The notes beneath the pieces are model-generated. The model saw nothing but the letters and a program-made list of their open reading frames with translations, searched no databases and was not told where the DNA came from. This document shows positions 1 through 64,000 of a stretch of DNA of 64,000 nucleotides, piece by piece (within the stretch, counting starts at the first letter, position 1; each line of letters opens with the position of its first letter). This DNA is from Lysobacter sp. Root690. GTDB lineage: Bacteria > Pseudomonadota > Gammaproteobacteria > Xanthomonadales > Xanthomonadaceae. The DNA lies in assembly GCF_001427785.1 (NCBI RefSeq), contig NZ_LMHM01000013.1, positions 134,237 to 198,236 of the forward strand, in the 5' to 3' direction. Position numbers and translations under genes: made by a program.

Positions 1-340
1 TGACGCGGGCATGCGCCACACGGGACATCCATGTCCCGGTGGCACACGGCGTGCATCCTGCACGCCGCCCTCTGGGTGTGCTTTTGCTAACGCGGGTTCC
101 ATGCCTCGCAGCGCTGGATGAACTGCGTGACTTCAGACCCCAAGCCAAAGCCACATGGCTTCCTGTAGGAGCGGCGCAAGCCGCGACATCGTTCGATCAG
201 GTCGCGAAGATGGTTGCGGTCGGGCCAAGATCGTCGGTGGGGGAAAAGCGACTGCTAGCGAAACGCACCACCAAGAAAACCCCCGAGACCAACGCGCGGC
301 CTCGGGGTGGACCAAACCAGCCATGCCTGCGATGTAACGA
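1..340. other. Intergenic stretch with small palindromes and one REP copy
   Basis: I see no convincing gene here. It holds short hairpins: GGGACATCCATGTCCC near 23-38 and a GCGTGCA/TGCACGC stem near 50-66. A REP copy of the GTAGGAGCGGC family lies at about 163-188. The right end carries the terminator of the beta-helix gene, listed separately. Confidence 0.6.
275..308 (-). terminator. Probable rho-independent terminator of the beta-helix protein gene
   Basis: On the minus strand a CCCCGAG/CTCGGGG stem is followed by GTTTTC. It begins about 33 bases after the stop codon of the gene that ends at 341. The T tract is short and the loop long (about 13 nt), so its strength is uncertain. Confidence 0.5.
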
Positions 341-2617
341 TTACTGACAACTAGGCAGCGGCGTCCCGTCATCCCAGGCATTGCGCAACCACTTCAGCCC
401 CTCGCTGCCGTTGTACGCAATCGTCGGCGAATGATTGGCCGGACTGTTGTTGCCCACGTAACACGCGCTGCCCCATTGCGAATTGCGCACGAACCGGGTG
501 TCGCTGACTTCGATCACCACGCCCGAACCCAATCCGGAATCGTACGGCGCCAGGGTGTAACCGCCGCCAGCGAGCCGGCTTTCGCGGATGGTCAGGGTCG
601 ACCCCGCGCCCGGGCGATCGGCCCAGAACACCGCGGCGTTGCCGTAACCGGAGGCGTTGACCGGACGCGCGTCGATGTTGCTGTGCAGGATGCTGACGTG
701 GCCGACCTGGCCCGGCGAATAGAACTGCACCGCGTCCAGATGATCGTCGGGATAGAAGCAGGTGTTGTGGATCAGGCTGTCCTGGATCAGCACCGGTTCG
801 CCACCGCCGGTGATCAGCATGTCGTCGCCGTTGTGGTGCAGGTGGGCGCGGATCAGGGTGTAGCCGTTGTCGCCGGTGATCAGGCGGCGTCCGCCGTTGT
901 TGACCGCGGGGCAAGAGTCGGGGCCGACGTCGACATCCTTGAGTACCAGGTTGCGGATGTTGCGATTGTCGACGAAGCCTTTGATCCGGCTGTTGGTCAC
1001 GGTGACGTTGTTATGGCGGATGACCAGGTCGCCGGTGATCAGCAGGCCGTTGATGACCTGCCCGTCGCGGGTGCTGCTCAGATTGCCGTTGATCGTGGTC
1101 AACGCCTGGCCGGCCGGTACGCCGGTGCAGGCCGCGTTCGGGAACGCCGGGAACGGCGGGCAATTGCGCGTGCTGCCGGTTGGCGGGGTGGTGACGACGA
1201 TCGCCGACGAACGCGCCGATTCGTTGCCGGCGGCATCGACCGCGCTGACCCGGTAGCTGTAGCTCGTCTGCGGCTGCGCGCTGTCGTGCACGAACGCGGG
1301 CACATCGACTTCGCCCAGCGCTACCGGATTGGCGTCGACATAGACGCGGTAACGCACCGCGCTGGTGTCGTCGCTGCTGGCGTCCCAGTTCAACGATACG
1401 GTGGTCGCATCGCCGACGATCGCGCGCAAGCCGGTCGGCACGCTCGGCGCGGTGGTATCGCCGTCCAGTGGGGAGAATTCGACATCGACCCAGTAATTCG
1501 CCGAGCGCCAAGTCGCGTCCGGGAACGCGCTTTGCGCGCCGTAGCGGTAGTTGCCGTTGCCGCCGTCGCTGCCGTCGCGCAATGCGCGCAAGGGGCCGTT
1601 GGCGTAGTCGGCGACGGCGAAGTAATCCAGATCGGCCGAGTAATGGCCGCCGGGCGCGTAATACGACACCACGTAGGTCGTGTCGGCGACGATCCGCACC
1701 GGCGTGGCGAAGGCGACGCGCTGCCAGCCCGAGACTGTTTCGTCGACGAAGTTCGCGCGCGCCAGCAAGGCGCCGTCGTTGCTCCAAAGGTTGCCGACGT
1801 GGACGCCCGTATTGGCCGCGGCCTTGTAGAAGCGCACGCCCTTGATCCAGCCCGGTTGGACGCTGCGGAACCGCAGGCCCAGCTCGACCCCGCCGGTATC
1901 GGGGGCATCGACCACGGTCGGCACGGCGCTATCGTTCCACAGGCTCAGGCGGCCGGCTTCGAACGCGCGCACTTCGCGGATGTTGGTCCAGTACGAACTG
2001 TTGTGGGTGCAGTGCAATTGGCCGGTGATGCGCACCGCGCGCACTTCGCTCGGCGCGCCGCGGAAGGTGTAGGTGACGCCGGCGGTTTGCGAGGAGTCGT
2101 ACTGATACGCCGGCTCCAGGGTCCAACCGCTGTCGCGCCAGTCGCCGCTGAAGCTGTTGGAGAACTGCAGGGTAAGGCCCGCGCAGAAGGCGCCGTCGCC
2201 GCTGCTGTTCCAACTGCCGTGGACGATCTCGACCCGGTCGATGGTGCGCAGTCGGTCGCGCCACATCACTCCGGCGGCCTCGTAATTGTTGATCGGTTCG
2301 GGCTGGCCGCCGCTGAGGTCGACGTCGACCGTGTCGTCGCCGTCGTTGAGCAGCGGCGCGGCGACACGCACGCTGGTCGGCTCGGTTTCGCTGCGGCCGT
2401 CGGCGCCGGGCGTGAGCCCGTGCGCCCAACGGTAGGCGGTGCCGGCCGGCGCGATGTTCTGCGCGCCGGCCGAGCCGACGCACAGCAGCGCGGACAACGA
2501 CAAGACACACGCCGACAACAGGCGCACCGCATCGGTGCGGGTTCGGCTGCGTTCGGGAACTGCGAAACAGCGGCGCGCGCGGCAGCGCGCAGGCTCGGTG
2601 CCTGGGGTGGTGTGCAT
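341..2617 (-). CDS. Secreted DUF4082 / fibronectin III / right-handed beta-helix protein
   Basis: A large exported protein of 758 residues with no enzyme assignment. A hydrophobic signal segment ending in SAGAQ (about residues 31-53) follows a basic leader. The initiating codon may therefore be an internal GTG at about residue 31 instead of the ATG used here. Next comes a discoidin-like region (about 60-215), a DUF4082-type beta domain (about 220-380), one fibronectin type III domain (about 390-475, with SYSYRVSAVDAAGNES) and a C-terminal parallel beta-helix (about 515-745) rich in VTNSRIKG / LIHNTC-like turns. Beta-helices of this type often bind or cleave polysaccharides, but I see no specific lyase motif. 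It has its own downstream terminator and appears monocistronic. The domain names are recognised from sequence style, so the exact boundaries are approximate. Confidence 0.8.
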   Translation of the reverse strand: MHTTPGTEPARCRARRCFAVPERSRTRTDAVRLLSACVLSLSALLCVGSAGAQNIAPAGTAYRWAHGLTPGADGRSETEPTSVRVAAPLLNDGDDTVDVDLSGGQPEPINNYEAAGVMWRDRLRTIDRVEIVHGSWNSSGDGAFCAGLTLQFSNSFSGDWRDSGWTLEPAYQYDSSQTAGVTYTFRGAPSEVRAVRITGQLHCTHNSSYWTNIREVRAFEAGRLSLWNDSAVPTVVDAPDTGGVELGLRFRSVQPGWIKGVRFYKAAANTGVHVGNLWSNDGALLARANFVDETVSGWQRVAFATPVRIVADTTYVVSYYAPGGHYSADLDYFAVADYANGPLRALRDGSDGGNGNYRYGAQSAFPDATWRSANYWVDVEFSPLDGDTTAPSVPTGLRAIVGDATTVSLNWDASSDDTSAVRYRVYVDANPVALGEVDVPAFVHDSAQPQTSYSYRVSAVDAAGNESARSSAIVVTTPPTGSTRNCPPFPAFPNAACTGVPAGQALTTINGNLSSTRDGQVINGLLITGDLVIRHNNVTVTNSRIKGFVDNRNIRNLVLKDVDVGPDSCPAVNNGGRRLITGDNGYTLIRAHLHHNGDDMLITGGGEPVLIQDSLIHNTCFYPDDHLDAVQFYSPGQVGHVSILHSNIDARPVNASGYGNAAVFWADRPGAGSTLTIRESRLAGGGYTLAPYDSGLGSGVVIEVSDTRFVRNSQWGSACYVGNNSPANHSPTIAYNGSEGLKWLRNAWDDGTPLPSCQ

Positions 2618-2965
2618 GGGCGGATCTCGAGAATGGATCGCGATGACGCGGCGCGTCCAGGCGTGGGCGCGCCGTCGCTTGGACGGTGACGGTGCGGGAA
2701 CCGACTCGCTGAATTCCCGCGGCTAAGCTAGCGCCACGCAGGTCGGCGAAATTCGGGCGGCGGTCACCAAAATCCGCATCGATGACAAACGTCAGCGCGG
2801 CGGGCTGTTAGCGATGCCGGCGAAGCGTCGATTCGCGCATTACGGTCTGTGTGTTGTCATCGAGCGGGCATGACAACGCCCGCATGATGATGCGTCGCCG
2901 ATGCGATTGCGCGGGTTAGTGCGCGGCGACCGCGGTCGCCATGCGTGTCGCCGCGTTCGTGGTCG
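2618..2965. other. Intergenic gap without a recognised gene
   Basis: This stretch lies upstream of the beta-helix gene and downstream of the phosphodiesterase gene, both on the minus strand, so it should hold the beta-helix promoter. I see no clear -35/-10 pair, no convincing terminator and no coding region. Confidence 0.5.
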
Positions 2966-4219
2966 TCAGCGCCGCTCGGGATCACGCAACGCCGGCAGCA
3001 GCGGCGCGATATCGCCGTCGTTCCTGGCCGGGCGGATGCCGATCAGGCGCGCCAGCAGCGGATACACATCGACGTTGTCGAATGCGGGAATGGTCGCGCC
3101 GCGTTTGAACGCGGGGCCGCGGGCGACAAAGATCGCGCGCATCGACGGCAACGCCGGATCGAAACCGTGAGAGCCGCGGGTCTGGACCTTGGTCGCGCCG
3201 CGCAGCTTTTCGCCTTCGATCGCATCCCAGCCTTCGTGCATCTGACACACGATCGGCGGCACCCGCGGATGGGTGCCGTAATGCCAGCGCGCCGGCAGCT
3301 CGCTCTTGCGCCAGCAGTCGTATTGCGCGTGCGCGCCGAGCAGGCGACGCTCGACCTGGGCTTCGAAGCCGGGATTTGGGGCGATGCCGATCGACTGGCC
3401 GACCGAAGTCACCACGGCCTGCTCGGGGGTGACCATGTCCTCGACCGCGATGCGATGGCCCGGTACCACTTCGGCCATGCCGTGGTCGGACACGACGATC
3501 AAGTTGACGTGTTCGAGTTGATCGCGCGCGGACAGACCGTCGAGCAGACGGCCGATCGCCGCGTCGATGCGCACCATTGCCTCACGCGCTTCGGGCGAAT
3601 TCGGACCGTGCTCGTGGCCTTCGTGATCGAGCGCGTCGAAGTACAAGGTCGCCACGTGCGGTCGGGTCGAGGCCGGTTCGCCGAGCCAGCCCAGCACCTC
3701 GTCGACGCGCGCGTTTTCATCGACCTTGGCGTCGAACGGGCGCCATCGGTTCGGGCGCAGGCCGTGGATCGGCGCTTCGCTGCCCGGCCAGAACAAGGTC
3801 GCGCTGCGCAGGCCGGCTTTTTGCGCGCCGATCCAGATCGGTTCGCCGCCGCTCCACCAGCGGGTATCGCCGACCGCATCGCGATCGGCGACCTTGAACT
3901 TGCCGATGGCCGCGTCGCTCATGCTGTTGTGGATCACGCCGTGGTGGTCCGGACGCAGGCCGGTGACCAGGGTGTAGTGATTGGGAAAGGTCAGCGACGG
4001 GTAGGACGGGGTCATCCATTGCGCGCGCACGCCGTCGCCGGCCAGCCGTTCCAGGTTCGGGGTCTGGCCGAGTTCGAAATAACTCGCGCGAAAGCCGTCG
4101 ATCGAAATCAGCAGCAGGGGCGTGTCGGCCGGCGGCGCCTCGGGGCGAGTCGGCGAAGAGCAGGCGGCGAGGGCGAAAACGAGCAGGGCGGCGCTGGCCG
4201 CGGTAAGAATCGAGCGCAT
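2966..4219 (-). CDS. Nucleotide pyrophosphatase/phosphodiesterase (NPP family) lipoprotein
   Basis: Alkaline-phosphatase-superfamily phosphodiesterase of 417 residues, probably cleaving nucleotides or other phosphodiesters in the periplasm. The lipobox LAAC (cysteine 20) predicts a lipoprotein. The bimetal site of NPP enzymes is complete: D41 (SIDGF), the nucleophile T77 in PSLTFPNHYTLVTG, D198/H202 (DHEGH), D245/H246 (VSDHGM) and H351 (GSHGFD). The layout closely matches the structurally studied Xanthomonas NPP. The substrate is not visible from sequence. It is transcribed away from the small exported-protein gene at 4389 and seems to be a single gene. Confidence 0.92.
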   Translation of the reverse strand: MRSILTAASAALLVFALAACSSPTRPEAPPADTPLLLISIDGFRASYFELGQTPNLERLAGDGVRAQWMTPSYPSLTFPNHYTLVTGLRPDHHGVIHNSMSDAAIGKFKVADRDAVGDTRWWSGGEPIWIGAQKAGLRSATLFWPGSEAPIHGLRPNRWRPFDAKVDENARVDEVLGWLGEPASTRPHVATLYFDALDHEGHEHGPNSPEAREAMVRIDAAIGRLLDGLSARDQLEHVNLIVVSDHGMAEVVPGHRIAVEDMVTPEQAVVTSVGQSIGIAPNPGFEAQVERRLLGAHAQYDCWRKSELPARWHYGTHPRVPPIVCQMHEGWDAIEGEKLRGATKVQTRGSHGFDPALPSMRAIFVARGPAFKRGATIPAFDNVDVYPLLARLIGIRPARNDGDIAPLLPALRDPERR

Positions 4220-4388
4220 CGCGACATGATAGCCGGCGCCGATGGCCGGCCTGTGTCACCGCATCGGCGGCGCGCGCCGCGCGGCGAATCGCCAGGATCG
4301 GCACGGGGCGCTCGGCATGACTTCCGTCGCTGGCGGGGACACGGCGCGCGGCCGATAGTGATCGCGGGATCCTGTCGCGAGTTCCGCC

Positions 4389-4943
4389 ATGCGCCGCATC
4401 GTTCGCACCGTCTGCCTGCTGGGCTCGTTGAGCGTATCGGTCGCGGCCGCGCAGACGCCGCCCGCGCCACCCGCGCCGCCGTCGCCGCAACTGAGCGCGG
4501 ACGAATGCGCGGTGTGGGCGCGCGAGCTGGGATTCGCCCGCTCCATCGTCGAACACGACCGCAAGGCCTTTGCCGAGCATGTGCATGAACAGGCCGCGTT
4601 CGGCGCCGGTCGCGCCCAGCCCACGCGGGGCCGCGACCGCATCGTTGAAGAGTGGGCGGGCCTGATCGAAGGCAAGCGCCTGCGCCTGCGCTGGTATCCG
4701 ACCCGGGTCACCATCGCCGGCGCGCCCGACATCGCCTGGTCGAGTGGGCCGGCGCTGTATCAGACGCTCGAGCCCGGCGCGCAGCCGCGTTACGCGATCG
4801 GCGCCTATCAATCGGTCTGGCAGCGCGGCGCGGACGGGGTGTGGCGGGTGTTGTTCGATGACGGCATCGTGCCGCGGCCGGCGACCGAGGCCGAGGCGAT
4901 GGCGTTCCAGAGCGGCCGCCGCGAGACCTGTCCACAACGCTGA
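4389..4943 (+). CDS. Exported protein with NTF2-like (DUF4440-type) fold
   Basis: A 184-residue protein with a signal peptide (about residues 1-22, ending AAAQ) and a proline-rich linker. The body looks like the SnoaL/DUF4440 NTF2-like family: an acidic N-terminal helix (DECAVWARELGFARSIVEHD), GRDRIVEEW and a closing sheet (YAIGAYQSVWQ...GVWRVLFDDG). Such domains occur in ketosteroid isomerase-like enzymes and in non-enzymatic binding proteins, and no catalytic residue can be named here. It is followed by another small exported protein at 5044, about 100 bases downstream on the same strand. Confidence 0.75.
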   Translation: MRRIVRTVCLLGSLSVSVAAAQTPPAPPAPPSPQLSADECAVWARELGFARSIVEHDRKAFAEHVHEQAAFGAGRAQPTRGRDRIVEEWAGLIEGKRLRLRWYPTRVTIAGAPDIAWSSGPALYQTLEPGAQPRYAIGAYQSVWQRGADGVWRVLFDDGIVPRPATEAEAMAFQSGRRETCPQR

Positions 4944-5043
4944 CAACCGGCTAAACGGCGCGCATGACACTCGCGTCATGCCGATGCGGCCGGCGTATGG
5001 TGATGGAGCCCTTTCCCAACCCTGTTCGTACAGGAGGCGCTTC

Positions 5044-5376
5044 ATGAAACGTCTGATGCTCGCCACGGCGTTGAGCGCATTCGCGTTCGTCGCCGCGGCG
5101 CAAACCCCCAATGTGCAAGCTCCGGTCGAAACCGCGGCGCAGCCGGCCGTGCAGGCCGATGTACGCGTCGATGCCAACGCCGACACCCAGGCGCAACCGG
5201 CGAAGAAAAAACTCAGCGACGCGTACTGCCTGCGCCAGACCGGCTCGCGCATCCAGTCCAAGGCCAAGCAGGACTGCGCCGCTCACGGCCGCAGCTACAG
5301 CCGTGACGATATCAACGGCACCGGCGAGGTCGATGTCGCCAGCGCGCTGCGCAAGCTCGATCCGGCCGTGCACTGA
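5044..5376 (+). CDS. Small exported protein of unknown function
   Basis: A 110-residue protein starting at the ATG preceded by AGGAGG with ideal spacing. It has a signal peptide (MKRLMLATALSAFAFVAAAQ), a low-complexity linker rich in A, Q, V and D, and a short conserved-looking tail with two cysteines (AYCLRQTGSR, KQDCAAHGRSYSRDDI). The two cysteines could pair after export. I do not recognise the family. A strong terminator follows at about 5443. Confidence 0.75.
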   Translation: MKRLMLATALSAFAFVAAAQTPNVQAPVETAAQPAVQADVRVDANADTQAQPAKKKLSDAYCLRQTGSRIQSKAKQDCAAHGRSYSRDDINGTGEVDVASALRKLDPAVH

Positions 5377-5442
5377 GGCCGCGCTCGCGCGGTAAGCAGT
5401 AACCGTTTCGCTTAACTTCTGGTCCGACTCTGGATCGATCGA

Positions 5443-5471
5443 ACGCCCGGCTCGTGCCGGGCGTCTTTTTG
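5443..5471 (+). terminator. Rho-independent terminator
   Basis: A nine-base-pair stem ACGCCCGGC/GCCGGGCGT with a four-base loop is followed by CTTTTT. It lies 66 bases after the stop of the small exported protein and faces the convergent protease gene that ends at 5514. Confidence 0.9.
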
Positions 5472-5513
5472 TCCGCGGCCGGGCTTGTCCGGCGCGGCCC
5501 GCACGAGCGACGG

Positions 5514-6503
5514 TCAGCGTTCGAACACCGCCATGCCGCTCGGGTAATCGACGCTGATCTTCAAGCTCGAAAACGCGTTGCCGCCGATCGCACCGTCGAC
5601 GCGCCGGTCCATCCACTGCGACATGAACTCGTGGAAATTCTTGTCCGGCCGCTCGGCGAACCAGACCGGGCCGACGCGGTAGCCGCCGACCTGCACCTGC
5701 GGCACCTCGATGATGCGCACGCGTCCGTCGCCATCGGCCTTTTCGATCACCCGCCATCGCGGATGGCGCTCGCGCCAGCGTTGCAACACGTCGCTGGTGA
5801 TGAAGCTGCCGGCGCGCACGGTCGGGCCGCCGTCGAGTTCGCGCGCGGCCTGCGCGCTCAGACGCAGGCTCGCGCCGGTATCGAACAGCAGTTGCAGGGT
5901 TTCGCCTTCGATCCGCACCGGAATGCGCGGGAAATGCGTGGTCGCTTTGCCGTCCGCGTCTTTCTGAAATCCCAGTCTGACCCGATGCCTGGCCGCGACC
6001 CGCGGCAGCGCGTTCGCGGGCAGCAGGCGCAGCTCGCCGCGCGGGTAGTCGAACTGCCAGCTGCGTCCGCCGAACCAATCCGCGCCGAGCATGCCGTCGC
6101 CCAGGTGCCGGACCTGATCGGGCGGCGCCTGCATCAGCGGCACGCGGTGTTCGCTGCGCAGCGAGGCGGGAATCCAGGCGCCGGCCTGGAATTGCGGCCA
6201 GCTCACCAATTGCGGCTGCTCGCGCGATGCGTTCGGATCGGGCGTCACGCCCAGCGCCTTGGCGCCGGTCTCGGTGAACAGCAGGCCGCCGCCGGTGTCG
6301 GAAAACAGGCGCAGCGCGCGGCCGTCGGCCAGTTTCGGATGCAGGTAGAACAAGCCGGCTTCGAGCGTCGCCGGCAAGGTCAGCGGTTTGCCGTCGGCGA
6401 TTGGCGGCGGCGTCTGCGCCAGCGCGGGAATCAAGGTCGACGCGGCGGTCATCATCATCATCGCCAGCGTGGCGCGCGGACGGGGCTCGGAGCGTGCGGG
6501 CAT
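5514..6503 (-). CDS. Exported retropepsin-like aspartic protease with two DTG domains
   Basis: Probable periplasmic aspartyl protease of 329 residues. The start is placed at [10 protein letters not shown] because a signal peptide ending ALAQ (residue 30) then fits. Longer in-frame extension exists upstream but lacks signal character. Two retropepsin-like units are visible. The first has [11 protein letters not shown] (D69) and closes with DGMLGADWF...[12 protein letters not shown]. The second has [12 protein letters not shown] (D208) and closes with [11 protein letters not shown]...[10 protein letters not shown]. The parallel layout suggests internal duplication, giving a single-chain two-aspartate enzyme. 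Target proteins are unknown. It is convergent with the exported-protein genes to its left. Confidence 0.8.
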
Positions 6504-6737
6504 CGTGCAATATCCTGTTCGGGGTGCCGCGACTTTGGCGTCGCGCGGTCGCGGCAGGCAGTGCCGAATGTAGGCCAACCTTTGACCCAGATCCGGACAG
6601 GTTGTGCGGATCGAACCGATGGTCGCGATCGGAGCAGCCAATCGGTACGGACCGGTCAATCCGGAGCCGGTGCGAAGTCCGTGATAGCGAGGTGTCGCGA
6701 AGAAGGGTTGGTCGCGATCCGGACCGGCGCCGCGGCT

Positions 6738-7319
6738 TCAGACCTCGATGCCCTGCAGCAAGCGCGCCAGCGAGGCCTGATAGAAACGCCGGAATTCGCG
6801 CTCGTCGTAACTGAAACGGCCGGCCCGGTACAGCACGATCAGGCCGTGCGTATGCGCCCACAAGGTCATCGCGATATCCCAGGCGTCGCCGGGACGCAGG
6901 CGTCCGGCCTGCTGCGCTTCGATCACCACGTCGGCGACCACGTTCAAGGTCGGCGAGCGGCGCGCGCGAAAATCCTCGGGAAAGCGCCGCGCCTGTTCGC
7001 GCGGCATCGAGAAGGCGTGATCGAACAGATGCGGATGCGCCAATGCGTAGTCGAGGTAGATCTGCTGAATCGCCAGCAGTCGCGCGATCACGTCGCCGCC
7101 TTCGTTGCGCGCGCTCCAGTGGCGGGAGATTTCCTGGAAGCTGTCGTCGCTGATCCGCTGCAACAGCGCTTCGCGATTGGGGAAATGACGATAGATCGCC
7201 ATCGGCGTCAGCCCGACGGCCTGGGCGATGCGGCGCATGCTGATCGCCTGCGCGCCGCCACGTTCGAACAGCGCGCGCGCGGCGCGCAGGATGCGATCGG
7301 CGGTGGCGGGCGCGCTCAT
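6738..7319 (-). CDS. TetR-family transcriptional regulator
   Basis: A 193-residue repressor-type protein. The N-terminal helix-turn-helix is typical: [16 protein letters not shown], then [20 protein letters not shown] (about 8-46). The helical C-terminal domain resembles the WHG subgroup ([21 protein letters not shown], about 145-166). The ligand is unknown. It is divergent from hutU across 144 bases. An imperfect palindrome directly against its start codon suggests autoregulation. TetR regulators are not the usual histidine-utilisation regulator (HutC is GntR-type), so a role in hutU control is only a possibility. Confidence 0.9.
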
Positions 7320-7320
7320 G

Positions 7321-7335
7321 TGTACAGCGTATACA
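7321..7335. promoter_or_regulatory. Candidate operator of the TetR-family regulator
   Basis: TGTACAGCGTATACA is an imperfect palindrome (5 of 7 pairs match) lying one base upstream of the TetR start codon. A repressor bound here would cover its ribosome binding site. This is inference from position and symmetry. Confidence 0.45.
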
Positions 7336-7463
7336 TTTTCGCTCCGGCGCGACAGTTTCGGGCGCTAACCCCGCTTTGCCGCCGCTCGCGGCGCTGCCGG
7401 CGCTGGCGAGCGGCTGGAACGCGGCGCGATAATTCGAGTCTCTTTCGCGCATCGGAAACCGCC

Positions 7464-9134
7464 ATGTCCGCAGCCACTCGCAACGATCCCACCCGCGTCA
7501 TCCGCGCCCCGCGCGGCAGCGAGAAGAGCTGCAAGTCCTGGCTCAGCGAAGCCGCGTTCCGGATGATCCAGAACAACCTGGACCCGGACGTGGCCGAGAA
7601 CCCGGCCGAACTGGTGGTCTACGGCGGCATCGGCCGCGCCGCACGCGACTGGCCCTCGTTCGATGCGATCCTGAAATCGCTGCGCGAACTGGAGGACAAC
7701 GAGACTTTGTTGATCCAGTCGGGCAAGCCGGTCGGTGTGTTTCCGACTCACGCCGATGCGCCGCGGGTGCTGTTGGCGAATTCCAACCTGGTGCCGCATT
7801 GGGCGACTTGGGAACACTTCAACGAGCTCGATAAGAAGGGCTTGATGATGTACGGCCAGATGACCGCCGGCAGCTGGATCTATATCGGCTCGCAGGGCAT
7901 CGTCCAGGGCACGTACGAAACCTTCGTCGAGATGGGCCGCCAGCACTACGGCGGCGATCTGACCGGCAAGTGGATCCTGACCGCCGGGCTGGGCGGCATG
8001 GGCGGCGCACAGCCGCTGGCCGCGTCGCTAGCCGGCGCGTGTTCGCTCAACATCGAATGCAAACAGAGCAGCATCGACATGCGCCTGCGCACGCGTTACG
8101 TCGATGAGCAGGCGAGCGATCTCGACGATGCGCTCGCGCGTATCGCGAAGTACACCGCCGCGGGCGAAGCCAAGTCGATCGCGTTGCTAGGCAACGCCGC
8201 CGACGTGCTGCCGGAACTGGTGCGTCGCGGCGTGCGTCCCGATGCGGTCACCGATCAGACCAGCGCGCACGATCCGGTGCACGGCTATCTGCCGATCGGC
8301 TGGACGGTCGAGCGCTGGCTGGCCGAGCAGAAGAGCGATCCGCAGGGCGTGAGCGACGCGGCCAAGAAATCGATGCGGGTGCACGTCGAAGCGATGCTCG
8401 CGTTCCAGCAGCAGGGCATCCCGACCTTCGATTACGGCAACAACATCCGCCAGATGGCGCAGGACGAAGGCTGCGAAAACGCCTTCGATTTCCCCGGTTT
8501 CGTGCCGGCCTATGTGCGTCCGCTGTTCTGCCGCGGCGTCGGTCCGTTCCGCTGGGTCGCGCTCAGCGGCGATCCGGAGGACATCTACAAGACCGACGCC
8601 AAGGTCAAGGAACTGATCGCCGACGACGCGCACCTGCACCGTTGGCTGGACATGGCGCGCGAGCGCATCAGCTTCCAGGGGCTGCCGGCTCGCATCTGCT
8701 GGGTCGGCCTGGGCCTGCGCCACAAGCTCGGCCTGGCGTTCAACGAGATGGTGCGCAACGGCGAGTTGAAGGCGCCGATCGTGATCGGCCGCGATCACCT
8801 CGACAGCGGTTCGGTGGCCTCGCCCAATCGCGAAACCGAAGCGATGAAGGACGGCAGCGACGCGGTCAGCGACTGGCCCTTGCTCAACGCCATGCTCAAC
8901 GTCGCCGGCGGCGCGACGTGGGTTTCGCTGCACCACGGCGGCGGCGTCGGCATGGGCTATTCGCAGCACTCCGGCGTGGTCATCGTCTGCGACGGCAGCG
9001 AGGAAGCCGACAAGCGCATCGCGCGAGTGCTGTGGAACGATCCGGGCACCGGCGTGATGCGTCATGCCGATGCGGGCTATGAGATCGCGCAGCAGTGCGC
9101 GAAGGAACAGGGCTTGAAGCTGCCGATGCTGTAA
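7464..9134 (+). CDS. hutU: Urocanate hydratase
   Basis: Converts urocanate to 4-imidazolone-5-propionate, the second step of histidine degradation, in the cytoplasm with tightly bound NAD+. It is 556 residues, the normal length. Recognisable landmarks are the N-terminal [22 protein letters not shown], the NAD-binding [10 protein letters not shown] (about 180-190), and the conserved C-terminal block with [14 protein letters not shown] and [18 protein letters not shown]. The start is the ATG preceded by GGAAA. No hutH, hutI or hutG lies in the window, so hutU is separated from the rest of the pathway here. A strong terminator follows. Confidence 0.97.
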
Positions 9135-9157
9135 GCGCTGCGGTTTGTCGCGGATCG

Positions 9158-9187
9158 AAACGGCCCGGATTTCCGGGCCGTTTTTTT
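9158..9187 (+). terminator. Rho-independent terminator after hutU
   Basis: A GC-rich eleven-base-pair stem (AAACGGCCCGG/CCGGGCCGTTT) with an ATTT loop ends in a run of seven T. It starts about 24 bases after the hutU stop. Confidence 0.95.
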
Positions 9188-9256
9188 ATCGGGACTTTGT
9201 TACTGGAACAGTTCCGCTGGCGGCGTGATGGCGCAGGCGAAACCACCTCGCGCCGC

Positions 9257-9700
9257 TCAGCCCGGCGCGTTTTCCGGCGGCTGCGTCCACTCGATTTCGA
9301 GCCGGTTCCATTGCCCGGGAAACAGTTCGCCGTCGATCGATGCGCGGCGGATTTCGCCGTGACGGCGCACGGTCTGCGTCGCGAGCCGGTCGATGGCCTT
9401 GTCGAGCAGGGCTTCCAGCTCGTTGTAGCGCGGGTCGAAATGCCCGTACTTCGGATGCGAGTCGGCGCTCAGCCGGCCGGCGTGGGCTTCGGTTTCCCAG
9501 CGTTGCCAGATCGCCCAGTGCTCCTGCGCCCAGGCGAAGGTTTCCTCGTCGATCGGGGTGATGTCGAACAGATCGCCGTAGATGCCGAGTTCGTCATCGA
9601 ACACGCAGGAGAAGTAGTGCGGGCGGCCGTCGTGGTCGGCGACGCCGGTACGCGGGCCGTCCGCGTAATCCCAGATCATGCGCAGGGGTTCGTAGGCCAT
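9257..9700 (-). CDS. Hypothetical protein, conserved-looking, aromatic-rich
   Basis: A 147-residue soluble protein beginning MAYEPLRMIWDYADGPRTG. A longer start at 9760 is possible but its extension looks non-coding. The sequence is rich in W, Y and D (EETFAWAQEHWAIWQRWETE, YNELEALLDKAIDRL). It has no signal peptide, membrane segment or known motif that I recognise. Codon use is like its neighbours, which supports a real gene. It stands alone between the hutU terminator and a small membrane-protein gene. Confidence 0.7.
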   Translation of the reverse strand: MAYEPLRMIWDYADGPRTGVADHDGRPHYFSCVFDDELGIYGDLFDITPIDEETFAWAQEHWAIWQRWETEAHAGRLSADSHPKYGHFDPRYNELEALLDKAIDRLATQTVRRHGEIRRASIDGELFPGQWNRLEIEWTQPPENAPG

Positions 9701-9837
9701 GGGGGCGATCGGTGAGTGGAAGCGATGGGCATAGCATGCGCGATCGTCCGGCGCGGTCAAGATGGTGGCGGTTCGATCTCATGCGCCGGAGCGGGCGGGT
9801 GTCGTGATTCGCGAAGCCGGCCCCGTGGCGAGGACGA

Positions 9838-10074
9838 TCAGGCCGGTGGCTGCACGTAGCGATACGCCATGAACGCGGCGACCGCGAATGCTGCCCAGGC
9901 CAGCAGGCCGACCAGCGCACACAAGCCGTCGCTGGGCTCCTTGCCGCGATAGAAAGGTTTGAGCAACAAATGGCCGGTGCCGTACAGCAATAGTTCGACC
10001 ACCAGCTCGACCAGCATGCGTCCGACGAAACGCAGCACGCCGCCGAGCAATTCGCCTACCGCATCCAGGGCCAT
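9838..10074 (-). CDS. Small membrane protein of unknown function
   Basis: A 78-residue protein. An amphipathic N-terminal region (AVGELLGGVLRFVGRMLVELVVELLLYG) is followed by a short polar loop (KPFYRGKEPSDG) and a clear transmembrane helix (LVGLLAWAAFAVAAFMAYRYV). Small proteins of this style are common in Lysobacteraceae. I assign no function. Confidence 0.65.
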   Translation of the reverse strand: MALDAVGELLGGVLRFVGRMLVELVVELLLYGTGHLLLKPFYRGKEPSDGLCALVGLLAWAAFAVAAFMAYRYVQPPA

Positions 10075-10158
10075 CGAGATCGTTCCTTCGCCGATCGCCT
10101 GATCATAAGCCAGGCCGCCGACGCGCTGCGTTTGCGACGCGCCGGCGTTAACGCGGAT

Positions 10159-10509
10159 TTATTCTTGGGTCCACACCGCCAACTCGTAACCGTCCGGATC
10201 GGTGAAGTGGAAACGCCGACCGCCGGGAAACTCGTGATTGGCCACGATCGGCGCGCCGGCGTCTTCGACCTTGCGTCGCGCCTTGTCCAGATCGTCGGCG
10301 TAGATGATCACCAACGCGCCGCCCGGTTGCGGCCTGCCTTGCGTGGTGAAGCCGCCCTTCATGCGGCCGTCGTTGAACTCGCAATAGTTCGGGCCGTAGT
10401 CGGTGAAGGTCCAGCCGAACGCTTCGGCGTAGAAGGCCTTGGACGCGGCGATGTCGGACACGGTGAATTCGATGTAGTCCAGACGCAGGTTGCGATCGGA
10501 GGCAGGCAT
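10159..10509 (-). CDS. VOC (glyoxalase/bleomycin-resistance) family protein
   Basis: A 116-residue single VOC fold with the paired beta-alpha-beta-beta-beta pattern: LDYIEFTVSDIAASKAFYAEAFGW at the N-terminus and GRRFHFTDPDGYELAVW at the C-terminus. The C-terminal DPDGYELAVW holds the usual glutamate metal ligand position. VOC members include glyoxalases, dioxygenases and resistance proteins, and the substrate is not readable from sequence. It is divergent from the DUF885 gene at 10705. Confidence 0.9.
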   Translation of the reverse strand: MPASDRNLRLDYIEFTVSDIAASKAFYAEAFGWTFTDYGPNYCEFNDGRMKGGFTTQGRPQPGGALVIIYADDLDKARRKVEDAGAPIVANHEFPGGRRFHFTDPDGYELAVWTQE

Positions 10510-10704
10510 GGGCGTGATCCAGTGGCGAACGACCTTCCTTTGTACACGCTCGCACGCATCGCGTCGTCGTGAGACTGCGGTCGCAACCGTTTGTGACGCG
10601 GGACAAAGCTTCGCAGGCCATTAGCCACCGTGACCTCCGGCGCAGGGTGCGGTGTGCGCGCAATCGCTAACATCGAGGCGCGGATGACCGCCGGGGAGAG
10701 GCTT

Positions 10705-12501
10705 ATGCGACGCGACAAACAACGAATCGGACTGCTGGCCCTGTCGCTCGCGTTCGCGCTGCCGGCGTTCGCGCTGCCGGCGTTTGCGGCCGCGGCGGCG
10801 GCCAAGGCCGACGCGCCCAAGCAAGGCGCCGCCAACGACGCATCCGCCCAGGTCGACGCGATCGCCGACGATTATCTGGCCGCGGTGCTCGAATTCGATC
10901 CGGGCCCGGCTTATCAGACCGGCCTGCCGTTGAAGCGGCACGACTACCTGCCGCATAACTCCGCCGCCGATCTGCGCGCGTTCGAACGGCGCGAGGACGG
11001 CTTGTGGCAGCGCTTCTCGGCGATCGACCGCGCCGCGGTCGGCGACGATGGCGCGCAGTTGCTGTATGCGCAACTGCGCGAGATGTTGCAGGCCAGTCGC
11101 GGCATGCGCGTGTGCAAGGCAGAGGGTTGGAACGTCAACCACATGGGCGGCTGGCAGAACAATCTGGCCGACCTGGCCGATCGCCAGCCGGTGACGACGG
11201 CCGAGCAGCGCAAGCAGGCGCTGACCCGCTGGCGCGGTTTTCCGGGCTATGTCGACAACGAGATCGCCAATCTGCGCGCGGGCCTCAAGGCCGGCTATTC
11301 GGCGCCCAAGACGCTGGGCGCGCGGGTGCTCAAGCAGATCGATGCCTTGCTGGCGATGAAACCGACGCAATCGCCGTTCTACGCACCGGCGCAACACAGC
11401 GGCGATGCCGCGTTCGGCAAGGAATTCGAAGGCCTCGTCGCCGATCAGATCCAGCCGGCCCTGCGGCGCTACCGCGATTTCCTCGCCGACGAATACATCA
11501 AGCAAAGCCGCGACAGCATCGGCCTGTCGGCCTTGCCCGACGGCGTCGCCTGCTATCGCGCGTTGCTGCGCCAGTTCACCACGCTCGATCGCGCACCCGA
11601 GGAGGTGTATGCGCTCGGCAAGCGCACCGTCGCCGAGAACACCCGCACGGTGAGCGAACTCGGGCAGAAGCTGTTCGGTGTCAGCGACCTGCCGACCATC
11701 GTCAAGCGCATGGACGAAGCCGCGGACAACCGTTTCGCCTCGGCCGACGAGGAACTTGCGTTCTCGCGCGGCCTGCTCGCACGCTCGCGCGAACGCAGCG
11801 CGAAGTATTTCGTCGCGATGCCGTCGCAGCCGGCGATCGTCGAACCCTTGAAGGAAGAACAGCGCGGCTCGGGCGTGAGTTCGCATTACGAAATGCAGCC
11901 CGACGAAACCAAGCCGGGCATCTACCGCGCCAACCTCGACCGTCCCGGCGACGATCGCCGCGGCGCGGCCGAGATCACCCTGGTGCATGAAACCTGGCCC
12001 GGCCATCACCTGCAGATCGCGCTCGCGCGCGGCGTGCAGCGTCATCCGTTCTCGTCGTTGGCGTTCAATTCGGCCTATGTCGAAGGCTGGGCGCGTTATG
12101 CCGAAGCGCTGAGCGAGGAGGCCGGCATCTACACCACGCCGTATGCGGCGATCGGCCGGCGCGCGTGGCCGGCGCGCGGCATGGTGCTGGACCCGGGCAT
12201 CCATCTGTACGGATGGACCCGCCAGCAGGTGGTCGATTACATGGTCGAGAGCGGTCGTTTCAGCGCCAAGGTCGCCGAGGAATCGGTCGATCGCTATGCG
12301 GCGATGCCGGGCCAGATCACCTCTTACGATTCGGGCGCGCTGGAGATCTTCGCGTTGCGTCGCGAGGCCGAGCAGGCGCTCGGCGAGCGTTTCGACATCC
12401 GCCAGTTCCACCAGCAGGTGCTCGGCGACGGCATCGTGCCCTTGCAGTACTTGCGTGAGCGGGTGCAGGCGTGGATCGCGCGCAGCCGCGAGGCGAAGTA
12501 A
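10705..12501 (+). CDS. Exported DUF885-family hydrolase (putative metallopeptidase)
   Basis: A 598-residue DUF885 protein with a signal peptide (about residues 1-30, FALPAFALPAFAAAAAA). The start is the ATG after GGGGAGAG. It carries the family signature HETWPGHHLQ (about 428-437) and FNSAYVEGWARYAEAL (about 452-467), a zinc-peptidase-like arrangement. Family members have been linked to peptidase activity, but this is poorly characterised. The window ends inside a second DUF885 gene at 63692, a paralog. A bidirectional terminator separates it from the convergent CsgG-like gene. Confidence 0.9.
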   Translation: MRRDKQRIGLLALSLAFALPAFALPAFAAAAAAKADAPKQGAANDASAQVDAIADDYLAAVLEFDPGPAYQTGLPLKRHDYLPHNSAADLRAFERREDGLWQRFSAIDRAAVGDDGAQLLYAQLREMLQASRGMRVCKAEGWNVNHMGGWQNNLADLADRQPVTTAEQRKQALTRWRGFPGYVDNEIANLRAGLKAGYSAPKTLGARVLKQIDALLAMKPTQSPFYAPAQHSGDAAFGKEFEGLVADQIQPALRRYRDFLADEYIKQSRDSIGLSALPDGVACYRALLRQFTTLDRAPEEVYALGKRTVAENTRTVSELGQKLFGVSDLPTIVKRMDEAADNRFASADEELAFSRGLLARSRERSAKYFVAMPSQPAIVEPLKEEQRGSGVSSHYEMQPDETKPGIYRANLDRPGDDRRGAAEITLVHETWPGHHLQIALARGVQRHPFSSLAFNSAYVEGWARYAEALSEEAGIYTTPYAAIGRRAWPARGMVLDPGIHLYGWTRQQVVDYMVESGRFSAKVAEESVDRYAAMPGQITSYDSGALEIFALRREAEQALGERFDIRQFHQQVLGDGIVPLQYLRERVQAWIARSREAK

Positions 12502-12551
12502 GGCGACGTCGCGCGCGAGTTGGTTGCGATCGCGCGCTCGGTTCGAGCAAC

Positions 12552-12587
12552 AAAAAAGGGCTGCCGTCGCCGGCAGCCCTTTGTTTT
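12552..12587. terminator. Bidirectional rho-independent terminator
   Basis: A twelve-base-pair stem AAAGGGCTGCCG/CGGCAGCCCTTT with a TCGC loop, flanked by an A run on the left and T-rich sequence on the right. It sits between the convergent DUF885 and CsgG-like genes and can serve both. Confidence 0.92.
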
Positions 12588-12618
12588 TCCGTTTACCGAC
12601 AATGCGGACCGCGAAGAC

Positions 12619-13584
12619 TTACTTCGACAGCTCCAGCGCCAGCGAAGACACCCAGCCCTTGTTGCCGAGTTCGTCCTCGACTTCCCACATCGCGCCCTGC
12701 TTGTTGCCGGTCGGGTACAGCATCATGCCCGGGTCGAGCGGACGCACCACGGTGCCGGTGCCCTTGGAATTGGCGAACAGGCGCGCGGACTTGACCACGG
12801 TGACCGCCTGCTGCGAATTCGAGGCCGAGGGGTTGCCCGACAGGCCGCCCAGTTCGGCGACCAGGTTGGTGTAGGCCTGCAGATAGGCCATGGTGATGAC
12901 CTGACCGACTTCGGTATTGGCATAGCCCGACACGCCGGCGCCGCCCAGGCCGCTGCCGCCGAACAAGGCGCCGCTGCCGCCGAAACCGATGTCGGTCTTC
13001 TTGGCGCTGCCCTCGGCCATCGCGACCTGCTCGGAGGAGCGCACGTCGGTCACCGTCAGCACCACGTCGGCGGTCTTCTTGTTGAAGTTGAGGTTGCCGG
13101 CGACCGCGCCGGCCTTGCCGCCGATCAGACCGCCGAGCAGGCCGCCGATCGCGTTGCCGCCGGCGTTGCTGTTCTTGGAGATCAGGTCGGGCACCAGCAC
13201 GTAGTCGGCGGCGCGGATCTGGCCCTTGCCGATGTTGGATTTGTTGCGCAGCTGGCCGTCGGAGGCCAGATCGCGCTCGCGCATCGCCGAGTCCATGCCG
13301 GCGCCGCGGTCGACCAGGGTGAAGCAGCGCGACTTCTGCACGAACACCTTGATCAGCTTGCTCGGTGCGGGCAGCTGCTGGCCGCTCCACCAGTTCACCG
13401 AGTCTTCCGGCTCGATCACCGAAATCGCGCCGAGGTTCTTGGAGCAGGTCGGGATCTGGGTCATCTTCTCGGCGCGCTGGTCCTGCACGCTCTTGCGCTG
13501 GGCCCAGCCCGGTGCGGCGCTCAGCGCGGCGGCCAGCCCGATCACGCAGGCGGCGGCCTGGATTCCCCTGTTTGCGGTCTTCAT
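12619..13584 (-). CDS. CsgG-family exported protein with C-terminal SH3-like domain
   Basis: A 321-residue exported protein. The signal peptide ends PGWAQ. The body resembles CsgG/HfaB-type proteins: LIKVFVQKSRCFTLVDRG, the AADYVLVPDLI strand, a glycine-rich GGLLGGLIGGKAGAV hairpin region, and VVLTVTDVRSSEQVAMAEG. The C-terminal 60 residues (RPLDPGMMLYPTG...WEVEDELGNKGWVSSLALEL) look like a bacterial SH3 domain. True CsgG is a lipoprotein curli channel. This one lacks a lipobox and no curli genes are nearby, so a generic envelope or penicillin-binding-activator-like role is as likely. The start is chosen at the ATG preceded by AAGGAA. Confidence 0.8.
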   Translation of the reverse strand: MKTANRGIQAAACVIGLAAALSAAPGWAQRKSVQDQRAEKMTQIPTCSKNLGAISVIEPEDSVNWWSGQQLPAPSKLIKVFVQKSRCFTLVDRGAGMDSAMRERDLASDGQLRNKSNIGKGQIRAADYVLVPDLISKNSNAGGNAIGGLLGGLIGGKAGAVAGNLNFNKKTADVVLTVTDVRSSEQVAMAEGSAKKTDIGFGGSGALFGGSGLGGAGVSGYANTEVGQVITMAYLQAYTNLVAELGGLSGNPSASNSQQAVTVVKSARLFANSKGTGTVVRPLDPGMMLYPTGNKQGAMWEVEDELGNKGWVSSLALELSK

Positions 13585-13865
13585 CGTTCTTCGTTCCTTC
13601 AAACTGCTTTCCTGAAAGCCGCGGCCGGTGCGGACGCAGCGCCTGATTCGAGCCGATCCGCCCATCCGCCGCCTGGCCACGGGCCAGATCGGTCGGATCC
13701 CCAGACGAACGCAGGCACGGGGTATCCGCGCCTGAGGGTGACTCGCTCCGCAATAATAACGTGATCGATGTCCGTTTAAGGACGTCGCCTGTCAGTGTCG
13801 ACAGGGGCGGGCGTCGCCGGGCGGGTTCTGGCAGGCTGGGCGCCCGTCTTCCGCGTTCGACCCGC

Positions 13866-15026
13866 ATGCTCAGCACTCTGGCCATCGCCAACTACCGTTC
13901 CCTGCGCGAACTGGTCGTGCCGATGGGCCGGCTCAACGTGGTCACCGGCGCCAACGGCAGCGGCAAGTCGAACCTGTACCGCGCGCTGCGCCTGCTCGCC
14001 CAGACCGCGCAAGGCGGGGTGGTGACGGCGCTGGCGCGCGAGGGCGGGCTGGAGTCGACCCTGTGGGCCGGGCCGGAGACGATTTCGGCGCGGATGAAGC
14101 GCGGCGAGGTGCCGATCCAGGGCGGGCCGCGCAACGCGCCGGTGTCGCTGCGGCTGGGGTTCGCCGGCGACGAATACGGCTATGCGATCGACCTGGGCCT
14201 GCCGATACCTAGCCGGTCGATGTTTGCGCACGATCCGGAGATCAAGCGCGAGGTGATCTGGAGCGGGCCGTTCCTGCGCGCGTCCAATCTGCTGGTCGAC
14301 CGGCGCGGGCCTATGGCGCGGGTGCGCGAGGGCCGCGGCTGGCGGGTCGCCGCCGAACACCTGAGCGCGTTCGACAGCGTGTTCGCCCAGATCGCCGACC
14401 CGCGCGCCGCGCCGGAGGTGCTGAGCCTGCGCGAAACCATCCGCGGCTGGCGCTTCTACGATCACTTCCGCAGCGACGCGCAGGCGCCGGCGCGGCAGCC
14501 GCAACTGGGCACGCGCACGCCGGTGCTGAGCCACGACGGCCGCGATCTGGCCGCGGCCTGGCAGACCATCGTCGAGATCGGCGATCCGCGCGCACTGGCC
14601 GAGGCGGTCGACGATGCGTTTCCCGGCGCGCGGGTCGAGGTCGACGGCGAGGGCGGGCGGTTCTCGCTGCGCTTCTTCCAGCACGGCCTGCTGCGGCCGT
14701 TGTCGGCGGCGGAACTGTCCGACGGCACCTTGCGCTATCTGCTGTGGATCGCCGCCCTGCACACCCCGCGCCCGCCGCCGCTGATGGTGCTCAACGAACC
14801 CGAAACCAGCCTGCACCCGGACCTGCTGCCGGCGCTGGCGCGGCTGATCGCGCACGCTTCGCGCCGCACCCAGGTGTGGGTGGTCTCGCACGCCTCGCGC
14901 CTGATCAGCGCGCTGGAGGCCGAAGACGATTGCAACAGCCTGCATCTGGAAAAACAGTTCAGCCAGACCGGCATCGCCGGGCAGGGGATGCTGGATGCGC
15001 CGGCTTGGTATTGGCCGGAGCGTTAG
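13866..15026 (+). CDS. AAA-family ATPase of the RecF/OLD-like group
   Basis: A 386-residue ABC-type ATPase. It has Walker A GANGSGKSN (about 29-37), a SMC/RecF-style N-terminus (LSTLAIANYRSLRELVVPMGRLNVV), a signature-like LSAAELSDGTLRYL, Walker B LMVLNEPETSLHP and an H-loop VVSHASRLI. No TOPRIM nuclease domain follows, so it is shorter than OLD nucleases. Proteins of this AAA_21 type occur in phage defence and in DNA metabolism, but no partner effector is adjacent. It is divergent from the CsgG-like gene and followed by an inverted repeat. Confidence 0.88.
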   Translation: MLSTLAIANYRSLRELVVPMGRLNVVTGANGSGKSNLYRALRLLAQTAQGGVVTALAREGGLESTLWAGPETISARMKRGEVPIQGGPRNAPVSLRLGFAGDEYGYAIDLGLPIPSRSMFAHDPEIKREVIWSGPFLRASNLLVDRRGPMARVREGRGWRVAAEHLSAFDSVFAQIADPRAAPEVLSLRETIRGWRFYDHFRSDAQAPARQPQLGTRTPVLSHDGRDLAAAWQTIVEIGDPRALAEAVDDAFPGARVEVDGEGGRFSLRFFQHGLLRPLSAAELSDGTLRYLLWIAALHTPRPPPLMVLNEPETSLHPDLLPALARLIAHASRRTQVWVVSHASRLISALEAEDDCNSLHLEKQFSQTGIAGQGMLDAPAWYWPER

Positions 15027-15088
15027 TGCTGCGGCGGCTCGTCTTTTTTGAAGACGTTGTCGTTCCCCGCTTTGACGCTGTTGCTGTT

Positions 15089-15206
15089 CCCCCCTTTGGA
15101 AAAGGGGGGCAGGGGGGATTCGCTTTTGCTCTTTCAGTTCCGATGCGACGCCGTTGCGTGCGGGTAAAAGCAAATCCCCCCTGCCCCCCCCTTTTTCAAA
15201 GGGGGG
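15089..15206. repeat. Long inverted repeat of purine/pyrimidine tracts
   Basis: Two arms of about 40 bases, 15089-15127 and 15167-15206, are reverse complements of each other. They read as C-rich then G-rich blocks ending GGGGGGATTCGCTTTT, with about 40 bases between. Each arm can itself form a CCCCCTTT/AAAGGGGG hairpin. It lies between the convergent AAA ATPase and LysR genes. I read it as a mobile intergenic palindrome, possibly also a terminator. Confidence 0.8.
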
Positions 15207-15228
15207 AAAGCGGTAGATCGCTACGCCG

Positions 15229-16167
15229 CTACGCCGCCTCGCGCCACCCCTGCGCCTCCAACCCCACCAACACCGGAATCCGCTCCACGAGCAGATCGAT
15301 CGCCGCGCGCGTGCGCAGCGGCAGGTAGTGGGTGTGCGGCCACACCGCGTTGATGCGGCCGCCGACCACGCGGTCGGCGTGCATCACCATCTGCAATTCG
15401 CCGGTGCGCACGTACTGGCTCAGCAGCCAGCACGGCAACAGGGCCAGACCGGCGTCGGCGATCGCGGCGTCGGCGATGGCCTGCAGGTCGTCGAAACGCA
15501 GACGCGCGCGCACTTCGGGTTCGCGCACCTGGCCGTTCGCGTCGCGCAGGCGCCACGGCACGCTCTGGCCGTTGCGGCCGTACAGCACCGCGTCGTGGCC
15601 GGCGAAGTCGTCGACCTCGCGCGGCAGTCCGCGCTGCGCCAGATACGCGGGCGAAGCGCAGATGCCGAGGCTTTCGTCGGTCAGCCGGCGCGCCGCGAGG
15701 GTCGCGCTGTCGGGCAGGCGACCGATGCGGATCGCCAGGTCGTAGCCGTCTTCGACCAGATCGACCACGCGATCGTTGAAAGACAGGTCGATGTCGAGTT
15801 TCGGATGCCGGCGCGCGAGTTCCAGCATCACCGGCGCCACGCAATGACGGCCGAACAGCACCGGCGCGCTGACCCGCAACCGACCGCTGGGTTCGCGCCG
15901 GCCGCTGTCGAGCGCGGCCTGCGCGGCGTCGAGTTCGGCCAGCGCTTTGACGCAGCGTTCGTAATAGGCCTGGCCGTCGTCGGTCAGGCTCTGGCGGCGG
16001 GTGCTGCGATGGAACAGGCGCGCGCCGAGCTGCTGTTCGAGCCGGGCGATGCGCTTGCCGATCGCCGAGCGGGTCACGCCCAGGCGCTCGGCGGCGATCG
16101 CGAAGCTGCCGGCCTCGGCCGACTGGACGAAGGCGACGATGCCGAGCAGGTGGTCGTTGACGGCCAT
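15229..16167 (-). CDS. LysR-family transcriptional regulator
   Basis: A 312-residue regulator. The winged helix (about residues 5-64, with SFAIAAERLGVTRSAIGKRIARLE) is followed by a CrgA-like substrate-binding domain (about 90-300, with GRLRVSAPVLFGRHCVAPVM and LAIRIGRLPDSATLAARRL). It is divergent from the MDR oxidoreductase at 16327 across 159 bases, the usual arrangement of a LysR protein and its target. The effector is unknown. Confidence 0.93.
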   Translation of the reverse strand: MAVNDHLLGIVAFVQSAEAGSFAIAAERLGVTRSAIGKRIARLEQQLGARLFHRSTRRQSLTDDGQAYYERCVKALAELDAAQAALDSGRREPSGRLRVSAPVLFGRHCVAPVMLELARRHPKLDIDLSFNDRVVDLVEDGYDLAIRIGRLPDSATLAARRLTDESLGICASPAYLAQRGLPREVDDFAGHDAVLYGRNGQSVPWRLRDANGQVREPEVRARLRFDDLQAIADAAIADAGLALLPCWLLSQYVRTGELQMVMHADRVVGGRINAVWPHTHYLPLRTRAAIDLLVERIPVLVGLEAQGWREAA

Positions 16168-16326
16168 ATTGGTTCCTCAGGGGATACGAAGTGTGGCCTG
16201 AATCTAGCCACTGGGGCGCGTGGGGCGACGCTATCGTAGCGCCACACGGTCGCCAGGCACATCGGGTACGCACACATTCGATCCGCCGCCGGGCGACCGC
16301 ACTCCCCCCGTCTACAGAGAATCCCC

Positions 16327-17343
16327 ATGAAGGCTTATCGCATCCGCAGCGGCGCCGGTATCGGCACGCTGGAATCGTTCGAACGTCCCTCGCTCGCGCT
16401 GGCCGCCGGTCAGGTCCGGGTCCGGGTCCGCGCGGTGTCGTTGAATTTTCGCGACCTGATGATCGCCGGCGGCAGCTACCTGGCTAGTTCGGACACGCCG
16501 GTGGTGCCGGCCTCGGACGCGGTGGGCGAAATCGTCGAGGTCGGCGCGGACACCCATCGCTGGAAGGTCGGCGACCGGGTCGCGACCAGCTTCTTCCCGT
16601 ACTGGCACGCCGGCGCGCCGACCGCGCACAACACCCGCGACGCGTTCGGCGCGGTCGCCGACGGCGTGCTGGCCGAGGAAATCGTGGTCTTCGAAGACTC
16701 GGTGTTCGCGGTGCCCGCGCACCTCGACGACGCACAGGCCGCGACCCTGACCTGCGCCGGGGTGACCGCGTGGAATGCGCTGTTCGTCGACGCGCGTTTG
16801 CAGCCGGGCGCGAGCGTGTTGCTGCTGGGCACCGGCGGCGTGTCGATCTGGGGTCTGCAACTGGCCAAGGCGGCCGGGCTGCAGGCGATCATCACCTCGT
16901 CGAGCGACGACAAGCTCGCGCGCGCCAAGGCGCTGGGCGCCGATGCGACGATCAATTACCGCGCCACGCCCGAATGGCAGGACGAAGTGCGCCGTCTCAC
17001 CGACGGACGCGGCGTGGATGCGGTGCTGGAAGTCGGCGGCCAGGGCACCTTGCAGCGTTCGATCGACGCCGCCGCGCTCAGCGGGACGATCTCGATCATC
17101 GGTGGTGTCAGCGGTTTCGGTGGCGATTTCAGCCCGTTCTCGCTGATCACCGGGATCAAGCGCCTGTCCGGCATCTTCGTCGGCAGCCGCGCGATGGCCG
17201 AGGATCTGTCGCGCTTCGTCGCGGTCAACGCGATCGCGCCGGTGGTCGATCGGGTGTTCGGCTTCGATCAGGCGCGCGAGGCGTATGAGCATCTGCAAAG
17301 CGGCGCGCATTTCGGCAAGGTGGTGATCGAGGTCGGGCGCTGA
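16327..17343 (+). CDS. Medium-chain dehydrogenase/reductase (quinone oxidoreductase-like)
   Basis: A 338-residue NAD(P)H-dependent oxidoreductase. It has the MDR N-terminal domain (VRAVSLNFRDLMIAGG, PASDAVGEIVEVG) and a Rossmann fold with GTGGVSIWGLQLAKAAG. The structural and catalytic zinc cysteines of classic alcohol dehydrogenases are not in place, so it is likely a zinc-independent quinone or enone reductase. It is probably controlled by the divergent LysR regulator. The substrate is unknown. Confidence 0.9.
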   Translation: MKAYRIRSGAGIGTLESFERPSLALAAGQVRVRVRAVSLNFRDLMIAGGSYLASSDTPVVPASDAVGEIVEVGADTHRWKVGDRVATSFFPYWHAGAPTAHNTRDAFGAVADGVLAEEIVVFEDSVFAVPAHLDDAQAATLTCAGVTAWNALFVDARLQPGASVLLLGTGGVSIWGLQLAKAAGLQAIITSSSDDKLARAKALGADATINYRATPEWQDEVRRLTDGRGVDAVLEVGGQGTLQRSIDAAALSGTISIIGGVSGFGGDFSPFSLITGIKRLSGIFVGSRAMAEDLSRFVAVNAIAPVVDRVFGFDQAREAYEHLQSGAHFGKVVIEVGR

Positions 17344-17400
17344 GCGAACGGGGCCAGGTGGCGCGGGTTGCATGGGATAGCGCCGTCGATGCGGCGGCGC

Positions 17401-17428
17401 GGTCGCGGCTCGCGCCGCTTCTACGGGG
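17401..17428 (-). repeat. REP copy (GTAGGAGCGGC family)
   Basis: On the minus strand this reads as a GTAGAAGCGGCGCGAGCCGC-like imperfect hairpin. It is one copy of a family present at least ten times in the window, here as a singlet between the MDR and GNAT genes. Confidence 0.8.
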
Positions 17429-17536
17429 GGCTGTCACGAGTTGCATGGGATTGCGCGTCGGTATGGCGGCGCTGGCACGGATGCGTTCGAGCGGCGGGCG
17501 TGCGATCTTGATCGGCCCTTTCGAAAGCCTCCCGTC

Positions 17537-18097
17537 ATGAGCGATTCGACCGATGTTGCCGCCGCCCTCACCGCCACCCACATCCGCCGCGCCCATGCCG
17601 GCGACGCCGGCGCGCTGGCCCTGGCCGGCGCGGCGACGTTCCTGGAAACCTTCGCCGGCATCCTGCACGGCCGCGACATCGTCGAGCACTGCCGCGCGCA
17701 GCACGCGCCCGAGGTCTACACCGCCTGGCTCGGCGATCCGGCGACCGCGTCGTGGCTGGCCGAAACCGATCGGGGCGATGCGCCGGTCGGTTATGCGGTG
17801 GTCGCGCCGGCCAAGTTGCCGCTCGACGACTTGAGCGCGGACGATCTGGAGCTCAAGCGCATCTATCTGTTGTCGCGTTTTCATGGCGGCGGCGTCGGCC
17901 GCGAACTGATGCGGCATGCCGTGGCCGAATCGCGCGCGCGCGGTGCGCGGCGTCTGCTGCTCGGAGTCTATGCCGGCAATGCGCGCGCGTTGGCCTTCTA
18001 TGCGCGCAACGGTTTCCGCCAGGTCGGCGAACGGCGCTTCCAAGTAGGTGGAAACACCTATGGCGATGCGATCCTCGCATTAAATCTGCATGAATGA
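17537..18097 (+). CDS. GNAT-family N-acetyltransferase
   Basis: A 186-residue acetyltransferase. The GNAT core is visible: LKRIYLLSRFHGGGVGRELMRHAVAESRARG (motif A with the acetyl-CoA loop HGGGVGREL, about 115-145) and motif B NARALAFYARNGFRQVGERRFQVG. The start is set at the ATG following the REP element, although an upstream in-frame ATG exists at 17441 inside or next to the repeat. The acceptor substrate is unknown. Confidence 0.9.
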   Translation: MSDSTDVAAALTATHIRRAHAGDAGALALAGAATFLETFAGILHGRDIVEHCRAQHAPEVYTAWLGDPATASWLAETDRGDAPVGYAVVAPAKLPLDDLSADDLELKRIYLLSRFHGGGVGRELMRHAVAESRARGARRLLLGVYAGNARALAFYARNGFRQVGERRFQVGGNTYGDAILALNLHE

Positions 18098-18422
18098 ACG
18101 TTGTGGGTGCATCGATGTGCAGCGCGATCGATTGAATCCGGCCAGCGCCCATATCGCGCAGGAAAATGCGCGCTTTATGTGCCTTATGCATGTAAAAAAT
18201 ACGCGGAAAATTTTAATTGGACAGATCGCGAACACGATCAGTCGGTAACGCGCGCGTGCGCTCGCTCAAGCCGTCGCGGGCCGCGCGCGAGCGCGGCCGA
18301 AACAGGAAAATAAATTCGCGCGAAATCACATCGGATTGACATGAAACGGCGCGTCGGCACGTTAGCCTGCGCACAGAACACGGCAACATCGCTGTGTTCG
18401 TCGACCAGGCAAGGAGGGTGCC
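18098..18422. other. AT-richer leader upstream of the GH75-type gene
   Basis: Between about 18170 and 18340 the base composition is clearly richer in A and T than the surroundings (TGTAAAAAATAC, GGAAAATTTTAATTGG, GGAAAATAAATTC). A TTGACA hexamer occurs at 18336-18341 but a convincing -10 at proper spacing is missing. This probably holds the promoter of the GTG-started gene at 18423. No other gene is seen. Confidence 0.5.
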
Positions 18423-19139
18423 GTGAGTATTTTGGTCGTTGACCGTTGGATGGACTTTAAGGGAACTTCGATTCACACACTCGATGCTGGCACTCAACAG
18501 GCATATGCCTATCTGAGTCCGCATATTTCGATCACCGCGGACGGCGCGCCCGACGCCTATCATCCACAAAACCTGGGGCTGGCGAACATCCGCCTGAGCG
18601 GCTGGCCCGATGGCGACTGGCGCAGCGCGCTGGTCGCCGATCCCAAGCGGCCCGGGCGGCCGCTGGAACAAAGCCGCGGTCGCAACGCCGGCTACTACAT
18701 CTCGATGACCGCATTGAGCGATCCCGAGCGCCCGCGCACCGATCCGCTGGCCTATGTCGACGCCGCGCGCATTCCGTATCTGACCTTGCCGTCGACGTTC
18801 CTGGAGATAAACGGCACCGGCGAGCTCGGCGATTTCGTCGTGGCCTATCACCCGCGAACGCGTCGCTGCAGTTACGGCGTGGTCGGCGACATCGGCTGGG
18901 ACAAGCCGCTGGGCGAGGTGTCGATCCGCATGGCCAGCGATCTGTCGGGGCAGACGGTGAACCTGGCCAGCGGCAAGGGCGCGCCGAGCGGGGAGACCTT
19001 GTACCTGGTGTTTCCCAGGTCGCGGCTGAGCCCGGCGTGGCCGATGGCGCCGGCGGCGATTCGCGCGCGTTGCGCGGCGCTGCTCAAGCCGTTGGGTGGA
19101 AGCGCGCGGTTGGAGCAGATCGCCGAAGCGCTGGCCTGA
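18423..19139 (+). CDS. GH75-type chitosanase-like protein, no signal peptide
   Basis: A 238-residue protein resembling glycoside hydrolase family 75 endo-chitosanases. The core reads DPLAYVDAARIPYLTLPSTF, then GELGDFVVAYHP, then YGVVGDIGWDKPLGEVS. In the family the catalytic aspartate and glutamate sit nine residues apart in a GD...GE motif, and here D156 and E165 keep exactly that spacing. It starts at GTG with a strong AAGGAGG. Unlike typical secreted GH75 enzymes it begins MSILVVDRWMDFKGTS, with no signal peptide or Tat motif, so export by another route or an intracellular role must be considered. The upstream region is unusually AT-rich. Activity on chitosan is inferred from family resemblance. 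Confidence 0.75.
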   Translation: MSILVVDRWMDFKGTSIHTLDAGTQQAYAYLSPHISITADGAPDAYHPQNLGLANIRLSGWPDGDWRSALVADPKRPGRPLEQSRGRNAGYYISMTALSDPERPRTDPLAYVDAARIPYLTLPSTFLEINGTGELGDFVVAYHPRTRRCSYGVVGDIGWDKPLGEVSIRMASDLSGQTVNLASGKGAPSGETLYLVFPRSRLSPAWPMAPAAIRARCAALLKPLGGSARLEQIAEALA

Positions 19140-19160
19140 GGCCGGCGCGGCGGCGTGCGC

Positions 19161-20240
19161 TCACGACCGCTCGACCTGCGGCTGGCCCGCCAGACTGAGG
19201 TCCAGCCGCACTAGGCGACCGAGCCGGTCGCGGCGCTGCGCGCGCAGATACCAATGCGCGCGCAGCCGATCGATGCGCACCGGCGGTAACACCGGTGCGC
19301 CCCACAGGCTCAATTCGTAATGGCGCTCGTGCAGCCAGTGCAGCAGCGCGTTGAAGCGCTCTTCGTCGTCGGGCAATTGCAGGTCCGCATCGCCGGGCCG
19401 GCGCGCGTCCGGATCGCCATCGTGGGCGAGCCAATGCGCGAAGCTGCCGTACAAGTCGAACGCGAAGCCGGCCTCGCGCATCGCCCGCAGTTCGTCGATG
19501 GTGCTGCGCAGGCAGATGGTTTCGGCGGTCTTCTGCATCACCAGCGCGTACTCGTGGCTGCGGTTGCTGGCGCTGGCGCCGGCGGGCAGCGGCGCGACAT
19601 CGCGCTCGTAGCACAGCAGGCGCTCTTCGCGCGCCACGAACATCGCGCCGAGCACCCGGCCCAGGTCCCAGGCCAGCGGCAGCATGCGGCCTTCGACCAC
19701 GAGGTTCTCGGCCATCGCGATGCAATAGCCGCCCTCGGGCAGGGCCGCGCGCACCGCGTAGAAGATGTCGCGCAGGCGTTCGAGGTAAGCGGCGTAGTCG
19801 CGTTCGAGATACAGCTGATCGCGGTTGCGCGGGCTGTCGTCCATGCTGGTCTGCGGCCAGCGGCAACCGAAGTAGGGCACGCTGGTCAGACACAGGTCGA
19901 TTGGGCCAGGGATCGCGGTCCGCGGCAGGCTGCCGATCGCGATCGGCGCATCGACGCCGTGCCGGCGCAGCCGTTCGCTCGCGAGCGCGGCGCGGTCGGG
20001 ATCGATCTCGACGCCGCAACCGGCGCGACCTTCCAGCGCCGCGGCCAGCAAGGTCGTGCCGAAGCCGCAGAACGGATCGAACACGGTCTGCCCGGGGCGG
20101 CTGAAGTGGCGCACGAACGGGCGCATCTGGTTGACCCAGCCGCAGTCGCGGCCGTCGAAGCCGTCGCGGCCGCGCAGATCCTCGGGCAAGCGATGTTCGG
20201 GCGGATCGGGCGACAGCACCCACCAACTACGGTTGTCCAT
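19161..20240 (-). CDS. DNA-methylase-like SAM-dependent methyltransferase
   Basis: A 359-residue methyltransferase. The SAM-binding motif I is FDPFCGFGTTLLAA (54-67), followed by VEIDPDRAA. The catalytic motif IV is TSVPYFGCR (119-127), matching the TSPPYFGLR of m4C/m6A DNA methylases but with valine for the second proline. Motif I precedes motif IV, the reverse of the usual beta-class order. The start at MDNRSWW overlaps the end of the radical SAM gene by 14 bases, indicating translational coupling. It is the last gene of the NAD-salvage cassette. No restriction endonuclease is adjacent. The substrate could be DNA or RNA. Confidence 0.82.
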   Translation of the reverse strand: MDNRSWWVLSPDPPEHRLPEDLRGRDGFDGRDCGWVNQMRPFVRHFSRPGQTVFDPFCGFGTTLLAAALEGRAGCGVEIDPDRAALASERLRRHGVDAPIAIGSLPRTAIPGPIDLCLTSVPYFGCRWPQTSMDDSPRNRDQLYLERDYAAYLERLRDIFYAVRAALPEGGYCIAMAENLVVEGRMLPLAWDLGRVLGAMFVAREERLLCYERDVAPLPAGASASNRSHEYALVMQKTAETICLRSTIDELRAMREAGFAFDLYGSFAHWLAHDGDPDARRPGDADLQLPDDEERFNALLHWLHERHYELSLWGAPVLPPVRIDRLRAHWYLRAQRRDRLGRLVRLDLSLAGQPQVERS

Positions 20241-21375
20241 GCATCGCTCCGTGAGTCTTGTCCCAGAGAATGTCGCGGTCGGGTTGCCAACCGGCGCACA
20301 GACGGCCGTCGGCATGGAACACCAGTTTGTAGATGTCGCCGCTGGCGTGGCGGCGATGCATCGCGCTGTAGTCGGAGGATTCGAACACCACCTCCAGGCC
20401 GCTGCTTTCGTCGCGCAGGCGCAGGTTCCAGAAGTAATAGCCTTCAGTGATCTGCAGCGCGCGCAGGCGCGGCCACCAGTGCGCGGCCATGCAATCGCCG
20501 AGCACCTGTTCGATCGCGACGCGTTCGCTGTCGACGTAACGGCGGGTGCCGTTGTCGCGGTATCCCTCGCCCAGGCGCGAGAACTCGCGGAAGATCACCG
20601 TGCCGGCGCCGCATTGCTTCGCCCAGTCGAGGTAGGCGGCGACGCCGTGCGCATCGGCGACGCCGTCGCGTTGCAGGATGCAGACCTGGCGCAGCGGCAA
20701 CGCGGCCGAGATCGCGCGCGCGACCGCTTCGAACGCGGCGTTGTCGGCGACCGCTTCGCCGCCGCGAAACCGCATGATGCGCTGGTTGCGCAGCGGGTCG
20801 GGGTGATGCCGCGACAGTTCGACCCAGGACAGGCCGAAGTCTTGCAGCGCGGCGATCAGTTCCTCGCCGCGACCGCGCGCGAAGCCGGCGCCGTTGCTGT
20901 ACAGCACTCGATCCTGGGCGATGACGCCGTCGCGTTCGGCTTGTTGCAAGGTCTGCAGCAGTCGCAGGAACCAATCTTCGTCGTCGCTGGATTCCAGGCC
21001 CGACAGCGACCACGACAGCGGCAGACCGCGCAGTTGCGCCAATGCCTGCTTCAGGGTGTCGAAATAATCGTTGGCCGGACGCAAGGTCTGCGCCATCGTG
21101 CCGCCTTCGAGCGGGCGCAGGGTTTCCGAACAGAAGCGACAACGCGCCGAGCATGCGCGCACCGAGGCGTACGGGGTGAAGGTGATGGGTTGGGCGAAGC
21201 GGTAGCGTCGGCCGCTCACGCTGTGCGGATGCCAGCGGGTGGCGTCGTGCTCGACCGGCGCGCGGCGCGCGAGTTGCGGCGTGCTCGCGCGCAGGCGTTC
21301 GAACAATGAGGAGGCTGCGCTCAGGGGCAGGGTCGCCGGGTCTGCGGCGGCTAGCCCTTCGATGGGGGCTTGCAT
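20227..21375 (-). CDS. Radical SAM protein of unknown function
   Basis: A 382-residue radical SAM enzyme. The [4Fe-4S] ligands are C75, C79 and C82 in ACSARCRFCSE, preceded by ITFTPYASV as in the radical SAM barrel. Further barrel elements include SLSGLESSDDEDW, RVLYSNGAGF and VELSRHHPD. The C-terminus (WNLRLRDESSGLEVVFESSDYSAM, YKLVFHADGRLCAGW) has no auxiliary cluster motif. I do not recognise the product family. It lies between the NAMPT gene, after a 207-base spacer with two REP hairpins, and the overlapping methyltransferase gene. Coupling to the methyltransferase suggests joint action on one substrate. Confidence 0.82.
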   Translation of the reverse strand: MQAPIEGLAAADPATLPLSAASSLFERLRASTPQLARRAPVEHDATRWHPHSVSGRRYRFAQPITFTPYASVRACSARCRFCSETLRPLEGGTMAQTLRPANDYFDTLKQALAQLRGLPLSWSLSGLESSDDEDWFLRLLQTLQQAERDGVIAQDRVLYSNGAGFARGRGEELIAALQDFGLSWVELSRHHPDPLRNQRIMRFRGGEAVADNAAFEAVARAISAALPLRQVCILQRDGVADAHGVAAYLDWAKQCGAGTVIFREFSRLGEGYRDNGTRRYVDSERVAIEQVLGDCMAAHWWPRLRALQITEGYYFWNLRLRDESSGLEVVFESSDYSAMHRRHASGDIYKLVFHADGRLCAGWQPDRDILWDKTHGAMHGQP

Positions 21376-21436
21376 GGTGGTTTCCGATGATGGTTGGGTG
21401 GGGCGACAGAGCCGAAGCATTCGCGTCTTCGACGCT

Positions 21437-21571
21437 CATCCCCTCACCCTGGCCCTCTCCCGCAAGCGGGAGAGGGAACCGGTTGCGTTGCTATCCGATA
21501 ACTGCGTCGTTCCCGATCGCATCGCCCTTGGCCCCTCTCCCGTGCAACGGGAGAGGGGTTGGGGTGAGGGC
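21437..21571. repeat. REP doublet (CCCTCTCCCGC family)
   Basis: Two copies of a CCCTCACCCTGGCCCTCTCCCG-type hairpin, at 21437-21477 and inverted at 21527-21571, about 50 bases apart. They fill the gap between the NAMPT and radical SAM genes and could attenuate or stabilise the cassette transcript. Confidence 0.85.
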
Positions 21572-21582
21572 CGCGATCAAGA

Positions 21583-23007
21583 TCAAAGCCGGGTAGCGTT
21601 AGCCAACTCGCGCACCTGCGCGAAGGTCCAGTCGTTGACGATCCTGCCGTCCTCCCACACCGTCACCATCGCGTCGTCGAAGCCCAGCGGCTTGACCGCT
21701 TCTTCCAGCGACGCGGCTTCCGGCGGCACCGGCACGGTCTTGAAGTGACCGTATTCGCGATGGCGCAGCAGGGTCATGCGGCCGCGCTTGCTCGACTTGC
21801 CCTTGTCGGTGACCGGGTCTTTGTACACGTCGATCCATTCGCCGTTGACCCGCGCCGCCGAACACTTGAGCGCGAACTTCTGGGTGTCGCGATCCAGGCG
21901 CTGCAACAGCGCGCCGCCCATGCCGAAGGCGAGGTTGTCGGTGGCGTAGCCGTAGCTGGTGATGCGTTCGAGGATCGCGCGGATGCTGGTCGGGTTGATG
22001 CCGTCGCCCTGGATCACGCGGACGTGGTTCAACACCTTGAAGCCCTTGCTGTTGACGGTGTGGCCGAAGGCTTCGTCGAGCATGGTCACGCACTGGTGCA
22101 CTACGTCGACCGGATCGCCGGAGTCCGGACGCACCACCAAGGTCGCGCCCGAGGCGATCACTTCCTCGCGCAAGGTCTTGCCCCAGTGTTCGCGGATCGC
22201 GTGGAAGATGTCGTAGCTGTCGGACACCACCGCGACGATCGCGCCGGGCTTGCCGAACTGGGTCAGCATGTTGCGGTACGCATCGACCTCGTGCTCGCGG
22301 CCCCAACTGGTGATGGTGCTGTGCTCGGCGGCCGGGATCGAGAAACCCGCCATCGGCTCGTGGTAGTAGCGCTTGGCCAGCAACAGGCCCGAAACCGTGT
22401 CGGTGCCGAGGAAGTTGACCAGGTGCGCGGCGCCGCCGAATGCCGCCGATTCGGTGCTGGACACGCCGCGCGCGCCGAAGTCGTGCAGCTTGAACGGCAA
22501 CTGGCCTTCGGGATCGTCGCTGGTGCGTTCCAGGAACTGGCGGATCGTCTGCTTGGCATGCCAGCTGATCGTCGCCACCGTCACCGGATACCACAGCCGC
22601 AGCAGCAAGGTTTCCAGATACGACGGCACCCAATACGCGTCCGGGTCGGTCGATTCGATCGTCACCAAGGCCTGGTGCGTCGGCACCACCGTGCCTTCGG
22701 GCACGGCGCGGATCCGGATCGGCATCAGCCCGCCATGGCGATCGACGATGTAGCGCCAACCGGTTTCGTTGAACGGCTCGCCATGCGCGGCGAACAGGTC
22801 GCGCGCTTCGTCGATGTCGGCGTGGGTGATCGGCTTGGCCAGGTATTCCTTGAGGATCGCCTGCAGGCCGAAGAACACGGTGCGGTCGTGCACGCCGCCG
22901 CGCGATTCGACGTAGAAGAACGTCGCATCGGTGCCGGGCGGGTATTGCAGCCAGTGGCTGGCTTTATAGCTGTCGGTGTTGAGCAGCAGGTTGTCGAGGC
23001 ATTGCAT
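21583..23007 (-). CDS. nadV: Nicotinamide phosphoribosyltransferase
   Basis: Makes nicotinamide mononucleotide from nicotinamide and PRPP, the first step of two-step NAD salvage. It is 474 residues, the normal NAMPT length. Diagnostic blocks are HDFGARGVSSTES (175-187), LGTDTV (200-205), PAAEHSTI with the catalytic-type histidine H229, RPDSGDP (293-299) and GMGGALLQ. It follows the NMN adenylyltransferase/Nudix gene by 75 bases on the same strand, so the two pathway enzymes are co-transcribed. NadV-type salvage is scattered in bacteria and large phages, so transfer in the lineage is plausible. Confidence 0.95.
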   Translation of the reverse strand: MQCLDNLLLNTDSYKASHWLQYPPGTDATFFYVESRGGVHDRTVFFGLQAILKEYLAKPITHADIDEARDLFAAHGEPFNETGWRYIVDRHGGLMPIRIRAVPEGTVVPTHQALVTIESTDPDAYWVPSYLETLLLRLWYPVTVATISWHAKQTIRQFLERTSDDPEGQLPFKLHDFGARGVSSTESAAFGGAAHLVNFLGTDTVSGLLLAKRYYHEPMAGFSIPAAEHSTITSWGREHEVDAYRNMLTQFGKPGAIVAVVSDSYDIFHAIREHWGKTLREEVIASGATLVVRPDSGDPVDVVHQCVTMLDEAFGHTVNSKGFKVLNHVRVIQGDGINPTSIRAILERITSYGYATDNLAFGMGGALLQRLDRDTQKFALKCSAARVNGEWIDVYKDPVTDKGKSSKRGRMTLLRHREYGHFKTVPVPPEAASLEEAVKPLGFDDAMVTVWEDGRIVNDWTFAQVRELANATRL

Positions 23008-23082
23008 GACGGGAAGCTCCTTCGCGTCTGGGGTAAGCCGGCGGTCTGTCCGCCGGCGGAGGGCCGGGCGGTGCGTTTGCGC

Positions 23083-24138
23083 TTAGCCGCGGCCGAGAAA
23101 GAATTCGAGGATGTGCAGATGGTCTTCGAACAGTTGCGGGCCCATTTCCAGCGCCTCGCTGACCGCGATCCAGCGCGCCTTGTCGGCATCGTCGCCGCCG
23201 CGCACCGGCGGCAATTCGCCGGCGGGGAATTCGAAGTGGAAGGCGTGGGTGATGGTGCGTCCGCGCGCGCTGCGTTCGGGATGATCGAATACGTGCTCGC
23301 CCTTGATCGAGCCCTTGAGCACCGGCAGCGGCAGCTTGAGCCGGGTTTCCTCGCGCAGCTCGCGCAGGCAGGCTTCCAGCAGGCTTTCGTGCTGGCCGAC
23401 GAAACCGCCCGGCAGCGCCCACAGGCCCTTGCCCGGTTCAGCGCGACGGCGCACCAGCAGCACGTGGCCGGAATGCACGATCACCGCGTCGGTGGTAACG
23501 AAGGTCGGCGGGTAGGGCGCATCGCTCCAGGCCGCGCGGTATTGTTCGATGAACTGATACTCGGCGACCAACTGGGTGAACGCCGGCGAACTTTTACGGA
23601 ATGCTTCGAGCATGTCGAACACCGGCCCGGGCACGTTGGCGCGGATCAGCATCAGGCCGCCGTGGCTGTCGATCTGGTTGGCTTCGAACAGGAAGCGGCG
23701 CAGCTCGGTGGCCGACAGGGTGGCGGTGTGGCTGACGTCGACCAGCGGCCACTGCGGAAACTCGCGCAGGTAGTAGCTGGAGGCGTCCTTGTCCATGCCG
23801 ATCAGGCCGATGCGCGCTTCGGCATCGCCGCCGTCGGCGCGCACCGCCTCGGCGACCGCGCGCTGGACGTTGGCGATCCACAGGCTCTCGTTGTAGAGGT
23901 GATCGCGCAGCGGACGCACGATCAGCCGGTCGGCGGCATCGTTCAACGCGGCCTGGATCATCACCGCGCGCTCGGCGACGGTGAACGGGTTCTTGGTGGT
24001 GCGAGGGGTGTCGGCGGAACCGACCAGGAAGATGACTTTGGACGCCTTGGCCAGAGCGTGGCGGGCGACGGCGGCATGGCCGTTGTGGAACGGCTCGAAG
24101 CGGCCAATGAAAACCAGGTAATCGAATTCGATTGCCAT
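23083..24138 (-). CDS. Bifunctional NMN adenylyltransferase / Nudix hydrolase
   Basis: A 351-residue fusion. Residues 1-180 are a NadM-type nucleotidyltransferase with GRFEPFHNGH (12-21) and LSATELRR (141-148), forming NAD from NMN and ATP. Residues about 210-351 are a Nudix domain with a complete Nudix box (GFVGQHE...RELREE, 245-264), of the kind that hydrolyses ADP-ribose or related nucleotides. Together with the downstream NAMPT gene it converts nicotinamide to NAD while clearing ADP-ribose. It is the first gene of the four-gene cassette and starts after a GAGG ribosome site. Confidence 0.94.
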   Translation of the reverse strand: MAIEFDYLVFIGRFEPFHNGHAAVARHALAKASKVIFLVGSADTPRTTKNPFTVAERAVMIQAALNDAADRLIVRPLRDHLYNESLWIANVQRAVAEAVRADGGDAEARIGLIGMDKDASSYYLREFPQWPLVDVSHTATLSATELRRFLFEANQIDSHGGLMLIRANVPGPVFDMLEAFRKSSPAFTQLVAEYQFIEQYRAAWSDAPYPPTFVTTDAVIVHSGHVLLVRRRAEPGKGLWALPGGFVGQHESLLEACLRELREETRLKLPLPVLKGSIKGEHVFDHPERSARGRTITHAFHFEFPAGELPPVRGGDDADKARWIAVSEALEMGPQLFEDHLHILEFFLGRG

Positions 24139-24608
24139 GAGAATCCCTCACGGAGTAGTTGGTCGCCATCGGTCTGTCCGGTGGCGTATGGCGAATGCTA
24201 CGCCGATGGGATGCGCCGTCAAGTGCCAACCGCAGCGACGTACGCAAGCGTCTGAATCCGAAGCCGCGGCGGGGCGGGCTTTGAGCATCGCAGGCTTCGG
24301 ATCAAAGGCAGCGGAGTTCTTTCGCTTCGGTTGGTGGCGTGGTATCCCACCTCTTCGAGTGGTCGCGGCTCGCGCCACTCCCACAGGGGCTTGCGTGCGG
24401 CATACGTCGCCAGCCGCGACGACGATGGCAATCCCCCTGTAGGAGCGACGTAAGTCGCGACCGCGCCCCATCCACCGACGGCGATACGATCCGACAGCGA
24501 CGCGCCCTCGATGTCCGCAGCTCATCACCGCAGAACATTCGCGCAGCCACCGCTCCCGGCCACAGCCCCGACGCATACAATCGGCTGAACCAGGCAGGGA
24601 GGCACTAC
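24139..24608. other. Intergenic region with a REP doublet
   Basis: No gene is seen. It separates the divergent NAD-salvage cassette and the membrane-protein gene at 24609, so both promoters should lie here, but I cannot place -35/-10 boxes with confidence. Two inverted REP copies sit at about 24361-24389 and 24434-24464. Confidence 0.6.
24361..24464. repeat. REP doublet (GTAGGAGCGGC family)
   Basis: Inverted pair: GGTCGCGGCTCGCGCCACTC at 24361 and CTGTAGGAGCGACGTAAGTC near 24437, about 45 bases apart. The same doublet arrangement recurs at 40081, 43398 and 53897. Confidence 0.82.
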
Positions 24609-25643
24609 ATGACGATGATCGTTCCGGAATTCTGGGCGGAGGCCCGGATCAGCGAACAGTTCGGCCGTGATCACGTGTCCGGGCGACGTTCGCTCACGGT
24701 GCGTCGCTTCGGGTGGTCCGATCTCAGCCTCGCCGACGCGCAAGCGATGGCCGATGCGCGAGTACGCGAGGCCTTCGATCGGATCCTCGCCGGCACCAGC
24801 CTGCCCAAGCGCGATCCGCGCGTGCCCTACGACGCCGAAGGCCTACCGATCCGCGAACAGATCGTCGAACGCGACGGCGATATCGTCATCACCCGCAACA
24901 GCTACGGCGCGCGCTGCCTCAACTCGCCGAATGTGCTGTTCGCCGACGTCGATTTCGACCAGCCGAAATCGGCCTGGAACAAGTACTACTTTGTTTCGTC
25001 GCTGGCGGCGGCGCTGATCGCGGGGGTGGTGTCGCGCAATCTGGGAGTGTTCGTGCTGAGCTGGATCTTCGCCACCGGCATCGCCATCGCGCTGGCCCAG
25101 GCGCACGGCCGCGCGCGCCATCGCGCCGACGGGGGTCCCGAAGGCCGCGCGCGCAGACGCATCGACGCCTTCATCGCCGCGCATCCGGACTGGCATCTGC
25201 GTCTGTATCGCACACCGAACGGCTTTCGCCTGCTGGCGATGCACCAAGTGTTCGATCCGAACGATCCGGCGGTGGTGGCGTTCTTCGAAGCGATCGGCGC
25301 CGATGCGTATTACGCGCTGCTGTGTCGTAGCCAGCATTGCTTCCGCGCGCGGGTCAGCCCGAAACCGTGGCGCATCGGCGATCGGGCGCGCTCGCGAGCC
25401 CGCGCCGGCGTCGCTTCGAACAGGCCGGACTCGATGCCCAAAGCCGGCGTCTGGCCGATCGCCGCCGATCGCATTCACGAGCGCGAACGCTGGGTCGAGG
25501 ACTACGAGCGCAAGTCGGTGGGCTATGCGTCGTGTCGTTTCGTCGAAGCGCTGGGCAGCCGCGATTACGTCATGGCGGCCCAGGCGGTGCAGCGATTGCA
25601 TGACGCTCTGTGCCGATCCGATACGACCTTGCCGTTGGCCTGA
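24609..25643 (+). CDS. Membrane-anchored protein of unknown function
   Basis: A 344-residue protein starting at the ATG after GGCAGGGAGG. The N-terminal 120 residues are soluble (TVRRFGWSDLSLADAQAMADARVREAFDRIL). A pair of hydrophobic segments follows (about 126-142 and 146-163), then a basic cytoplasmic-like region and a C-terminal domain (FIAAHPDWHLRLYRTPNGFRLLAMHQVFDPND). I do not recognise the family. The next gene, also with a membrane anchor, begins 72 bases downstream and may be co-transcribed. Confidence 0.75.
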   Translation: MTMIVPEFWAEARISEQFGRDHVSGRRSLTVRRFGWSDLSLADAQAMADARVREAFDRILAGTSLPKRDPRVPYDAEGLPIREQIVERDGDIVITRNSYGARCLNSPNVLFADVDFDQPKSAWNKYYFVSSLAAALIAGVVSRNLGVFVLSWIFATGIAIALAQAHGRARHRADGGPEGRARRRIDAFIAAHPDWHLRLYRTPNGFRLLAMHQVFDPNDPAVVAFFEAIGADAYYALLCRSQHCFRARVSPKPWRIGDRARSRARAGVASNRPDSMPKAGVWPIAADRIHERERWVEDYERKSVGYASCRFVEALGSRDYVMAAQAVQRLHDALCRSDTTLPLA

Positions 25644-25715
25644 TTGCAGCGGCATCGCGGGCCGACCGCGGTCGCGTCGGTCGAACAGTGGTCGGCGATA
25701 TGGACGGGGAACTGG

Positions 25716-26744
25716 ATGAATACAGCAATTGCGTCTGGACCGAACCCGATCCGGATCGCCTTGATTGCCGGAGCATTGACAGTCGTCATCGCCGGTGCGA
25801 TGGCGGCGGTGGACGATCTGCGTCGGCAACGCATCCGTGTTCCGGAGCCGATGCTCGGCGCCGCCGCGGTCTCCGGCGATCCCGTCGATCCGAGCATGGC
25901 GTCGGCCCGACAACGCGGTAAGCGCATACAAGACGAACTGCGCCAATTGGGCTCGCGCCACCCCTGGGCCGGAACCTATCGATGGTCTTCCGGATTCGAT
26001 TACCTGGAGGTTTCACTCGCGCCCCGATCCGGCGCGGTCATGCGGGCCGGCTCGGATGTGATCGGCCCAGAGGCGTATTTCGAATGTCCCGTTCGCGTCG
26101 GCGAGAACGCAGTCGTGCATCTGCAATGGTCGCCGCTCGCCATGCCATCGGCGTCGGGGTTCTTGTCCGCCGAGCTGATTCCTGTTCGCTGGGGTGAGCG
26201 ACGTTATCTGCTGCCGCCCTCGGCGCTGCATGGCTTCGTCGAACGTATTCACCGAGGGCAAGAGCCGCGTGTGGACCTTGTTTCCGAAGGTCCCGGGAAC
26301 AGGCGCGACGGCGGGTTGTTGCGCGCAGGCGATGAGTTCAAACCGGTGTGGGGATTGCCGCAACTGCCGTCGGGGACCTTGCCGGGCTTGCGCCTGGCCC
26401 CGCAACCTGTCGCGGTGCTCGACGTGCGGGCCGGCCAATCGAATCGCGAGGGCGACGATTGCCGAATCGCCTATCGATTCGCGCTGGACATGGGCAGCCG
26501 CGAAGGCTTGCAGGTTGGCGAGGAACTCGTCACGTCATCGAGTGACGGCCACGAACGAATGCGACTCGAACGGGTCGGTCCGCGGCAATCTGTCGCCGTT
26601 TTGGACCGGCATGGCTGTAGATCGGAATTGGCCGCATTGCGCAAGGCCAAGGTCAGCCGCGCGTTCTACAACCCGATTGCCGCGCAGACCGAACTGGCCG
26701 CGGTCATGATCGAACGGCAACGGAAATCAGGCGGGGCCGATTGA
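25716..26744 (+). CDS. Protein with N-terminal membrane anchor, unknown function
   Basis: A 342-residue protein. The start is set at MNTAIASGPNPIRIALIAG because a single transmembrane or signal-anchor segment (about 13-31, IALIAGALTVVIAGAMAAV) then lies near the N-terminus. The remainder is predicted extracytoplasmic and beta-rich. The C-terminus contains VAVLDVRAGQSNREGDDCRIAYRFALDMG and a later cysteine, a possible disulfide. I assign no function. It probably forms an operon with the gene ending at 25643. Confidence 0.7.
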   Translation: MNTAIASGPNPIRIALIAGALTVVIAGAMAAVDDLRRQRIRVPEPMLGAAAVSGDPVDPSMASARQRGKRIQDELRQLGSRHPWAGTYRWSSGFDYLEVSLAPRSGAVMRAGSDVIGPEAYFECPVRVGENAVVHLQWSPLAMPSASGFLSAELIPVRWGERRYLLPPSALHGFVERIHRGQEPRVDLVSEGPGNRRDGGLLRAGDEFKPVWGLPQLPSGTLPGLRLAPQPVAVLDVRAGQSNREGDDCRIAYRFALDMGSREGLQVGEELVTSSSDGHERMRLERVGPRQSVAVLDRHGCRSELAALRKAKVSRAFYNPIAAQTELAAVMIERQRKSGGAD

Positions 26745-26917
26745 GCTGGTTATCCGAGGGAGTACTTGTTTGCGACCGCTGCTGCGCCTCGATACGGCAA
26801 CCCGTCCAATTCGGTCGGTGCGGGTACGGCAGCAGCGCGCCGTTGATCTGAATCGGGCGATCCGCTCCGCGCAAGTTGATCGGTGTGGCGAGAAGGCGCC
26901 ACCGCTCCCGCGCATCG

Positions 26918-28450
26918 TCAGCGAGGGGATGCGTCGATGAACCCCAGGATCTGATCCGCCAAATCTTCCGGCAGGCGCGGCCGTGCGGCGTTCAATAGGT
27001 CATGCAATGGCGGAGTATCGCCATCGCAGCGCGCGCCGAACCGGTAGCGGACAGTATAGCTCCAGTCGCGCAGGTGATGGACGATCCATGGCTGCAACTG
27101 CGGGGTGCTGTTCTCGGCAAGCGTTCGCAACAGGAAGCCGAGCGCCTGCCATTTGTCGATCAAGGTGGTGGTCGCGATCATTTTCGCGCGATAGCCGGGA
27201 TCGTCGTGACGGTCCCAGCCGCGCTGCAGGATCGCGAGCGTCATTGGCGCCGCGCCGCTGGCGAATGCGGCGAGCGCAGCCTTCATCACCCGGGAGTTTC
27301 GATCTTGCGTCGCCTGCGCCAGAACCGATTGCAAATCCGGCGTCTGCGCGCGGATCAGGCCGCGCAAGGCATGGCCGCGCAGCGCGGGCGTCGGATGAGC
27401 GAACCAGCGCTTGAGCAGGTCGATGTCTTCGAGTTGCGCGCAATCGCTCAACGAGGCGAGCGCGGCGCGTGCCTCGTGGCTGTCCGCGCCGGCCGCGACC
27501 TGGCGCCAGTGTTCGGCCGCGTCTTCGCCGTAGTGGGTCTTCAACAGATAGGCCGCGACCCGGCGCGGGCCGGCGGAGCGGTCCAGCAGGGCGCTGCGCA
27601 ATTGTTCTCGCGCGTTCGGCAGGCCGAAGCGCTGCACCTGGCGCAGCGCTTCGGTGCGCACCGCCGCGTGGGCAAAGGTGGTGGCGCGGGCGAGATGGGC
27701 AGCGCGGTCGGTCGCGCGGTTGCTTTCGCTCAGACTGCGGAGCGCCTGCAGTGCGATGCGCGGGTGCGGGTCGTTCAGCGCCGCCAGGCAGGCGTCGTCG
27801 CGGAGCTGCGGATCGCAGTCGGCAATGGCGGCATAGGCCCATTCGCGGACCAGCGGCGAGGGGTGCGCGGTCATCGCCCAGCGCGCCTGTGCATGCCGCG
27901 GCGAACGCAGGCTCGGTTCGATGCGCTTCGTCCACACGCCGTCGCGGAAACGCGCTCGCATGCGCAAGCGCAAGGCCACATCCAGGCTTTCGAACAGGAC
28001 GCTGTCGTCCTGCAACAGCAATCGGCCCAATAAACGTTCGGCTTCGCGGCGGACAGGGTCGACCCAATCGTCGCAGCGGATCAAGGCCGCGCTCAGCGCC
28101 AGCCGACCGGGGTAGGCAGCGAAATCGCGCAGCGCCTGCTCGCGTACGTAGCCGCTGCGGTCGCAGGCCGAGACGAACAAGCACGCTTGCGCCTGCTCGG
28201 GCGTGTCGCGCAGGGATTCGATGCGGACCCGGTTGTCGGGGGTATGCGCGGGCGAATAGAAGAATCTGGCGCGGAGCTGGTTGTCCAGTTGCGCCAGACT
28301 GCGATCGTCGAGTGCGAACAGATCGGCGATCGCGCGATCGAAGGCCACGGCGAATTCGCCCGGGCGTTGCCCCGGCAGGAGTGCCGTCGCGAGTAAATGG
28401 CGCCAGCCGGCCGGCAACAGCGCGGGCGGTTTAGGCGGACCGAACAACAT
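26918..28450 (-). CDS. HEAT-repeat protein
   Basis: A 510-residue helical-repeat protein. Multiple two-helix HEAT units are visible from about residue 95 onward, such as SGYVREQALRDFAAYPGRLALSAALIR, PLVREWAYAAIADCDPQLRDDACLAAL, PHPRIALQALRSLSESN and SHEARAALASLSDCAQLEDIDLLKRWF. Such solenoids are protein-interaction scaffolds. The family is also used in phycobilin lyases and DNA glycosylases, but no catalytic motif is seen. The gene for a small S4 RNA-binding protein lies 27 bases upstream on the same strand. Confidence 0.8.
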   Translation of the reverse strand: MLFGPPKPPALLPAGWRHLLATALLPGQRPGEFAVAFDRAIADLFALDDRSLAQLDNQLRARFFYSPAHTPDNRVRIESLRDTPEQAQACLFVSACDRSGYVREQALRDFAAYPGRLALSAALIRCDDWVDPVRREAERLLGRLLLQDDSVLFESLDVALRLRMRARFRDGVWTKRIEPSLRSPRHAQARWAMTAHPSPLVREWAYAAIADCDPQLRDDACLAALNDPHPRIALQALRSLSESNRATDRAAHLARATTFAHAAVRTEALRQVQRFGLPNAREQLRSALLDRSAGPRRVAAYLLKTHYGEDAAEHWRQVAAGADSHEARAALASLSDCAQLEDIDLLKRWFAHPTPALRGHALRGLIRAQTPDLQSVLAQATQDRNSRVMKAALAAFASGAAPMTLAILQRGWDRHDDPGYRAKMIATTTLIDKWQALGFLLRTLAENSTPQLQPWIVHHLRDWSYTVRYRFGARCDGDTPPLHDLLNAARPRLPEDLADQILGFIDASPR

Positions 28451-28477
28451 AGCCTCGCTCCTTTGGCTAAGGGGCCC

Positions 28478-28702
28478 TCAGGCCGCGACCACCTCGATGG
28501 TCACGCCCTGGAGCTGCACCGTCTGCCCGACCCGGATCTTGCAGGTCTTGCGCAGTTCCACTTGGCCGTCGACCCGGACCGCGCCGCTGGCGACGATCGC
28601 CTTGCCGGCGCCGCCGCTGTCGCACAGGCCGGTCAGTTTCAGCAGCTGGTTGAGCTCTACGTAGTCGTGGCCGGGGTCGAGTTCGAAGCGGATCGGTTGC
28701 AT
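28478..28702 (-). CDS. YbcJ-like S4-domain RNA-binding protein
   Basis: A 74-residue stand-alone S4 domain: FELDPGHDYVELNQLLKLTGLCDSGGAGKAIVASGAVRVDGQVE, then TCKIRVGQTVQL. This matches the YbcJ/RlmH-neighbour class of small ribosome-associated RNA-binding proteins. The start at MQPIRFELDPG gives the standard length, and the longer upstream extension is not gene-like. It is likely co-transcribed with the HEAT-repeat gene downstream. Confidence 0.9.
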   Translation of the reverse strand: MQPIRFELDPGHDYVELNQLLKLTGLCDSGGAGKAIVASGAVRVDGQVELRKTCKIRVGQTVQLQGVTIEVVAA

Positions 28703-28863
28703 GAGGCCATCGACGATGAAGGGCCAAGCAGGGTCGCAGCGCTGAGACTTGCGCGCAAGACGTTTGCACCGGGTCCGGCGTACTCTCGCGTATGCAGGCG
28801 CGCCGCGGCCGGTCGTCGGTCGCGCGCGCGGTCCCTTGTTCCCGTCCGGTTTGGAGTGACGCA

Positions 28864-29856
28864 ATGAAGAAAGCCCAATACACCCAGCGCGGTCCGGTGC
28901 CGCAGGACGTCATCGAGGCGGTGGAGTTTCAGACCCCGCCGCTGAGCGCGGGCCAGGTGCTGATCGAAGTGCTGGCCGCGCCGATCAATCCGTCCGACGT
29001 GCTGACCCTGACCGGCGAATACGGCTTGCTGCCGCCGTTGCCGGCGGTCGGCGGCAACGAGGGCGTTGGCCGGATCGCCGAGCTCGGGCCGGAGGTGACC
29101 CAGCTCAAGGTCGGCCAGACCGTGCTGCTGCCGATCCAGGGCGGCAGTTGGGCCACGCACATGGTCGGCACCGCCAAGCACCTGATCGCCTTGCCCGACG
29201 GCGCCGATCCCAAGCAACTGGCGATGATCACGGTCAATCCGCCGACCGCGCTGCTGATGCTCAGCGAGTTCGTCGACCTGCAGCCGGGCGACTGGGTGAT
29301 TCAGAACGCGGCCAATTCGGCGGTCGGCACCTATCTGATCCAGATCGCCAAGTCGCGCGGGCTGCGCACGATCAACGTGGTGCGGCGCGAGTCGGCGGTC
29401 GAGGCGGTGCGCGCGGCCGGCGCCGACGTGGTGCTGGTTGACGGCGACGACTTGGGCAAGCGCGCGCGCGAAGCGGCGGACAAGGCGCCGATCAAGCTCG
29501 GCATCGATGCGGTCGGCGGGGTGTCGACCCAGCACATCGCGCAGTCGCTGGGCGAGGGCGGCATCGTGGTCAACTACGGTGCGATGAGCGGCGAAGCATG
29601 TTCGATTTCGCCGGCCTCGTTCGTGTTCCGCGACGTGAGCCTGCGCGGGTTCTGGCTGTCGCGCTGGTTTCAGCAGGCGAGCCCGGCGCGACGCGCGGAA
29701 GTGTTCGGCGAGATCGCCCAGCGCGTCGCCAGCGGGCAGTTGCAGGCGCGGGTGCAGACGACCTACGGACTAGATCAGATCAAGGAAGCGGTCGCGGCCG
29801 CGGCGGCCGGCGAGCGCGACGGCAAGATTCTGATTCTGCCGAACGGACCGGTGTGA
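28864..29856 (+). CDS. MDR-family oxidoreductase, trans-2-enoyl reductase-like
   Basis: A 330-residue NADPH-dependent reductase of the MECR/ETR type. Family traits are APINPSDVLTLTGEYG, NEGVGRIAELG, TVNPPTALLMLSEFVDLQPGDWVIQNAANSAVG and a Rossmann-bound KSRGLRTINVVRRES. MECR-like enzymes reduce 2-enoyl thioesters, but related proteins act on other enones. It is divergent from the S4-domain gene across about 160 bases. Confidence 0.9.
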   Translation: MKKAQYTQRGPVPQDVIEAVEFQTPPLSAGQVLIEVLAAPINPSDVLTLTGEYGLLPPLPAVGGNEGVGRIAELGPEVTQLKVGQTVLLPIQGGSWATHMVGTAKHLIALPDGADPKQLAMITVNPPTALLMLSEFVDLQPGDWVIQNAANSAVGTYLIQIAKSRGLRTINVVRRESAVEAVRAAGADVVLVDGDDLGKRAREAADKAPIKLGIDAVGGVSTQHIAQSLGEGGIVVNYGAMSGEACSISPASFVFRDVSLRGFWLSRWFQQASPARRAEVFGEIAQRVASGQLQARVQTTYGLDQIKEAVAAAAAGERDGKILILPNGPV

Positions 29857-30109
29857 GGGATCGAGCGTGCGGTGCCCGCGGCCGAGGGTATCGGTCGTCG
29901 GTACGACCCGCGATGGGATCGGTTGTGCGCGTGATCGCGCTGAGGTTTTCGTGGGCGAGGCTTTTCGATCGACGTACGATCACACTGCAGACCATCCAGC
30001 GACCCGAGCCGAGAGCGTCAGGACGCGAGCCACGCTCACCTGGATCTCGTAGCATCGCTCGCTCTTGCCGCCTCGCCACCACGCACCGCATCTTCAAGGA
30101 GACACACGC

Positions 30110-30499
30110 ATGAGCACCGAACTGCAGATGCTGGCCTGGTCAATCGCACTGGGCATCGTGCACTTGCTGGTCAATGCGAGCTTCATGACCGCGCAGCGCG
30201 GCGTGCGCTGGAACGCGAGCGCGCGCGACGGCGCGGTCGAACCCTTGACCGGCGTGGCCGCGCGCATGGACCGCGCCTGGCGCAATTTCCTCGAAACCTT
30301 TCCGCTGTTCGCCGCCGCGGTGCTGGCGGTCGCCGTCGCCGGCCGCGGCAACGACGACACCGCGCTCGGCGCGCAGTTGTACTTCTGGGCGCGGCTGGTC
30401 TACGTGCCGGTGTATGCCGCCGGCATCCCCTACCTGCGTTCGGCGGTGTGGGCGGTGGCGCTGTGGGGCCTGCTCAAGCTGCTATGGGCATTGTTCTGA
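30110..30499 (+). CDS. MAPEG-family membrane protein
   Basis: A 129-residue integral membrane protein with four hydrophobic helices. MAPEG features are the conserved middle segment RMDRAWRNFLETFPLFAAAVLAV (about 51-73) and the C-terminal LYFWARLVYVPVYAAGIPYLR (about 87-107). Eukaryotic members are glutathione- and eicosanoid-related, while bacterial roles are mostly unknown. The start is preceded by AAGGAG. It is convergent with the GIY-YIG gene, with only three bases between the stops. Confidence 0.9.
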   Translation: MSTELQMLAWSIALGIVHLLVNASFMTAQRGVRWNASARDGAVEPLTGVAARMDRAWRNFLETFPLFAAAVLAVAVAGRGNDDTALGAQLYFWARLVYVPVYAAGIPYLRSAVWAVALWGLLKLLWALF

Positions 30500-30502
30500 G
30501 GC

Positions 30503-30802
30503 TCAGCCCGAGGCGGCTTCGACGGCGGCTTCGGCCGGGATGTCGGTGCCGGCTTGCGCGCACAGCCGGCGTTTGGCCGTCGGCGACAGTTGCTTGATCG
30601 CATATTCCGCGCGCAGCGCCGACGAACGGTCCGGATACATGAACCGCGCCAACAGTCGCGACGGTGGCCGCGAACGCGTGTAGCGCGCGCCCTTGCCGGC
30701 CAGATGCTGGGCGTAGCGGCGCTCTACATCCAGCGCGATGCCGGTGTACAGGCTGCCGTCGCGGCATTCGATGACGTAGACATACCAAGCGGACATGCCC
30801 AT
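30503..30802 (-). CDS. GIY-YIG nuclease-domain protein (YhbQ-like)
   Basis: A 99-residue single-domain protein. It has WYVYVIECRDGSLYTGIALDVERRYAQHL, where the GIY-YIG motif appears as YVYV...YTG, then YTRSRPPSRLLARF and SSALRAEYAIKQLSPTAKRRL. The conserved arginine and glutamate of the family are present. Such stand-alone proteins are UvrC-N-like nucleases of unclear cellular role. MSAWYV at 30796 is an alternative start. Confidence 0.9.
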   Translation of the reverse strand: MGMSAWYVYVIECRDGSLYTGIALDVERRYAQHLAGKGARYTRSRPPSRLLARFMYPDRSSALRAEYAIKQLSPTAKRRLCAQAGTDIPAEAAVEAASG

Positions 30803-31027
30803 AGCCTAGCGGCCCGCGGGCGCAAGGCGTAGTGTGGGAACGCTCGGGGAACCCGCCAAACCGGCCGCGCTGACCGTCAGGTCCGGTGCCGCCACCGCCG
30901 CCATTGACTACTGCTTTGGTAGGTATTTCCCGAAAGACCGGTCTCGATCACATCCATACGCACGCGCATGTCATTGCCAGGTCTTCGTGCGCTCACCACA
31001 ATGCGATGTCCTGACTGGAGTTCCCGC

Positions 31028-32065
31028 TTGAACGCTGACGCCGATTCGCAACCTTCCGTAACCAACCTGCGTCAGCTTTGCGCGCGTTTCGCCAAGCCTC
31101 AAACGGGACGGGCGGTGTGGCAACTGATCAACACCCTGGTGCCGTTCGCGGCGATGTGGGTGCTGATGGCCTGGAGCGTGGTCGGCCATTGGGGCTACGG
31201 CTGGACCTTGCTGATGGCGATTCCGACCGCCGGCCTGTACGTGCGCACCTTCATCATTCAGCACGACTGCGGGCATGGCTCGTTCTTCGCCAGCAGCCGC
31301 GCCAACGACATGGTCGGGCGCTGCCTGGGCCTGGTCACTCTGTTCCCGTACGGGTACTGGAAGAAGACCCACGCCATCCACCACGGTACCTCCGGCAACC
31401 TCGACCGCCGCGAGATGGGCGACATCGAGACCCTGACCGTCGCCGAATACCGCGCGCGTTCGTGGCTGGGCCGTTTGAGCTACCGCCTGTACCGCAGCAT
31501 CCCGGTGCTGCTCGGCGTCGGCCCGGTCTATCAGTTCGTGATCAAGCACCGCTTCCCGTTCGACCTTCCGTTCACCTGGAAGCGCGAGTGGGCGAGCGTG
31601 CTGTTCAACAACCTCGCGCTGGCGCTGACCATCATCGCGATGGGCTTCGCGATCGGCTGGCACACGGTGTTCATGGTGCATCTGCCGATCGTGCTGCTGG
31701 CCGGCGCCGCCGGCGTGTGGCTGTTCTACGTGCAGCACACCTTCGAAGACGCCTACTGGACCCGCAAGGGCGAGTGGGATTCGCACGAGGCGGCGATCGC
31801 CGGCAGCTCCTACTACGACCTGCCGGGCATCGTGCATTGGTTCACCGGCAACATCGGCTACCACCACATCCACCATCTGGCCAGCCGCATCCCCAACTAC
31901 CGCCTGCGCGAAGCGTTCGAATCCAGCCCGCTGCTGCAGGCCGCGCCGCGCCTGACCCTGTGGTCGAGCCTGAAGTGCGCGCGCATGAAGCTGTGGGACG
32001 AGGAATTGCAGCGCATGGTCGGCTTCCCGAAGCGCCTGAAGCACGCCCAGGCGCCCAGCGCCTGA
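31028..32065 (+). CDS. Membrane fatty-acid desaturase (first copy)
   Basis: A 345-residue di-iron membrane desaturase, introducing double bonds into acyl chains of membrane lipids. The three histidine boxes are intact: [18 protein letters not shown] and HHIHHLASR. Four or more transmembrane segments flank them. The start is uncertain: I favour a TTG at 31028 with a GGAG site seven bases upstream, while ATG codons at 30968 and 31001 are in frame but lack a ribosome site. It is followed by a repeat-rich gap and the ArsR-type regulator gene. Confidence 0.88.
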
Positions 32066-32096
32066 AACAAGTGCAAGCGCACAGCGCTTGACCATT

Positions 32097-32138
32097 TCCC
32101 CCTCTCCCGCCATGCGGGAGAGGGCAGGGGTGAGGGCC
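32097..32138. repeat. REP copy (CCCTCTCCCGC family)
   Basis: A CCCCTCTCCCGCCATGCGGG hairpin followed by AGGGCAGGGGTGAGGG, one copy of the family also seen at 21437, 56017, 56089, 63554 and 63631. It sits just after the first desaturase and may end its transcript. Confidence 0.85.
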
Positions 32139-32145
32139 CCGAAGG

Positions 32146-32290
32146 CCGGGAATCGGGAATAGGGAATAGGGAATCGCAAAAGCGGCTCCCGAGGTCCCGA
32201 CGATCCGCCAGCCGCCACGGCTAGGCTCTTCCGATTCCCGATTCCCGATTCCCGAATCCCGAATCCCGAATCCCGAATCCCGAATCCCGG
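32146..32290. repeat. 7-bp tandem repeats in inverted blocks
   Basis: The left block (32146-32175) repeats GGGAATC/GGGAATA units. The right block (32231-32290) repeats GATTCCC/GAATCCC units about eight times, in the opposite sense. Together they form a long imperfect inverted repeat with an unrelated spacer of about 55 bases. Confidence 0.9.
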
Positions 32291-32302
32291 CCTCCAAAAC
32301 AA

Positions 32303-32320
32303 TTAGCAATTTAGTTAAAT
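32303..32320. promoter_or_regulatory. Candidate operator A of the ArsR-family regulator
   Basis: TTAGCAATTTAGTTAAAT lies about 60 bases before the arsR start and overlaps the -35 region of its promoter. It is partly palindromic (TTA...C..A.T..G..TAA pattern) and matches the site in front of the second desaturase gene at 16 of 18 positions. Confidence 0.65.
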
Positions 32321-32329
32321 AAGCACCAC

Positions 32330-32335
32330 TATAAT
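32330..32335 (+). promoter_or_regulatory. Candidate -10 box of the arsR promoter
   Basis: A perfect TATAAT hexamer, rare in this GC-rich sequence, lies 48 bases before the arsR start and just downstream of operator A. The -35 element would fall inside the operator. Confidence 0.6.
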
Positions 32336-32382
32336 CGGACCCGCGCCACCCCGGCGCGCGCCCCGACCGCAGCGGTGCCCTC

Positions 32383-32697
32383 ATGATGCAGGACAAGATC
32401 TTCGAAGCCCTGGCCTCGACGCCGCGACGGCAGATCCTGGCCTTCCTGTCCGAGCGCGAGCTCAGCGCCGGCGACATCGCCGCGCGTTTCGAGATGAGCG
32501 CGCCGGCGATCTCGCGGCACCTGTCGGTGCTGGTCAATGCCGGCCTGATCAGCAGCGAGCGCCGCGGCCAGTTCGTGGTCTACAAGCTGGTCCCGGACCA
32601 TCTGGTCAACACCCTGACCCAGTTCGCGTTCGAAATCTGCCCGGTCGGCGGACCGCTCAAACGCGAAAGCCGGCGCGCCAAGAAGGCGGCCGGCTGA
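32383..32697 (+). CDS. ArsR-family (SdpR-like) repressor
   Basis: A 104-residue winged-helix repressor: DKIFEALASTPRRQILAFLSERELSAGDIAARFEMSAPAISRHLSVLVNAGLISSERRGQFVVYKL. There are no metal-binding cysteine clusters (only one Cys, in the tail), so it resembles metal-independent SdpR-type autorepressors. A second ATG (32386) is equally possible as start. Candidate operators are found at its own promoter and at the promoter of the second desaturase operon about 4 kb away, which suggests a role in membrane-lipid control. Confidence 0.9.
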   Translation: MMQDKIFEALASTPRRQILAFLSERELSAGDIAARFEMSAPAISRHLSVLVNAGLISSERRGQFVVYKLVPDHLVNTLTQFAFEICPVGGPLKRESRRAKKAAG

Positions 32698-32772
32698 GTT
32701 TCGCTGAAGTCTCCGCGCCAACCGGCCTGATCGCCGGCGGTCGTTACGGCCGTCGCTCACCGGCCCGCCACC

Positions 32773-33447
32773 TCACTCACGTTCGAACTGCGCGATCTCG
32801 TCGAGCAACGCCTGGGCGCGGCGCAGGCTGACGCCGGTGACGCTGTCCTCCATCAGCTTCGCCAGGCGCGGACGGCTGGGCTGGCGCGACCAGTGATAGA
32901 GGCCCCAGGTCGCGAGCAGGCCGGCCACTCCGATCGCGCTGCCGATGACGTAGACCGACGGCGCGTGGAGGTAGATGTCGGCGCCGAAGAAAGTCATGAA
33001 CAGCATGCTCACGAACGGCATCCAGAACAGCCACCAGGACAGACCGACCGCCAGGCCCGTGCGGATATAGGTCTTGCGCAGACTCGCCAGGCGTTTCTGG
33101 ATCGTCATCACCGGCGCGGTGTAGTCGGTCTTGGCCAGCAAGGCCTGCATCGCGGCGCCGCAGCCGATCAGGGCGATGCCGTAGACATGCACGATCACGC
33201 CGAACACGACCAGATGCGCGCGGTCCAGGTGATGCATCCAGAACAACGCGCCCCAGACGATGCACACCAGGCCGAACAGCATCTGCAGCGCCTGTCCCCA
33301 GACCAGCGGGCGCAGGCCGGATTTCATCCGCTTGCCGCGTTCCTCGCGAAAGCGCAGCAGGTCCATCGCGTATTGGCGATCGAGTTTGCGATCGAGTTCT
33401 TTCCAGGCCAGTTTGAAGTCGTCGAGTTCCATCGTGATTGCGCTCAT
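32773..33447 (-). CDS. Membrane protein downstream of the ECF sigma gene, putative anti-sigma factor
   Basis: A 224-residue protein. The soluble N-terminus (MELDDFKLAWKELDRKLDRQYAMDLLRFREERGKRM) is followed by four hydrophobic segments (about residues 49-70, 76-98, 129-150 and 160-185) and a C-terminal cytoplasmic tail (LRRAQALLDEIAQFE). It follows the ECF sigma gene by 44 bases, the typical place of an anti-sigma factor. It is not one of the classical zinc-binding anti-sigma domains, so the role is inference from order. Confidence 0.72.
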   Translation of the reverse strand: MSAITMELDDFKLAWKELDRKLDRQYAMDLLRFREERGKRMKSGLRPLVWGQALQMLFGLVCIVWGALFWMHHLDRAHLVVFGVIVHVYGIALIGCGAAMQALLAKTDYTAPVMTIQKRLASLRKTYIRTGLAVGLSWWLFWMPFVSMLFMTFFGADIYLHAPSVYVIGSAIGVAGLLATWGLYHWSRQPSRPRLAKLMEDSVTGVSLRRAQALLDEIAQFERE

Positions 33448-33491
33448 GAGGTCGTGTTGCCGTCGTGGGAATGAGGTTGAACAGGCGTGGC

Positions 33492-34043
33492 TCAGTCGGC
33501 CAGATCGGTGCGGATGCGTTGCTTGAGCCGCGCGATCTTGGTCGCGACATTGGTTTCGCTCAGGCCGAGCACTTCGCCGATCTCGCGATAGCTGCGCTCC
33601 TCCAGATACAGCAGCAACAGCGCGCGATTGAGCGGCTCCAGCGCGGCGATCAGCCGGTCGAGCGCGCGCAGGCGTTGCGCGGCCTCCGGATCGGCGGCGC
33701 GGTCGTCGGCCACATCGTGCAGTTGCTCGTCGAGCGCGACCGCGTTTTGCTGCCGCGGCACATTGCTGCGTACCTGCGAGATCGCCACGTTCAGCGCGAT
33801 CCGGTACATCCAGGTCGAGAAGCTGCGCTGCGGATCGAAACTCGGGAACGCGCGCCACAGCTGCACCGCGATTTCCTGGGCCAGGTCGGCGCGGTCCTCG
33901 TCGTTGCGGCAGTAGGTGTTGGCGACCTTGTAGACGATGCCGCGATGGGCCTGCAGCAGCGCTTCGAAGCGCTGCCGCGCGGCCTCGCCCGGCGGGTTGC
34001 CGGCGTTGTCGCCCTGTCTGGATTTGACGCCGCTATGGTCCAT
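33492..34043 (-). CDS. ECF-type RNA polymerase sigma factor
   Basis: A 183-residue sigma-70 family protein with region 2 (VYKVANTYCRNDEDRADLAQEIAVQLWRAFPSFDPQRSFSTWMYRIALNVA, about 37-88) and region 4 (LNRALLLLYLEERSYREIGEVLGLSETNVATKIARLKQRIR, about 138-179). It lacks regions 1 and 3, as ECF factors do. It is co-directional with the membrane-protein gene downstream. Its target promoters are unknown. Confidence 0.92.
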   Translation of the reverse strand: MDHSGVKSRQGDNAGNPPGEAARQRFEALLQAHRGIVYKVANTYCRNDEDRADLAQEIAVQLWRAFPSFDPQRSFSTWMYRIALNVAISQVRSNVPRQQNAVALDEQLHDVADDRAADPEAAQRLRALDRLIAALEPLNRALLLLYLEERSYREIGEVLGLSETNVATKIARLKQRIRTDLAD

Positions 34044-34196
34044 CGCCTGCCGTTCCCGTTGCCGTATGCACAGTGATTCGCACGACGGCGGGAATCATCA
34101 CACCCGCGGCGGAGCGCGGGGTGAGGGCGGGGCGGGTGGGGCCGGTCCGATTCGGTCTGGTCAGGTCAGGTCGAATCAGATCGGGCCGTGTCGGAT

Positions 34197-34241
34197 GGAT
34201 CGAATCAGGCCGGATCGAATCAGACTGGATCGAATCAGGCC
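34197..34241. repeat. 15-bp tandem repeat overlapping a stop codon
   Basis: Three near-perfect units GGATCGAATCAGGCC at 34197, 34212 and 34227. More degenerate GTCAGGTC/GAATCAG sequence lies to the left from about 34150. The last unit contains the stop codon of the SRPBCC gene. Confidence 0.85.
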
Positions 34242-35287
34242 GGCGCCGCGGCGGGCTCGGCGCGGCGGCGGTAGAAGTCGAGGATGACCTCGCTGAAATC
34301 GCCGATCAGCCAGTTCGCCAGCGGCACCGTGTACCAGTTGAAGCCGGTGCTGACCCGGTAGTCCATGCGGATGGTTAGTTCAGTGGCGGCGCCGCGCGGG
34401 GTCAGGGTGTAGCGGGTGTCGAGCAGGTCGAAGTAGGGGCCGCCGATGCGGACGTGATCGTCGAGCGCGCCGGCCGGGACCGAATCGTCTTCGAACAGGT
34501 ATTGCCAGCGCACGTACTGCCGCGGCTTCCAGTCGGCCGACACCTGCTGGAAGTGGATGCCCTTGCCCATGCGCACCTCGCGCACCAGCCCGTTCTCGGT
34601 TTCGTGGGTGAGACCGGCCAGCGGCGTGGGCACGCCGATGCGGTACATCCAGGCGCGATCGACTTCGCTGGCCTGGATATGGTCGGCGTCGAGCAGCACC
34701 TTCCACACCTCCGCGGGCGCGGCCTGGATCAGCACGCGGCGTTCGACGTGTTCGAAGCGTTGCGGGGTGTCCTGGCCGACGCCGAGCATTCCCAGCACCA
34801 GCGGCAGGGCGACGAAGCTGTAGACCGTCGGGGTTTTCGAGCGCTCGAGCCGGCGGCAGATCGCGCCCATGACCACGCCGCCGAGGCCGCCCATCACCGC
34901 GAAGATCGGCATCACCATGACCACGCAGATCGCGCCTTCCAGCAACAGCAGCATGCTGCCGAGCACGCACAGCGAGACGCTGAGCACCGGCATGAAGAAG
35001 TGATATGTGGTGCTGCGCGGTTTGATCCGTTCGGCCAGATACACCGTGACCGCGCCGATCGCGAACGGCGCGAGCACGATGAAGATCCACAGCATGGTCG
35101 CGAACGCATGGCCGGGTTGGCCGTTGAAGGCCAGGCGCAGCAGCAGCCCGATCAAGGCGCCGCCGAACAGCGGCGAGGCATGCACCAGCAGCCACACGCT
35201 CGGATCGCGACGCGGCGGTGCGGCGGCTTGTTCGAGCGGTGGTGGAGACTGCGGCAGTTCGGGCAGATCGGGCGGTTCGGCAGTCAT
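34235..35287 (-). CDS. Multi-pass membrane protein with C-terminal SRPBCC domain
   Basis: A 350-residue protein. A proline-rich N-terminus precedes four to five transmembrane helices (about 30-165, for example TMLWIFIVLAPFAIGAVTVYLAE and VLSVSLCVLGSMLLLLEGAICVVMVM). From about residue 183 there is a START/SRPBCC-like domain (RRVLIQAAPAEVWKVLLDADHI ... GFNWYTVPLANWLIGDFSEVILDFYRRR) that could bind a lipid. It starts two bases after the stop of the second desaturase gene, so the two are co-transcribed and probably under operator B. The function is inferred only as lipid-related. Confidence 0.8.
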   Translation of the reverse strand: MTAEPPDLPELPQSPPPLEQAAAPPRRDPSVWLLVHASPLFGGALIGLLLRLAFNGQPGHAFATMLWIFIVLAPFAIGAVTVYLAERIKPRSTTYHFFMPVLSVSLCVLGSMLLLLEGAICVVMVMPIFAVMGGLGGVVMGAICRRLERSKTPTVYSFVALPLVLGMLGVGQDTPQRFEHVERRVLIQAAPAEVWKVLLDADHIQASEVDRAWMYRIGVPTPLAGLTHETENGLVREVRMGKGIHFQQVSADWKPRQYVRWQYLFEDDSVPAGALDDHVRIGGPYFDLLDTRYTLTPRGAATELTIRMDYRVSTGFNWYTVPLANWLIGDFSEVILDFYRRRAEPAAAPA

Positions 35288-35289
35288 GG

Positions 35290-36291
35290 TCAGGCTCGGT
35301 TGATCAAGGCAACAGGTTTCGCGCGGCCGGGCATCGGCGATGCAGCGGGCAATGGGTTGGGCGCTGGATCCAGGCGATGCAGTTCCTCGCGCGGCGGCAG
35401 GTCCTCGGGCAGGCGCAGATCGCGCACCAGCCCCAGCCGCTCGCAGCCGCGCAGGAACCACCAGCCCGGGTCCCATTCGCCGGCATACAGGCCCAACCGC
35501 GCCGAGCCGGGAAACGCATGGTGGTTGTTATGCCAGCATTCGCCCATGGTCAGCAGCGACACGAACCGCACATTGCGGCCCTGCACCGCGGCGCCGCGCA
35601 CTTCATGGTGCATGCCACCGTGGTTGTGGGCGAAATAACCGACCAGCCAATGTCCGAACACGCCCGCGGTAACCCGTGCGCACACGCCCCAGAACACCCA
35701 GCCCCAGCCGCCGATCGCATAGAACGCGAGTGCCCACGGCAGGTGCTGCAACATCCAGGTGCGCTGCAGAAAGCGGTAAAAACGGTCGTCGGCGATGCGC
35801 GCTTCGATCTCGATCCGCGGTGGCTGCGCCAGACGCAATTCGCAATGCAACTGCCACCACGCATCGACGTGGAAGCGGCGGCGATGAGCGAGGTAATCGT
35901 GGCAGTCGGGCAAACGTTGGGCGTAATCGCGCAGGTCGTGAGTGCGCACCAGCCTGATCGGCCCGGCCAGGCCGACCTGCACGCCGCAGTAGACCAGCAG
36001 GTATTCCATCCATTTCGGGCAGGCGAAACTGTCGTGGATCAGCTTGCGGTGCATGCCCAGCGAATGGCCGAGCAGCAGCACCGTCGCGGTGGACACCACG
36101 AACAGCGCGAACGCCGCCCACGTGAACGTCGCGATGCCGCCGACCACCGCGGCGATGGCCATGGTCGAAAACCACAACGAGCGCACCGGTTCCCAGACCA
36201 CGCGGCCGTCGCTGACGCCGCGGATCGACGCGGCGACTTCGGTCTGCGCCTGGACGCGATGCGATTGCAGACTTGCGGGCAATGCGTTCAT
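35290..36291 (-). CDS. Acyl-CoA desaturase-type membrane desaturase (second copy)
   Basis: A 333-residue membrane desaturase of the delta-9 acyl-CoA type. Histidine-rich motifs are HSLGMHRKLIHDSF, RTHDLRDYAQR and GECWHNNHHAFPGSARLG. The second motif is HDLRD where the classical family has HRxHH, as in a bacterial subgroup. Hydrophobic helices fill residues about 38-75 and 185-215. It is the first gene of an operon with the membrane SRPBCC gene. The promoter region holds operator B, nearly identical to the site before arsR. Confidence 0.9.
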   Translation of the reverse strand: MNALPASLQSHRVQAQTEVAASIRGVSDGRVVWEPVRSLWFSTMAIAAVVGGIATFTWAAFALFVVSTATVLLLGHSLGMHRKLIHDSFACPKWMEYLLVYCGVQVGLAGPIRLVRTHDLRDYAQRLPDCHDYLAHRRRFHVDAWWQLHCELRLAQPPRIEIEARIADDRFYRFLQRTWMLQHLPWALAFYAIGGWGWVFWGVCARVTAGVFGHWLVGYFAHNHGGMHHEVRGAAVQGRNVRFVSLLTMGECWHNNHHAFPGSARLGLYAGEWDPGWWFLRGCERLGLVRDLRLPEDLPPREELHRLDPAPNPLPAASPMPGRAKPVALINRA

Positions 36292-36388
36292 GACCTCTCC
36301 ATGGTGGAACTGTAGCTGCGCGCGCGATACAGGCGCGACCTCCGCGAGCGGTCGGGTGCGCGGACCGGCATCGCCTTATGTATTCAGC

Positions 36389-36406
36389 AATTAACTAATT
36401 TGCTAA
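36389..36406. promoter_or_regulatory. Candidate operator B in front of the second desaturase operon
   Basis: On the minus strand this reads TTAGCAAATTAGTTAATT, matching operator A (32303-32320) at 16 of 18 positions. The core TTAGCAAATTAGTTAA pairs at 6 of 8 positions of its dyad. It lies about 98 bases upstream of the desaturase start, with a possible -10 (TACATA) just downstream. Both position and similarity suggest control by the ArsR-family protein at 32383. Confidence 0.65.
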
Positions 36407-36632
36407 ATGATTTGCCTGGATGGCGGGAGGCGTCAAGCGCGGGCCGACGAGCGGTTGCCGCGCGAGCGCTGGAGACTTCGCTGGTGACGGGTGGTTGCGC
36501 GGTGCTCGGATCGAAAGGCGTCGGGCCTGAAGGCCCTGTCACTGAGACCTCGCGCTTCGTGCCGGCCTGAAAAGGCGGCGCGATCGGGCGATGACGCCGC
36601 AAGCAAGCGACGACGCGGCAAGAGCCGTTAGG

Positions 36633-36672
36633 ATTTCACGATTTCACGATTTCACGATTTCACGATTTCATG
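36633..36672. repeat. 8-bp tandem repeat ATTTCACG x5
   Basis: Four perfect ATTTCACG units and a fifth with one change (ATTTCATG). It ends 54 bases before the start of the Imm8-like gene. Variation in copy number by slippage could shift promoter spacing. Confidence 0.95.
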
Positions 36673-36726
36673 GCGTCATGGCATGGCCGTGACGATCGTG
36701 ATGTTCATATGGATGCGGAGGCAGGA

Positions 36727-37128
36727 GTGAAAGTGAATCTCGAAGTCCTCGACCTCAGGTCCCTGGATATCGACGACCTGCCCGCATGGCGCCCCGCGTC
36801 TCCCGCGGATGTCTACCTGACGGTAGAGCTGGAGATCGGCGAGGTCGGCGTATCCGGCGGGCACGTGTTTCAACTGCTGGTGGCGACGCCGCAGGGCGTG
36901 AGGGGGCACCATCAAGGCAAGGCGCTGGAAGCGTACACATCGATGCGAAAACGCGGGAAGACCCTCGACATCGACGCGCTGCTCGTCGTCGACCCGTATG
37001 AGTGGACCTGCGTGCATGCCGCGCTGCTGCAGCGGGTGGCGTCGTGCGAGCGATCGACGTGGGCCGAATCGCTCGACTGCCTGCGCACGAAATTCTTCTG
37101 GGAATACGAAGGCGTCGAATACCGATAG
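36727..37128 (+). CDS. Imm8-family immunity protein (orphan)
   Basis: A 133-residue protein resembling immunity family 8 of polymorphic toxin systems. The pattern is VNLEVLDLRSLDIDDLPAWRP..., then LTVELEIGEVGVSGGHVFQLLVATPQGV, then LLVVDPYEW...SWAESLDCLRTKFFWEYEGVEY; Imm8 members share the DI...P..P, GP.G..S..F...V.TP and W......L...F.WE.E blocks. I chose the GTG at 36727, five bases after GGAGG, which yields the family-like N-terminus MKVNLEV. ATG starts at 36670 and 36709 are alternatives. No toxin gene, VgrG, Hcp or two-partner secretion gene is adjacent. Family assignment is by remembered pattern and moderately sure. Confidence 0.68.
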   Translation: MKVNLEVLDLRSLDIDDLPAWRPASPADVYLTVELEIGEVGVSGGHVFQLLVATPQGVRGHHQGKALEAYTSMRKRGKTLDIDALLVVDPYEWTCVHAALLQRVASCERSTWAESLDCLRTKFFWEYEGVEYR

Positions 37129-37162
37129 CGGCGCCGGGATCGCCAGGCGTCGCGAACTGAGC

Positions 37163-37693
37163 TCAGCCGTATTCGATCGCCAGCACTTCGACGTTGAGAT
37201 CCCCGGCTGGCCGTTTCCATACCGCGCTGTCGCCGACTCGCGCGCCATGCAGGCTGCGCGCCAGCGGCGAAACCCAGCTGATCAGGCCATGCTCGGGGTC
37301 GGCTTCGTCTTCGCCGACGATGCGATAGCGGTGTTCGTTGCCCTCCTCGTCGATCAATTCCACGCGCGCGCCGAACGCGACCCGGTCGGGCGGCTGGCGT
37401 TCGGGCGCGATGGTGATCGCGCCGAGGATGCGCGCCTGCAGCCAGCGGATATCGCGATGGACGTGGGCGCGTTCGAGCTTGACCCCGACCCGTTCGCCGC
37501 CGCCGTCGTCTTCGCTCGCCGCGGCGATTTCCGCGTCGAGCGCGGCCAGGCGGCGCGAGGTGTCGTCCAGGCGCGAGCGCAGCAACGCCATGCCGCGCGG
37601 GGTGACGTAGTTGGGATGTTCGCTGATCGGCAGCTCGGGCAGATCGCCGGTGCTGTCGTCGCCATCGCCTTCCTTGACGAAGGCGCGGCTCAT
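37163..37693 (-). CDS. greB: Transcription elongation factor GreB
   Basis: A 176-residue Gre factor that rescues backtracked RNA polymerase. The N-terminal coiled coil (PISEHPNYVTPRGMALLRSRLDDTSRRLAALDAEIAAASE) leads into a C-terminal FKBP-like domain (GARVELIDEEGNEHRYRIVGEDEADPEHGLISWVSPLARSLHGARVGDSAVWKRPAGDLNVEVLAIEY). The opening MSRAFVKE is typical of GreB from this group and fixes the start. The acidic GEDEADPEHG and WVSPLARSL stretches match GreB over GreA. Confidence 0.92.
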   Translation of the reverse strand: MSRAFVKEGDGDDSTGDLPELPISEHPNYVTPRGMALLRSRLDDTSRRLAALDAEIAAASEDDGGGERVGVKLERAHVHRDIRWLQARILGAITIAPERQPPDRVAFGARVELIDEEGNEHRYRIVGEDEADPEHGLISWVSPLARSLHGARVGDSAVWKRPAGDLNVEVLAIEYG

Positions 37694-37838
37694 GCGGAAA
37701 CGGTCGGATCGGGCATCGGTCCAATGTAGACGAATCGAGGTTGCATCGGGGTGAGCGATGCGATCGGACCGAATGTGCAAGCTTGTGGATTGTGCGGTCT
37801 ATTGCCCGGTATCCATGGACGCATATCCGCGCGCGCGT

Positions 37839-38408
37839 TCACTCGACGAAATCGTAAAGCCGATAGATCCACGATAATTGATACAGCAGGCTGACGATCA
37901 CGAAGATCCGATGAAAGCGCAACGAACGGGTGCGCATGGCGATCAGGCACATGACTACATAGGCCAGATTGCGCAATGGGTATTCGATGCCGAAGGCCTC
38001 GAAATACGACCGGCCCTTGATCAGGGTATCGCCGAAGTCGATCACGTAGGTCACCGCCATGATCCCGAAGAACCAGGTGCGCCGCGACAGGAAGTAATCC
38101 TGCCAGCCCTCGTAGTCGCCGATGTCGTCGGGAAACAGCAAGGTGCATAGCAGGAACAGGACCACGACATAGGCGATCAGAAACGCGAACGACACGAAGC
38201 TCCACTGCGTCAGGTGCACCAGGCGGAACTCCCACCACCAGAAGTGCGCGAGCAGGGTGAACATCGAGATCGCCCAGCCGATATGCACCCAGAACACGCG
38301 TTCGCGGCCGGGATGCTGGACGAAGCGGGCCAGGCCCTTGAGCAAGGTGGTGATGGCCAGGCCCAGCACGATGCCGAGCAGGACGCGGATATGCAGGAAC
38401 TGCTCCAT
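37839..38408 (-). CDS. Polytopic membrane protein of unknown function
   Basis: A 189-residue integral membrane protein with about six hydrophobic segments, such as LLGIVLGLAITTLLKGLARFV (9-29), VFWVHIGWAISMFTLLAHFWWW (38-59), SFVSFAFLIAYVVVLFLLCTLLF (70-92) and LAYVVMCLIAMRTRS. Aromatic residues are abundant near the helix ends. I do not recognise the family. It seems to be a single gene between greB and dbpA. Confidence 0.75.
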   Translation of the reverse strand: MEQFLHIRVLLGIVLGLAITTLLKGLARFVQHPGRERVFWVHIGWAISMFTLLAHFWWWEFRLVHLTQWSFVSFAFLIAYVVVLFLLCTLLFPDDIGDYEGWQDYFLSRRTWFFGIMAVTYVIDFGDTLIKGRSYFEAFGIEYPLRNLAYVVMCLIAMRTRSLRFHRIFVIVSLLYQLSWIYRLYDFVE

Positions 38409-38607
38409 GGGACGGCCTCCGGATCGGTGGCGGTGGGGAGTTCTGAGGCGCTGCGGTGACAGGATAGGACGATGTGGGGCGGGTGGGGGCAGCGAAGCGA
38501 TGCCCGGTACCGTCGATATCCCTGTCTGAATGTTCTACGCCGGAGCCAGGATGCCGCCACGGACGGGTTTTCCGGGCGGGTGGCGCCCGAAGCTGCGATC
38601 ATGGCGC

Positions 38608-40020
38608 ATGACCGATCAACTTCCGCCCGCCGCCGCCGTCGCGGCCGCCACCGCTTTCGATTCCCTCGCCCTGAGCCCGGCCCTGCTGCAGGGCGTGGCC
38701 GCGCTGGGCTATACCGTGATGACCCCGGTGCAGGCGCGCGCCTTGCCGGCGATCCTGGAAGGCCGCGATCTGATCGCGCAGGCCCCGACCGGCAGCGGCA
38801 AGACCGCGGCGTTCGGCCTGGGCCTGCTGCAGCGGCTCGATCCCGCCGCGATCCGCACCCAGGCGCTGGTGCTGTGCCCGACCCGCGAGCTCGCCGATCA
38901 GGTCGGCAACCAGTTGCGCAAGCTGGCGTTCGCGATCGCCAATCTGAAAGTCTCGGTGCTGTGCGGCGGCATGCCGCTCGGCCCGCAACTGGCCTCGCTG
39001 GAACATGCGCCGCATGTGGTTGTCGGCACGCCGGGCCGCCTGCAGGAATTGCTGCGCAAGAAGGCGCTCAAGCTCGACGGTGTGCGTACCCTGGTGTTCG
39101 ACGAAGCCGACCGCATGCTCGACATGGGCTTCGAGGAGCCGATGCGCGAGATCGTCGCCAAGACCCCGAAGACCCGTCAGAGCCTGCTGTTCTCGGCGAC
39201 CTTTCCCGATGCGATTCGCGATCTCGCGCGCGCCGCTATGCGCGAGCCGCTCGAGGTCACGGTCGAAGGCGAGGCCACCGCGCCGCAGATCGAGCAGTAT
39301 TTCTATGAGGTCGAACCGACCCGCAAGACGCCTCTGCTCGCCGCGTTGTTGCTCGAATACCGGCCCGAATCGTGCGTGGTGTTCTGCAATATGCGCAAGG
39401 ACACCGAGGAAGTCGTCGGCTCGCTGAGCCATTACGGCTTCACCGCGCTGGCCCTGCACGGCGACATGGAGCAGCGCGATCGCGATGAAGTGCTGGTGCG
39501 GTTCGCCAACCGCAGCTGCAACGTGCTGGTCGCCAGCGACGTGGCCGCGCGCGGGCTCGACGTCGAGGACCTCGGCGCGGTGGTCAACTACGACCTGCCG
39601 ACCGATCCGGACGTGTACGTGCATCGCATCGGCCGTACCGGCCGCGCCGGTCGCGGCGGCGTCGCGCTGAGCCTGTGCGGCCCGCGCGAAACCGGCCGCG
39701 CCCAGCAGATCGAACAAAACCAGGGCGCGCCGTTGCACTGGCGTCGCGCCGAACCGCTGAGCGGCAAGGCCAAGAACGCGCCGGCCGCGCCGATGGCGAC
39801 CTTGCGCATCGACGCCGGCAAGACCGACAAGCTGCGCCCCGGCGACATCCTCGGTGCGCTGACCGGCGATGCCGGTCTGAAGGCCGAGGCGGTCGGCAAG
39901 ATCAATGTCTACGCGACGCGTTCCTACGTCGCCGTCGCAACCGGCCAGGCCGGCGCGGCGCTGGCGCGCTTGCGCGAAGGCAAGATCAAGGGGCGCAAGT
40001 TTCGGGTCAGTCGGATTTGA
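38608..40020 (+). CDS. dbpA: ATP-dependent RNA helicase DbpA
   Basis: A 470-residue DEAD-box helicase acting in 50S ribosome assembly. Motifs are complete: Q-motif region GYTVMTPVQ, Walker A APTGSGKT, PTRELADQV, DEAD (VFDEADRMLDMG), SAT (LLFSATFP) and HRIGRTGRAGRGG. The C-terminal domain (MATLRIDAGKTDKLRPGDILGALTGDAGLKAEAVGKINVY...GRKFRVSRI) is the DbpA-type 23S rRNA-binding domain, which separates it from other DEAD-box proteins. The start is the ATG of MTDQLPP, and an upstream in-frame ATG at 38530 looks non-coding. Confidence 0.95.
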   Translation: MTDQLPPAAAVAAATAFDSLALSPALLQGVAALGYTVMTPVQARALPAILEGRDLIAQAPTGSGKTAAFGLGLLQRLDPAAIRTQALVLCPTRELADQVGNQLRKLAFAIANLKVSVLCGGMPLGPQLASLEHAPHVVVGTPGRLQELLRKKALKLDGVRTLVFDEADRMLDMGFEEPMREIVAKTPKTRQSLLFSATFPDAIRDLARAAMREPLEVTVEGEATAPQIEQYFYEVEPTRKTPLLAALLLEYRPESCVVFCNMRKDTEEVVGSLSHYGFTALALHGDMEQRDRDEVLVRFANRSCNVLVASDVAARGLDVEDLGAVVNYDLPTDPDVYVHRIGRTGRAGRGGVALSLCGPRETGRAQQIEQNQGAPLHWRRAEPLSGKAKNAPAAPMATLRIDAGKTDKLRPGDILGALTGDAGLKAEAVGKINVYATRSYVAVATGQAGAALARLREGKIKGRKFRVSRI

Positions 40021-40080
40021 TCTTTGCGTTTGCGTTTGCGATTGCCTAGCGACAGCGGTTGCCGGATCGCCGCAGGCCGA

Positions 40081-40172
40081 CTGTAGGAGCGGCGCGAGCC
40101 GCGACCGCGCCACCGCGGTTGCGTCGTAAACGCGATGTCACGGTCGCAGCTTGCGCAGCTCCTACAGGGCGT
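40081..40172. repeat. REP doublet (GTAGGAGCGGC family)
   Basis: A CTGTAGGAGCGGCGCGAGCC hairpin at 40081-40110 and an inverted copy CGGTCGCAGCTTGCGCAGCT at 40141-40172. They fill the 264-base gap between the convergent dbpA and GH64 genes, where no other feature is seen. Confidence 0.85.
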
Positions 40173-40284
40173 GATCGTGCCTACGTCGCGAGATGGCAAT
40201 AGCCGCCGTCGCCACAGCATGGCGCTGGGCACGCCGTGAACGCGATGCGCCGCGCGCCCCATGGCGGCGACGCATCGCGACCAT

Positions 40285-41484
40285 TCACCGCAATGCGCGC
40301 ACCGTCACTGTCAACGTATCCGGATCGCCCGAACGCGCCGCGCCGCTGAAATCCTGGCCGCCGCTCGGCGACACGTCGTCGTAGGGAAAGGCGTAGCCGC
40401 GGTTGTCGGGCAGGCGCTCATGAACCAGTCGCGCGTAGTGGTTGGTCTGCGCATTGCGGTAGAAGCGGCTGGCGACTTCGCCCTGCGGCTGGTTGGCGTT
40501 GTCGAGCAGGGTGGTGCGATTGAGCGCCGCGGCCAGGCGCGGAATGATCGCCTTGCGCACCTCGCTGGCGCCGGCCAGGCTGAAGGGGCCGCTGTCGCAG
40601 CTGAGCACGTCGGCGGTGCTCGGACGGGCGAAGGTCTCGCCGTTGTTGAAGCGCAGCAGGCCGTCGCCACCGACCCGCGCGGTCAACACGCCGAAGCCGG
40701 ACTGGGTGTCGACGGTCAACGTGTTGGATGCGTATTTGCTCCAGACCGAGTTGATGTAGCCGCTGAGATAATTCTGGAACCGGCTGGCTTGGTAGTGCGC
40801 GCTCATCGCGCGCAAGTTGCGGCCGTCGCTGCCGCGCTGGATCAGCGAGTTCCAGGCCGAACCTTCCTGGCTCGCCTGTTGTTGCAACGCGTAGCAGATC
40901 GGATCGAGCGAACCGGCCGGCAGACCCGGAATGGTTTCGACCCGGCCCGACAGCGAGCGCAGCGACAGGCCCAGCGGCGCGGCGACGAAGTCGACGTAGC
41001 TGATGTTGGAGAACAGCTCCCACTCGTTGAAGGTGAACTCGGCGAAGGTCCAGTTCTTCTGGAAATTGGTGTCGCTGGTGTTGAGGAAACTCGGGTGGAC
41101 CACGGCCGGGCCGGGATTGACGTAGAAGTTGAGCTTGCTGCCGGTGACCACGTAGATGCGCGCGCCGTACATGCGCGGCACCGCGACGCGCGTCGATGAG
41201 CCCTGGCCGCCGAGCGGGATCGCGCAATCCGCGCCGAGCGGGGTGACCGGCGCCGAAGGCGAGGGCGGGTAATAGCTGCTGCCGTCGGCGCGCACGAACA
41301 GCGGCTGGTTGTTGGAGAAACCGACTACGTAGGCGTAAGCGGTGTTCTGACCCGAGGCGTTGACCAGGTTGAGGGTGAAACGCGCGGGCGTGGCGGCGAG
41401 GGCCGAGCGCGACACCAGCGGACCGGCGACGCCGGCGGCGAGCGCGGCGGCCGAGGCACCGAGGAAGTTGCGGCGAGTGACCAT
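40285..41484 (-). CDS. GH64 beta-1,3-glucanase with Tat signal
   Basis: A 399-residue secreted glycoside hydrolase, expected to cleave beta-1,3-glucan of fungal walls. A twin-arginine signal (TRRNFLGASAAALAAGVAG) is followed by a GH64 body: FVRADGSSYYPP, VPRMYGARIYVVTGSKLNFYVNPGPAVVHPSF, TFAEFTFNEWELFSNISYVDFVAAPLGLSL. In GH64 the catalytic glutamate and aspartate are 16 residues apart, as E149 and D165 are here. The length fits a catalytic domain without extra binding module. A 16-bp perfect palindrome lies 182-197 bases upstream of the start and may be its operator. Confidence 0.9.
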   Translation of the reverse strand: MVTRRNFLGASAAALAAGVAGPLVSRSALAATPARFTLNLVNASGQNTAYAYVVGFSNNQPLFVRADGSSYYPPSPSAPVTPLGADCAIPLGGQGSSTRVAVPRMYGARIYVVTGSKLNFYVNPGPAVVHPSFLNTSDTNFQKNWTFAEFTFNEWELFSNISYVDFVAAPLGLSLRSLSGRVETIPGLPAGSLDPICYALQQQASQEGSAWNSLIQRGSDGRNLRAMSAHYQASRFQNYLSGYINSVWSKYASNTLTVDTQSGFGVLTARVGGDGLLRFNNGETFARPSTADVLSCDSGPFSLAGASEVRKAIIPRLAAALNRTTLLDNANQPQGEVASRFYRNAQTNHYARLVHERLPDNRGYAFPYDDVSPSGGQDFSGAARSGDPDTLTVTVRALR

Positions 41485-41952
41485 GCGATGGGGCTCCTGA
41501 GCGAGGCAAGCCCCTGGGCTTTCCCGAGCTCGGCCACGGGCCGGATCAGTCGGGGCGACGCGCGAGGCGCCGCGAAAAGCATGAGAGCTTGACGTGGATG
41601 GGCGTGATCGCCCGCGACGCGATCGCCCGCGCGCCTGCGCTCACGGCCCGCACCATGTCCTATAGCTGACAGCGCTGTCAGTGATCGGGGGCGCAGATCG
41701 GCAAGCGTGAACGGGCGAAGGCCCGGGTGCGATGCGCGATGCTGAACGGTGGTCCGGTTCGCGCCGATGCGGCCCGCATCGAGGGCTTGCCGGATCGGTC
41801 CGCTCGCGCGCTGTCCCCGCGCCGCGTGCTGCTTCATGAACGGCCGGGGTTCAGCCGCGCGTCCACATCGGCGATCATCGACAGCCGGATCGATCGATAT
41901 CTGGACCGCGCCGCGCCAGGATGCGCGCCGCGAGGGGTAGAACGGAGTTGAT
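41485..41952. other. Divergent promoter region with one perfect palindrome
   Basis: No gene is seen. It separates the GH64 gene (minus) from the M1-like peptidase gene (plus). The only strong structure is the 16-bp palindrome at 41666-41681. Confidence 0.65.
41666..41681. promoter_or_regulatory. Perfect 16-bp palindrome CTGACAGCGCTGTCAG
   Basis: All eight base pairs match, with a central CG. The form (TGACA arms around a CG centre) resembles LacI-family operators of sugar-utilisation genes. It lies 182 bases before the GH64 start and about 270 before the peptidase start. No LacI gene is in the window. Confidence 0.55.
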
Positions 41953-43365
41953 ATGCACGATGCAGCAAGCTTTATCGCGCCGCGTTCGTCGCGCGCACCA
42001 CGCCGCGGCGCGGCTCGCACATTGAGCCGCCATGCGGCCGTGGCGCTGGCCTGGGCCACGTTTGCGCTGAGCTTCTCGGCTGCGGCGCAGATGTCGCCCG
42101 AACGCGCCGGCGCCAACCTCGACGTGCTGCATTACACCGCGCGGATCGAACCCGATATCGCCGCCCGCACGCTGCGCGGCGAGGTCGCGATCCGGCTGGC
42201 GATGCGTAGCGGCGGCGCGCAGTCGATCGAATTCGACGCCGGCGATCTGGAGATCGACACGGTGCGCGAGCACGGCAAGGCGCTGGGCTTCGAAAAGATC
42301 GACAAGCGCGTGCGCATCCGCCTGCCGATGCCGGCGGTCGCGGGCGAGCGTCGCGAGATCGACATCGCTTATCACGGCGCGCCGCGCCACGGCCTGGAAT
42401 TCCATCCCGAGCGCAACGAGGTCTATACGATCTTCTCGACCAGCCAATGGCTGGTGTGCATCGACGCGCCGTCCGAACGCGCGACCCTGGACCTGACCCT
42501 GACCGTGCCCAGCGGCCTCAAAGCGGTCGGCAACGGCCGGCTGGTGGCGAAGTCGGCGCTCGGCGGGCGTCGCGATTCGTACCGCTGGCGTCAGGATCAG
42601 GCGATGCCGAGTTACGTCTACGGCTTCGCCGCCGGCCGCTACAACGAAGCCAGCGGCAGCGGCGAAAACGGCGACCTTCGCTATCTGTCGGGCGAGCTCG
42701 ACAGCGCGCAACTGCGCCGGGTGTTCGCCGACAGCGCCGACATGCTGCGTTTCTTCGGCCGCCGCGCCGGCATCCGCTATCGCGGCCCCTACACCCAGGC
42801 GCTGGTGGCCAAGACCATCGGCCAGGAACTGGACGGGTTTTCGCTGATGTCGGAAGCCTACGGCCGCGAAGTGCTGGACAAGCCCGAGGCGCAGTCGCTG
42901 ATCGCGCACGAGATCGCCCACCAGTGGTGGGGCAACCGCATCACCTGCCGCGAATGGGGCCACTTCTGGCTCAACGAGGCCTTCGCCAATTTCATGGCGG
43001 CCGCGTACATGCAGCACCGCTTCGGCGAAGACAGTTACCGCGAGCGGGTGGAGCAGTGGAAGCGGCGGCTGGACAAACTGCGCGCCGACGGCAAGGACCA
43101 CGCGCTGGTGTACGCCTCGTGGTCGCGGCCCAGCGCCGACGATCGCGCGGTGGTGTACCAGAAGGGTGCCTACGTGCTGCATCTGCTGCGCGAAGAACTC
43201 GGCGAGCGCGCGTTCTGGCGCGGCATCCGCGCGTACACCCGCGCGCATTACGGCCATTCGGTGGTGACCTCGGATTTCCGCCAGGCGATGGAGCGCGCGA
43301 GCGGGCGCGATCTGTCGGGGTTTTTCGCGCGCTGGGTGGAGTCGGGCGAGGGTATGGCGAAGTAG
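41953..43365 (+). CDS. Exported M1-family metallopeptidase, short form
   Basis: A 470-residue gluzincin-type peptidase. The signal peptide ends SAAAQ (about 46). The zinc site is complete: HEIAH (319-323) and the third ligand E342 in WLNEAFANF, the M1 spacing. The N-terminal beta domain (LDVLHYTARIEPDIAARTLRGEV) is typical. The GAMEN exopeptidase motif is absent: the equivalent stretch is QELDGFSLMSE (291-301), and the large C-terminal helical domain is missing. It may therefore not be a standard aminopeptidase. The start codon is not well supported by a ribosome site. Confidence 0.88.
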   Translation: MHDAASFIAPRSSRAPRRGAARTLSRHAAVALAWATFALSFSAAAQMSPERAGANLDVLHYTARIEPDIAARTLRGEVAIRLAMRSGGAQSIEFDAGDLEIDTVREHGKALGFEKIDKRVRIRLPMPAVAGERREIDIAYHGAPRHGLEFHPERNEVYTIFSTSQWLVCIDAPSERATLDLTLTVPSGLKAVGNGRLVAKSALGGRRDSYRWRQDQAMPSYVYGFAAGRYNEASGSGENGDLRYLSGELDSAQLRRVFADSADMLRFFGRRAGIRYRGPYTQALVAKTIGQELDGFSLMSEAYGREVLDKPEAQSLIAHEIAHQWWGNRITCREWGHFWLNEAFANFMAAAYMQHRFGEDSYRERVEQWKRRLDKLRADGKDHALVYASWSRPSADDRAVVYQKGAYVLHLLREELGERAFWRGIRAYTRAHYGHSVVTSDFRQAMERASGRDLSGFFARWVESGEGMAK

Positions 43366-43666
43366 GGCATCGGCCTCACCGAAGCGACGCAACCCCACTG
43401 TAGGAGCGGCGTGAGCCGCGATCGCGACATCTTGCCTGCGACGCTGGCGAGGGTTCGCGGTCGCGGCTCACGCCGCTCCTACCCTTTGGGACGTGGCGAT
43501 CGCGAACGTCGTGAGCGCGACACGCCGGCACCGGCTCGCGATCCGCGGGTCCCGTGATCGTGCCTGCATCACACTTCACGTTTTCGGCTCGGACGCTGTG
43601 CGCAAACAGGCGTGTTGGCTTTAGGCTAGGCGATCGCCCCAGCCAGACCCAGCAAGGACTCACGCC
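43366..43666. other. Gap with a REP doublet upstream of the TonB-dependent receptor
   Basis: No gene is seen. REP copies occupy 43398-43484, and the receptor promoter should lie in the remaining 180 bases. No clear regulatory box is visible. Confidence 0.6.
43398..43484. repeat. REP doublet (GTAGGAGCGGC family)
   Basis: Inverted pair CTGTAGGAGCGGCGTGAGCC (43398) and GGTCGCGGCTCACGCCGCTC (about 43459), spaced about 35 bases. Confidence 0.88.
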
Positions 43667-46117
43667 ATGACCCAGCCCCGCCTCGCCCCCCGCCGTGCCC
43701 GCCTGCACCGCGCCAGCCTCTACAGCGCCTGCGCGCTATCGCTGGCCAGCGGCTTGTTCGCCGGCACCGCACTGGCCCAGGAGGCCCAGGACGCCGCTCC
43801 GGCGCCGGCACCGGCCAGCGAGGCGCGCACCCTGGAGACGGTGTCGGTGCTCGGTTCGCGGCGCAGTCAGCGCTCGTCCGACACCACCTCGATCTCGCCG
43901 GTCGATGTGCTGCCGATGGCCAAGAACGCCGAGGAAGGCGCCCAGTTCGACCTCGCCCAGTCGCTGCAATACGCCGCGCCCTCGTTCAACTCGACCCGCC
44001 AGAGCGGCGCCGACGGCGCCGACCTGGTCGACTCGGCCGCGCTGCGCGGCCTGGGCTCGGACCAGACCCTGGTGCTAGTCAACGGCAAGCGCCACCACAC
44101 CACCGCGCTGCTCAATCTGTTCGGCGCGCGCAATCGCGGCAACACCGGCACCGACCTCAACACCATTCCGCTGATGGCGATCGACAGCGTCGAGATCCTG
44201 CGCGACGGCGCCGCCGCGCAGTACGGTTCGGACGCGATCGCGGGTGTCATGAACATCTCGCTGAAGAAGCGCAAAGGCTGCGAAGCGGTCGCCGGTTACG
44301 GCCAGTATTCCAAGGGCGACGGCGAGAACTGGCTGGCCAGCGCGTACTGCGGCTTCAGCCTGGGCAGCGACGGCAGCCTCGGCATCACCGGCGAGTGGCA
44401 GGACCGCGGCCGTTCCGACCGCTCCGAACCGGCCGGCAGCCCGCGCATCATCGGCGACTCGAAGGTCCGCAACGAAACCTTGTTCCTCAACGGCGACAAG
44501 CCGCTGACCGAGAACCTCGATCTGTACTTCACCCTCGGCGTGCAGAAGCGCGACGCATCCTCGGCCGCGTTCGCGCGCGACGGCCTGGGCTCGGAGGACA
44601 TTCCCTCGCGCAACTCCGCGGCGATGTACCCCGACGGTTTCGTGCCCTTCATCGACGGCGAGCTCGACGACCGCTTCGGCATCCTCGGCCTGCGCGGCAC
44701 CCTGGGCGAGTGGAACGCCGATCTTTCCTACACCCACGGTTACAACAAGCTGCGCTACACCATCAACAACACCCTCAACGCTTCGCTGGCCAATCTCGAT
44801 CTGCTGGGCGGCGGCCAGGGCGTGAGCGCGCGCAGCTTCAACGCCGGCGGGTTCTCGTTCGAACAGAACACCGTCAACCTCGACATCAACCGCTTCTACG
44901 ATCAAGTGTTCAACGGCCTCAACGTGGCCTTCGGCCTGGAACGCCGCGATGAGAAGTACAAGATCTTCGCCGGCGAACCGGGGTCCTACATCGACGCCGA
45001 CGGCGTGGGCGTCGGCGGCAACGCCGGCAGCCAGGGCTTCCCGGGCTTCCAGCCCGGCGATGCCGGCAGCCACAGCCGCGACAGCTGGGCCGCGTATGCC
45101 GACGTCGAAGCCGACTTCACCGAGCGCTTCACCGCCGGCGTGGCGGTGCGATACGAGGACTACAGCGATTTCGGCAAGACCACGACCGGCAAGCTCGCCG
45201 CCGGTTTCCGCGCCACCGACACCTTGATGTTCCGCGCCTCGGCCAGCACCGGTTTCCGCGCGCCGTCGCTGCAGCAGAAGTACTTCTCCTCGACCATTAC
45301 CGACTTCGTCAACGGCGAGCCGGTCGACGTGGTGATCGCGCCCAACGGCGGCACCATCGCCAATGCCGCCGGCCTGCCTTTGCTGACCAAGGAAAAATCG
45401 CGCAACTACACCCTCGGCCTGACCTGGTCGCCGACCGCGGATACGTCGTTGACATTGGATGCGTACCGCATCGACATTGACGACCGCATCGTGCTCAGCG
45501 GCCGCTTCGACACCACCGATCCGACCATCGGTTCGATCCTCGATTCGCTCGGCGTCGGCCAGGCGCAGTTCTTCGTCAACTCGGTCGATACCCGCACCGA
45601 GGGCGTGGACTTCACCTTCAACAACGAACGCGAACTCGGCAACGACTTCAAGCTCGGCACCTTCTTCGCCTTGAACCTCAACCGCACCAAGGTCAACGCG
45701 ATCCACGCGCCGCCGGCCCTGGTCGGCCGCGAGGACGTGCTGTTGTCCGAGCGCGAGCGCTTGTTCATCGAGCAGGGCGCGCCGAAGTCCAAGGCCGTGC
45801 TCGGCTTCGACCTGTCGCGCGGCGCCTGGGACGGCAACCTCAAGCTGATCTATTTCGGCCCGCAGACCTTGGGCACGTTCTCGGGCACCGCCGCCGGCGT
45901 GCCGAACGCGCGCTACAAGTCCAGGAGCTCGGCCGACCTGAGCGTGACCTACGCGTTCAGCGAAAACACCAAGCTCACCGTCGGCGCCACCAACCTGTTC
46001 AACGTCAAGCCGAGCCGGCAGAACCCGGACGAAACCGACAACGGACACATCTTCGACAGCGTCCAGTTCGGTTTGAACGGCACGGCCTACTTCGTGCGCC
46101 TGTGGCATAAGTTCTGA
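43667..46117 (+). CDS. TonB-dependent outer-membrane receptor
   Basis: An 816-residue receptor for active uptake across the outer membrane. A signal peptide ends ALAQ (about 37). A TonB-box-like segment (ARTLETVSVLGSRRS) is followed by the plug domain (about 65-195, with ALRGLGSDQTLVLVNGKRHH, DLNTIPLMAIDSVEILRDGAAAQYGSDAIAGVMNI). The rest is a beta-barrel ending in the terminal aromatic VRLWHKF. The plug resembles the iron-complex/vitamin B12 receptor class, but such receptors in this family also import glycans, so the substrate is open. No transport partner is adjacent. Confidence 0.93.
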   Translation: MTQPRLAPRRARLHRASLYSACALSLASGLFAGTALAQEAQDAAPAPAPASEARTLETVSVLGSRRSQRSSDTTSISPVDVLPMAKNAEEGAQFDLAQSLQYAAPSFNSTRQSGADGADLVDSAALRGLGSDQTLVLVNGKRHHTTALLNLFGARNRGNTGTDLNTIPLMAIDSVEILRDGAAAQYGSDAIAGVMNISLKKRKGCEAVAGYGQYSKGDGENWLASAYCGFSLGSDGSLGITGEWQDRGRSDRSEPAGSPRIIGDSKVRNETLFLNGDKPLTENLDLYFTLGVQKRDASSAAFARDGLGSEDIPSRNSAAMYPDGFVPFIDGELDDRFGILGLRGTLGEWNADLSYTHGYNKLRYTINNTLNASLANLDLLGGGQGVSARSFNAGGFSFEQNTVNLDINRFYDQVFNGLNVAFGLERRDEKYKIFAGEPGSYIDADGVGVGGNAGSQGFPGFQPGDAGSHSRDSWAAYADVEADFTERFTAGVAVRYEDYSDFGKTTTGKLAAGFRATDTLMFRASASTGFRAPSLQQKYFSSTITDFVNGEPVDVVIAPNGGTIANAAGLPLLTKEKSRNYTLGLTWSPTADTSLTLDAYRIDIDDRIVLSGRFDTTDPTIGSILDSLGVGQAQFFVNSVDTRTEGVDFTFNNERELGNDFKLGTFFALNLNRTKVNAIHAPPALVGREDVLLSERERLFIEQGAPKSKAVLGFDLSRGAWDGNLKLIYFGPQTLGTFSGTAAGVPNARYKSRSSADLSVTYAFSENTKLTVGATNLFNVKPSRQNPDETDNGHIFDSVQFGLNGTAYFVRLWHKF

Positions 46118-46164
46118 TCGCGCGACGCTGACGCGGTGGCGACAACGGCGATAAGATCGAAGCC

Positions 46165-46701
46165 ATGAGCGCCGATCTTATCGCCCACCTGCAGGACGTC
46201 GCCTCGGACTTCGGCGCGCTCAGCGCGCGCCGGATGTTCGGCGGCCATGGCATCTACCACGATGGGGTGATGATCGGATTGATCTCCGATGACGTGCTGT
46301 ATCTGAAGGTCGACGATCAAACCCGCGAGCGTTTCCGCGCGGCCGACAGCGAGCCTTTCATGTACACGCGGCGCGGCGAGACGGTGCCGACCAGTTACTG
46401 GTCGGTGCCGGAGGCGGCGATGGATTCGCCGCAGGATATGAAGCCGTGGTTGGTGCTGGCGTTCGAAGCGGCGTTGCGCAAGGCGAACGCGCCGCCGAAG
46501 AAGCGCAAGGCGGCGACGACATCCAAGGGCACCGGCGCGGCGAAGCAGGTTGCCGGGACGACGACGAAGTCGAAACCCAAGCCAACAGCAAAAACCGGGG
46601 CGAAGCCGAAATCCGCGCCGAAGAAATCCGCGATCAAGAAGGCCGCATCGAAGAAGGCCGCCCCGAAGAAAGCCAGACCGAAGCCAAAAGGCGCGCGCTG
46701 A
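46165..46701 (+). CDS. TfoX-N domain protein with lysine/alanine-rich tail
   Basis: A 178-residue protein. Residues about 8-105 form a TfoX/Sxy N-terminal domain (FGALSARRMFGGHGIYHDGVMIGLISDDVLYLKVDDQTRERF, then WLVLAFEAALRKA). Residues 108-178 are a low-complexity tail made almost only of K, A, P, T and S (PKKSAIKKAASKKAAPKKA), like the histone H1-type tails of bacterial nucleoid proteins. TfoX proteins regulate competence in some bacteria, but the C-terminal TfoX domain is missing here. The tail suggests nucleic-acid binding, which is inference. Confidence 0.85.
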   Translation: MSADLIAHLQDVASDFGALSARRMFGGHGIYHDGVMIGLISDDVLYLKVDDQTRERFRAADSEPFMYTRRGETVPTSYWSVPEAAMDSPQDMKPWLVLAFEAALRKANAPPKKRKAATTSKGTGAAKQVAGTTTKSKPKPTAKTGAKPKSAPKKSAIKKAASKKAAPKKARPKPKGAR

Positions 46702-46719
46702 CTACGCAGCGGCAGTCGC

Positions 46720-47106
46720 TCAGCGGATGAGGCCGATCCATCGAAAGATGGCTTCGGTCACCGGCATGCCCGTGATCTTCGAATCAGCTTTCGTGCTCAG
46801 ATCGGGCCGTACTTCGACCGCGACTTCCCAGTTGCCGCCGCCTTCGAAGTAAATGTCCGCGCCCTGCGCGACGATGCGATCGCCCGCTTTGAACTGCACG
46901 CTAATGTTGGATTCGCCGAGGGGTTCGACGTCCGCGTCCACGGTCTGCCCCGGCGCGATGCGCTCGAAGCGCTGGACGAAGCCCGCCCCGATCACTTCGA
47001 CCTCGCGCAATTCGATGGCGGAATGGTTGGTGACGCTCAGCGGAGTATCGGAGCATCCGCTCAGCAACAACGCGGCGGCGATGGCGGCGATCGATTCCAG
47101 GCGCAT
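46720..47106 (-). CDS. Small lipoprotein of unknown function
   Basis: A 128-residue protein. The start at MRLESIAAIAAALLLSGC places a lipobox (LSGC) at residues 15-18, so lipidation is likely. The body is short and beta-rich (SAIELREVEVIGAGFVQRFERIAPGQTVDADVEP, ISVQFKAGDRIVAQGADIYFEGGGNWEVAVEVRPDL). I do not recognise a family. It is convergent with the TfoX-N gene. Confidence 0.78.
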   Translation of the reverse strand: MRLESIAAIAAALLLSGCSDTPLSVTNHSAIELREVEVIGAGFVQRFERIAPGQTVDADVEPLGESNISVQFKAGDRIVAQGADIYFEGGGNWEVAVEVRPDLSTKADSKITGMPVTEAIFRWIGLIR

Positions 47107-47241
47107 GCGAGTTCCCACGAAGATTAGGCGGCGACCGCCGATTCGCGCTCGCCCCGGCAACGGGAACCCTGACCGGTCAACGTGAAGCGACGGCGAAGTC
47201 CGGACCGGCGAAGGCGGGTCGAATCATGGCGCGCCGCGCTT

Positions 47242-48126
47242 TCAGCGCTTATCCACCGCCAGCAACCAATCCAGAAACGCCTGCGCCGCCGGCCGCAGCC
47301 GCCGGTGCGAGGGATAGATCGCGTAGTACCCCCAACGCGCCGGCATCGACGGGCCGGGCAGGCGGATCAGCTGACCCGAGCGCAGGTACGGCACCACGAT
47401 CTGCTCGCGCGCCAGCGCCACGCCGATGCCTTGCGCGGCCGCCATCATCGCGTCGGTGGTGTTGCTAAAGATGTAGCGTTCCTCAAGCTTGCGGCCATGC
47501 ACGTCGGCGGCGCGAAACCAGTCGTGCCAGCCTTGCCGCGCCTGATCGGCGAGCAACGGCAGCTCGGCGATCTGCGCCGGCTCGGTCACCTGATCGATGC
47601 CGGGAAACGCCGGCGAGGCGACCGGGAACAAGGCGTCGTCCATCAGATGATGCGCGGTCAGTCCCGGCCAATGGCCGGCGCCGTGGCGCACGCCGAGGTC
47701 GGGGCCGCTGTCGTCGAAGCGGGTCAGCGCGATCTCGGTATCGACCCGCAACTGGATGTGCGGATGGGCGCGGGTGAATCCGCCCAGGCGCGGCAGCAGC
47801 CAGGTGTAGGCGAGCGAGTGCAGGGTGGTGATGCGGACCCGATCGCGCTCCTCGCGCGCCAAGCGCAGGCTGCGCAGCACGCCGTCCATGTCGGCCAGCG
47901 CGGTGCCGGCGGCATCGGCGAGCTGGCGGCCCTGGTCGGTCAGCGCGACCCCGCGCGCGTGGCGCTGGAACAGGCTCAGGCCGAGCCGGCTTTCGAGCTT
48001 GCGCACGTGGTGGCTGACCGCGCTGGCGGTCAGATGCAGTTCCTCGGCGGCGTGGGCGAAATTCTGATGCCGCGCCGCCGCTTCGAACGCCGCCAGGGCC
48101 GGCAGCCAGTCCGCTCTGAGCGCCAT
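47242..48126 (-). CDS. LysR-family regulator, GcvA-like
   Basis: A 294-residue LysR regulator. HTH: LAAFEAAARHQNFAHAAEELHLTASAVSHHVRKLE (about 12-46). The effector domain starts with DRVRITTLHSLAYTWLLPRLGGF. The start MALRADWLPAL matches the GcvA/AmpR-like subgroup, while an upstream ATG at 48177 is less likely. It is divergent from the EamA transporter gene, 386 bases away, and may regulate it. Confidence 0.92.
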   Translation of the reverse strand: MALRADWLPALAAFEAAARHQNFAHAAEELHLTASAVSHHVRKLESRLGLSLFQRHARGVALTDQGRQLADAAGTALADMDGVLRSLRLAREERDRVRITTLHSLAYTWLLPRLGGFTRAHPHIQLRVDTEIALTRFDDSGPDLGVRHGAGHWPGLTAHHLMDDALFPVASPAFPGIDQVTEPAQIAELPLLADQARQGWHDWFRAADVHGRKLEERYIFSNTTDAMMAAAQGIGVALAREQIVVPYLRSGQLIRLPGPSMPARWGYYAIYPSHRRLRPAAQAFLDWLLAVDKR

Positions 48127-48512
48127 ATCGAGCCTTGAGTAATATTTGTGGCTGGGTTCGAAAGTATGCGCTTGCATGACTTTGGCGGCCAGTCAGAATA
48201 GGCGTCAGGGAAAAGCCAGATTGTCGTCAGGGCCGGATTTCGAGCCACGACGGAACCGGCAAGTTGCTTGGCGGGATGTGCGGACGACGACAGCTTTCCG
48301 GTGTATCCGCACGCCGTTTACCGGCGACCTGCGGGTGATCCGAGCGGCCGCGAACCGCACTTGATTCGCGCTTTCGAACTTCACCGCGCGACGCGATGTC
48401 GGCGTCGAGAATTCGGATATCGCCGGCGCGCCGATCGCTGCACGCTGCCCCCAGATTCGCAAGCCGGCGCCCCCACGCCCCGGTACCGTCTTCGTCGCTT
48501 CGCGAGGTTCCC
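48127..48512. other. Divergent intergenic region between LysR and EamA genes
   Basis: No gene is seen. The left 100 bases are AT-richer near the LysR start (TTGAGTAATATTTGTGGC) and could hold its operator. I find no repeat or clear promoter in the remainder. Confidence 0.5.
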
Positions 48513-49442
48513 ATGAGTACGTCTCCATCGCTCCGCCTGCCTACCGATGCGCAGCCCGCCGCCGCACCGACCGATGAAGCCGCGACCGTGCAGAGTTGGC
48601 GCACGCCGTTGGAACTGACCATCCTCGGCGCGATCTGGGGCTCGTCGTTCCTGTTCATGCGGGTGGCGGCGAAAGACTTCGGCGCGGTGCCGCTGGTGGA
48701 AATGCGCCTGGGCCTGGGCGCGCTGATCTTGCTGCCGTTCCTGTGGAAGGCGCGGGCGTCGTTCAAGGGCGCGATCTGGGCCAAGCTGGCGATGATCGGC
48801 CTGATCAATTCGGCGATCCCCTTCATCCTGTTCGCCTGGGCCGCGCAGCGCGCGCCGGCCGGAATCGGCGCGATCACCAATTCGATGGCGGTGCTGTTCA
48901 CCGCCTTGGTCGGGTTCCTGTTCTTCGGCGAGAAGATCGGCACCCAGCGCGCGATCGCGCTATTGGCCGGATTCGCCGGCGTGGTCGTGCTGGCCAGCGG
49001 CAAGACCGCCGGCGCGAGCATCGGCTGGGCGGTCGCGGCCGGCTGTACCGCGGCGTTCCTGTACGGCATTGGCGCCAACTTGGTGCGGCGCCAGCTGACC
49101 GGCCTGCCGGCCGCGGCGGTCGCGGCGGCGACCTTGGGCACGTCGGCGCTGTTGATGCTGCCGTTCGCGATCGCCTACTGGCCCGATCATGCGATCCCGG
49201 CCAAGTCGTGGTTCTCCGCCTCAATGCTCGGCGTGGTCTGCACCGGCATCGCCTTCGTCATGTACTACCGGCTGATCCAGCGCATCGGCGCGGGCCGCGC
49301 GGTCGCGGTGACGTACTTGGTGCCGCTGTTCGGAGTGGCTTGGGGTTGGATGCTGCTGGGCGAGCCTTTGACGCTGACGATGCTGATCGCGGCGGCGTTG
49401 ATTCTGGGCAGCGTGGCGTTGAGTCAGCGGGCGGCGAAGTAG
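48513..49442 (+). CDS. EamA/DMT-family transporter
   Basis: A 309-residue inner-membrane transporter of the drug/metabolite superfamily. It has ten predicted helices arranged as two EamA repeats: LELTILGAIWGSSFLFMRVAAKDFGAVPLVEMRLGLGALILLPF at the start of the first and AAGCTAAFLYGIGANLVRR at the start of the second. The last helices read VAVTYLVPLFGVAWGWMLLGEPLTL, a typical family block. The substrate is unknown. The start is the ATG after GAGG. Confidence 0.92.
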   Translation: MSTSPSLRLPTDAQPAAAPTDEAATVQSWRTPLELTILGAIWGSSFLFMRVAAKDFGAVPLVEMRLGLGALILLPFLWKARASFKGAIWAKLAMIGLINSAIPFILFAWAAQRAPAGIGAITNSMAVLFTALVGFLFFGEKIGTQRAIALLAGFAGVVVLASGKTAGASIGWAVAAGCTAAFLYGIGANLVRRQLTGLPAAAVAAATLGTSALLMLPFAIAYWPDHAIPAKSWFSASMLGVVCTGIAFVMYYRLIQRIGAGRAVAVTYLVPLFGVAWGWMLLGEPLTLTMLIAAALILGSVALSQRAAK

Positions 49443-49492
49443 GTTTCCTCCGGTCGCGCGCGGGACACTGGCTGGCCCGGGTAATTTCAATT

Positions 49493-49577
49493 CGTCATCC
49501 CCGCGAAGGCGGGGATCCAGAGACTTCAGAGTCCTGTCGCGGTGAAGCCCTGGATTCCCGCCTTCGCGGGAATGACG
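49493..49577. repeat. Inverted intergenic repeat (GTCATCCCCGCGAAGGCGGGG family)
   Basis: Left arm GTCATCCCCGCGAAGGCGGG, right arm CCCGCCTTCGCGGGAATGAC in the opposite sense, 20-30 bases apart. The same unit is found at 52546-52765. It fills the gap before the cyclase gene. Confidence 0.88.
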
Positions 49578-49630
49578 GGCAATAGCATTCATCGCGCCGG
49601 CCATCGCAATCGTCCTTCGCGGAGAATCCT

Positions 49631-50545
49631 TTGACCTCGACCCAACACCGCGTCCAATTCGACTTCGAAATCGAATTCAGCAACGGCGGCGGCCTGCAAG
49701 GCCAGGGCTTTCGCCTCGACATCGACGGCGACGACATCGGCGATGCCGAATTGATCGACTACATCGTGCGCGACCTGCGCCTGCTGATGGTCGGACCCGC
49801 GCGCATCCTCAACAAGACCATCCTGGTCGAGGCGCACAAGCGCACGGCCGGCGCGATCGAAGGCGGCGAGATCCGCTACATCGACCTGAGCCACACCATC
49901 GAAGACGGCCTGGTGACCTACCCGGGAATGCCGGCCACGCATATCTGCGACTACCTCAGCCGCGAGCGTTCGCGCGAGTTGTACGAGGAGGGCACCCAGT
50001 TTCAGATCGGGCGCATCGACATGGTCGCCAACACCGGCACTTATATCGACTGTCCTTCGCATCGCTACGAGAACGGCAAGGACTTGTCGCAGATCGGGCC
50101 GGAAGACTGCGCCGACCTCGACGCGATCGTGGTGCGCGTGCCGGCGTCGGTGCAGGCCATCGACGACAGCCATTTCCGCGACCTGGAACTGCGCGGCCGC
50201 GCGGTGTTGGTGCATACCGGCTGGGATGTGCATTTCGCCACGCCGGCGTATGGCGTCGATCATCCGTTCCTGACCGAAGCGGCCGCGCAGTGGCTGCGCG
50301 ACTGCGGGGTCAAGCTGGTCGGGATCGACTCGGTGAATATCGACGACACTCGCGGCAAGTCGCGGCCGGTGCATTCGACCTTGCTCGGCGCGGGCATCTT
50401 GATCGTCGAACACCTGCGCAATCTGGCGGCGTTGCCCGACAGCGGTTTCAGCTTCAGCGCGGTGCCGCCGAAGGTGAAGGGCATGGGGACGTTTCCGGTG
50501 CGGGCGCTGGCGAAGATCGCTGTTGCTGTTGCATCGGTTGGCTGA
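49631..50545 (+). CDS. Cyclase-family (kynurenine formamidase-like) metal hydrolase
   Basis: A 304-residue protein. Residues about 85-300 form the cyclase domain: IDLSHTIEDGLVTYPGMP, NTGTYIDCPSHRYENGKDL (carrying the D..SH metal-ligand motif, close to HxGTHxDxPxH) and HSTLLGAGILIVEHL. An extra N-terminal 75 residues (FEIEFSNGGGLQGQGFRLDIDGDDIGDAELIDYIVRDLRLLMVG) precedes it. The start appears to be TTG after GGAGA. The substrate could be a formyl-amide or other amide, unknown. The first position of the usual HxGTH is replaced by N-T-G-T-Y. Confidence 0.88.
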   Translation: MTSTQHRVQFDFEIEFSNGGGLQGQGFRLDIDGDDIGDAELIDYIVRDLRLLMVGPARILNKTILVEAHKRTAGAIEGGEIRYIDLSHTIEDGLVTYPGMPATHICDYLSRERSRELYEEGTQFQIGRIDMVANTGTYIDCPSHRYENGKDLSQIGPEDCADLDAIVVRVPASVQAIDDSHFRDLELRGRAVLVHTGWDVHFATPAYGVDHPFLTEAAAQWLRDCGVKLVGIDSVNIDDTRGKSRPVHSTLLGAGILIVEHLRNLAALPDSGFSFSAVPPKVKGMGTFPVRALAKIAVAVASVG

Positions 50546-50548
50546 GCT

Positions 50549-50856
50549 GGAGGTCTAACCTTTGCTGATCGAAAGGCGTCGGGGCTGAAGCCCCTCCCAC
50601 AAAAGACCTCGTGGCAGCGAAGTGTGGTTGTTTAGAAGCGGCCAGGGTGGAGGTCCGATTGCATCGGATCGAACGGCGTCGGAGCTGAAGCCCCTCCCAC
50701 AAAAGATCTCGCGGTAGCGAAGTGAGGTTGTTTGGAAGTGGGGCGGTGAAAGTTCGATCGCATCTGATCGAGCAGCATCGACGCTGAAGCGCTGCTGCAA
50801 ATACTGCGAAGCGACGAGGTCTTTTGTGGGTGGGGCTTCAGCCCCGACGCTTTCCT
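50549..50856. repeat. Tandem array of about 100-bp units with GGGCTGAAGCCCC hairpin
   Basis: Two units of about 100 bases (50549-50648, 50649-50748) are clearly related, each with CGTCGGGGCTGAAGCCCCTC-like hairpins and a CCCACAAAAGAYCTCG segment. A third, diverged unit follows (50749-50815), and an inverted half copy (50816-50856) closes the array. This fills the 356-base gap between the cyclase and LysR genes, where no gene is seen. A degenerate single copy lies at 36509. Confidence 0.85.
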
Positions 50857-50901
50857 GTCAGTTGTCGGCGATCGATCACGACGGCCACACCTCGGCGCCG
50901 A

Positions 50902-51801
50902 CTACTGCAAATACGCCTGCAACGCCGCGATCGCCATGCGCACCTTCGCCGGCTGCGCATCGCGCTGCGCGGTCACTGCGAATACGCCCAGCGGCGGCAT
51001 CGACCAGTCCGGCAGCACCCGCACCGCGCGACCGTCGGCCAGCAGCGGCGTCGCGTCGGGCTCGGGTAAGCGCACGATGCCCAAGCCCTGCAGCATCATT
51101 TCCATCAAGGTGCGCGAGCTGTTGCTGACGATGCGTCCGCCGACCCGCACCCGCCGCGCGGGCTCGCCGTCGCGATGCATGTCGACGTATTCGGGTTGGT
51201 TCATCACGCTCAGGATCAACATCGGATGTTGCGCGAGTTCCTCCGGCGTCCGCGGCAGGCCGTGTTCGCGCGCGTACTCGGGCGCGGCCACCAGCAGGTG
51301 CCGCCATTCGGCCATGCGCCGCGCGATCAGGTTGGAATCGGCCAGCCGTCCCACCCGGATCGCCAGATCGATGCGTTCGGCGATCAAGTCGATCTGGCGG
51401 TCGTCGGCGAACACCCGCAGCGACAGCGCCGGATAAGCGCGCAGCAACGGCGCCAGCGCCGGCGCCAGATGCGAGGCGAAGCCCACCGGCACGGCGATGC
51501 GCAACTCGCCGCGCGGCTCATCGCGCAGATCGCCCAGGCGGCCGTCGGCATTGCGCGCGGCGTGCAGCATCGCCGCGCAATCCTCGTAATAGGCCTGGCC
51601 GATTTCGGTGGTGGTGAGCTTGCGGGTGGAGCGGTGCAGCAGCACCACGCCGGTCTCGGCCTCCAGTTGGCGCAGCTGCTGGCTGACCGCGGACGGGGTC
51701 ATGTCGAGCTCGCGCGCGGCCGCGCTCATCGAGCCCAGCTCGACCACCCGGGCGAACAGGGCCATGCGCTTGAGGCGGTCTATCGTGAAGTCCAGCTTCA
51801 T
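50902..51801 (-). CDS. LysR-family transcriptional regulator
   Basis: A 299-residue regulator. HTH region: KRMALFARVVELGSMSAAARELDMTPSAVSQQLRQLE (about 11-47). Effector domain: GELRIAVPVGFASHLAPALAPLLRAYPALSLRVFADDRQIDLIAERIDLAIRVG. The start is MKLDFTIDRL. It is divergent from the NAD(P)-binding protein gene, with 83 bases between, so that gene is its likely target. The ligand is unknown. Confidence 0.93.
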   Translation of the reverse strand: MKLDFTIDRLKRMALFARVVELGSMSAAARELDMTPSAVSQQLRQLEAETGVVLLHRSTRKLTTTEIGQAYYEDCAAMLHAARNADGRLGDLRDEPRGELRIAVPVGFASHLAPALAPLLRAYPALSLRVFADDRQIDLIAERIDLAIRVGRLADSNLIARRMAEWRHLLVAAPEYAREHGLPRTPEELAQHPMLILSVMNQPEYVDMHRDGEPARRVRVGGRIVSNSSRTLMEMMLQGLGIVRLPEPDATPLLADGRAVRVLPDWSMPPLGVFAVTAQRDAQPAKVRMAIAALQAYLQ

Positions 51802-51884
51802 GGTGATAGCGTCCAGGGCCGGATTATCGGCTGGCTTGTTAGCGAGCAGACTATATCCCGTCCCATCCACCACAGGAGTTCCCC

Positions 51885-52535
51885 ATGAACATCGTTCTGA
51901 TCGGCGCCACCGGTTACGTCGGCCGCGCCCTGCTCCAGGAAGCGCTGCAGCGCGGCCACCGCGTCACCGCCATTGCCCGCGACACCGCCGGTTTGCCGGC
52001 CCACGACGGTCTGAGCGCGAAGGCGGCGACCATCGACGGCGGCGACGCGGCCACGGTTGCGGCCTTGGTACGCGGCAGCGACGCGGTGATCGCCTCGTTC
52101 AACGCCGGAGGCTGGAAGAACCCGAATCTCGGCGCCGAGACCGTCGCCGGTTACGCTCAGATCGTCGCGGGCCTGAAGCAGGCCGACGTGCCGCGCCTGC
52201 TCGTGGTCGGCGGCGCCGGCAGCCTGGAAATCGCGCCGGGCCAACAGGTGCTCGACCAGCCCGGTTTCCCGGCCGAATACCGCGACGGCGCCGAGGCGAT
52301 GCGCAGCGTGCTGAACACCTTGCGCGAGGAGCGCGATCTCGACTGGACCTTCCTGTCGCCGGCCGCGCATCTGGTGCCGGGCGAGCGCACCGGCCGTTAC
52401 CGCATCGGCGGCGATCAGTTGCTGGTCGACGCGCAGGGCGAGAGCAACATCTCGGTGCAGGACTATGCGGTGGCGATGATCGATGAGCTGGAGCAGCCGG
52501 CGTATTCGCGCAAGCGGTTTACCGTGGCTTACTGA
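51885..52535 (+). CDS. NAD(P)-binding (NmrA-like/SDR-type) protein
   Basis: A 216-residue Rossmann protein. The nucleotide motif GATGYVGRALLQEAL (7-21) and the SDR-like RLLVVGGAGSL block mark it as an atypical short-chain dehydrogenase similar to NmrA or flavin/biliverdin reductase-like proteins. No YxxxK catalytic pair is evident. It is likely induced or repressed by the divergent LysR protein, as is common for this pair. The start follows an AGGAG site. Confidence 0.9.
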   Translation: MNIVLIGATGYVGRALLQEALQRGHRVTAIARDTAGLPAHDGLSAKAATIDGGDAATVAALVRGSDAVIASFNAGGWKNPNLGAETVAGYAQIVAGLKQADVPRLLVVGGAGSLEIAPGQQVLDQPGFPAEYRDGAEAMRSVLNTLREERDLDWTFLSPAAHLVPGERTGRYRIGGDQLLVDAQGESNISVQDYAVAMIDELEQPAYSRKRFTVAY

Positions 52536-52545
52536 TCTTGCAGGC

Positions 52546-52765
52546 CGGCATCCCCGCGAAGGCGGGGATCCAGAGGCTTCAGCGTCATCTTTCCAGATGG
52601 TCATCCCTGCCAAGGCGGGGATTCCGAGATTTCAACGTCATCCTTCAAGACCGTCATTCCCGCGAACGCGGGAATCCAGTGACTTCAAGCGTTCTCGCAC
52701 GAAAGGCCCTGGATGTTCGGCTGCGCCGAAGTAAAGCGGAGCCCGTGTTCGCGGGAATGACGGTA
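52546..52765. repeat. Cluster of GTCATCCCCGCGAAGGCGGGG-type repeats
   Basis: Three direct copies (about 52549, 52600, 52652) and one inverted partner (about 52741-52765) of the same unit seen at 49493. They occupy most of the 297-base gap between two convergent genes. No gene is seen. Confidence 0.85.
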
Positions 52766-52832
52766 GGAAGGAGGCATCGGTGTCGGAAGTTCGGAAAAAA
52801 AAGCGCAGCGTCGAGCGAGGCAACCAAGCCCC

Positions 52833-53804
52833 TCACCCCACCGCCACCACCAACGCCTCACGCTGCTTCGCATCCAACATCACCCCAACCCCGGCCTTCA
52901 GATTGTCGCTCTGATTGCGCGGTTTCGACGTCGCCGGTATCACCACCGTTACCGTCGCCTCGCTGAGCACGAATTTCAGCAGCAACTGCGCCCACGAATC
53001 CGCGCCAATCTCGATCGCCCACGCCGGCAGCGGCTTGCCTTTGACCTGGGCGAACAAGCGCCCGTCCTCGAACGCGCGATTGACCATCACCGCGATGCCG
53101 AGTTCGCGCGCGAGCGGGAAAATCGTCCGCTCAGCGCCGCGCGAAACCACCGAATAGTTGATCTGCACGAAGTCGGGCTTGAGCGCACGCATCTCGTCGG
53201 CCAGTTCGGCATGCGCTTCGTCGCGGTAGTGGGTCAGGCCGATCAATCGCACCTTGCCCTGTTGCTTGAGCTCGCGCGCGAGCGCGAACTGGACGCGGGT
53301 GTCGCGCAGGTTATGCACCTGCAACAGGTCGATGCGATCGGTGCGCAGCCGGCGCAGCGATTCGCCGAATTGCCGCCGTCCTTCCTCGATGCCGCTGACC
53401 CCCGACAACTTGGTCGCCAGGAACAATCGATCGCGCAGCTTGGCCTCGGTCACCAGATCGCCCAGCGCGTCTTCGGCGCTGGAATAGGTCGGCGCGGTAT
53501 CGATGACGCTGGCGCCGGCGTCGACGAAACGCTTGAGCACTTCGCGCAGCGGTGCGCGCGCGGCCTCGTCGCGGCCGACTTCGAAACTGCCCGAGGTGCC
53601 CATGCCGATCACCGGGATCGATTCGCCGGTGCTCGGGATCTTGCGCTTGAGCAGTGGGCCGACGAAGGGCGTTTCGGCGGGCGCGGCTGCCGCGGCGTTG
53701 GATGCCGGCGGCGGCGATTCTTGACTGCAGGCGGCGAGGGGTGCGAGCGCGAAACCGGTGGCGGCGAGCGAGGCGGTGCTGAGGAAATCGCGACGAGTGG
53801 TCAT
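52833..53804 (-). CDS. Tat-exported aldo/keto reductase
   Basis: A 323-residue aldo/keto reductase. The N-terminus is a Tat signal (TTRRDFLSTASLAATGFALAPLAAC) ending in a lipobox-like LAAC, so it may be an exported lipoprotein. AKR traits are VIGMGTSGSFEVG, DAGASVIDTAPTYSSAEDALGDLV (with catalytic D and Y), LFLATKLSG (catalytic K) and RTDRIDLLQVHN (catalytic H). NADPH-binding residues near the C-terminus (VIPATSKPRNQSDNLKA) are kept. Tat export of a folded NADPH enzyme fits its fold, but the physiological substrate is unknown. Confidence 0.9.
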   Translation of the reverse strand: MTTRRDFLSTASLAATGFALAPLAACSQESPPPASNAAAAAPAETPFVGPLLKRKIPSTGESIPVIGMGTSGSFEVGRDEAARAPLREVLKRFVDAGASVIDTAPTYSSAEDALGDLVTEAKLRDRLFLATKLSGVSGIEEGRRQFGESLRRLRTDRIDLLQVHNLRDTRVQFALARELKQQGKVRLIGLTHYRDEAHAELADEMRALKPDFVQINYSVVSRGAERTIFPLARELGIAVMVNRAFEDGRLFAQVKGKPLPAWAIEIGADSWAQLLLKFVLSEATVTVVIPATSKPRNQSDNLKAGVGVMLDAKQREALVVAVG

Positions 53805-53896
53805 GGGTGGACTCGTTGGAAATCGCAGTGGCTGATGAGGGTGGCGGGTGGTGAGTGGACGGGCGATAGAGGGCGGCGGCGGACGTTGCGTTGGCG

Positions 53897-54008
53897 CGGT
53901 CGCGGCTTGCGCCGCCCCTACAGGGGCCGATGCGGGAACGGCGCGAGTGGCAAATGCGCGACGCGGTCTCGTGAGCCGACTGTAGGAGCGGCGCAAGCCG
54001 CGACCGCG
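53897..54008. repeat. REP doublet (GTAGGAGCGGC family)
   Basis: Inverted copy GGTCGCGGCTTGCGCCGCCC (from about 53899) and direct copy CTGTAGGAGCGGCGCAAGCC (about 53980-54008), spaced about 55 bases. It is the main content of the gap between the aldo/keto reductase gene and the DUF72 gene. Confidence 0.88.
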
Positions 54009-54088
54009 ACACTACGATTGCGGCGCAACCATTCGCCAAGCGACATCATCAAGCCAGATCAGACCCAACGTCGAGCAACGCCAACCCA

Positions 54089-55000
54089 TCACCGTGCGCC
54101 CAACTTCTGCAACAACCGCATCGCCGCAGCGGGATTTCGCTCCTTCGCCGCGCTGATGAAGTACACGAACACCTCCCGCGCCGGACCGGCGGCGAGCGGC
54201 GCGGCGACATGCGGCAAATCCGGATTGTCCTCGCCGCGCGCCCAAGCCTTCGCGCGTCGCGCCCAGGCGTCGAGCTCGTCGTCGGGGTAACCGGTCGGAA
54301 TGCCCGCGCGCGAACCCATCAGCCGGGCGTAGACGAAATCGCCGGTGATGTCGGCCAAGGAGGGGTATTGATCGGAATCGGTGAACACCGTGGCGATGCG
54401 CCGCTCGCGCGCCAGCGCCAGGTAGTCGGCTTGTAGGAAACCGGGATGGCGCACTTCCAGCACGTGCTTGAGCGGACGGCCCTCGAGCGTGCGCGGCAGC
54501 GCGTCGAGAAACGCGGCCAGGTCGTCGCGATCGAATACGCGGCTGGGCGCGAGTTGCCACAGGATCGGCCCGAGCCGCTCGCCGAATTCGGCCAGGCCGC
54601 CTTCGATGAAGGCTTTCGCGCCCGACGCGGCCTTGGCCAGCGCGCCGCCCTGAGTGATGCGGCCGGGCGCCTTGAGCGAGAACACGAAATGCTCCGGCGT
54701 TTCCGCCGCCCACTTGGCGTAGGTCGCCGGTTTCTGCGCGCTGTAGAAGGTGCCGTTGATCTCGATGCTGCTGAGCTGACGGCTGGCGTATTCCAGCTCG
54801 CGCCGTTGCACCAGCTTGTCGGGATAGAAATTGCTGCGCCACGGCACGAAGGTCCAGCCGCCGATGCCGCTGCGGATGCCGTCGATGGGTTTGACCCCGG
54901 TGTTGCCGGCGAGCGGATCGGCCGGCGCGGCCGCGGCTGAGGCGAACAGGTCGCCGCCGGAGGCGGAGGCGTCGTTGGATTGGCTGCGTTTGCGATTCAT
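54089..55000 (-). CDS. DUF72 family protein
   Basis: A 303-residue DUF72 protein (TIM-barrel-like). It starts at MNRKRSQSND with a low-complexity N-terminus. The family block is visible: IRSGIGGWTFVPWRSNFYPDKLVQRRELEYASRQLSSIEINGTFYSAQKPATYAKWAAETPEHFVFSLKAP, then VLEVRHPGFLQADYLALARE and YARLMGSR. The biochemical role of DUF72 is not settled. Its start overlaps the stop of the VOC gene by four bases (ATGA), so the two are translationally coupled. Confidence 0.9.
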   Translation of the reverse strand: MNRKRSQSNDASASGGDLFASAAAAPADPLAGNTGVKPIDGIRSGIGGWTFVPWRSNFYPDKLVQRRELEYASRQLSSIEINGTFYSAQKPATYAKWAAETPEHFVFSLKAPGRITQGGALAKAASGAKAFIEGGLAEFGERLGPILWQLAPSRVFDRDDLAAFLDALPRTLEGRPLKHVLEVRHPGFLQADYLALARERRIATVFTDSDQYPSLADITGDFVYARLMGSRAGIPTGYPDDELDAWARRAKAWARGEDNPDLPHVAAPLAAGPAREVFVYFISAAKERNPAAAMRLLQKLGAR

Positions 55001-55416
55001 AGGTTCCACGGGTTGTAGGTGCCGAACCACCACAGGCGGCCTTCGAGATCGCGGCAGGTGTAGGCGCGTCCGCCGTAATCCTGGTCGGCGATGTCGACCA
55101 CGATGTCGGCGCCGGCCGCACGGGCGCGGGCGTAATGTTCGTCGGCGTCGCTGACGACGACCGAGCAGGCCTGAGTTTCGCGCCCGCCGATCTCATCGGG
55201 TTGGACGATGCGTTGGCCCCAGTCGCTGGCGTTGTCGACCGAGCCGAGCATGATCATGCCCGGTCCGTAGGTCAGTTGGGCGTGGTGGACGATCTCGCCG
55301 TCGGCGTAGACGGCGTGTTTCTCGAAACCGAAGGCGCGGCACAGCCACTCGATCGCGGCGGGCGCGTTGCGGTAGCGCAGGGACGGGATGATCGTGCTTC
55401 CGGCGATGGGATCCAT
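54997..55416 (-). CDS. VOC family protein (PhnB-like)
   Basis: A 139-residue VOC protein, TIIPSLRYRNAPAAIEWLCRAFGFEKHAVYADGEIVHHAQLTYGPGMIMLG, then ARARAAGADIVVDIADQDYGGRAYTCRDLEGRLWWFGTY. The pattern matches PhnB-like glyoxalases. The start is the ATG after AAGGAG. It is the first gene of a two-gene unit with DUF72 and is divergent from the GFA gene. The upstream region shared with the GFA gene holds two dyads. Confidence 0.92.
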   Translation of the reverse strand: MDPIAGSTIIPSLRYRNAPAAIEWLCRAFGFEKHAVYADGEIVHHAQLTYGPGMIMLGSVDNASDWGQRIVQPDEIGGRETQACSVVVSDADEHYARARAAGADIVVDIADQDYGGRAYTCRDLEGRLWWFGTYNPWNL

Positions 55417-55464
55417 GGGGCGCTCCTTGAGACCGAATGCGGGCGGCGTGGACAGCGCGAAGCG

Positions 55465-55479
55465 GACGTGACACACGTC
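55465..55479. promoter_or_regulatory. 15-bp dyad GACGTGACACACGTC
   Basis: A perfect inverted repeat, six bases each side of ACA, about 50 bases before the VOC start and 64 before the GFA start. A candidate operator for the divergent pair. Confidence 0.45.
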
Positions 55480-55485
55480 AGGCGA

Positions 55486-55513
55486 CGAGGATAACGCCGC
55501 GGCGTTATCCTCG
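55486..55513. promoter_or_regulatory. 28-bp perfect palindrome in a divergent promoter
   Basis: The left half CGAGGATAACGCCG is followed directly by its exact reverse complement. It lies about 30 bases before the GFA start and 70 before the VOC start. Length and perfection are unusual for this window, and it could be a strong operator or a cruciform. Confidence 0.6.
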
Positions 55514-55542
55514 CGTCTTCATCGGCGAAGGGAGTTTCGGAC

Positions 55543-55893
55543 ATGACCCAGTATTCGGGCGGCTGTCACTGCGGCAAGGTCGCCTACGAGGTCGAGGGCA
55601 CGATCGACCAGGCGATCGACTGCAATTGTTCGATGTGCCAGCGCCGCGGCGGCCTGCTGTGGTTCGTGCCGCGCGGCAATTTCAGCCTTAAGACCGATCC
55701 GGCGGAACTTGGGACGTATCACTTCAACAAGCATTCGATCGACCATCATTTCTGCAAGAGCTGCGGTATTGCGTCCTTCAGCCAGGGGCAGATGCCGGAT
55801 GGAACGAAGATGACCGCGATCAATGTGCGGTGTCTGGAAGGGATCGATTTGAAGTCGGTGAAGGTCGTGCCGGTGGATGGGCGGTCGTTTTAA
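55543..55893 (+). CDS. GFA-family (glutathione-dependent formaldehyde-activating) zinc protein
   Basis: A 116-residue GFA-fold protein. Zinc-binding cysteine motifs are all present: GGCHCG (7-12), CNCSMC (28-33) and CKSCG (about 71-75). The name reflects a Paracoccus enzyme once thought to activate formaldehyde with glutathione, and most members have unknown substrates. It stands in divergent orientation to the VOC-DUF72 unit across the palindromes. Confidence 0.92.
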   Translation: MTQYSGGCHCGKVAYEVEGTIDQAIDCNCSMCQRRGGLLWFVPRGNFSLKTDPAELGTYHFNKHSIDHHFCKSCGIASFSQGQMPDGTKMTAINVRCLEGIDLKSVKVVPVDGRSF

Positions 55894-56200
55894 TAAGGCA
55901 TCGGCTTGGCGCTGAGATTGCGTCGTGCCGTGGTGACGGAATCAACGTCGCGAAGCTGCGACCACCAAGTTGCGGCCACCCAACTGTAATCGCCAAGTTG
56001 CGGGTGATGCCTTGCTTTCCCTCTCCCGCTCGCGGGAGAGGGTAGGGTGAGGGCGTTGTTTCCAGCAGACTTTCGCGGCGGTCCGTTTGCCCTCACCCCG
56101 GCCCTCTCCCGCAAGCGGGAGAGGGAGCAATAAGCGAGACGATTCGATCGTGCGTGGTGCGGTTCAATCCGCGTGAGTTATCGGCCGCGTAAGCCGCGGT
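55894..56200. other. Gap with a REP doublet
   Basis: No gene is seen. It contains two CCCTCTCCCGC-type hairpins (56017-56055 and 56089-56128) between the convergent GFA gene and the small winged-helix-like gene. An AAGTTGCG-like short repeat is seen near 55954-56010. Confidence 0.7.
56017..56128. repeat. REP doublet (CCCTCTCCCGC family)
   Basis: Hairpin CCCTCTCCCGCTCGCGGGAG at about 56029 with flanking AGGGTAGGGTGAGGG, and an inverted copy from 56089 (CCCTCACCCCGGCCCTCTCC). Spacing about 34 bases. Confidence 0.88.
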
Positions 56201-56455
56201 TCAATTCGCGTCGAGTCCCGAGCGCAACCGCTCCCGCCCGCGCTCAGTCAACACCGCCAGACTGCTCTCCCCATGCGCCTCAACCCGCACCCAACCCGGC
56301 GCGGGATGATCGCCGATCGCGTCTTCGCCGATCCAGGCCAGTTCGCGCAGCAGCACGCTCATGCGCACGCCCAGCCGCTTGCACAGGCGCGGTAACGAGA
56401 CGCCGCCAGGTTCGCCGGCCAGCATCGCCAGCAAGGGCTCAGTCAACTCGGACAA
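56201..56455 (-). CDS. Small winged-helix-like protein at the end of the formate locus
   Basis: An 84-residue protein: LTEPLLAMLAGEPGGVSLPRLCKRLGVRMSVLLRELAWIGEDAIGDHPAPGWVRVEAHGESSLAVLTERGRERL. The helix-turn-helix-like VSLPRLCKRLGVRMSVLLRELAWIG and the closing LTERGRERL resemble small winged helices. The start is not certain: TTG codons at 56455 and 56446 overlap the FdhF-type stop (56439-56441), and an ATG lies at 56425. It is probably co-transcribed with the oxidoreductase gene. No function assigned. Confidence 0.65.
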   Translation of the reverse strand: MSELTEPLLAMLAGEPGGVSLPRLCKRLGVRMSVLLRELAWIGEDAIGDHPAPGWVRVEAHGESSLAVLTERGRERLRSGLDAN

Positions 56456-58790
56456 GGCCGATGTCCTTGGCCGACTGCAGTTGCTGGGCCGGCTGCGCCA
56501 CATGCGGGTACACGATCACCGGGATCGATTTGGACGTCGGCGTGCGTGCTTCGTCGGCGAAGCTCGACAGCGGCACCAGCGAATTGGTTTCCGGGTAATA
56601 CGCCGCCAGGCAGCCGCGCGGGATGTTGTACTCGACCAGCAGGAAGCGCTTGGCCACGCGCCGCACGCCGTCGTCGCAAAGACTTTCCAGGTCGACCCAG
56701 TCGCCGGCCTGCAGCTTCAGTTCGGCGATGTCCTGCGCGTTGATGAACAACACCCGCCGTTCGCCGAACACGCCACGGTAGCGGTCGTTCATACCGTAGA
56801 TGGTGGTGTTGTACTGATCGTGCGAACGGGTGGTGGCCAGGGTGAACACCGGTTGCTCGCGGCTAGCGCGGGCGCGATGCACGGGTAGGTCGGTCGGCAC
56901 CGCATGCGGCTTGAATAGCGCCTTGGCTTCGCGATTGAGCCAGCGCCGCTCGGCCGCGGCATTGGTCAGGTGGAAACCACCGGGCACGCGCACGCGCAGA
57001 TTGAAATCGTAGAAATCGTCGAACACCTCGGCGATCTTGTCGCGGATGCGATCGTAATCGCCGATCAACCACAGCCACGGCACCTTGCTGCGCGCGCCGA
57101 GGGTCGCGTGCGCCAGACGCGCGACGATCGCCGGTTCCGACAGCAGCATCGGATCGGCTGGCGCGTTGATGCCGGCCGACAGGTGCACCATGCTCATCGA
57201 ATCCTCGACCGTCACGCTCTGCGGCCCGGCCTGCTGCATATCGATCTCGGTGCGGCCCAGGCAGGGCAGGATGTAGGCGTCGCGGCCATGCACCAGATGG
57301 CTGCGGTTGAGCTTGGTGGTGACATGCACGGTGAGGTCGCAGCGACGCAGCGCGCGATGAGTGGCTTCGGTGTCGGGTGTGGCGGTGGCGAAGTTGCCGC
57401 CGAGGCCGAAGAAGGTCTTGCAGCGGCCGTCGAGCATCGCCTCGATCGCGCCGACCGTGTCGTGGCCGTGCTCACGCGGCGGTTCGAACCCGAAAACATC
57501 GCGCAGGCGATCGAGAAATGCCGGAGACGGCTTTTCGTAGATGCCCATGGTGCGATCGCCCTGCACGTTGCTGTGGCCGCGCACCGGGCACGGCCCGGCG
57601 CCGGGGCGGCCGATATTGCCGCGCAACAGCATCAGATTGACGATCATCTGGATGGTCGCGACCGAATGCTTGTGCTGAGTGATGCCCATGCCCCAGCAGC
57701 AGATCACGCTCTTGGCCCGCGCGTAGATATCGCCGGCGCGTTCGAGTTCGGCGCGGGTCAGCCCCGATTCGGTGACGATCGTGTCCCAGGATTCGCTCTC
57801 GACCTCGGCGACGAAGGCATCGAAGCCGCGGGTGTGTTCGGCGATGAAGTCCAGATCGATCACCCGCTCGCGCCCGTCGCGCCGCGCCTGCGCGTCGAGC
57901 TCCAGAGTGCGTTTGATCATGCCCTTGACCGCGGCCAGGTCGCCGCCGATGCGCAACTGGAAATAGTCCGAGGAAATGCGGGTCGAGCCGTTGTGCAACA
58001 TCTCCAGCTTGTCCTGCGGATCGGCGAATCGTTCCAGGCCGCGCTCGCGCAGCGGGTTGAACGAGACGATCGCTGCGCCGCGCTTGGACGCCTGGCGCAG
58101 TTCGCCGAGCATGCGCGGATGATTGGTGCCCGGGTTCTGACCGAAGATGAAGATCGCTTCGGCGATTTCGAAATCGCGCAACTGCACCGTGCCCTTGCCG
58201 ATGCCCAGTTGCGCCTTCATCGCGGTGCCCGAAGGTTCGTGGCACATGTTCGAGCAATCGGGAAAATTGTTGGTGCCGTACTCGCGCACGAACAACTGGT
58301 ACAGGAACGCGGCTTCGTTGCTGCAGCGCCCCGAGGTGTAGAACAGCGCCTGGTCGGGCGAGGCGAGCGAGTTCAGATGCGCGCCGATGCGGTTGAAGGC
58401 TTCGTCCCAGGTGATCGGCAAGTATTTGTCGCTGGCCGCGTCCCAGCGCATCGGATGGGTCAGGCGGCCCTGGTTTTCCAGCCAGTGATCGCTGTAGCGC
58501 GCTAGGTCGGCGACGGTGTGTTCGGCGAACAGTTCCGGCGTGGCGCGATGCTTGGTCGCTTCGGCGGCCACGGCCTTGGCGCCGTTCTCGCAGAACTCGA
58601 AGGTCGAGGTGTGGTCGCGGTCGGGCCAGGCGCAGCCGGGGCAGTCGAAACCGTCGGGCTGGTTGGCCGACAACAAAGTGCGCGCGCCGCTCACCGGGAT
58701 GTCTTGTTCGATCAGTTGGGTGGCGACGCTGCGCAGAGCGCCCCAGCCGCCGGCGGGGCCGTTGTAGGGGCGAATGGGGTTCTTGCTCAT
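56439..58790 (-). CDS. FdhF/YdeP-family molybdopterin oxidoreductase
   Basis: A 783-residue molybdopterin-dependent oxidoreductase, cytoplasmic (no Tat signal). The N-terminal cysteines C50 and C53 in CPGCAWP, with C67, are candidates for a cluster. The predicted molybdenum ligand is C183 in NMCHEPSGTAM. Other blocks are YTSGRCSNEAAFLYQLFVREYGTNNFPDC, IFIFGQNPGTNHPRM, GPCPVRGHSNVQGDRTMGI and the C-terminal molydopterin-binding TRSHDQYNTTIYG. This is the FdhF/YdeP branch, whose electron donors are often unknown. It follows fdhD by 16 bases and the transporter gene, so the operon is a formate or formate-like module. Confidence 0.9.
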   Translation of the reverse strand: MSKNPIRPYNGPAGGWGALRSVATQLIEQDIPVSGARTLLSANQPDGFDCPGCAWPDRDHTSTFEFCENGAKAVAAEATKHRATPELFAEHTVADLARYSDHWLENQGRLTHPMRWDAASDKYLPITWDEAFNRIGAHLNSLASPDQALFYTSGRCSNEAAFLYQLFVREYGTNNFPDCSNMCHEPSGTAMKAQLGIGKGTVQLRDFEIAEAIFIFGQNPGTNHPRMLGELRQASKRGAAIVSFNPLRERGLERFADPQDKLEMLHNGSTRISSDYFQLRIGGDLAAVKGMIKRTLELDAQARRDGRERVIDLDFIAEHTRGFDAFVAEVESESWDTIVTESGLTRAELERAGDIYARAKSVICCWGMGITQHKHSVATIQMIVNLMLLRGNIGRPGAGPCPVRGHSNVQGDRTMGIYEKPSPAFLDRLRDVFGFEPPREHGHDTVGAIEAMLDGRCKTFFGLGGNFATATPDTEATHRALRRCDLTVHVTTKLNRSHLVHGRDAYILPCLGRTEIDMQQAGPQSVTVEDSMSMVHLSAGINAPADPMLLSEPAIVARLAHATLGARSKVPWLWLIGDYDRIRDKIAEVFDDFYDFNLRVRVPGGFHLTNAAAERRWLNREAKALFKPHAVPTDLPVHRARASREQPVFTLATTRSHDQYNTTIYGMNDRYRGVFGERRVLFINAQDIAELKLQAGDWVDLESLCDDGVRRVAKRFLLVEYNIPRGCLAAYYPETNSLVPLSSFADEARTPTSKSIPVIVYPHVAQPAQQLQSAKDIGLVRVD

Positions 58791-58806
58791 GGGCGCGATT
58801 CCAGAT

Positions 58807-59724
58807 TCATGCGGCGGCTTCGCCGCTGGCGTCGACGGGGTCGTCGAGCAGCCGGTATGCGTGGGTGTAGACGGCATGCCCGTCGTCGCGGGCGAAGCCG
58901 ATCAAGGTGAGGTTGGCCGAGTCGGCCAGTGCGATCGCCAACGCGGTCGGCGCGGAGATCGCGGCCAACAGCGGGATGCCGGCTTGCGCGGCCTTCATCG
59001 CCATCTCGAAACTGGCGCGGCTGGTGACCACGGCGAACCCCGACAGCGGATCGATCGCGCGCGTCGACAGCGCCCCGATCAGTTTGTCCAGGGCGTTGTG
59101 GCGGCCGACGTCTTCGCGCACGAACAGCACGCGGCCGTCGCGATCGGCCCAGCCGGCGGCATGGGTGGCGCCGGTCAATGCGTTGAGCGGTTGCTGCTGG
59201 CGCAGTTCGCGCAGGGCGCGTTGCAGAGCGTGCAACTGGATCGGTGCGCTGTCGGGCAGGCGCGGCGGCGGACGCAGCACCGCTTCGATGCTTTCGGTGC
59301 CGCACACGCCGCAGCCGCTGCGGCCCTGCAGATTGCGCCGGCGTTGATCGAGCGCGGCGGCGCGCGCCTCGGGAATGCTCAAGGCGATGGCGATGCCTTC
59401 GAGCGAGGTGTCGATGGCGTCGACGCGCAATTCCTGCGCGCTCGCGACGATGCCTTCGCTGAGCGAGAAGCCCAGGGCGAAATCGGTCAGATCGTCGGGC
59501 GTGGCCATCATCACCGCGAACGGCGTGCCGTTGTACGACAACGCGACCGGCACTTCGGCGGCGATCGCGTCGAGCGCTTCGGCCACGCGTTCGCCGCGGC
59601 GCCGCTGCACCTTGCGTTGTACCGCGCCGGCCGTGGCGGTCGCGGCTGTACTGGCCGGCGCAGCCGCATCCGCCGATGACTCGGTGCGATGGGACGGATG
59701 CGGTGTCGGCGAGGATCGGTTCAT
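58807..59724 (-). CDS. fdhD: Formate dehydrogenase accessory protein FdhD
   Basis: A 305-residue sulfurtransferase that delivers sulfur to the molybdenum cofactor. It has the catalytic-type pair C138 and C141 in GCGVCGTES and the FdhD blocks DLTDFALGFSLSEGIV, TGATHAAGWAD, FVREDVGRHNALDKLIG and VVTSRASFEMAMKAAQAGIPLL. The start is MNRSSPTPHP, with a low-complexity N-terminal 40 residues. It lies between the transporter gene (46 bases apart) and the oxidoreductase gene, which it should activate. Confidence 0.94.
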   Translation of the reverse strand: MNRSSPTPHPSHRTESSADAAAPASTAATATAGAVQRKVQRRRGERVAEALDAIAAEVPVALSYNGTPFAVMMATPDDLTDFALGFSLSEGIVASAQELRVDAIDTSLEGIAIALSIPEARAAALDQRRRNLQGRSGCGVCGTESIEAVLRPPPRLPDSAPIQLHALQRALRELRQQQPLNALTGATHAAGWADRDGRVLFVREDVGRHNALDKLIGALSTRAIDPLSGFAVVTSRASFEMAMKAAQAGIPLLAAISAPTALAIALADSANLTLIGFARDDGHAVYTHAYRLLDDPVDASGEAAA

Positions 59725-59770
59725 TGGATGTGTAGCGCCGGACGCTGCGCTCAGCGTCCGGCTCGCGGCC

Positions 59771-61453
59771 TCAGTGGAACAGCACGAAGGCTTTCTGCAA
59801 GGTGACCCACACGCCCCAGGCCAGCGGAATCCCGACCGCGGCCCAGGCGGCGAACACCAGCAGCGGGTTGCCGCCATGGCCGACCTGCGCCATCTGCTCG
59901 GGCGTGTACAAGGCGCCGCCGTTGCTGCCGGTCTTCTCGTGGGCGAGGGCTTTTTCGCGCGCCAGTTCCTCCGGCGTCATGAAATGTTTCTGCGCGACCG
60001 GGCGCACCATCAGATTGCACAACAGGCCCAGCACCAGCATCCCGGCCAGGATATACATGGTGGTGTTGTAGACCTGCGAAGGCGGCAGGCCCAGGCCGAG
60101 CTGGTAGTCGCGCATGTAGGTGACCACGACCGGCCCGAGGATGCCGGCGGTGGCCCAGGCGGTGAGCAGGCGGCCGTGGATCGCGCCGACCATCTGGGTG
60201 CCGAACAAGTCGGCCAGGTACGCCGGGATGGTCGCGAAACCGCCGCCGTACATCGACAGGATCACGCAGAAGATCGCCACGAACACGCCGATGCTGCCGG
60301 CCGAACCGGCCGTCGGCGCGGACGCGTACAGGGCGAAGCCGAGCACGAAGAACACCACGTAGGTCGCCTTGCGGCCGATGTAGTCCGAGGTCGAGGCCCA
60401 GAAGAAGCGTCCGCCGATGTTGAACAGGCTCAGCAGCCCGGTGAAGCCCGCGGCGATGGTCGCGATCAGGCCCAACTGGGTCGCGTCGAGCGACTTGATC
60501 CCGCCGTCGACGCCGATCAACTTGCCGCCGAACACTTCCTGCAACATCGGCGAAGCCATGCCGATCACGCCGATGCCGGCGGAGACGTTGAGGCACAACA
60601 CACCCCACAGCAGCCAGAACTGCGGGATGCCCCAGACCTTTTTCACGTGCACGTGCTGCTGGGTGATCATCGCGTTGCTGCTCGCGGCCGGCGGCGTCCA
60701 GCCCGCGGGTTTCCAGCCGCTCGGCGGCACCCGGTAGCCGAACGCGCCGCCCATCATGAACACGAAATACAGCGCGGCCATGGTCAGGAAGGTTTCGTAC
60801 ACGCCGACCGAGGTCGCGGTGGCGTAGTGCTTCATCAGCATGTCGGCGAGCGGGCTGCCGATCAGCGCGCCGCCGCCGAAGCCCATGATCGCCATGCCGG
60901 TGGCCATGCCGCGGCGGTCGGGAAACCATTTGATCAACGTCGACACCGGCGAGATGTAGCCCAGGCCCAGGCCGATGCCGCCGATCACGCCCGAGCCCAG
61001 CCACAGCATCCAGATCTGGTGGGTCTTGATGCCGATCGCCGAGATCACAAGGCCGCCGCACCAGCACACCGCCGAGACCACGCCGGCCTTGCGCGGTCCC
61101 GCGCGTTCCAGCCAGCCGCCCCAGATCGCCGCCGAGCAGCCCAGCAGCACGAAGAACAGGGTGTACATCCAGCTCAGTTCGCTGACTTTCCAGTCGCAGC
61201 CGGTGGCGACCATGCGCGCGAAGAAACTCATGTCCTTGGCGCAGTCGAGCGGTTGCTCGATGCCGATCGCCTTCGACAGCGGCAGCCAGAACACGCTGAA
61301 GCCGTAGGCCATGCCGATGCACAGATGGATCGCCAGCGCGGCCGGCGGGACCAGCCAGCGGTTGAAACCGGGCTTGGCGACGATGCGCTCCTTGGACAGC
61401 AAGCCTTCCGTGGCCGATGACGGTGCTGCGATCACCGCGCTCTGATTGGACAT
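59771..61453 (-). CDS. OFA-family MFS transporter (oxalate/formate antiporter-like)
   Basis: A 560-residue inner-membrane major facilitator protein with twelve helices. OFA traits are LAIHLCIGMAYGFSVFWLPLSKAIG, GVIGGIGLGLGYISPVSTLIKWFPDRRGMATGMAIMGFGGGALIGSPLAD and GGRFFWASTSDYIGRK. The length is greater than usual because of a long insert between helices 6 and 7 (about residues 230-280) and an extended tail. It is the first gene of the fdhD/oxidoreductase operon, so formate or another small carboxylate is the likely substrate. Two candidate operators precede it. Confidence 0.9.
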   Translation of the reverse strand: MSNQSAVIAAPSSATEGLLSKERIVAKPGFNRWLVPPAALAIHLCIGMAYGFSVFWLPLSKAIGIEQPLDCAKDMSFFARMVATGCDWKVSELSWMYTLFFVLLGCSAAIWGGWLERAGPRKAGVVSAVCWCGGLVISAIGIKTHQIWMLWLGSGVIGGIGLGLGYISPVSTLIKWFPDRRGMATGMAIMGFGGGALIGSPLADMLMKHYATATSVGVYETFLTMAALYFVFMMGGAFGYRVPPSGWKPAGWTPPAASSNAMITQQHVHVKKVWGIPQFWLLWGVLCLNVSAGIGVIGMASPMLQEVFGGKLIGVDGGIKSLDATQLGLIATIAAGFTGLLSLFNIGGRFFWASTSDYIGRKATYVVFFVLGFALYASAPTAGSAGSIGVFVAIFCVILSMYGGGFATIPAYLADLFGTQMVGAIHGRLLTAWATAGILGPVVVTYMRDYQLGLGLPPSQVYNTTMYILAGMLVLGLLCNLMVRPVAQKHFMTPEELAREKALAHEKTGSNGGALYTPEQMAQVGHGGNPLLVFAAWAAVGIPLAWGVWVTLQKAFVLFH

Positions 61454-61494
61454 GCGTGGACCCCTCTGATTCGTGCCGCCGGCCTGACCTCAAA

Positions 61495-61512
61495 TATGTG
61501 CTTCAGGACATA
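61495..61512. promoter_or_regulatory. 18-bp dyad, candidate operator of the formate operon
   Basis: TATGTGCTTCAGGACATA is palindromic at seven of nine pairs. It lies 42 bases before the transporter start. The TATGT/ACATA arms recall the TATAT/ATATA-type arms of ModE sites, and a ModE-like gene is about 1 kb away, but the match to known ModE boxes is not strict. Confidence 0.4.
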
Positions 61513-61561
61513 AAGTAGGGGGATGCCCGGAAGTGTTTGCGAGGCTAACGCGGCCAGGGGC

Positions 61562-61575
61562 GTGACGTATATCAC
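61562..61575. promoter_or_regulatory. Candidate CRP/FNR-family (Clp-like) site
   Basis: GTGACGTATATCAC has the GTGA-N6-TCAC form of CRP-type binding sites, about 108 bases before the transporter start. In xanthomonads the CRP-like protein Clp recognises TGTGA-N6-TCACA; the outer bases here are C and C, so the match is partial. Confidence 0.5.
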
Positions 61576-61734
61576 CGGGTAGTCTAATAATCGGCTTTGA
61601 AAAGCCGATTGGGCGTAAGGATGCAGCACCTTATTCACATCGCCGCTGTACTCGATCCACCATGCGTCCGCGTAACTGGCACGCAGGGGCTGTCGCCCAG
61701 GCGTGCAGCCTGGTTGCGAACGTCGCGTCGCGGC

Positions 61735-62211
61735 TCAGGGGCCGTTGCCGTCCGGCATCAGCAATGCCATCGGCGCGCAGGCGGCGGCGCTGCAGCCCCA
61801 GCGCCGGAAGCTGTCGCCGTCGCGCCAGGTCGCGGTCGCGGCGGCGTTGATCTCGAATTCCCAGGTACGGCCGTCGGCGATCAGCCGGCCCTTGATCGAG
61901 CACGGCAGCCAGTAATAGGCATCGCCCAAGCCGTCGGGGTATTCCTGGGCGAGGGCGAAGAACCGGGCCGCGTCGGCCTCGCTCAGGCGCCAGGCCTTGC
62001 AGGCTTGCGTCAGGCTTTCGCGCTCGGGCGCGGAGTCGTTCGAGTCCTGCATCTGCGCCGGCTGGATTTCGGTGATACGCAGCTTGCCCGGTCGCATCGC
62101 ATCGGTCGTCGCGTGTGGCGCGGTGCTGCACGCCAGCAGCGCGAACAGCGCGGCGACACCGCACGACGCGCGAGCGATGCGTTTGATCTGGGTGATTGCG
62201 GCGATCGGCAT
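61735..62211 (-). CDS. Small lipoprotein of unknown function
   Basis: A 158-residue protein. The start MPIAAITQIKRIARASCGVAALFALLACST places a lipobox LLAC at residues 25-28. The mature part has cysteines (CKAWRLSEADAARFFALAQEYPDGLGDAYYWLPCSIKGRLIADGRTWEFEINAAATATWRDGDSFRRWGCSAAAC) that could form disulfides. I do not recognise a family. It is divergent from the ModE-like regulator gene. Confidence 0.8.
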   Translation of the reverse strand: MPIAAITQIKRIARASCGVAALFALLACSTAPHATTDAMRPGKLRITEIQPAQMQDSNDSAPERESLTQACKAWRLSEADAARFFALAQEYPDGLGDAYYWLPCSIKGRLIADGRTWEFEINAAATATWRDGDSFRRWGCSAAACAPMALLMPDGNGP

Positions 62212-62444
62212 GGAAGCGGTGTCCTGGTCGGGGTGCGGGGTCGTGCGCGTAGGTGGAGCCGCGCGTTCGCCGCTCGCAGTCTGCGATGCGGTAACGATAT
62301 GCACGAATGCGATGGTTATCGAGCCCGCGCGTGGATGGGGCAAGCGCCGGTCGAACGCGCGCGTCTGGGGCTTCATCGTATCGGCTCGATGCGGGCCGCG
62401 GTCGCTAGCGGCCTTCATGCACGCAGCAATCCAACGGAGCGGCC

Positions 62445-63530
62445 ATGTTCAAAGTCCTGATCCAACCCAAGTGGACCCTGCACGCCGCCGACGGCCGGCC
62501 GTTGCCGCCCAAGCTGATCGACCTGCTGCTCGGCGTGCATGCGACCGGTTCGCTAGCCGCGGCCTGCCGCGATCTGGATCTTTCGTACCGCTATGCATGG
62601 GGCCTGCTGCAATCCTCGCGCACGCTGTTCGGCGCGCCGCTGCTGCGCATGACCCGCGGACGCGGCGCCAAGCTGACCGCGTTGGGCGAACGCCTGGTCT
62701 GGGCCGACCAACGCATCGCCGCGCGCCTGGCGCCGACCCTCGACAGCCTGGCCTCGGAGGTCGAAGTCGAACTCGAACGCACGCTCAGCGCGCAATCGGC
62801 GCCGCAACGGCTGCATGCCGCGCACGGCTTCGCGGTCGAAACCTTGCGCCGCTTTCTCGACGAGGCCGGTACGCCGGTCGATCTGAAATACCGCAGCCCC
62901 GGCGAGGCCCTGGCGGCGCTGCGCTCGGGCGATTGCGATCTGGCCGGCGTGCATCTGCCGATCGGCGAATTCGAACACGACATCCTCGCGCACTACGCCG
63001 ACCGCATCGATCCGCTCAACGATCGCGTGCTGCACCTGGCGACGCGGCGGATCGGTTTGATCGTCGCGCCCGGCAATCCCAAGCGCATCCGCACCCTGGC
63101 CGATCTGCTGCGCGACGACGTGCGTTTCATCCATCGGCAGGCCGGATCGGGCGCGCGCCTGCTGCTCGAACACATGCTGGCCAAGCAGGGCCATCGCATC
63201 GGCGACATCCGCGGTTGCGGCATCGACGAACTCACTCACGCCGCCGTCGCGACCTATGTCGCCAGCGGCATGGCCGATGCCGGCTTCGGGCTGGAGACGC
63301 CGGCGCGGCGCTATGGCCAGGATTTCGTGCCGATCGCCTCGGAGCATTATTTCTTTCTGGCACGCGCGGAAACGCTGGAATCGCCGGGACTGGCCGAGGT
63401 GCTGGCGATCCTGCGCAGCGAGCGGTTCCGTCAGGAACTGGGCCGGCTGCCGGGTTACGACGCCGATCGCTGCGGCACGGCGCAGGATTTGTTCGAGGCG
63501 TTTGCTTCGGCGCGGGCGGTGTTTGGGTGA
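62445..63530 (+). CDS. ModE-like regulator with periplasmic-binding-protein-type effector domain
   Basis: A 361-residue regulator. The N-terminal ModE/LysR-like HTH is about residues 14-80 (LIDLLLGVHATGSLAAACRDLDLSYRYAWGLLQ, LLRMTRGRGAKLTALGERLV). The rest (about 105-350) is a PBP-like domain of the PF12727 type (GFAVETLRRFLDEAG, GDCDLAGVHLPIG, IVAPGNPKRIRTLADLLRDDVRFIHRQAGSGARLLLEHML, TYVASGMADAGFGLE). Such proteins sense molybdate or tungstate. Closeness to the molybdoenzyme operon makes regulation of it likely, which is inference. Confidence 0.88.
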   Translation: MFKVLIQPKWTLHAADGRPLPPKLIDLLLGVHATGSLAAACRDLDLSYRYAWGLLQSSRTLFGAPLLRMTRGRGAKLTALGERLVWADQRIAARLAPTLDSLASEVEVELERTLSAQSAPQRLHAAHGFAVETLRRFLDEAGTPVDLKYRSPGEALAALRSGDCDLAGVHLPIGEFEHDILAHYADRIDPLNDRVLHLATRRIGLIVAPGNPKRIRTLADLLRDDVRFIHRQAGSGARLLLEHMLAKQGHRIGDIRGCGIDELTHAAVATYVASGMADAGFGLETPARRYGQDFVPIASEHYFFLARAETLESPGLAEVLAILRSERFRQELGRLPGYDADRCGTAQDLFEAFASARAVFG

Positions 63531-63553
63531 GGGCTGGTGGCGCAGACGCTCGT

Positions 63554-63676
63554 GCCCTCACCCCAACCCCTCTCCCGCAAGCGGGAGAGGGGCCAAGCAG
63601 GCGATGTTCTTCAGTACGCCGCGTGCCTATCCCTTCTCCCGCTTGCGGGAGAAGGTGCCCGAAGGGCGGATGAGGG
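63554..63676. repeat. REP doublet (CCCTCTCCCGC family)
   Basis: CCCTCACCCCAACCCCTCTC hairpin at 63554-63593 and a second hairpin CCCTTCTCCCGCTTGCGGGA within about 63631-63676. They lie between the convergent ModE-like and DUF885 genes. Confidence 0.88.
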
Positions 63677-63691
63677 AGCGCGTCAACCCAA

Positions 63692-64000
63692 TCAGCGAAT
63701 CGGTTCGTCCAACATCAGCTCGCGCACGAAACGCACCGGCGGAGCGCCGTAGGACAGCACCTGATCGTGATAAGCCTTGAGGTCGAACTTCGGACCGAGC
63801 TGGGCCTCGACCGCCTTGCGCATGTCGAAATGTTCCTGAGCGCCGACGAAGTAGGTCGGCAGCTGCGCCGAGGTCAACTGTGCGCGCACCCACTTGCCGG
63901 CGGCTTCGCGTTCCTGCTGAAAGGTCTGCTGGGTCATGAAGGTCATGGCCTGCTCGCGGCTCCAGTCTTCCACCTGCACGCCTTGATCGAGGATCGCGTT
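63692..64000 (-). CDS. DUF885-family protein, C-terminal part (gene continues beyond window)
   Basis: The 3' end of a DUF885 gene, running off the right edge of the window. The visible 102 residues read WSREQAMTFMTQQTFQQEREAAGKWVRAQLTSAQLPTYFVGAQEHFDMRKAVEAQLGPKFDLKAYHDQVLSYGAPPVRFVRELML, the C-terminal signature of the family. The HETWPGHH motif would be upstream, out of view. It is a paralog of the gene at 10705. Confidence 0.88.
   Translation of the reverse strand, partial: NAILDQGVQVEDWSREQAMTFMTQQTFQQEREAAGKWVRAQLTSAQLPTYFVGAQEHFDMRKAVEAQLGPKFDLKAYHDQVLSYGAPPVRFVRELMLDEPIR

Follow-up and report, generated by a model that had tools for sequence, protein, structure and literature searches.

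The described systems closest to the locus studied here are the NadV/NadM salvage pair of Xanthomonas campestris and phages, the NrtR regulon, the radical SAM enzyme MoaA (GTP 3′,8-cyclase), and Trm11 with the N4/N6 amino-methyltransferases. Regulators of the NrtR family sense ADP-ribose, and Rodionov et al. are said to have described in 2008 an NrtR regulon of NAD metabolism. MoaA holds three cysteine ligands of its second [4Fe-4S] cluster at the C-terminus. Members of the NrtR family can control sugar use too, BtAraR being an example (PMC4666351). The Xcc NAMPT paper nowhere mentions operon, gene cluster, radical or methyltransferase (PMC10907753).

Here we analysed 64,000 nucleotides of Lysobacter sp. 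Root690 (contig NZ_LMHM01000013.1, positions 134,237 to 198,236; the window), in which an NAD-salvage pair is followed by a radical SAM protein (RS) and a methyltransferase fusion (MT). Searches of open-access papers yielded no description of the RS-MT pair, in agreement with the first-pass annotation, which had not recognised it as part of a described system.

Results

A four-gene cassette with an ordinary salvage pair

An ORF check of the window found the four minus-strand genes in series (Table 1), just as first described. The 14-nt overlap noted between the last two genes presupposes an MT start at 20240, the ATG of the conserved MD.(R)SW. RS more probably starts at 21375 (MQAPIEGL), since the preceding residues are absent from aligned relatives; the NAMPT-RS gap would then be about 207 nt.

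Table 1. Features of the cassette, in window coordinates.
Feature	Position	Strand	Length	Remarks
NMNAT/Nudix (NadM/Nudix)	23083-24138	minus	351 aa	NMN adenylyltransferase and ADP-ribose-type Nudix domain in one chain
NAMPT (NadV-type nicotinamide phosphoribosyltransferase)	21583-23007	minus	474 aa	
NAMPT-RS gap	21421-21582			two convergent REP copies: 21443-21462 (+), 21548-21568 (-)
RS, MoaA-like radical SAM protein	20227-21420	minus	397 aa	probable start 21375
MT, N-methyltransferase with nucleotidyltransferase-like domain	19161-20240	minus	359 aa	

Full-length family matches upheld the proposal that the first two genes make a complete nicotinamide-to-NAD pair. NMNAT/Nudix matched NCBIfam PRK05379.1-5 at 710 bits (cut-off 354) over residues 1-351 of 351, contained both Pfam domains (CTP_transf_like and NUDIX), and had 2qjo as closest solved chain (E 6e-99). 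NAMPT contained Pfam NAMPT_N and NAPRTase, matched PRK09198.1 at 686 bits (cut-off 405; the model's own name is nicotinate phosphoribosyltransferase), and had 7yqo as top PDB chain (833 bits). Judged by sequence, the two genes encode an ordinary nicotinamide-to-NAD route.

The REP pattern of the gap had 114 matches in the genome, against none for a reversed control pattern, and occurred in 3/40 other NAMPT-RS gaps, all from Lysobacter. A consensus scan found no promoter in the REP gap, which is weak evidence, and one promoter-like site upstream of NMNAT (0.7 expected); terminator-like sites numbered 3, with 3.5 expected. Rfam gave nothing at gathering threshold over 19000-24700.

RS is a MoaA-like radical SAM protein

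RS was aligned with 41 of 54 non-redundant proteins from the loci. The cluster motif CX3CX2C (C90, C94, C97) was invariant in all 42 sequences. Together with fold matches to radical SAM enzymes, this places RS among them; against it, Pfam PF04055 matched at only 21.6 bits, below its cut-off of 29.5. The predicted structure (AF2, pLDDT 91.5) had MoaA (2fb2/1tv7) as its top PDB match in Foldseek, at 16% identity and TM 0.53. The three C-terminal cysteines of MoaA have no counterpart set in RS, where C375 is the sole conserved C-terminal cysteine (41/42), and moaA models matched a single one of the 42 members (best E 5e-4 in a list at E up to 0.1). Six rows aligned past their stop (L062, L066, L072, L089, L090, L094; true stop residue 358-380) were trimmed for the RS tree and excluded from the alignment; L068 was left out of the tree because of an early stop in its reading frame.

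MT joins a methyltransferase to a nucleotidyltransferase-like domain

The first-pass annotation had called the last gene product a DNA-methylase-like protein. This label is incomplete: in MT, a SAM-dependent N-methyltransferase half (about residues 1-240) is followed in the same chain by a nucleotidyltransferase (NTase)-like domain (about 240-350). In an alignment of the window's MT with 45 of 60 non-redundant proteins from the loci, D55, P56, F57, G59, E78, P122 and F124 of the first half and G265, D284, D286 and D347 of the second were invariant in 46/46 sequences. The top Foldseek match of the predicted structure (AF2, pLDDT 92.4) was Trm11. N6_N4_Mtase, the sole Pfam family listed, matched the motif-I region at model positions 171-219 of 221 only, and NCBIfam matches were far under cut-offs; neither a full DNA N4/N6 methyltransferase model nor a target-recognition region was found. 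Because of the second domain, we rejected the reading of MT as a DNA methylase alone.

The four invariant residues of the second half form a G[GS]...DxD...D set, and the strand and helix order read from DSSP of the predicted model fits an alpha/beta palm. Family searches with this half returned MdcG, NTP_transf_5, DUF2204 and others amid unrelated families, all sub-threshold at E 0.013 or worse. Chain 5uvd matched at E 0.3, also sub-threshold, and hhalign matched PcnB weakly, at E 0.014 with a probability of 3%, an unrelated control giving E 0.32. From motif and predicted topology, we infer that the C-terminal half of MT is nucleotidyltransferase-like.

These features bear on whether RS-MT might modify a nucleic acid, tRNA or DNA, its link to the NAD genes reflecting shared regulation. 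In its motif-I region the methyltransferase half does resemble N4/N6 DNA methylases, and in predicted fold the Trm11 tRNA m2G10 methylases. However, neither alignments nor Pfam revealed a THUMP domain or one for target recognition in MT, whose second domain is NTase-like, and one would not expect the NrtR control described below for an RNA or DNA mark that is constitutive. We consider a nucleic-acid substrate unlikely.

RS-MT recurs beside different NAD genes

The four-gene order was kept in 14/14 same-genus loci fetched, with the same outer flanks, and in 5/5 fetched same-family loci with other genus codes, in which none of the window's flanking genes was found. The single fetched locus from the same taxonomic order had RS-MT without the NAD pair. 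Among the matches listed, MT was adjacent in 78 of the 79 RS loci fetched, the exception being a locus with RS at the contig end (L110). In those 78 loci MT directly followed RS, with a median junction of 8 nt overlap and a largest gap of 8 nt; five junction values (L062, L066, L089, L090, L094) overstate the overlap because the RS match extended beyond its stop. The genera include Lysobacter, Xanthomonas, Paraburkholderia, Burkholderia, Variovorax, Xenophilus, Herbaspirillum, Massilia, Duganella, Pseudoduganella, Alcanivorax, Pseudomonas and Tahibacter, among others.

NAD genes or an NrtR-family regulator adjoined RS-MT in 52/79 loci among the matches listed, in five arrangements. One of these, PncA-like-PncB-NadE-NMNAT-RS-MT, had a divergent NrtR in front in 5/5 such loci. 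Neither neighbour was found in 23/79 of the listed loci (Variovorax, Burkholderia, the Xenophilus group, P. indica and MAG SCN 69-320); V. beijingensis 502 and P. indica lack NAMPT as well. Four loci on short contigs were uncounted for this linkage: L104 and L110, with RS at the contig end, and L064 and L072, whose 2.1-2.4 kb of upstream DNA contain no NAD gene or NrtR. The link extends beyond the genus, and the first-pass annotation's condition for calling it accidental, confinement to this genus, does not hold. We conclude that the link between the salvage pair and RS-MT is not accidental.

Co-occurrence was examined in 149 relatives. Full-length RS was present in 21, all of which also had NAMPT, itself present in 38 (hypergeometric 1.5e-15, kinship not corrected); 3 weak matches of the 24 (E ~1e-4) were not scored as RS. 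In one of these genomes (G099) the two genes lie on different contigs. NAMPT was likewise found in 16/26 RS-locus genomes versus 16/398 of a phylum sample. The remaining 17/38 NAMPT-positive relatives manage without full-length RS (NAMPT region fetched for 15), and salvage therefore does not require RS. This counts against RS-MT being a salvage or repair branch that feeds NAMPT, PncB or NMNAT with substrate made from a pyridine or NAD derivative that is unusual or damaged, as does a methylating and nucleotidyl-transferring partner, better suited to synthesis than to degradation. Such a branch, which we hold to be quite unlikely, would fit the way RS-MT tracks two alternative routes (NAMPT; PncA-like/PncB/NadE) and an NrtR-family regulator.

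An NrtR-type regulator and a 21-bp box

In 12/79 loci among the matches listed, an NrtR-family regulator neighboured RS-MT itself or the associated NAD operon. NCBIfam NF050029 matched all 7 scanned of these 12 proteins with E 5e-80 to 2e-45, every match below cut-off. In L123, which branches off first when the RS tree is midpoint-rooted, the NrtR stop lies 11 nt ahead of an RS ATG, with AAGGAGG in between.

A 21-bp box separated NrtR from RS, or from the NAD operon, in all nine betaproteobacterial NrtR loci, hence in 9/12 NrtR loci, and absent from those of Alcanivorax and L123. Defined from the same sequences in which it was counted, it gave 9 sites in 1.57 Mb, all within the NrtR intergenic region (mean in shuffles 0.05). 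An exact match occurred at one place per genome in 7/7 genomes; in four genomes of the Massilia/Duganella group, RS-MT (with nrtR) was the only exact-box target. An adjacent regulator with a shared putative operator, as in an NrtR regulon, was thus found in other lineages; the window's own genome contained no NrtR besides NMNAT/Nudix itself and one weak match.

This single exact place per genome is hard to reconcile with RS-MT merely hitch-hiking behind housekeeping NAD genes, as are the five arrangements, the two salvage routes, and the co-occurrence of RS and NAMPT even when unlinked. RS-MT does stand without NAD neighbours in some lineages, and one operon passed down a lineage could account for many Xanthomonas and Lysobacter rows, but overall we regard hitch-hiking as very unlikely.

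Searches gave no support for a phage or defence role

The first-pass annotation had raised the possibility of a defence or counter-defence module, combining NAD replenishment with modification of a nucleic acid or nucleotide. NAMPT and NMNAT/Nudix are indeed carried by phages (1,911 and 445 records), and viperin is among the distant Foldseek matches of RS. Two predicted viral proteins match the RS model at a level similar to that of MoaA (TM 0.52 and 0.51; 13-15% identity). A distant protein of the MoaA/NifB/PqqE family occurs in Vibrio phage phi-pp2 (TM 0.32 to the RS model), and the genome paper of this phage names NadM as well as radical SAM (PMC3468402). Yet a search of 50,697 phage records with the RS sequence gave one distant match (24%), a two-pattern scan of viral contigs yielded no confirmed RS relative, and plasmids gave 3 matches at 29-38%. 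PADLOC had no model fitting RS or NAMPT; for MT it gave motif-I region matches to methyltransferase models (type II, Mad2, orphan, PglX), and for NMNAT one weak Nudix model. Among 10 flanking proteins, only one matched defence models, an AAA ATPase located 4 kb past MT; on the adjoining flanks none did. RS-MT was therefore seen neither in phages nor in a defence-island setting; a defence or phage origin is unsupported by these searches and appears highly improbable.

The plasmid copy from Hymenobacter has RS and the NTase without the methyltransferase, and NAD genes are not nearby. Two Embleya plasmids have distant homologues (29-30%); the one inspected showed a different context, with an aminotransferase-like gene by eye. 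A Streptomyces plasmid relative has the methyltransferase half alone.

Discussion

Since RS and MT recur beside different NAD genes or a regulator of NAD-sensing type, they probably carry out an NAD-connected reaction. Our preferred reading, to which we give a probability of about 0.45, is that the two act as a single functional module within NAD metabolism, a nucleotide-tailoring pair controlled by NAD status and attached to NAD salvage. The link to NAD is well supported; substrate and chemistry we infer. NAMPT and NMNAT would produce NAD, MoaA-like RS would apply a 5′-deoxyadenosyl radical to a nucleotide, and the two halves of MT would methylate an exocyclic or amide nitrogen and transfer a nucleotidyl group. 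The product may be a pyridine or purine (di)nucleotide that has been methylated and tailored, made from an NAD-type molecule or repairing one. Where NrtR is present, NAD turnover would turn the module on via ADP-ribose sensing. Several observations weigh against this reading: the 23 listed loci with neither neighbour, the NAMPT-positive relatives without full-length RS, L110 without MT, the Hymenobacter copy, the sub-threshold NTase matches, the definition of the box from the sequences in which it was counted, the missing NrtR in the window's own genome, and the part that NrtR-family proteins can play in sugar use.

More speculatively, and rather improbably in our view, RS and MT could together make or mend a new cofactor or signalling nucleotide derived from NAD. 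It would be a pyridine (di)nucleotide that has undergone radical modification, N-methylation and nucleotidylation, with an ADP-ribose-sensing repressor coupling its synthesis to NAD turnover. NAD metabolism is considered well mapped, and a conserved pair that recurs by different salvage routes or by its own NrtR-type regulator points to a new reaction of NAD-type molecules.

Compared with the described systems, the window's NAMPT and NMNAT/Nudix are ordinary members of the NadV/NadM pair, in the same gene order as in relatives without RS-MT. Phage records often contain NAMPT or NMNAT, yet no near relative of RS was found in them. MoaA is the best PDB fold match of RS and has the CX3CX2C motif in common with it, but RS keeps C375 alone in its C-terminal stretch. 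The methyltransferase half of MT shares with Trm11 and the N4/N6 amino-methyltransferases the order of motif I before motif IV and an N/S-V-P-Y-F motif, which we take to be like that of amine N-methylases, and differs in being joined to an NTase-like domain. The likeness to the NrtR regulon lies in the regulator next to RS-MT or its NAD operon in those 12/79 listed loci, whereas RS-MT as a regulon member, or as sole exact-box target, was not found in the published literature, and the window's own genome has, besides NMNAT/Nudix, only a weak NrtR match.

The four genes and their conservation

All four minus-strand genes of the cassette proposed by the first-pass annotation are present (table below), and its NAD-salvage pair was borne out, NMNAT/Nudix (NMN adenylyltransferase/Nudix) and NAMPT both being full-length family members in Pfam and NCBIfam, with PDB chains 2qjo and 7yqo as their respective best matches. 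RS, a MoaA-like radical SAM protein, and MT, a methyltransferase, overlap by 14 nt as described if MT begins at the ATG at 20240. RS probably starts at 21375, because residues before that point are missing in aligned relatives. The REP element of the NAMPT-RS gap has 114 matches in the window's genome.

Coordinates of features in the window and in compared loci (L codes)
Feature	Sequence	Positions	Observation
NMNAT/Nudix	window, minus	24138-23083	
NAMPT	window, minus	23007-21583	
RS	window, minus	21420-20227	
MT	window, minus	20240-19161	
REP copies	window	21443-21462; 21548-21568	two, convergent, in NAMPT-RS gap
Flanking proteins	window	18423-19139; 24612-25643	no Pfam/NCBIfam match at E 0.001
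RecF/AAA-type ATPase	window	13869-15026	4 kb beyond MT; resembles HEC-01A/AriA defence ATPases, best 165.6 bits
RS and 171-aa protein	Hymenobacter plasmid pHsw1, L046	7881-9496	
MTase-half relative	Streptomyces plasmid, L195	5986-6660	stand-alone, 36%; ATP-grasp-like gene (by eye) upstream
RS without MT	Burkholderia sp. Ac-20379, L110	3-2916	RS at contig end, then ftsI-like gene (by eye)
NrtR-family protein	MAG, L123	9192-9872	
Distant RS relative	Dulem virus 40, L047	7219-9372	24%; neighbours are a second radical SAM gene and a GNAT acetyltransferase
NMNAT/Nudix-NAMPT pair	Xanthomonas phage LucasX, MW825358.1	139407-141950	window's order; 65-68% identical to window's

RS matched in 24 of 149 relatives (21 full-length, 3 weak), and 20 RS loci were fetched for comparison of gene order (14 same-genus, 5 same-family, 1 same-order). 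The order NMNAT-NAMPT-RS-MT, with the same outer flanks, was conserved in 14/14 same-genus loci; the flanking protein at 18423-19139 was found in 9 of these and that at 24612-25643 in all 14. The linkage had been expected to prove accidental if confined to the genus; it extends to 5/5 same-family loci of other genus codes, in which none of the window's flanking genes was detected. The sole same-order locus fetched carries RS-MT alone, with the NAD pair absent. NAMPT occurs in 38 of the 149 relatives, including 21/21 genomes with full-length RS (hypergeometric P 1.5e-15, kinship not corrected); in one genome, G099, NAMPT and RS lie on separate contigs. NAMPT regions from 15 of the 17 NAMPT-positive genomes without full-length RS, plus G099, gave 16 loci, none with RS or MT; 14 of them have NMNAT next to NAMPT.

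RS-MT in other lineages

Scanning the species-genome collection turned up 150 matching stretches, including 86 relatives, the best 80 of which gave 79 loci. RS is followed by MT in 78 of these.

Settings of RS in the 79 loci (best 80 of 86 relatives)
Arrangement	Loci	Lineage
NMNAT-NAMPT-RS-MT	40	
NrtR/NMNAT-RS-MT-NAMPT	2	Alcanivorax
NrtR/PncA-like-PncB-NadE-NMNAT-RS-MT	5	four Herbaspirillum, one Burkholderiales MAG
NrtR/RS-MT	4	Massilia, Duganella, two Pseudoduganella
NrtR-RS-MT on one strand	1	MAG L123
RS without adjacent NAD gene or NrtR	23	
Set aside	4	L064, L072, L104, L110

Membership of the NrtR regulator family was checked by NCBIfam for 7 of 12 proteins and by tblastn for the other five. 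Of the PncB and NadE proteins, one each was scanned and scored above its cut-off; the PncA-like protein is weakly nicotinamidase-like (22 bits vs 174). On the RS tree, built from 79 rows by a quick method and midpoint-rooted solely for display, NAD linkage versus its absence needs at least three changes and NrtR versus its absence needs one; L123 sits on a long branch. The Nudix catalytic motif of its NrtR-family protein, judged by eye, seems intact, unlike that of the Massilia-group NrtR.

Twenty-six genomes were reached through these loci, picked by us from the 79 to span genera and settings. NAMPT is present in 16, adjacent in 4 and elsewhere in 12. NAMPT is missing from the other 10; in 8 of these, NrtR adjoins RS or the NAD operon that includes it, and the remaining two, V. 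beijingensis 502 and P. indica, lack such an NrtR neighbour as well. An even phylum sample, own genome included, held NAMPT in 16/398 genomes and RS in 2/398.

A putative operator shared with the NAD operon

A candidate NrtR operator, TTAGTT-N7-TA-W-M-Y-TAA, lies between NrtR and the next gene in 9/9 betaproteobacterial NrtR loci (11 matches, two palindromic sites each being counted on both strands). The two Alcanivorax loci and L123 are without it, and it occurs nowhere else in the 79 loci, which total 1,569,063 bases; shuffled sequences gave a mean of 0.05 matches and at most 1. Because the pattern was read from the same sequences, shuffles overstate its significance; what carries evidential weight is where this putative box lies and that RS-MT and the NAD operon have it in common. 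In 7/7 whole genomes the exact box occurs at one place, the RS-MT locus; with one mismatch allowed, totals never rose above the reversed control (0/7 genomes). Since there is one such place per genome, RS-MT (with nrtR) is the sole predicted exact-box target in the four Massilia/Duganella-group genomes.

Defence and phage

The first-pass suggestion of a defence or counter-defence island was not supported: 50,697 phage records contained one distant RS match, against 1,911 with NAMPT and 445 with NMNAT/Nudix, and 26 pattern matches in viral contigs included no confirmed RS relative. PADLOC matched MT to methyltransferase models (best 25 of 31 families) and NMNAT to a single weak Nudix model; no model matched RS or NAMPT. 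Among 10 flanking window proteins, the AAA ATPase alone matched defence models.

Predicted chemistry of the pair

The description of MT as DNA-methylase-like is incomplete: besides the methyltransferase (MTase) half, a 46-protein alignment shows a second, nucleotidyltransferase (NTase)-like half. The Pfam N6_N4_Mtase match is confined to the motif-I end. D55, P56, F57, G59, E78, P122 and F124 of the MTase half are invariant, and motif IV reads mostly N/S-V-P-Y-F. In the second half, invariant G265, D284, D286 and D347 look like a nucleotidyltransferase set, and the alpha/beta order of the AlphaFold2 model (mean pLDDT 92.4) is, by our own reading, compatible with an NTase palm. Methyltransferases dominate the best 50 whole-MT Foldseek matches listed, Trm11 at the top. 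No NTase family matched MT significantly; sub-threshold matches mix several NTase families with unrelated ones. On Hymenobacter plasmid pHsw1, RS (39% identical) is followed by a stand-alone 171-aa protein aligning with the C-terminal half of MT (E 3e-17), with no MTase or NAD genes beside them in the 17 kb shown. The core may thus consist of RS plus NTase, with the MTase as an addition.

RS cysteines C90, C94, C97 and C247 are kept in all 42 aligned proteins and C375 in 41, with a Pfam radical SAM score below cut-off (21.6 vs 29.5 bits). Sequence searches of the PDB gave no RS match at E 1 (single sequence) or 0.1 (profile).

Sequence comparison establishes co-conservation of RS and MT, their overlap, catalytic motifs, NAD/NrtR neighbourhood and common box, and we consider a functional tie to NAD metabolism very probable (roughly 0.85). 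Our tentative proposal, to which we give slightly less than even odds, is an NAD-status-controlled nucleotide-tailoring pair attached to NAD salvage. From family knowledge, RS would perform radical chemistry on a nucleotide, MT would carry out amine methylation and nucleotidyl transfer, and ADP-ribose would act as inducer.

Searches of the open-access literature found no paper with both NrtR and radical SAM, and none with NAMPT, radical SAM and nucleotidyltransferase together; two papers there pair radical SAM with NAMPT and two with NadM, among them one on Vibrio phage phi-pp2 (PMC3468402). Among known structures, the RS model (pLDDT 91.5) best matches the fold of MoaA (TM 0.53, 16% identity), the next matches being GDGT-MAS, SuiB and viperin, and two unnamed viral models fit it about as well as MoaA does (TM 0.52 and 0.51).
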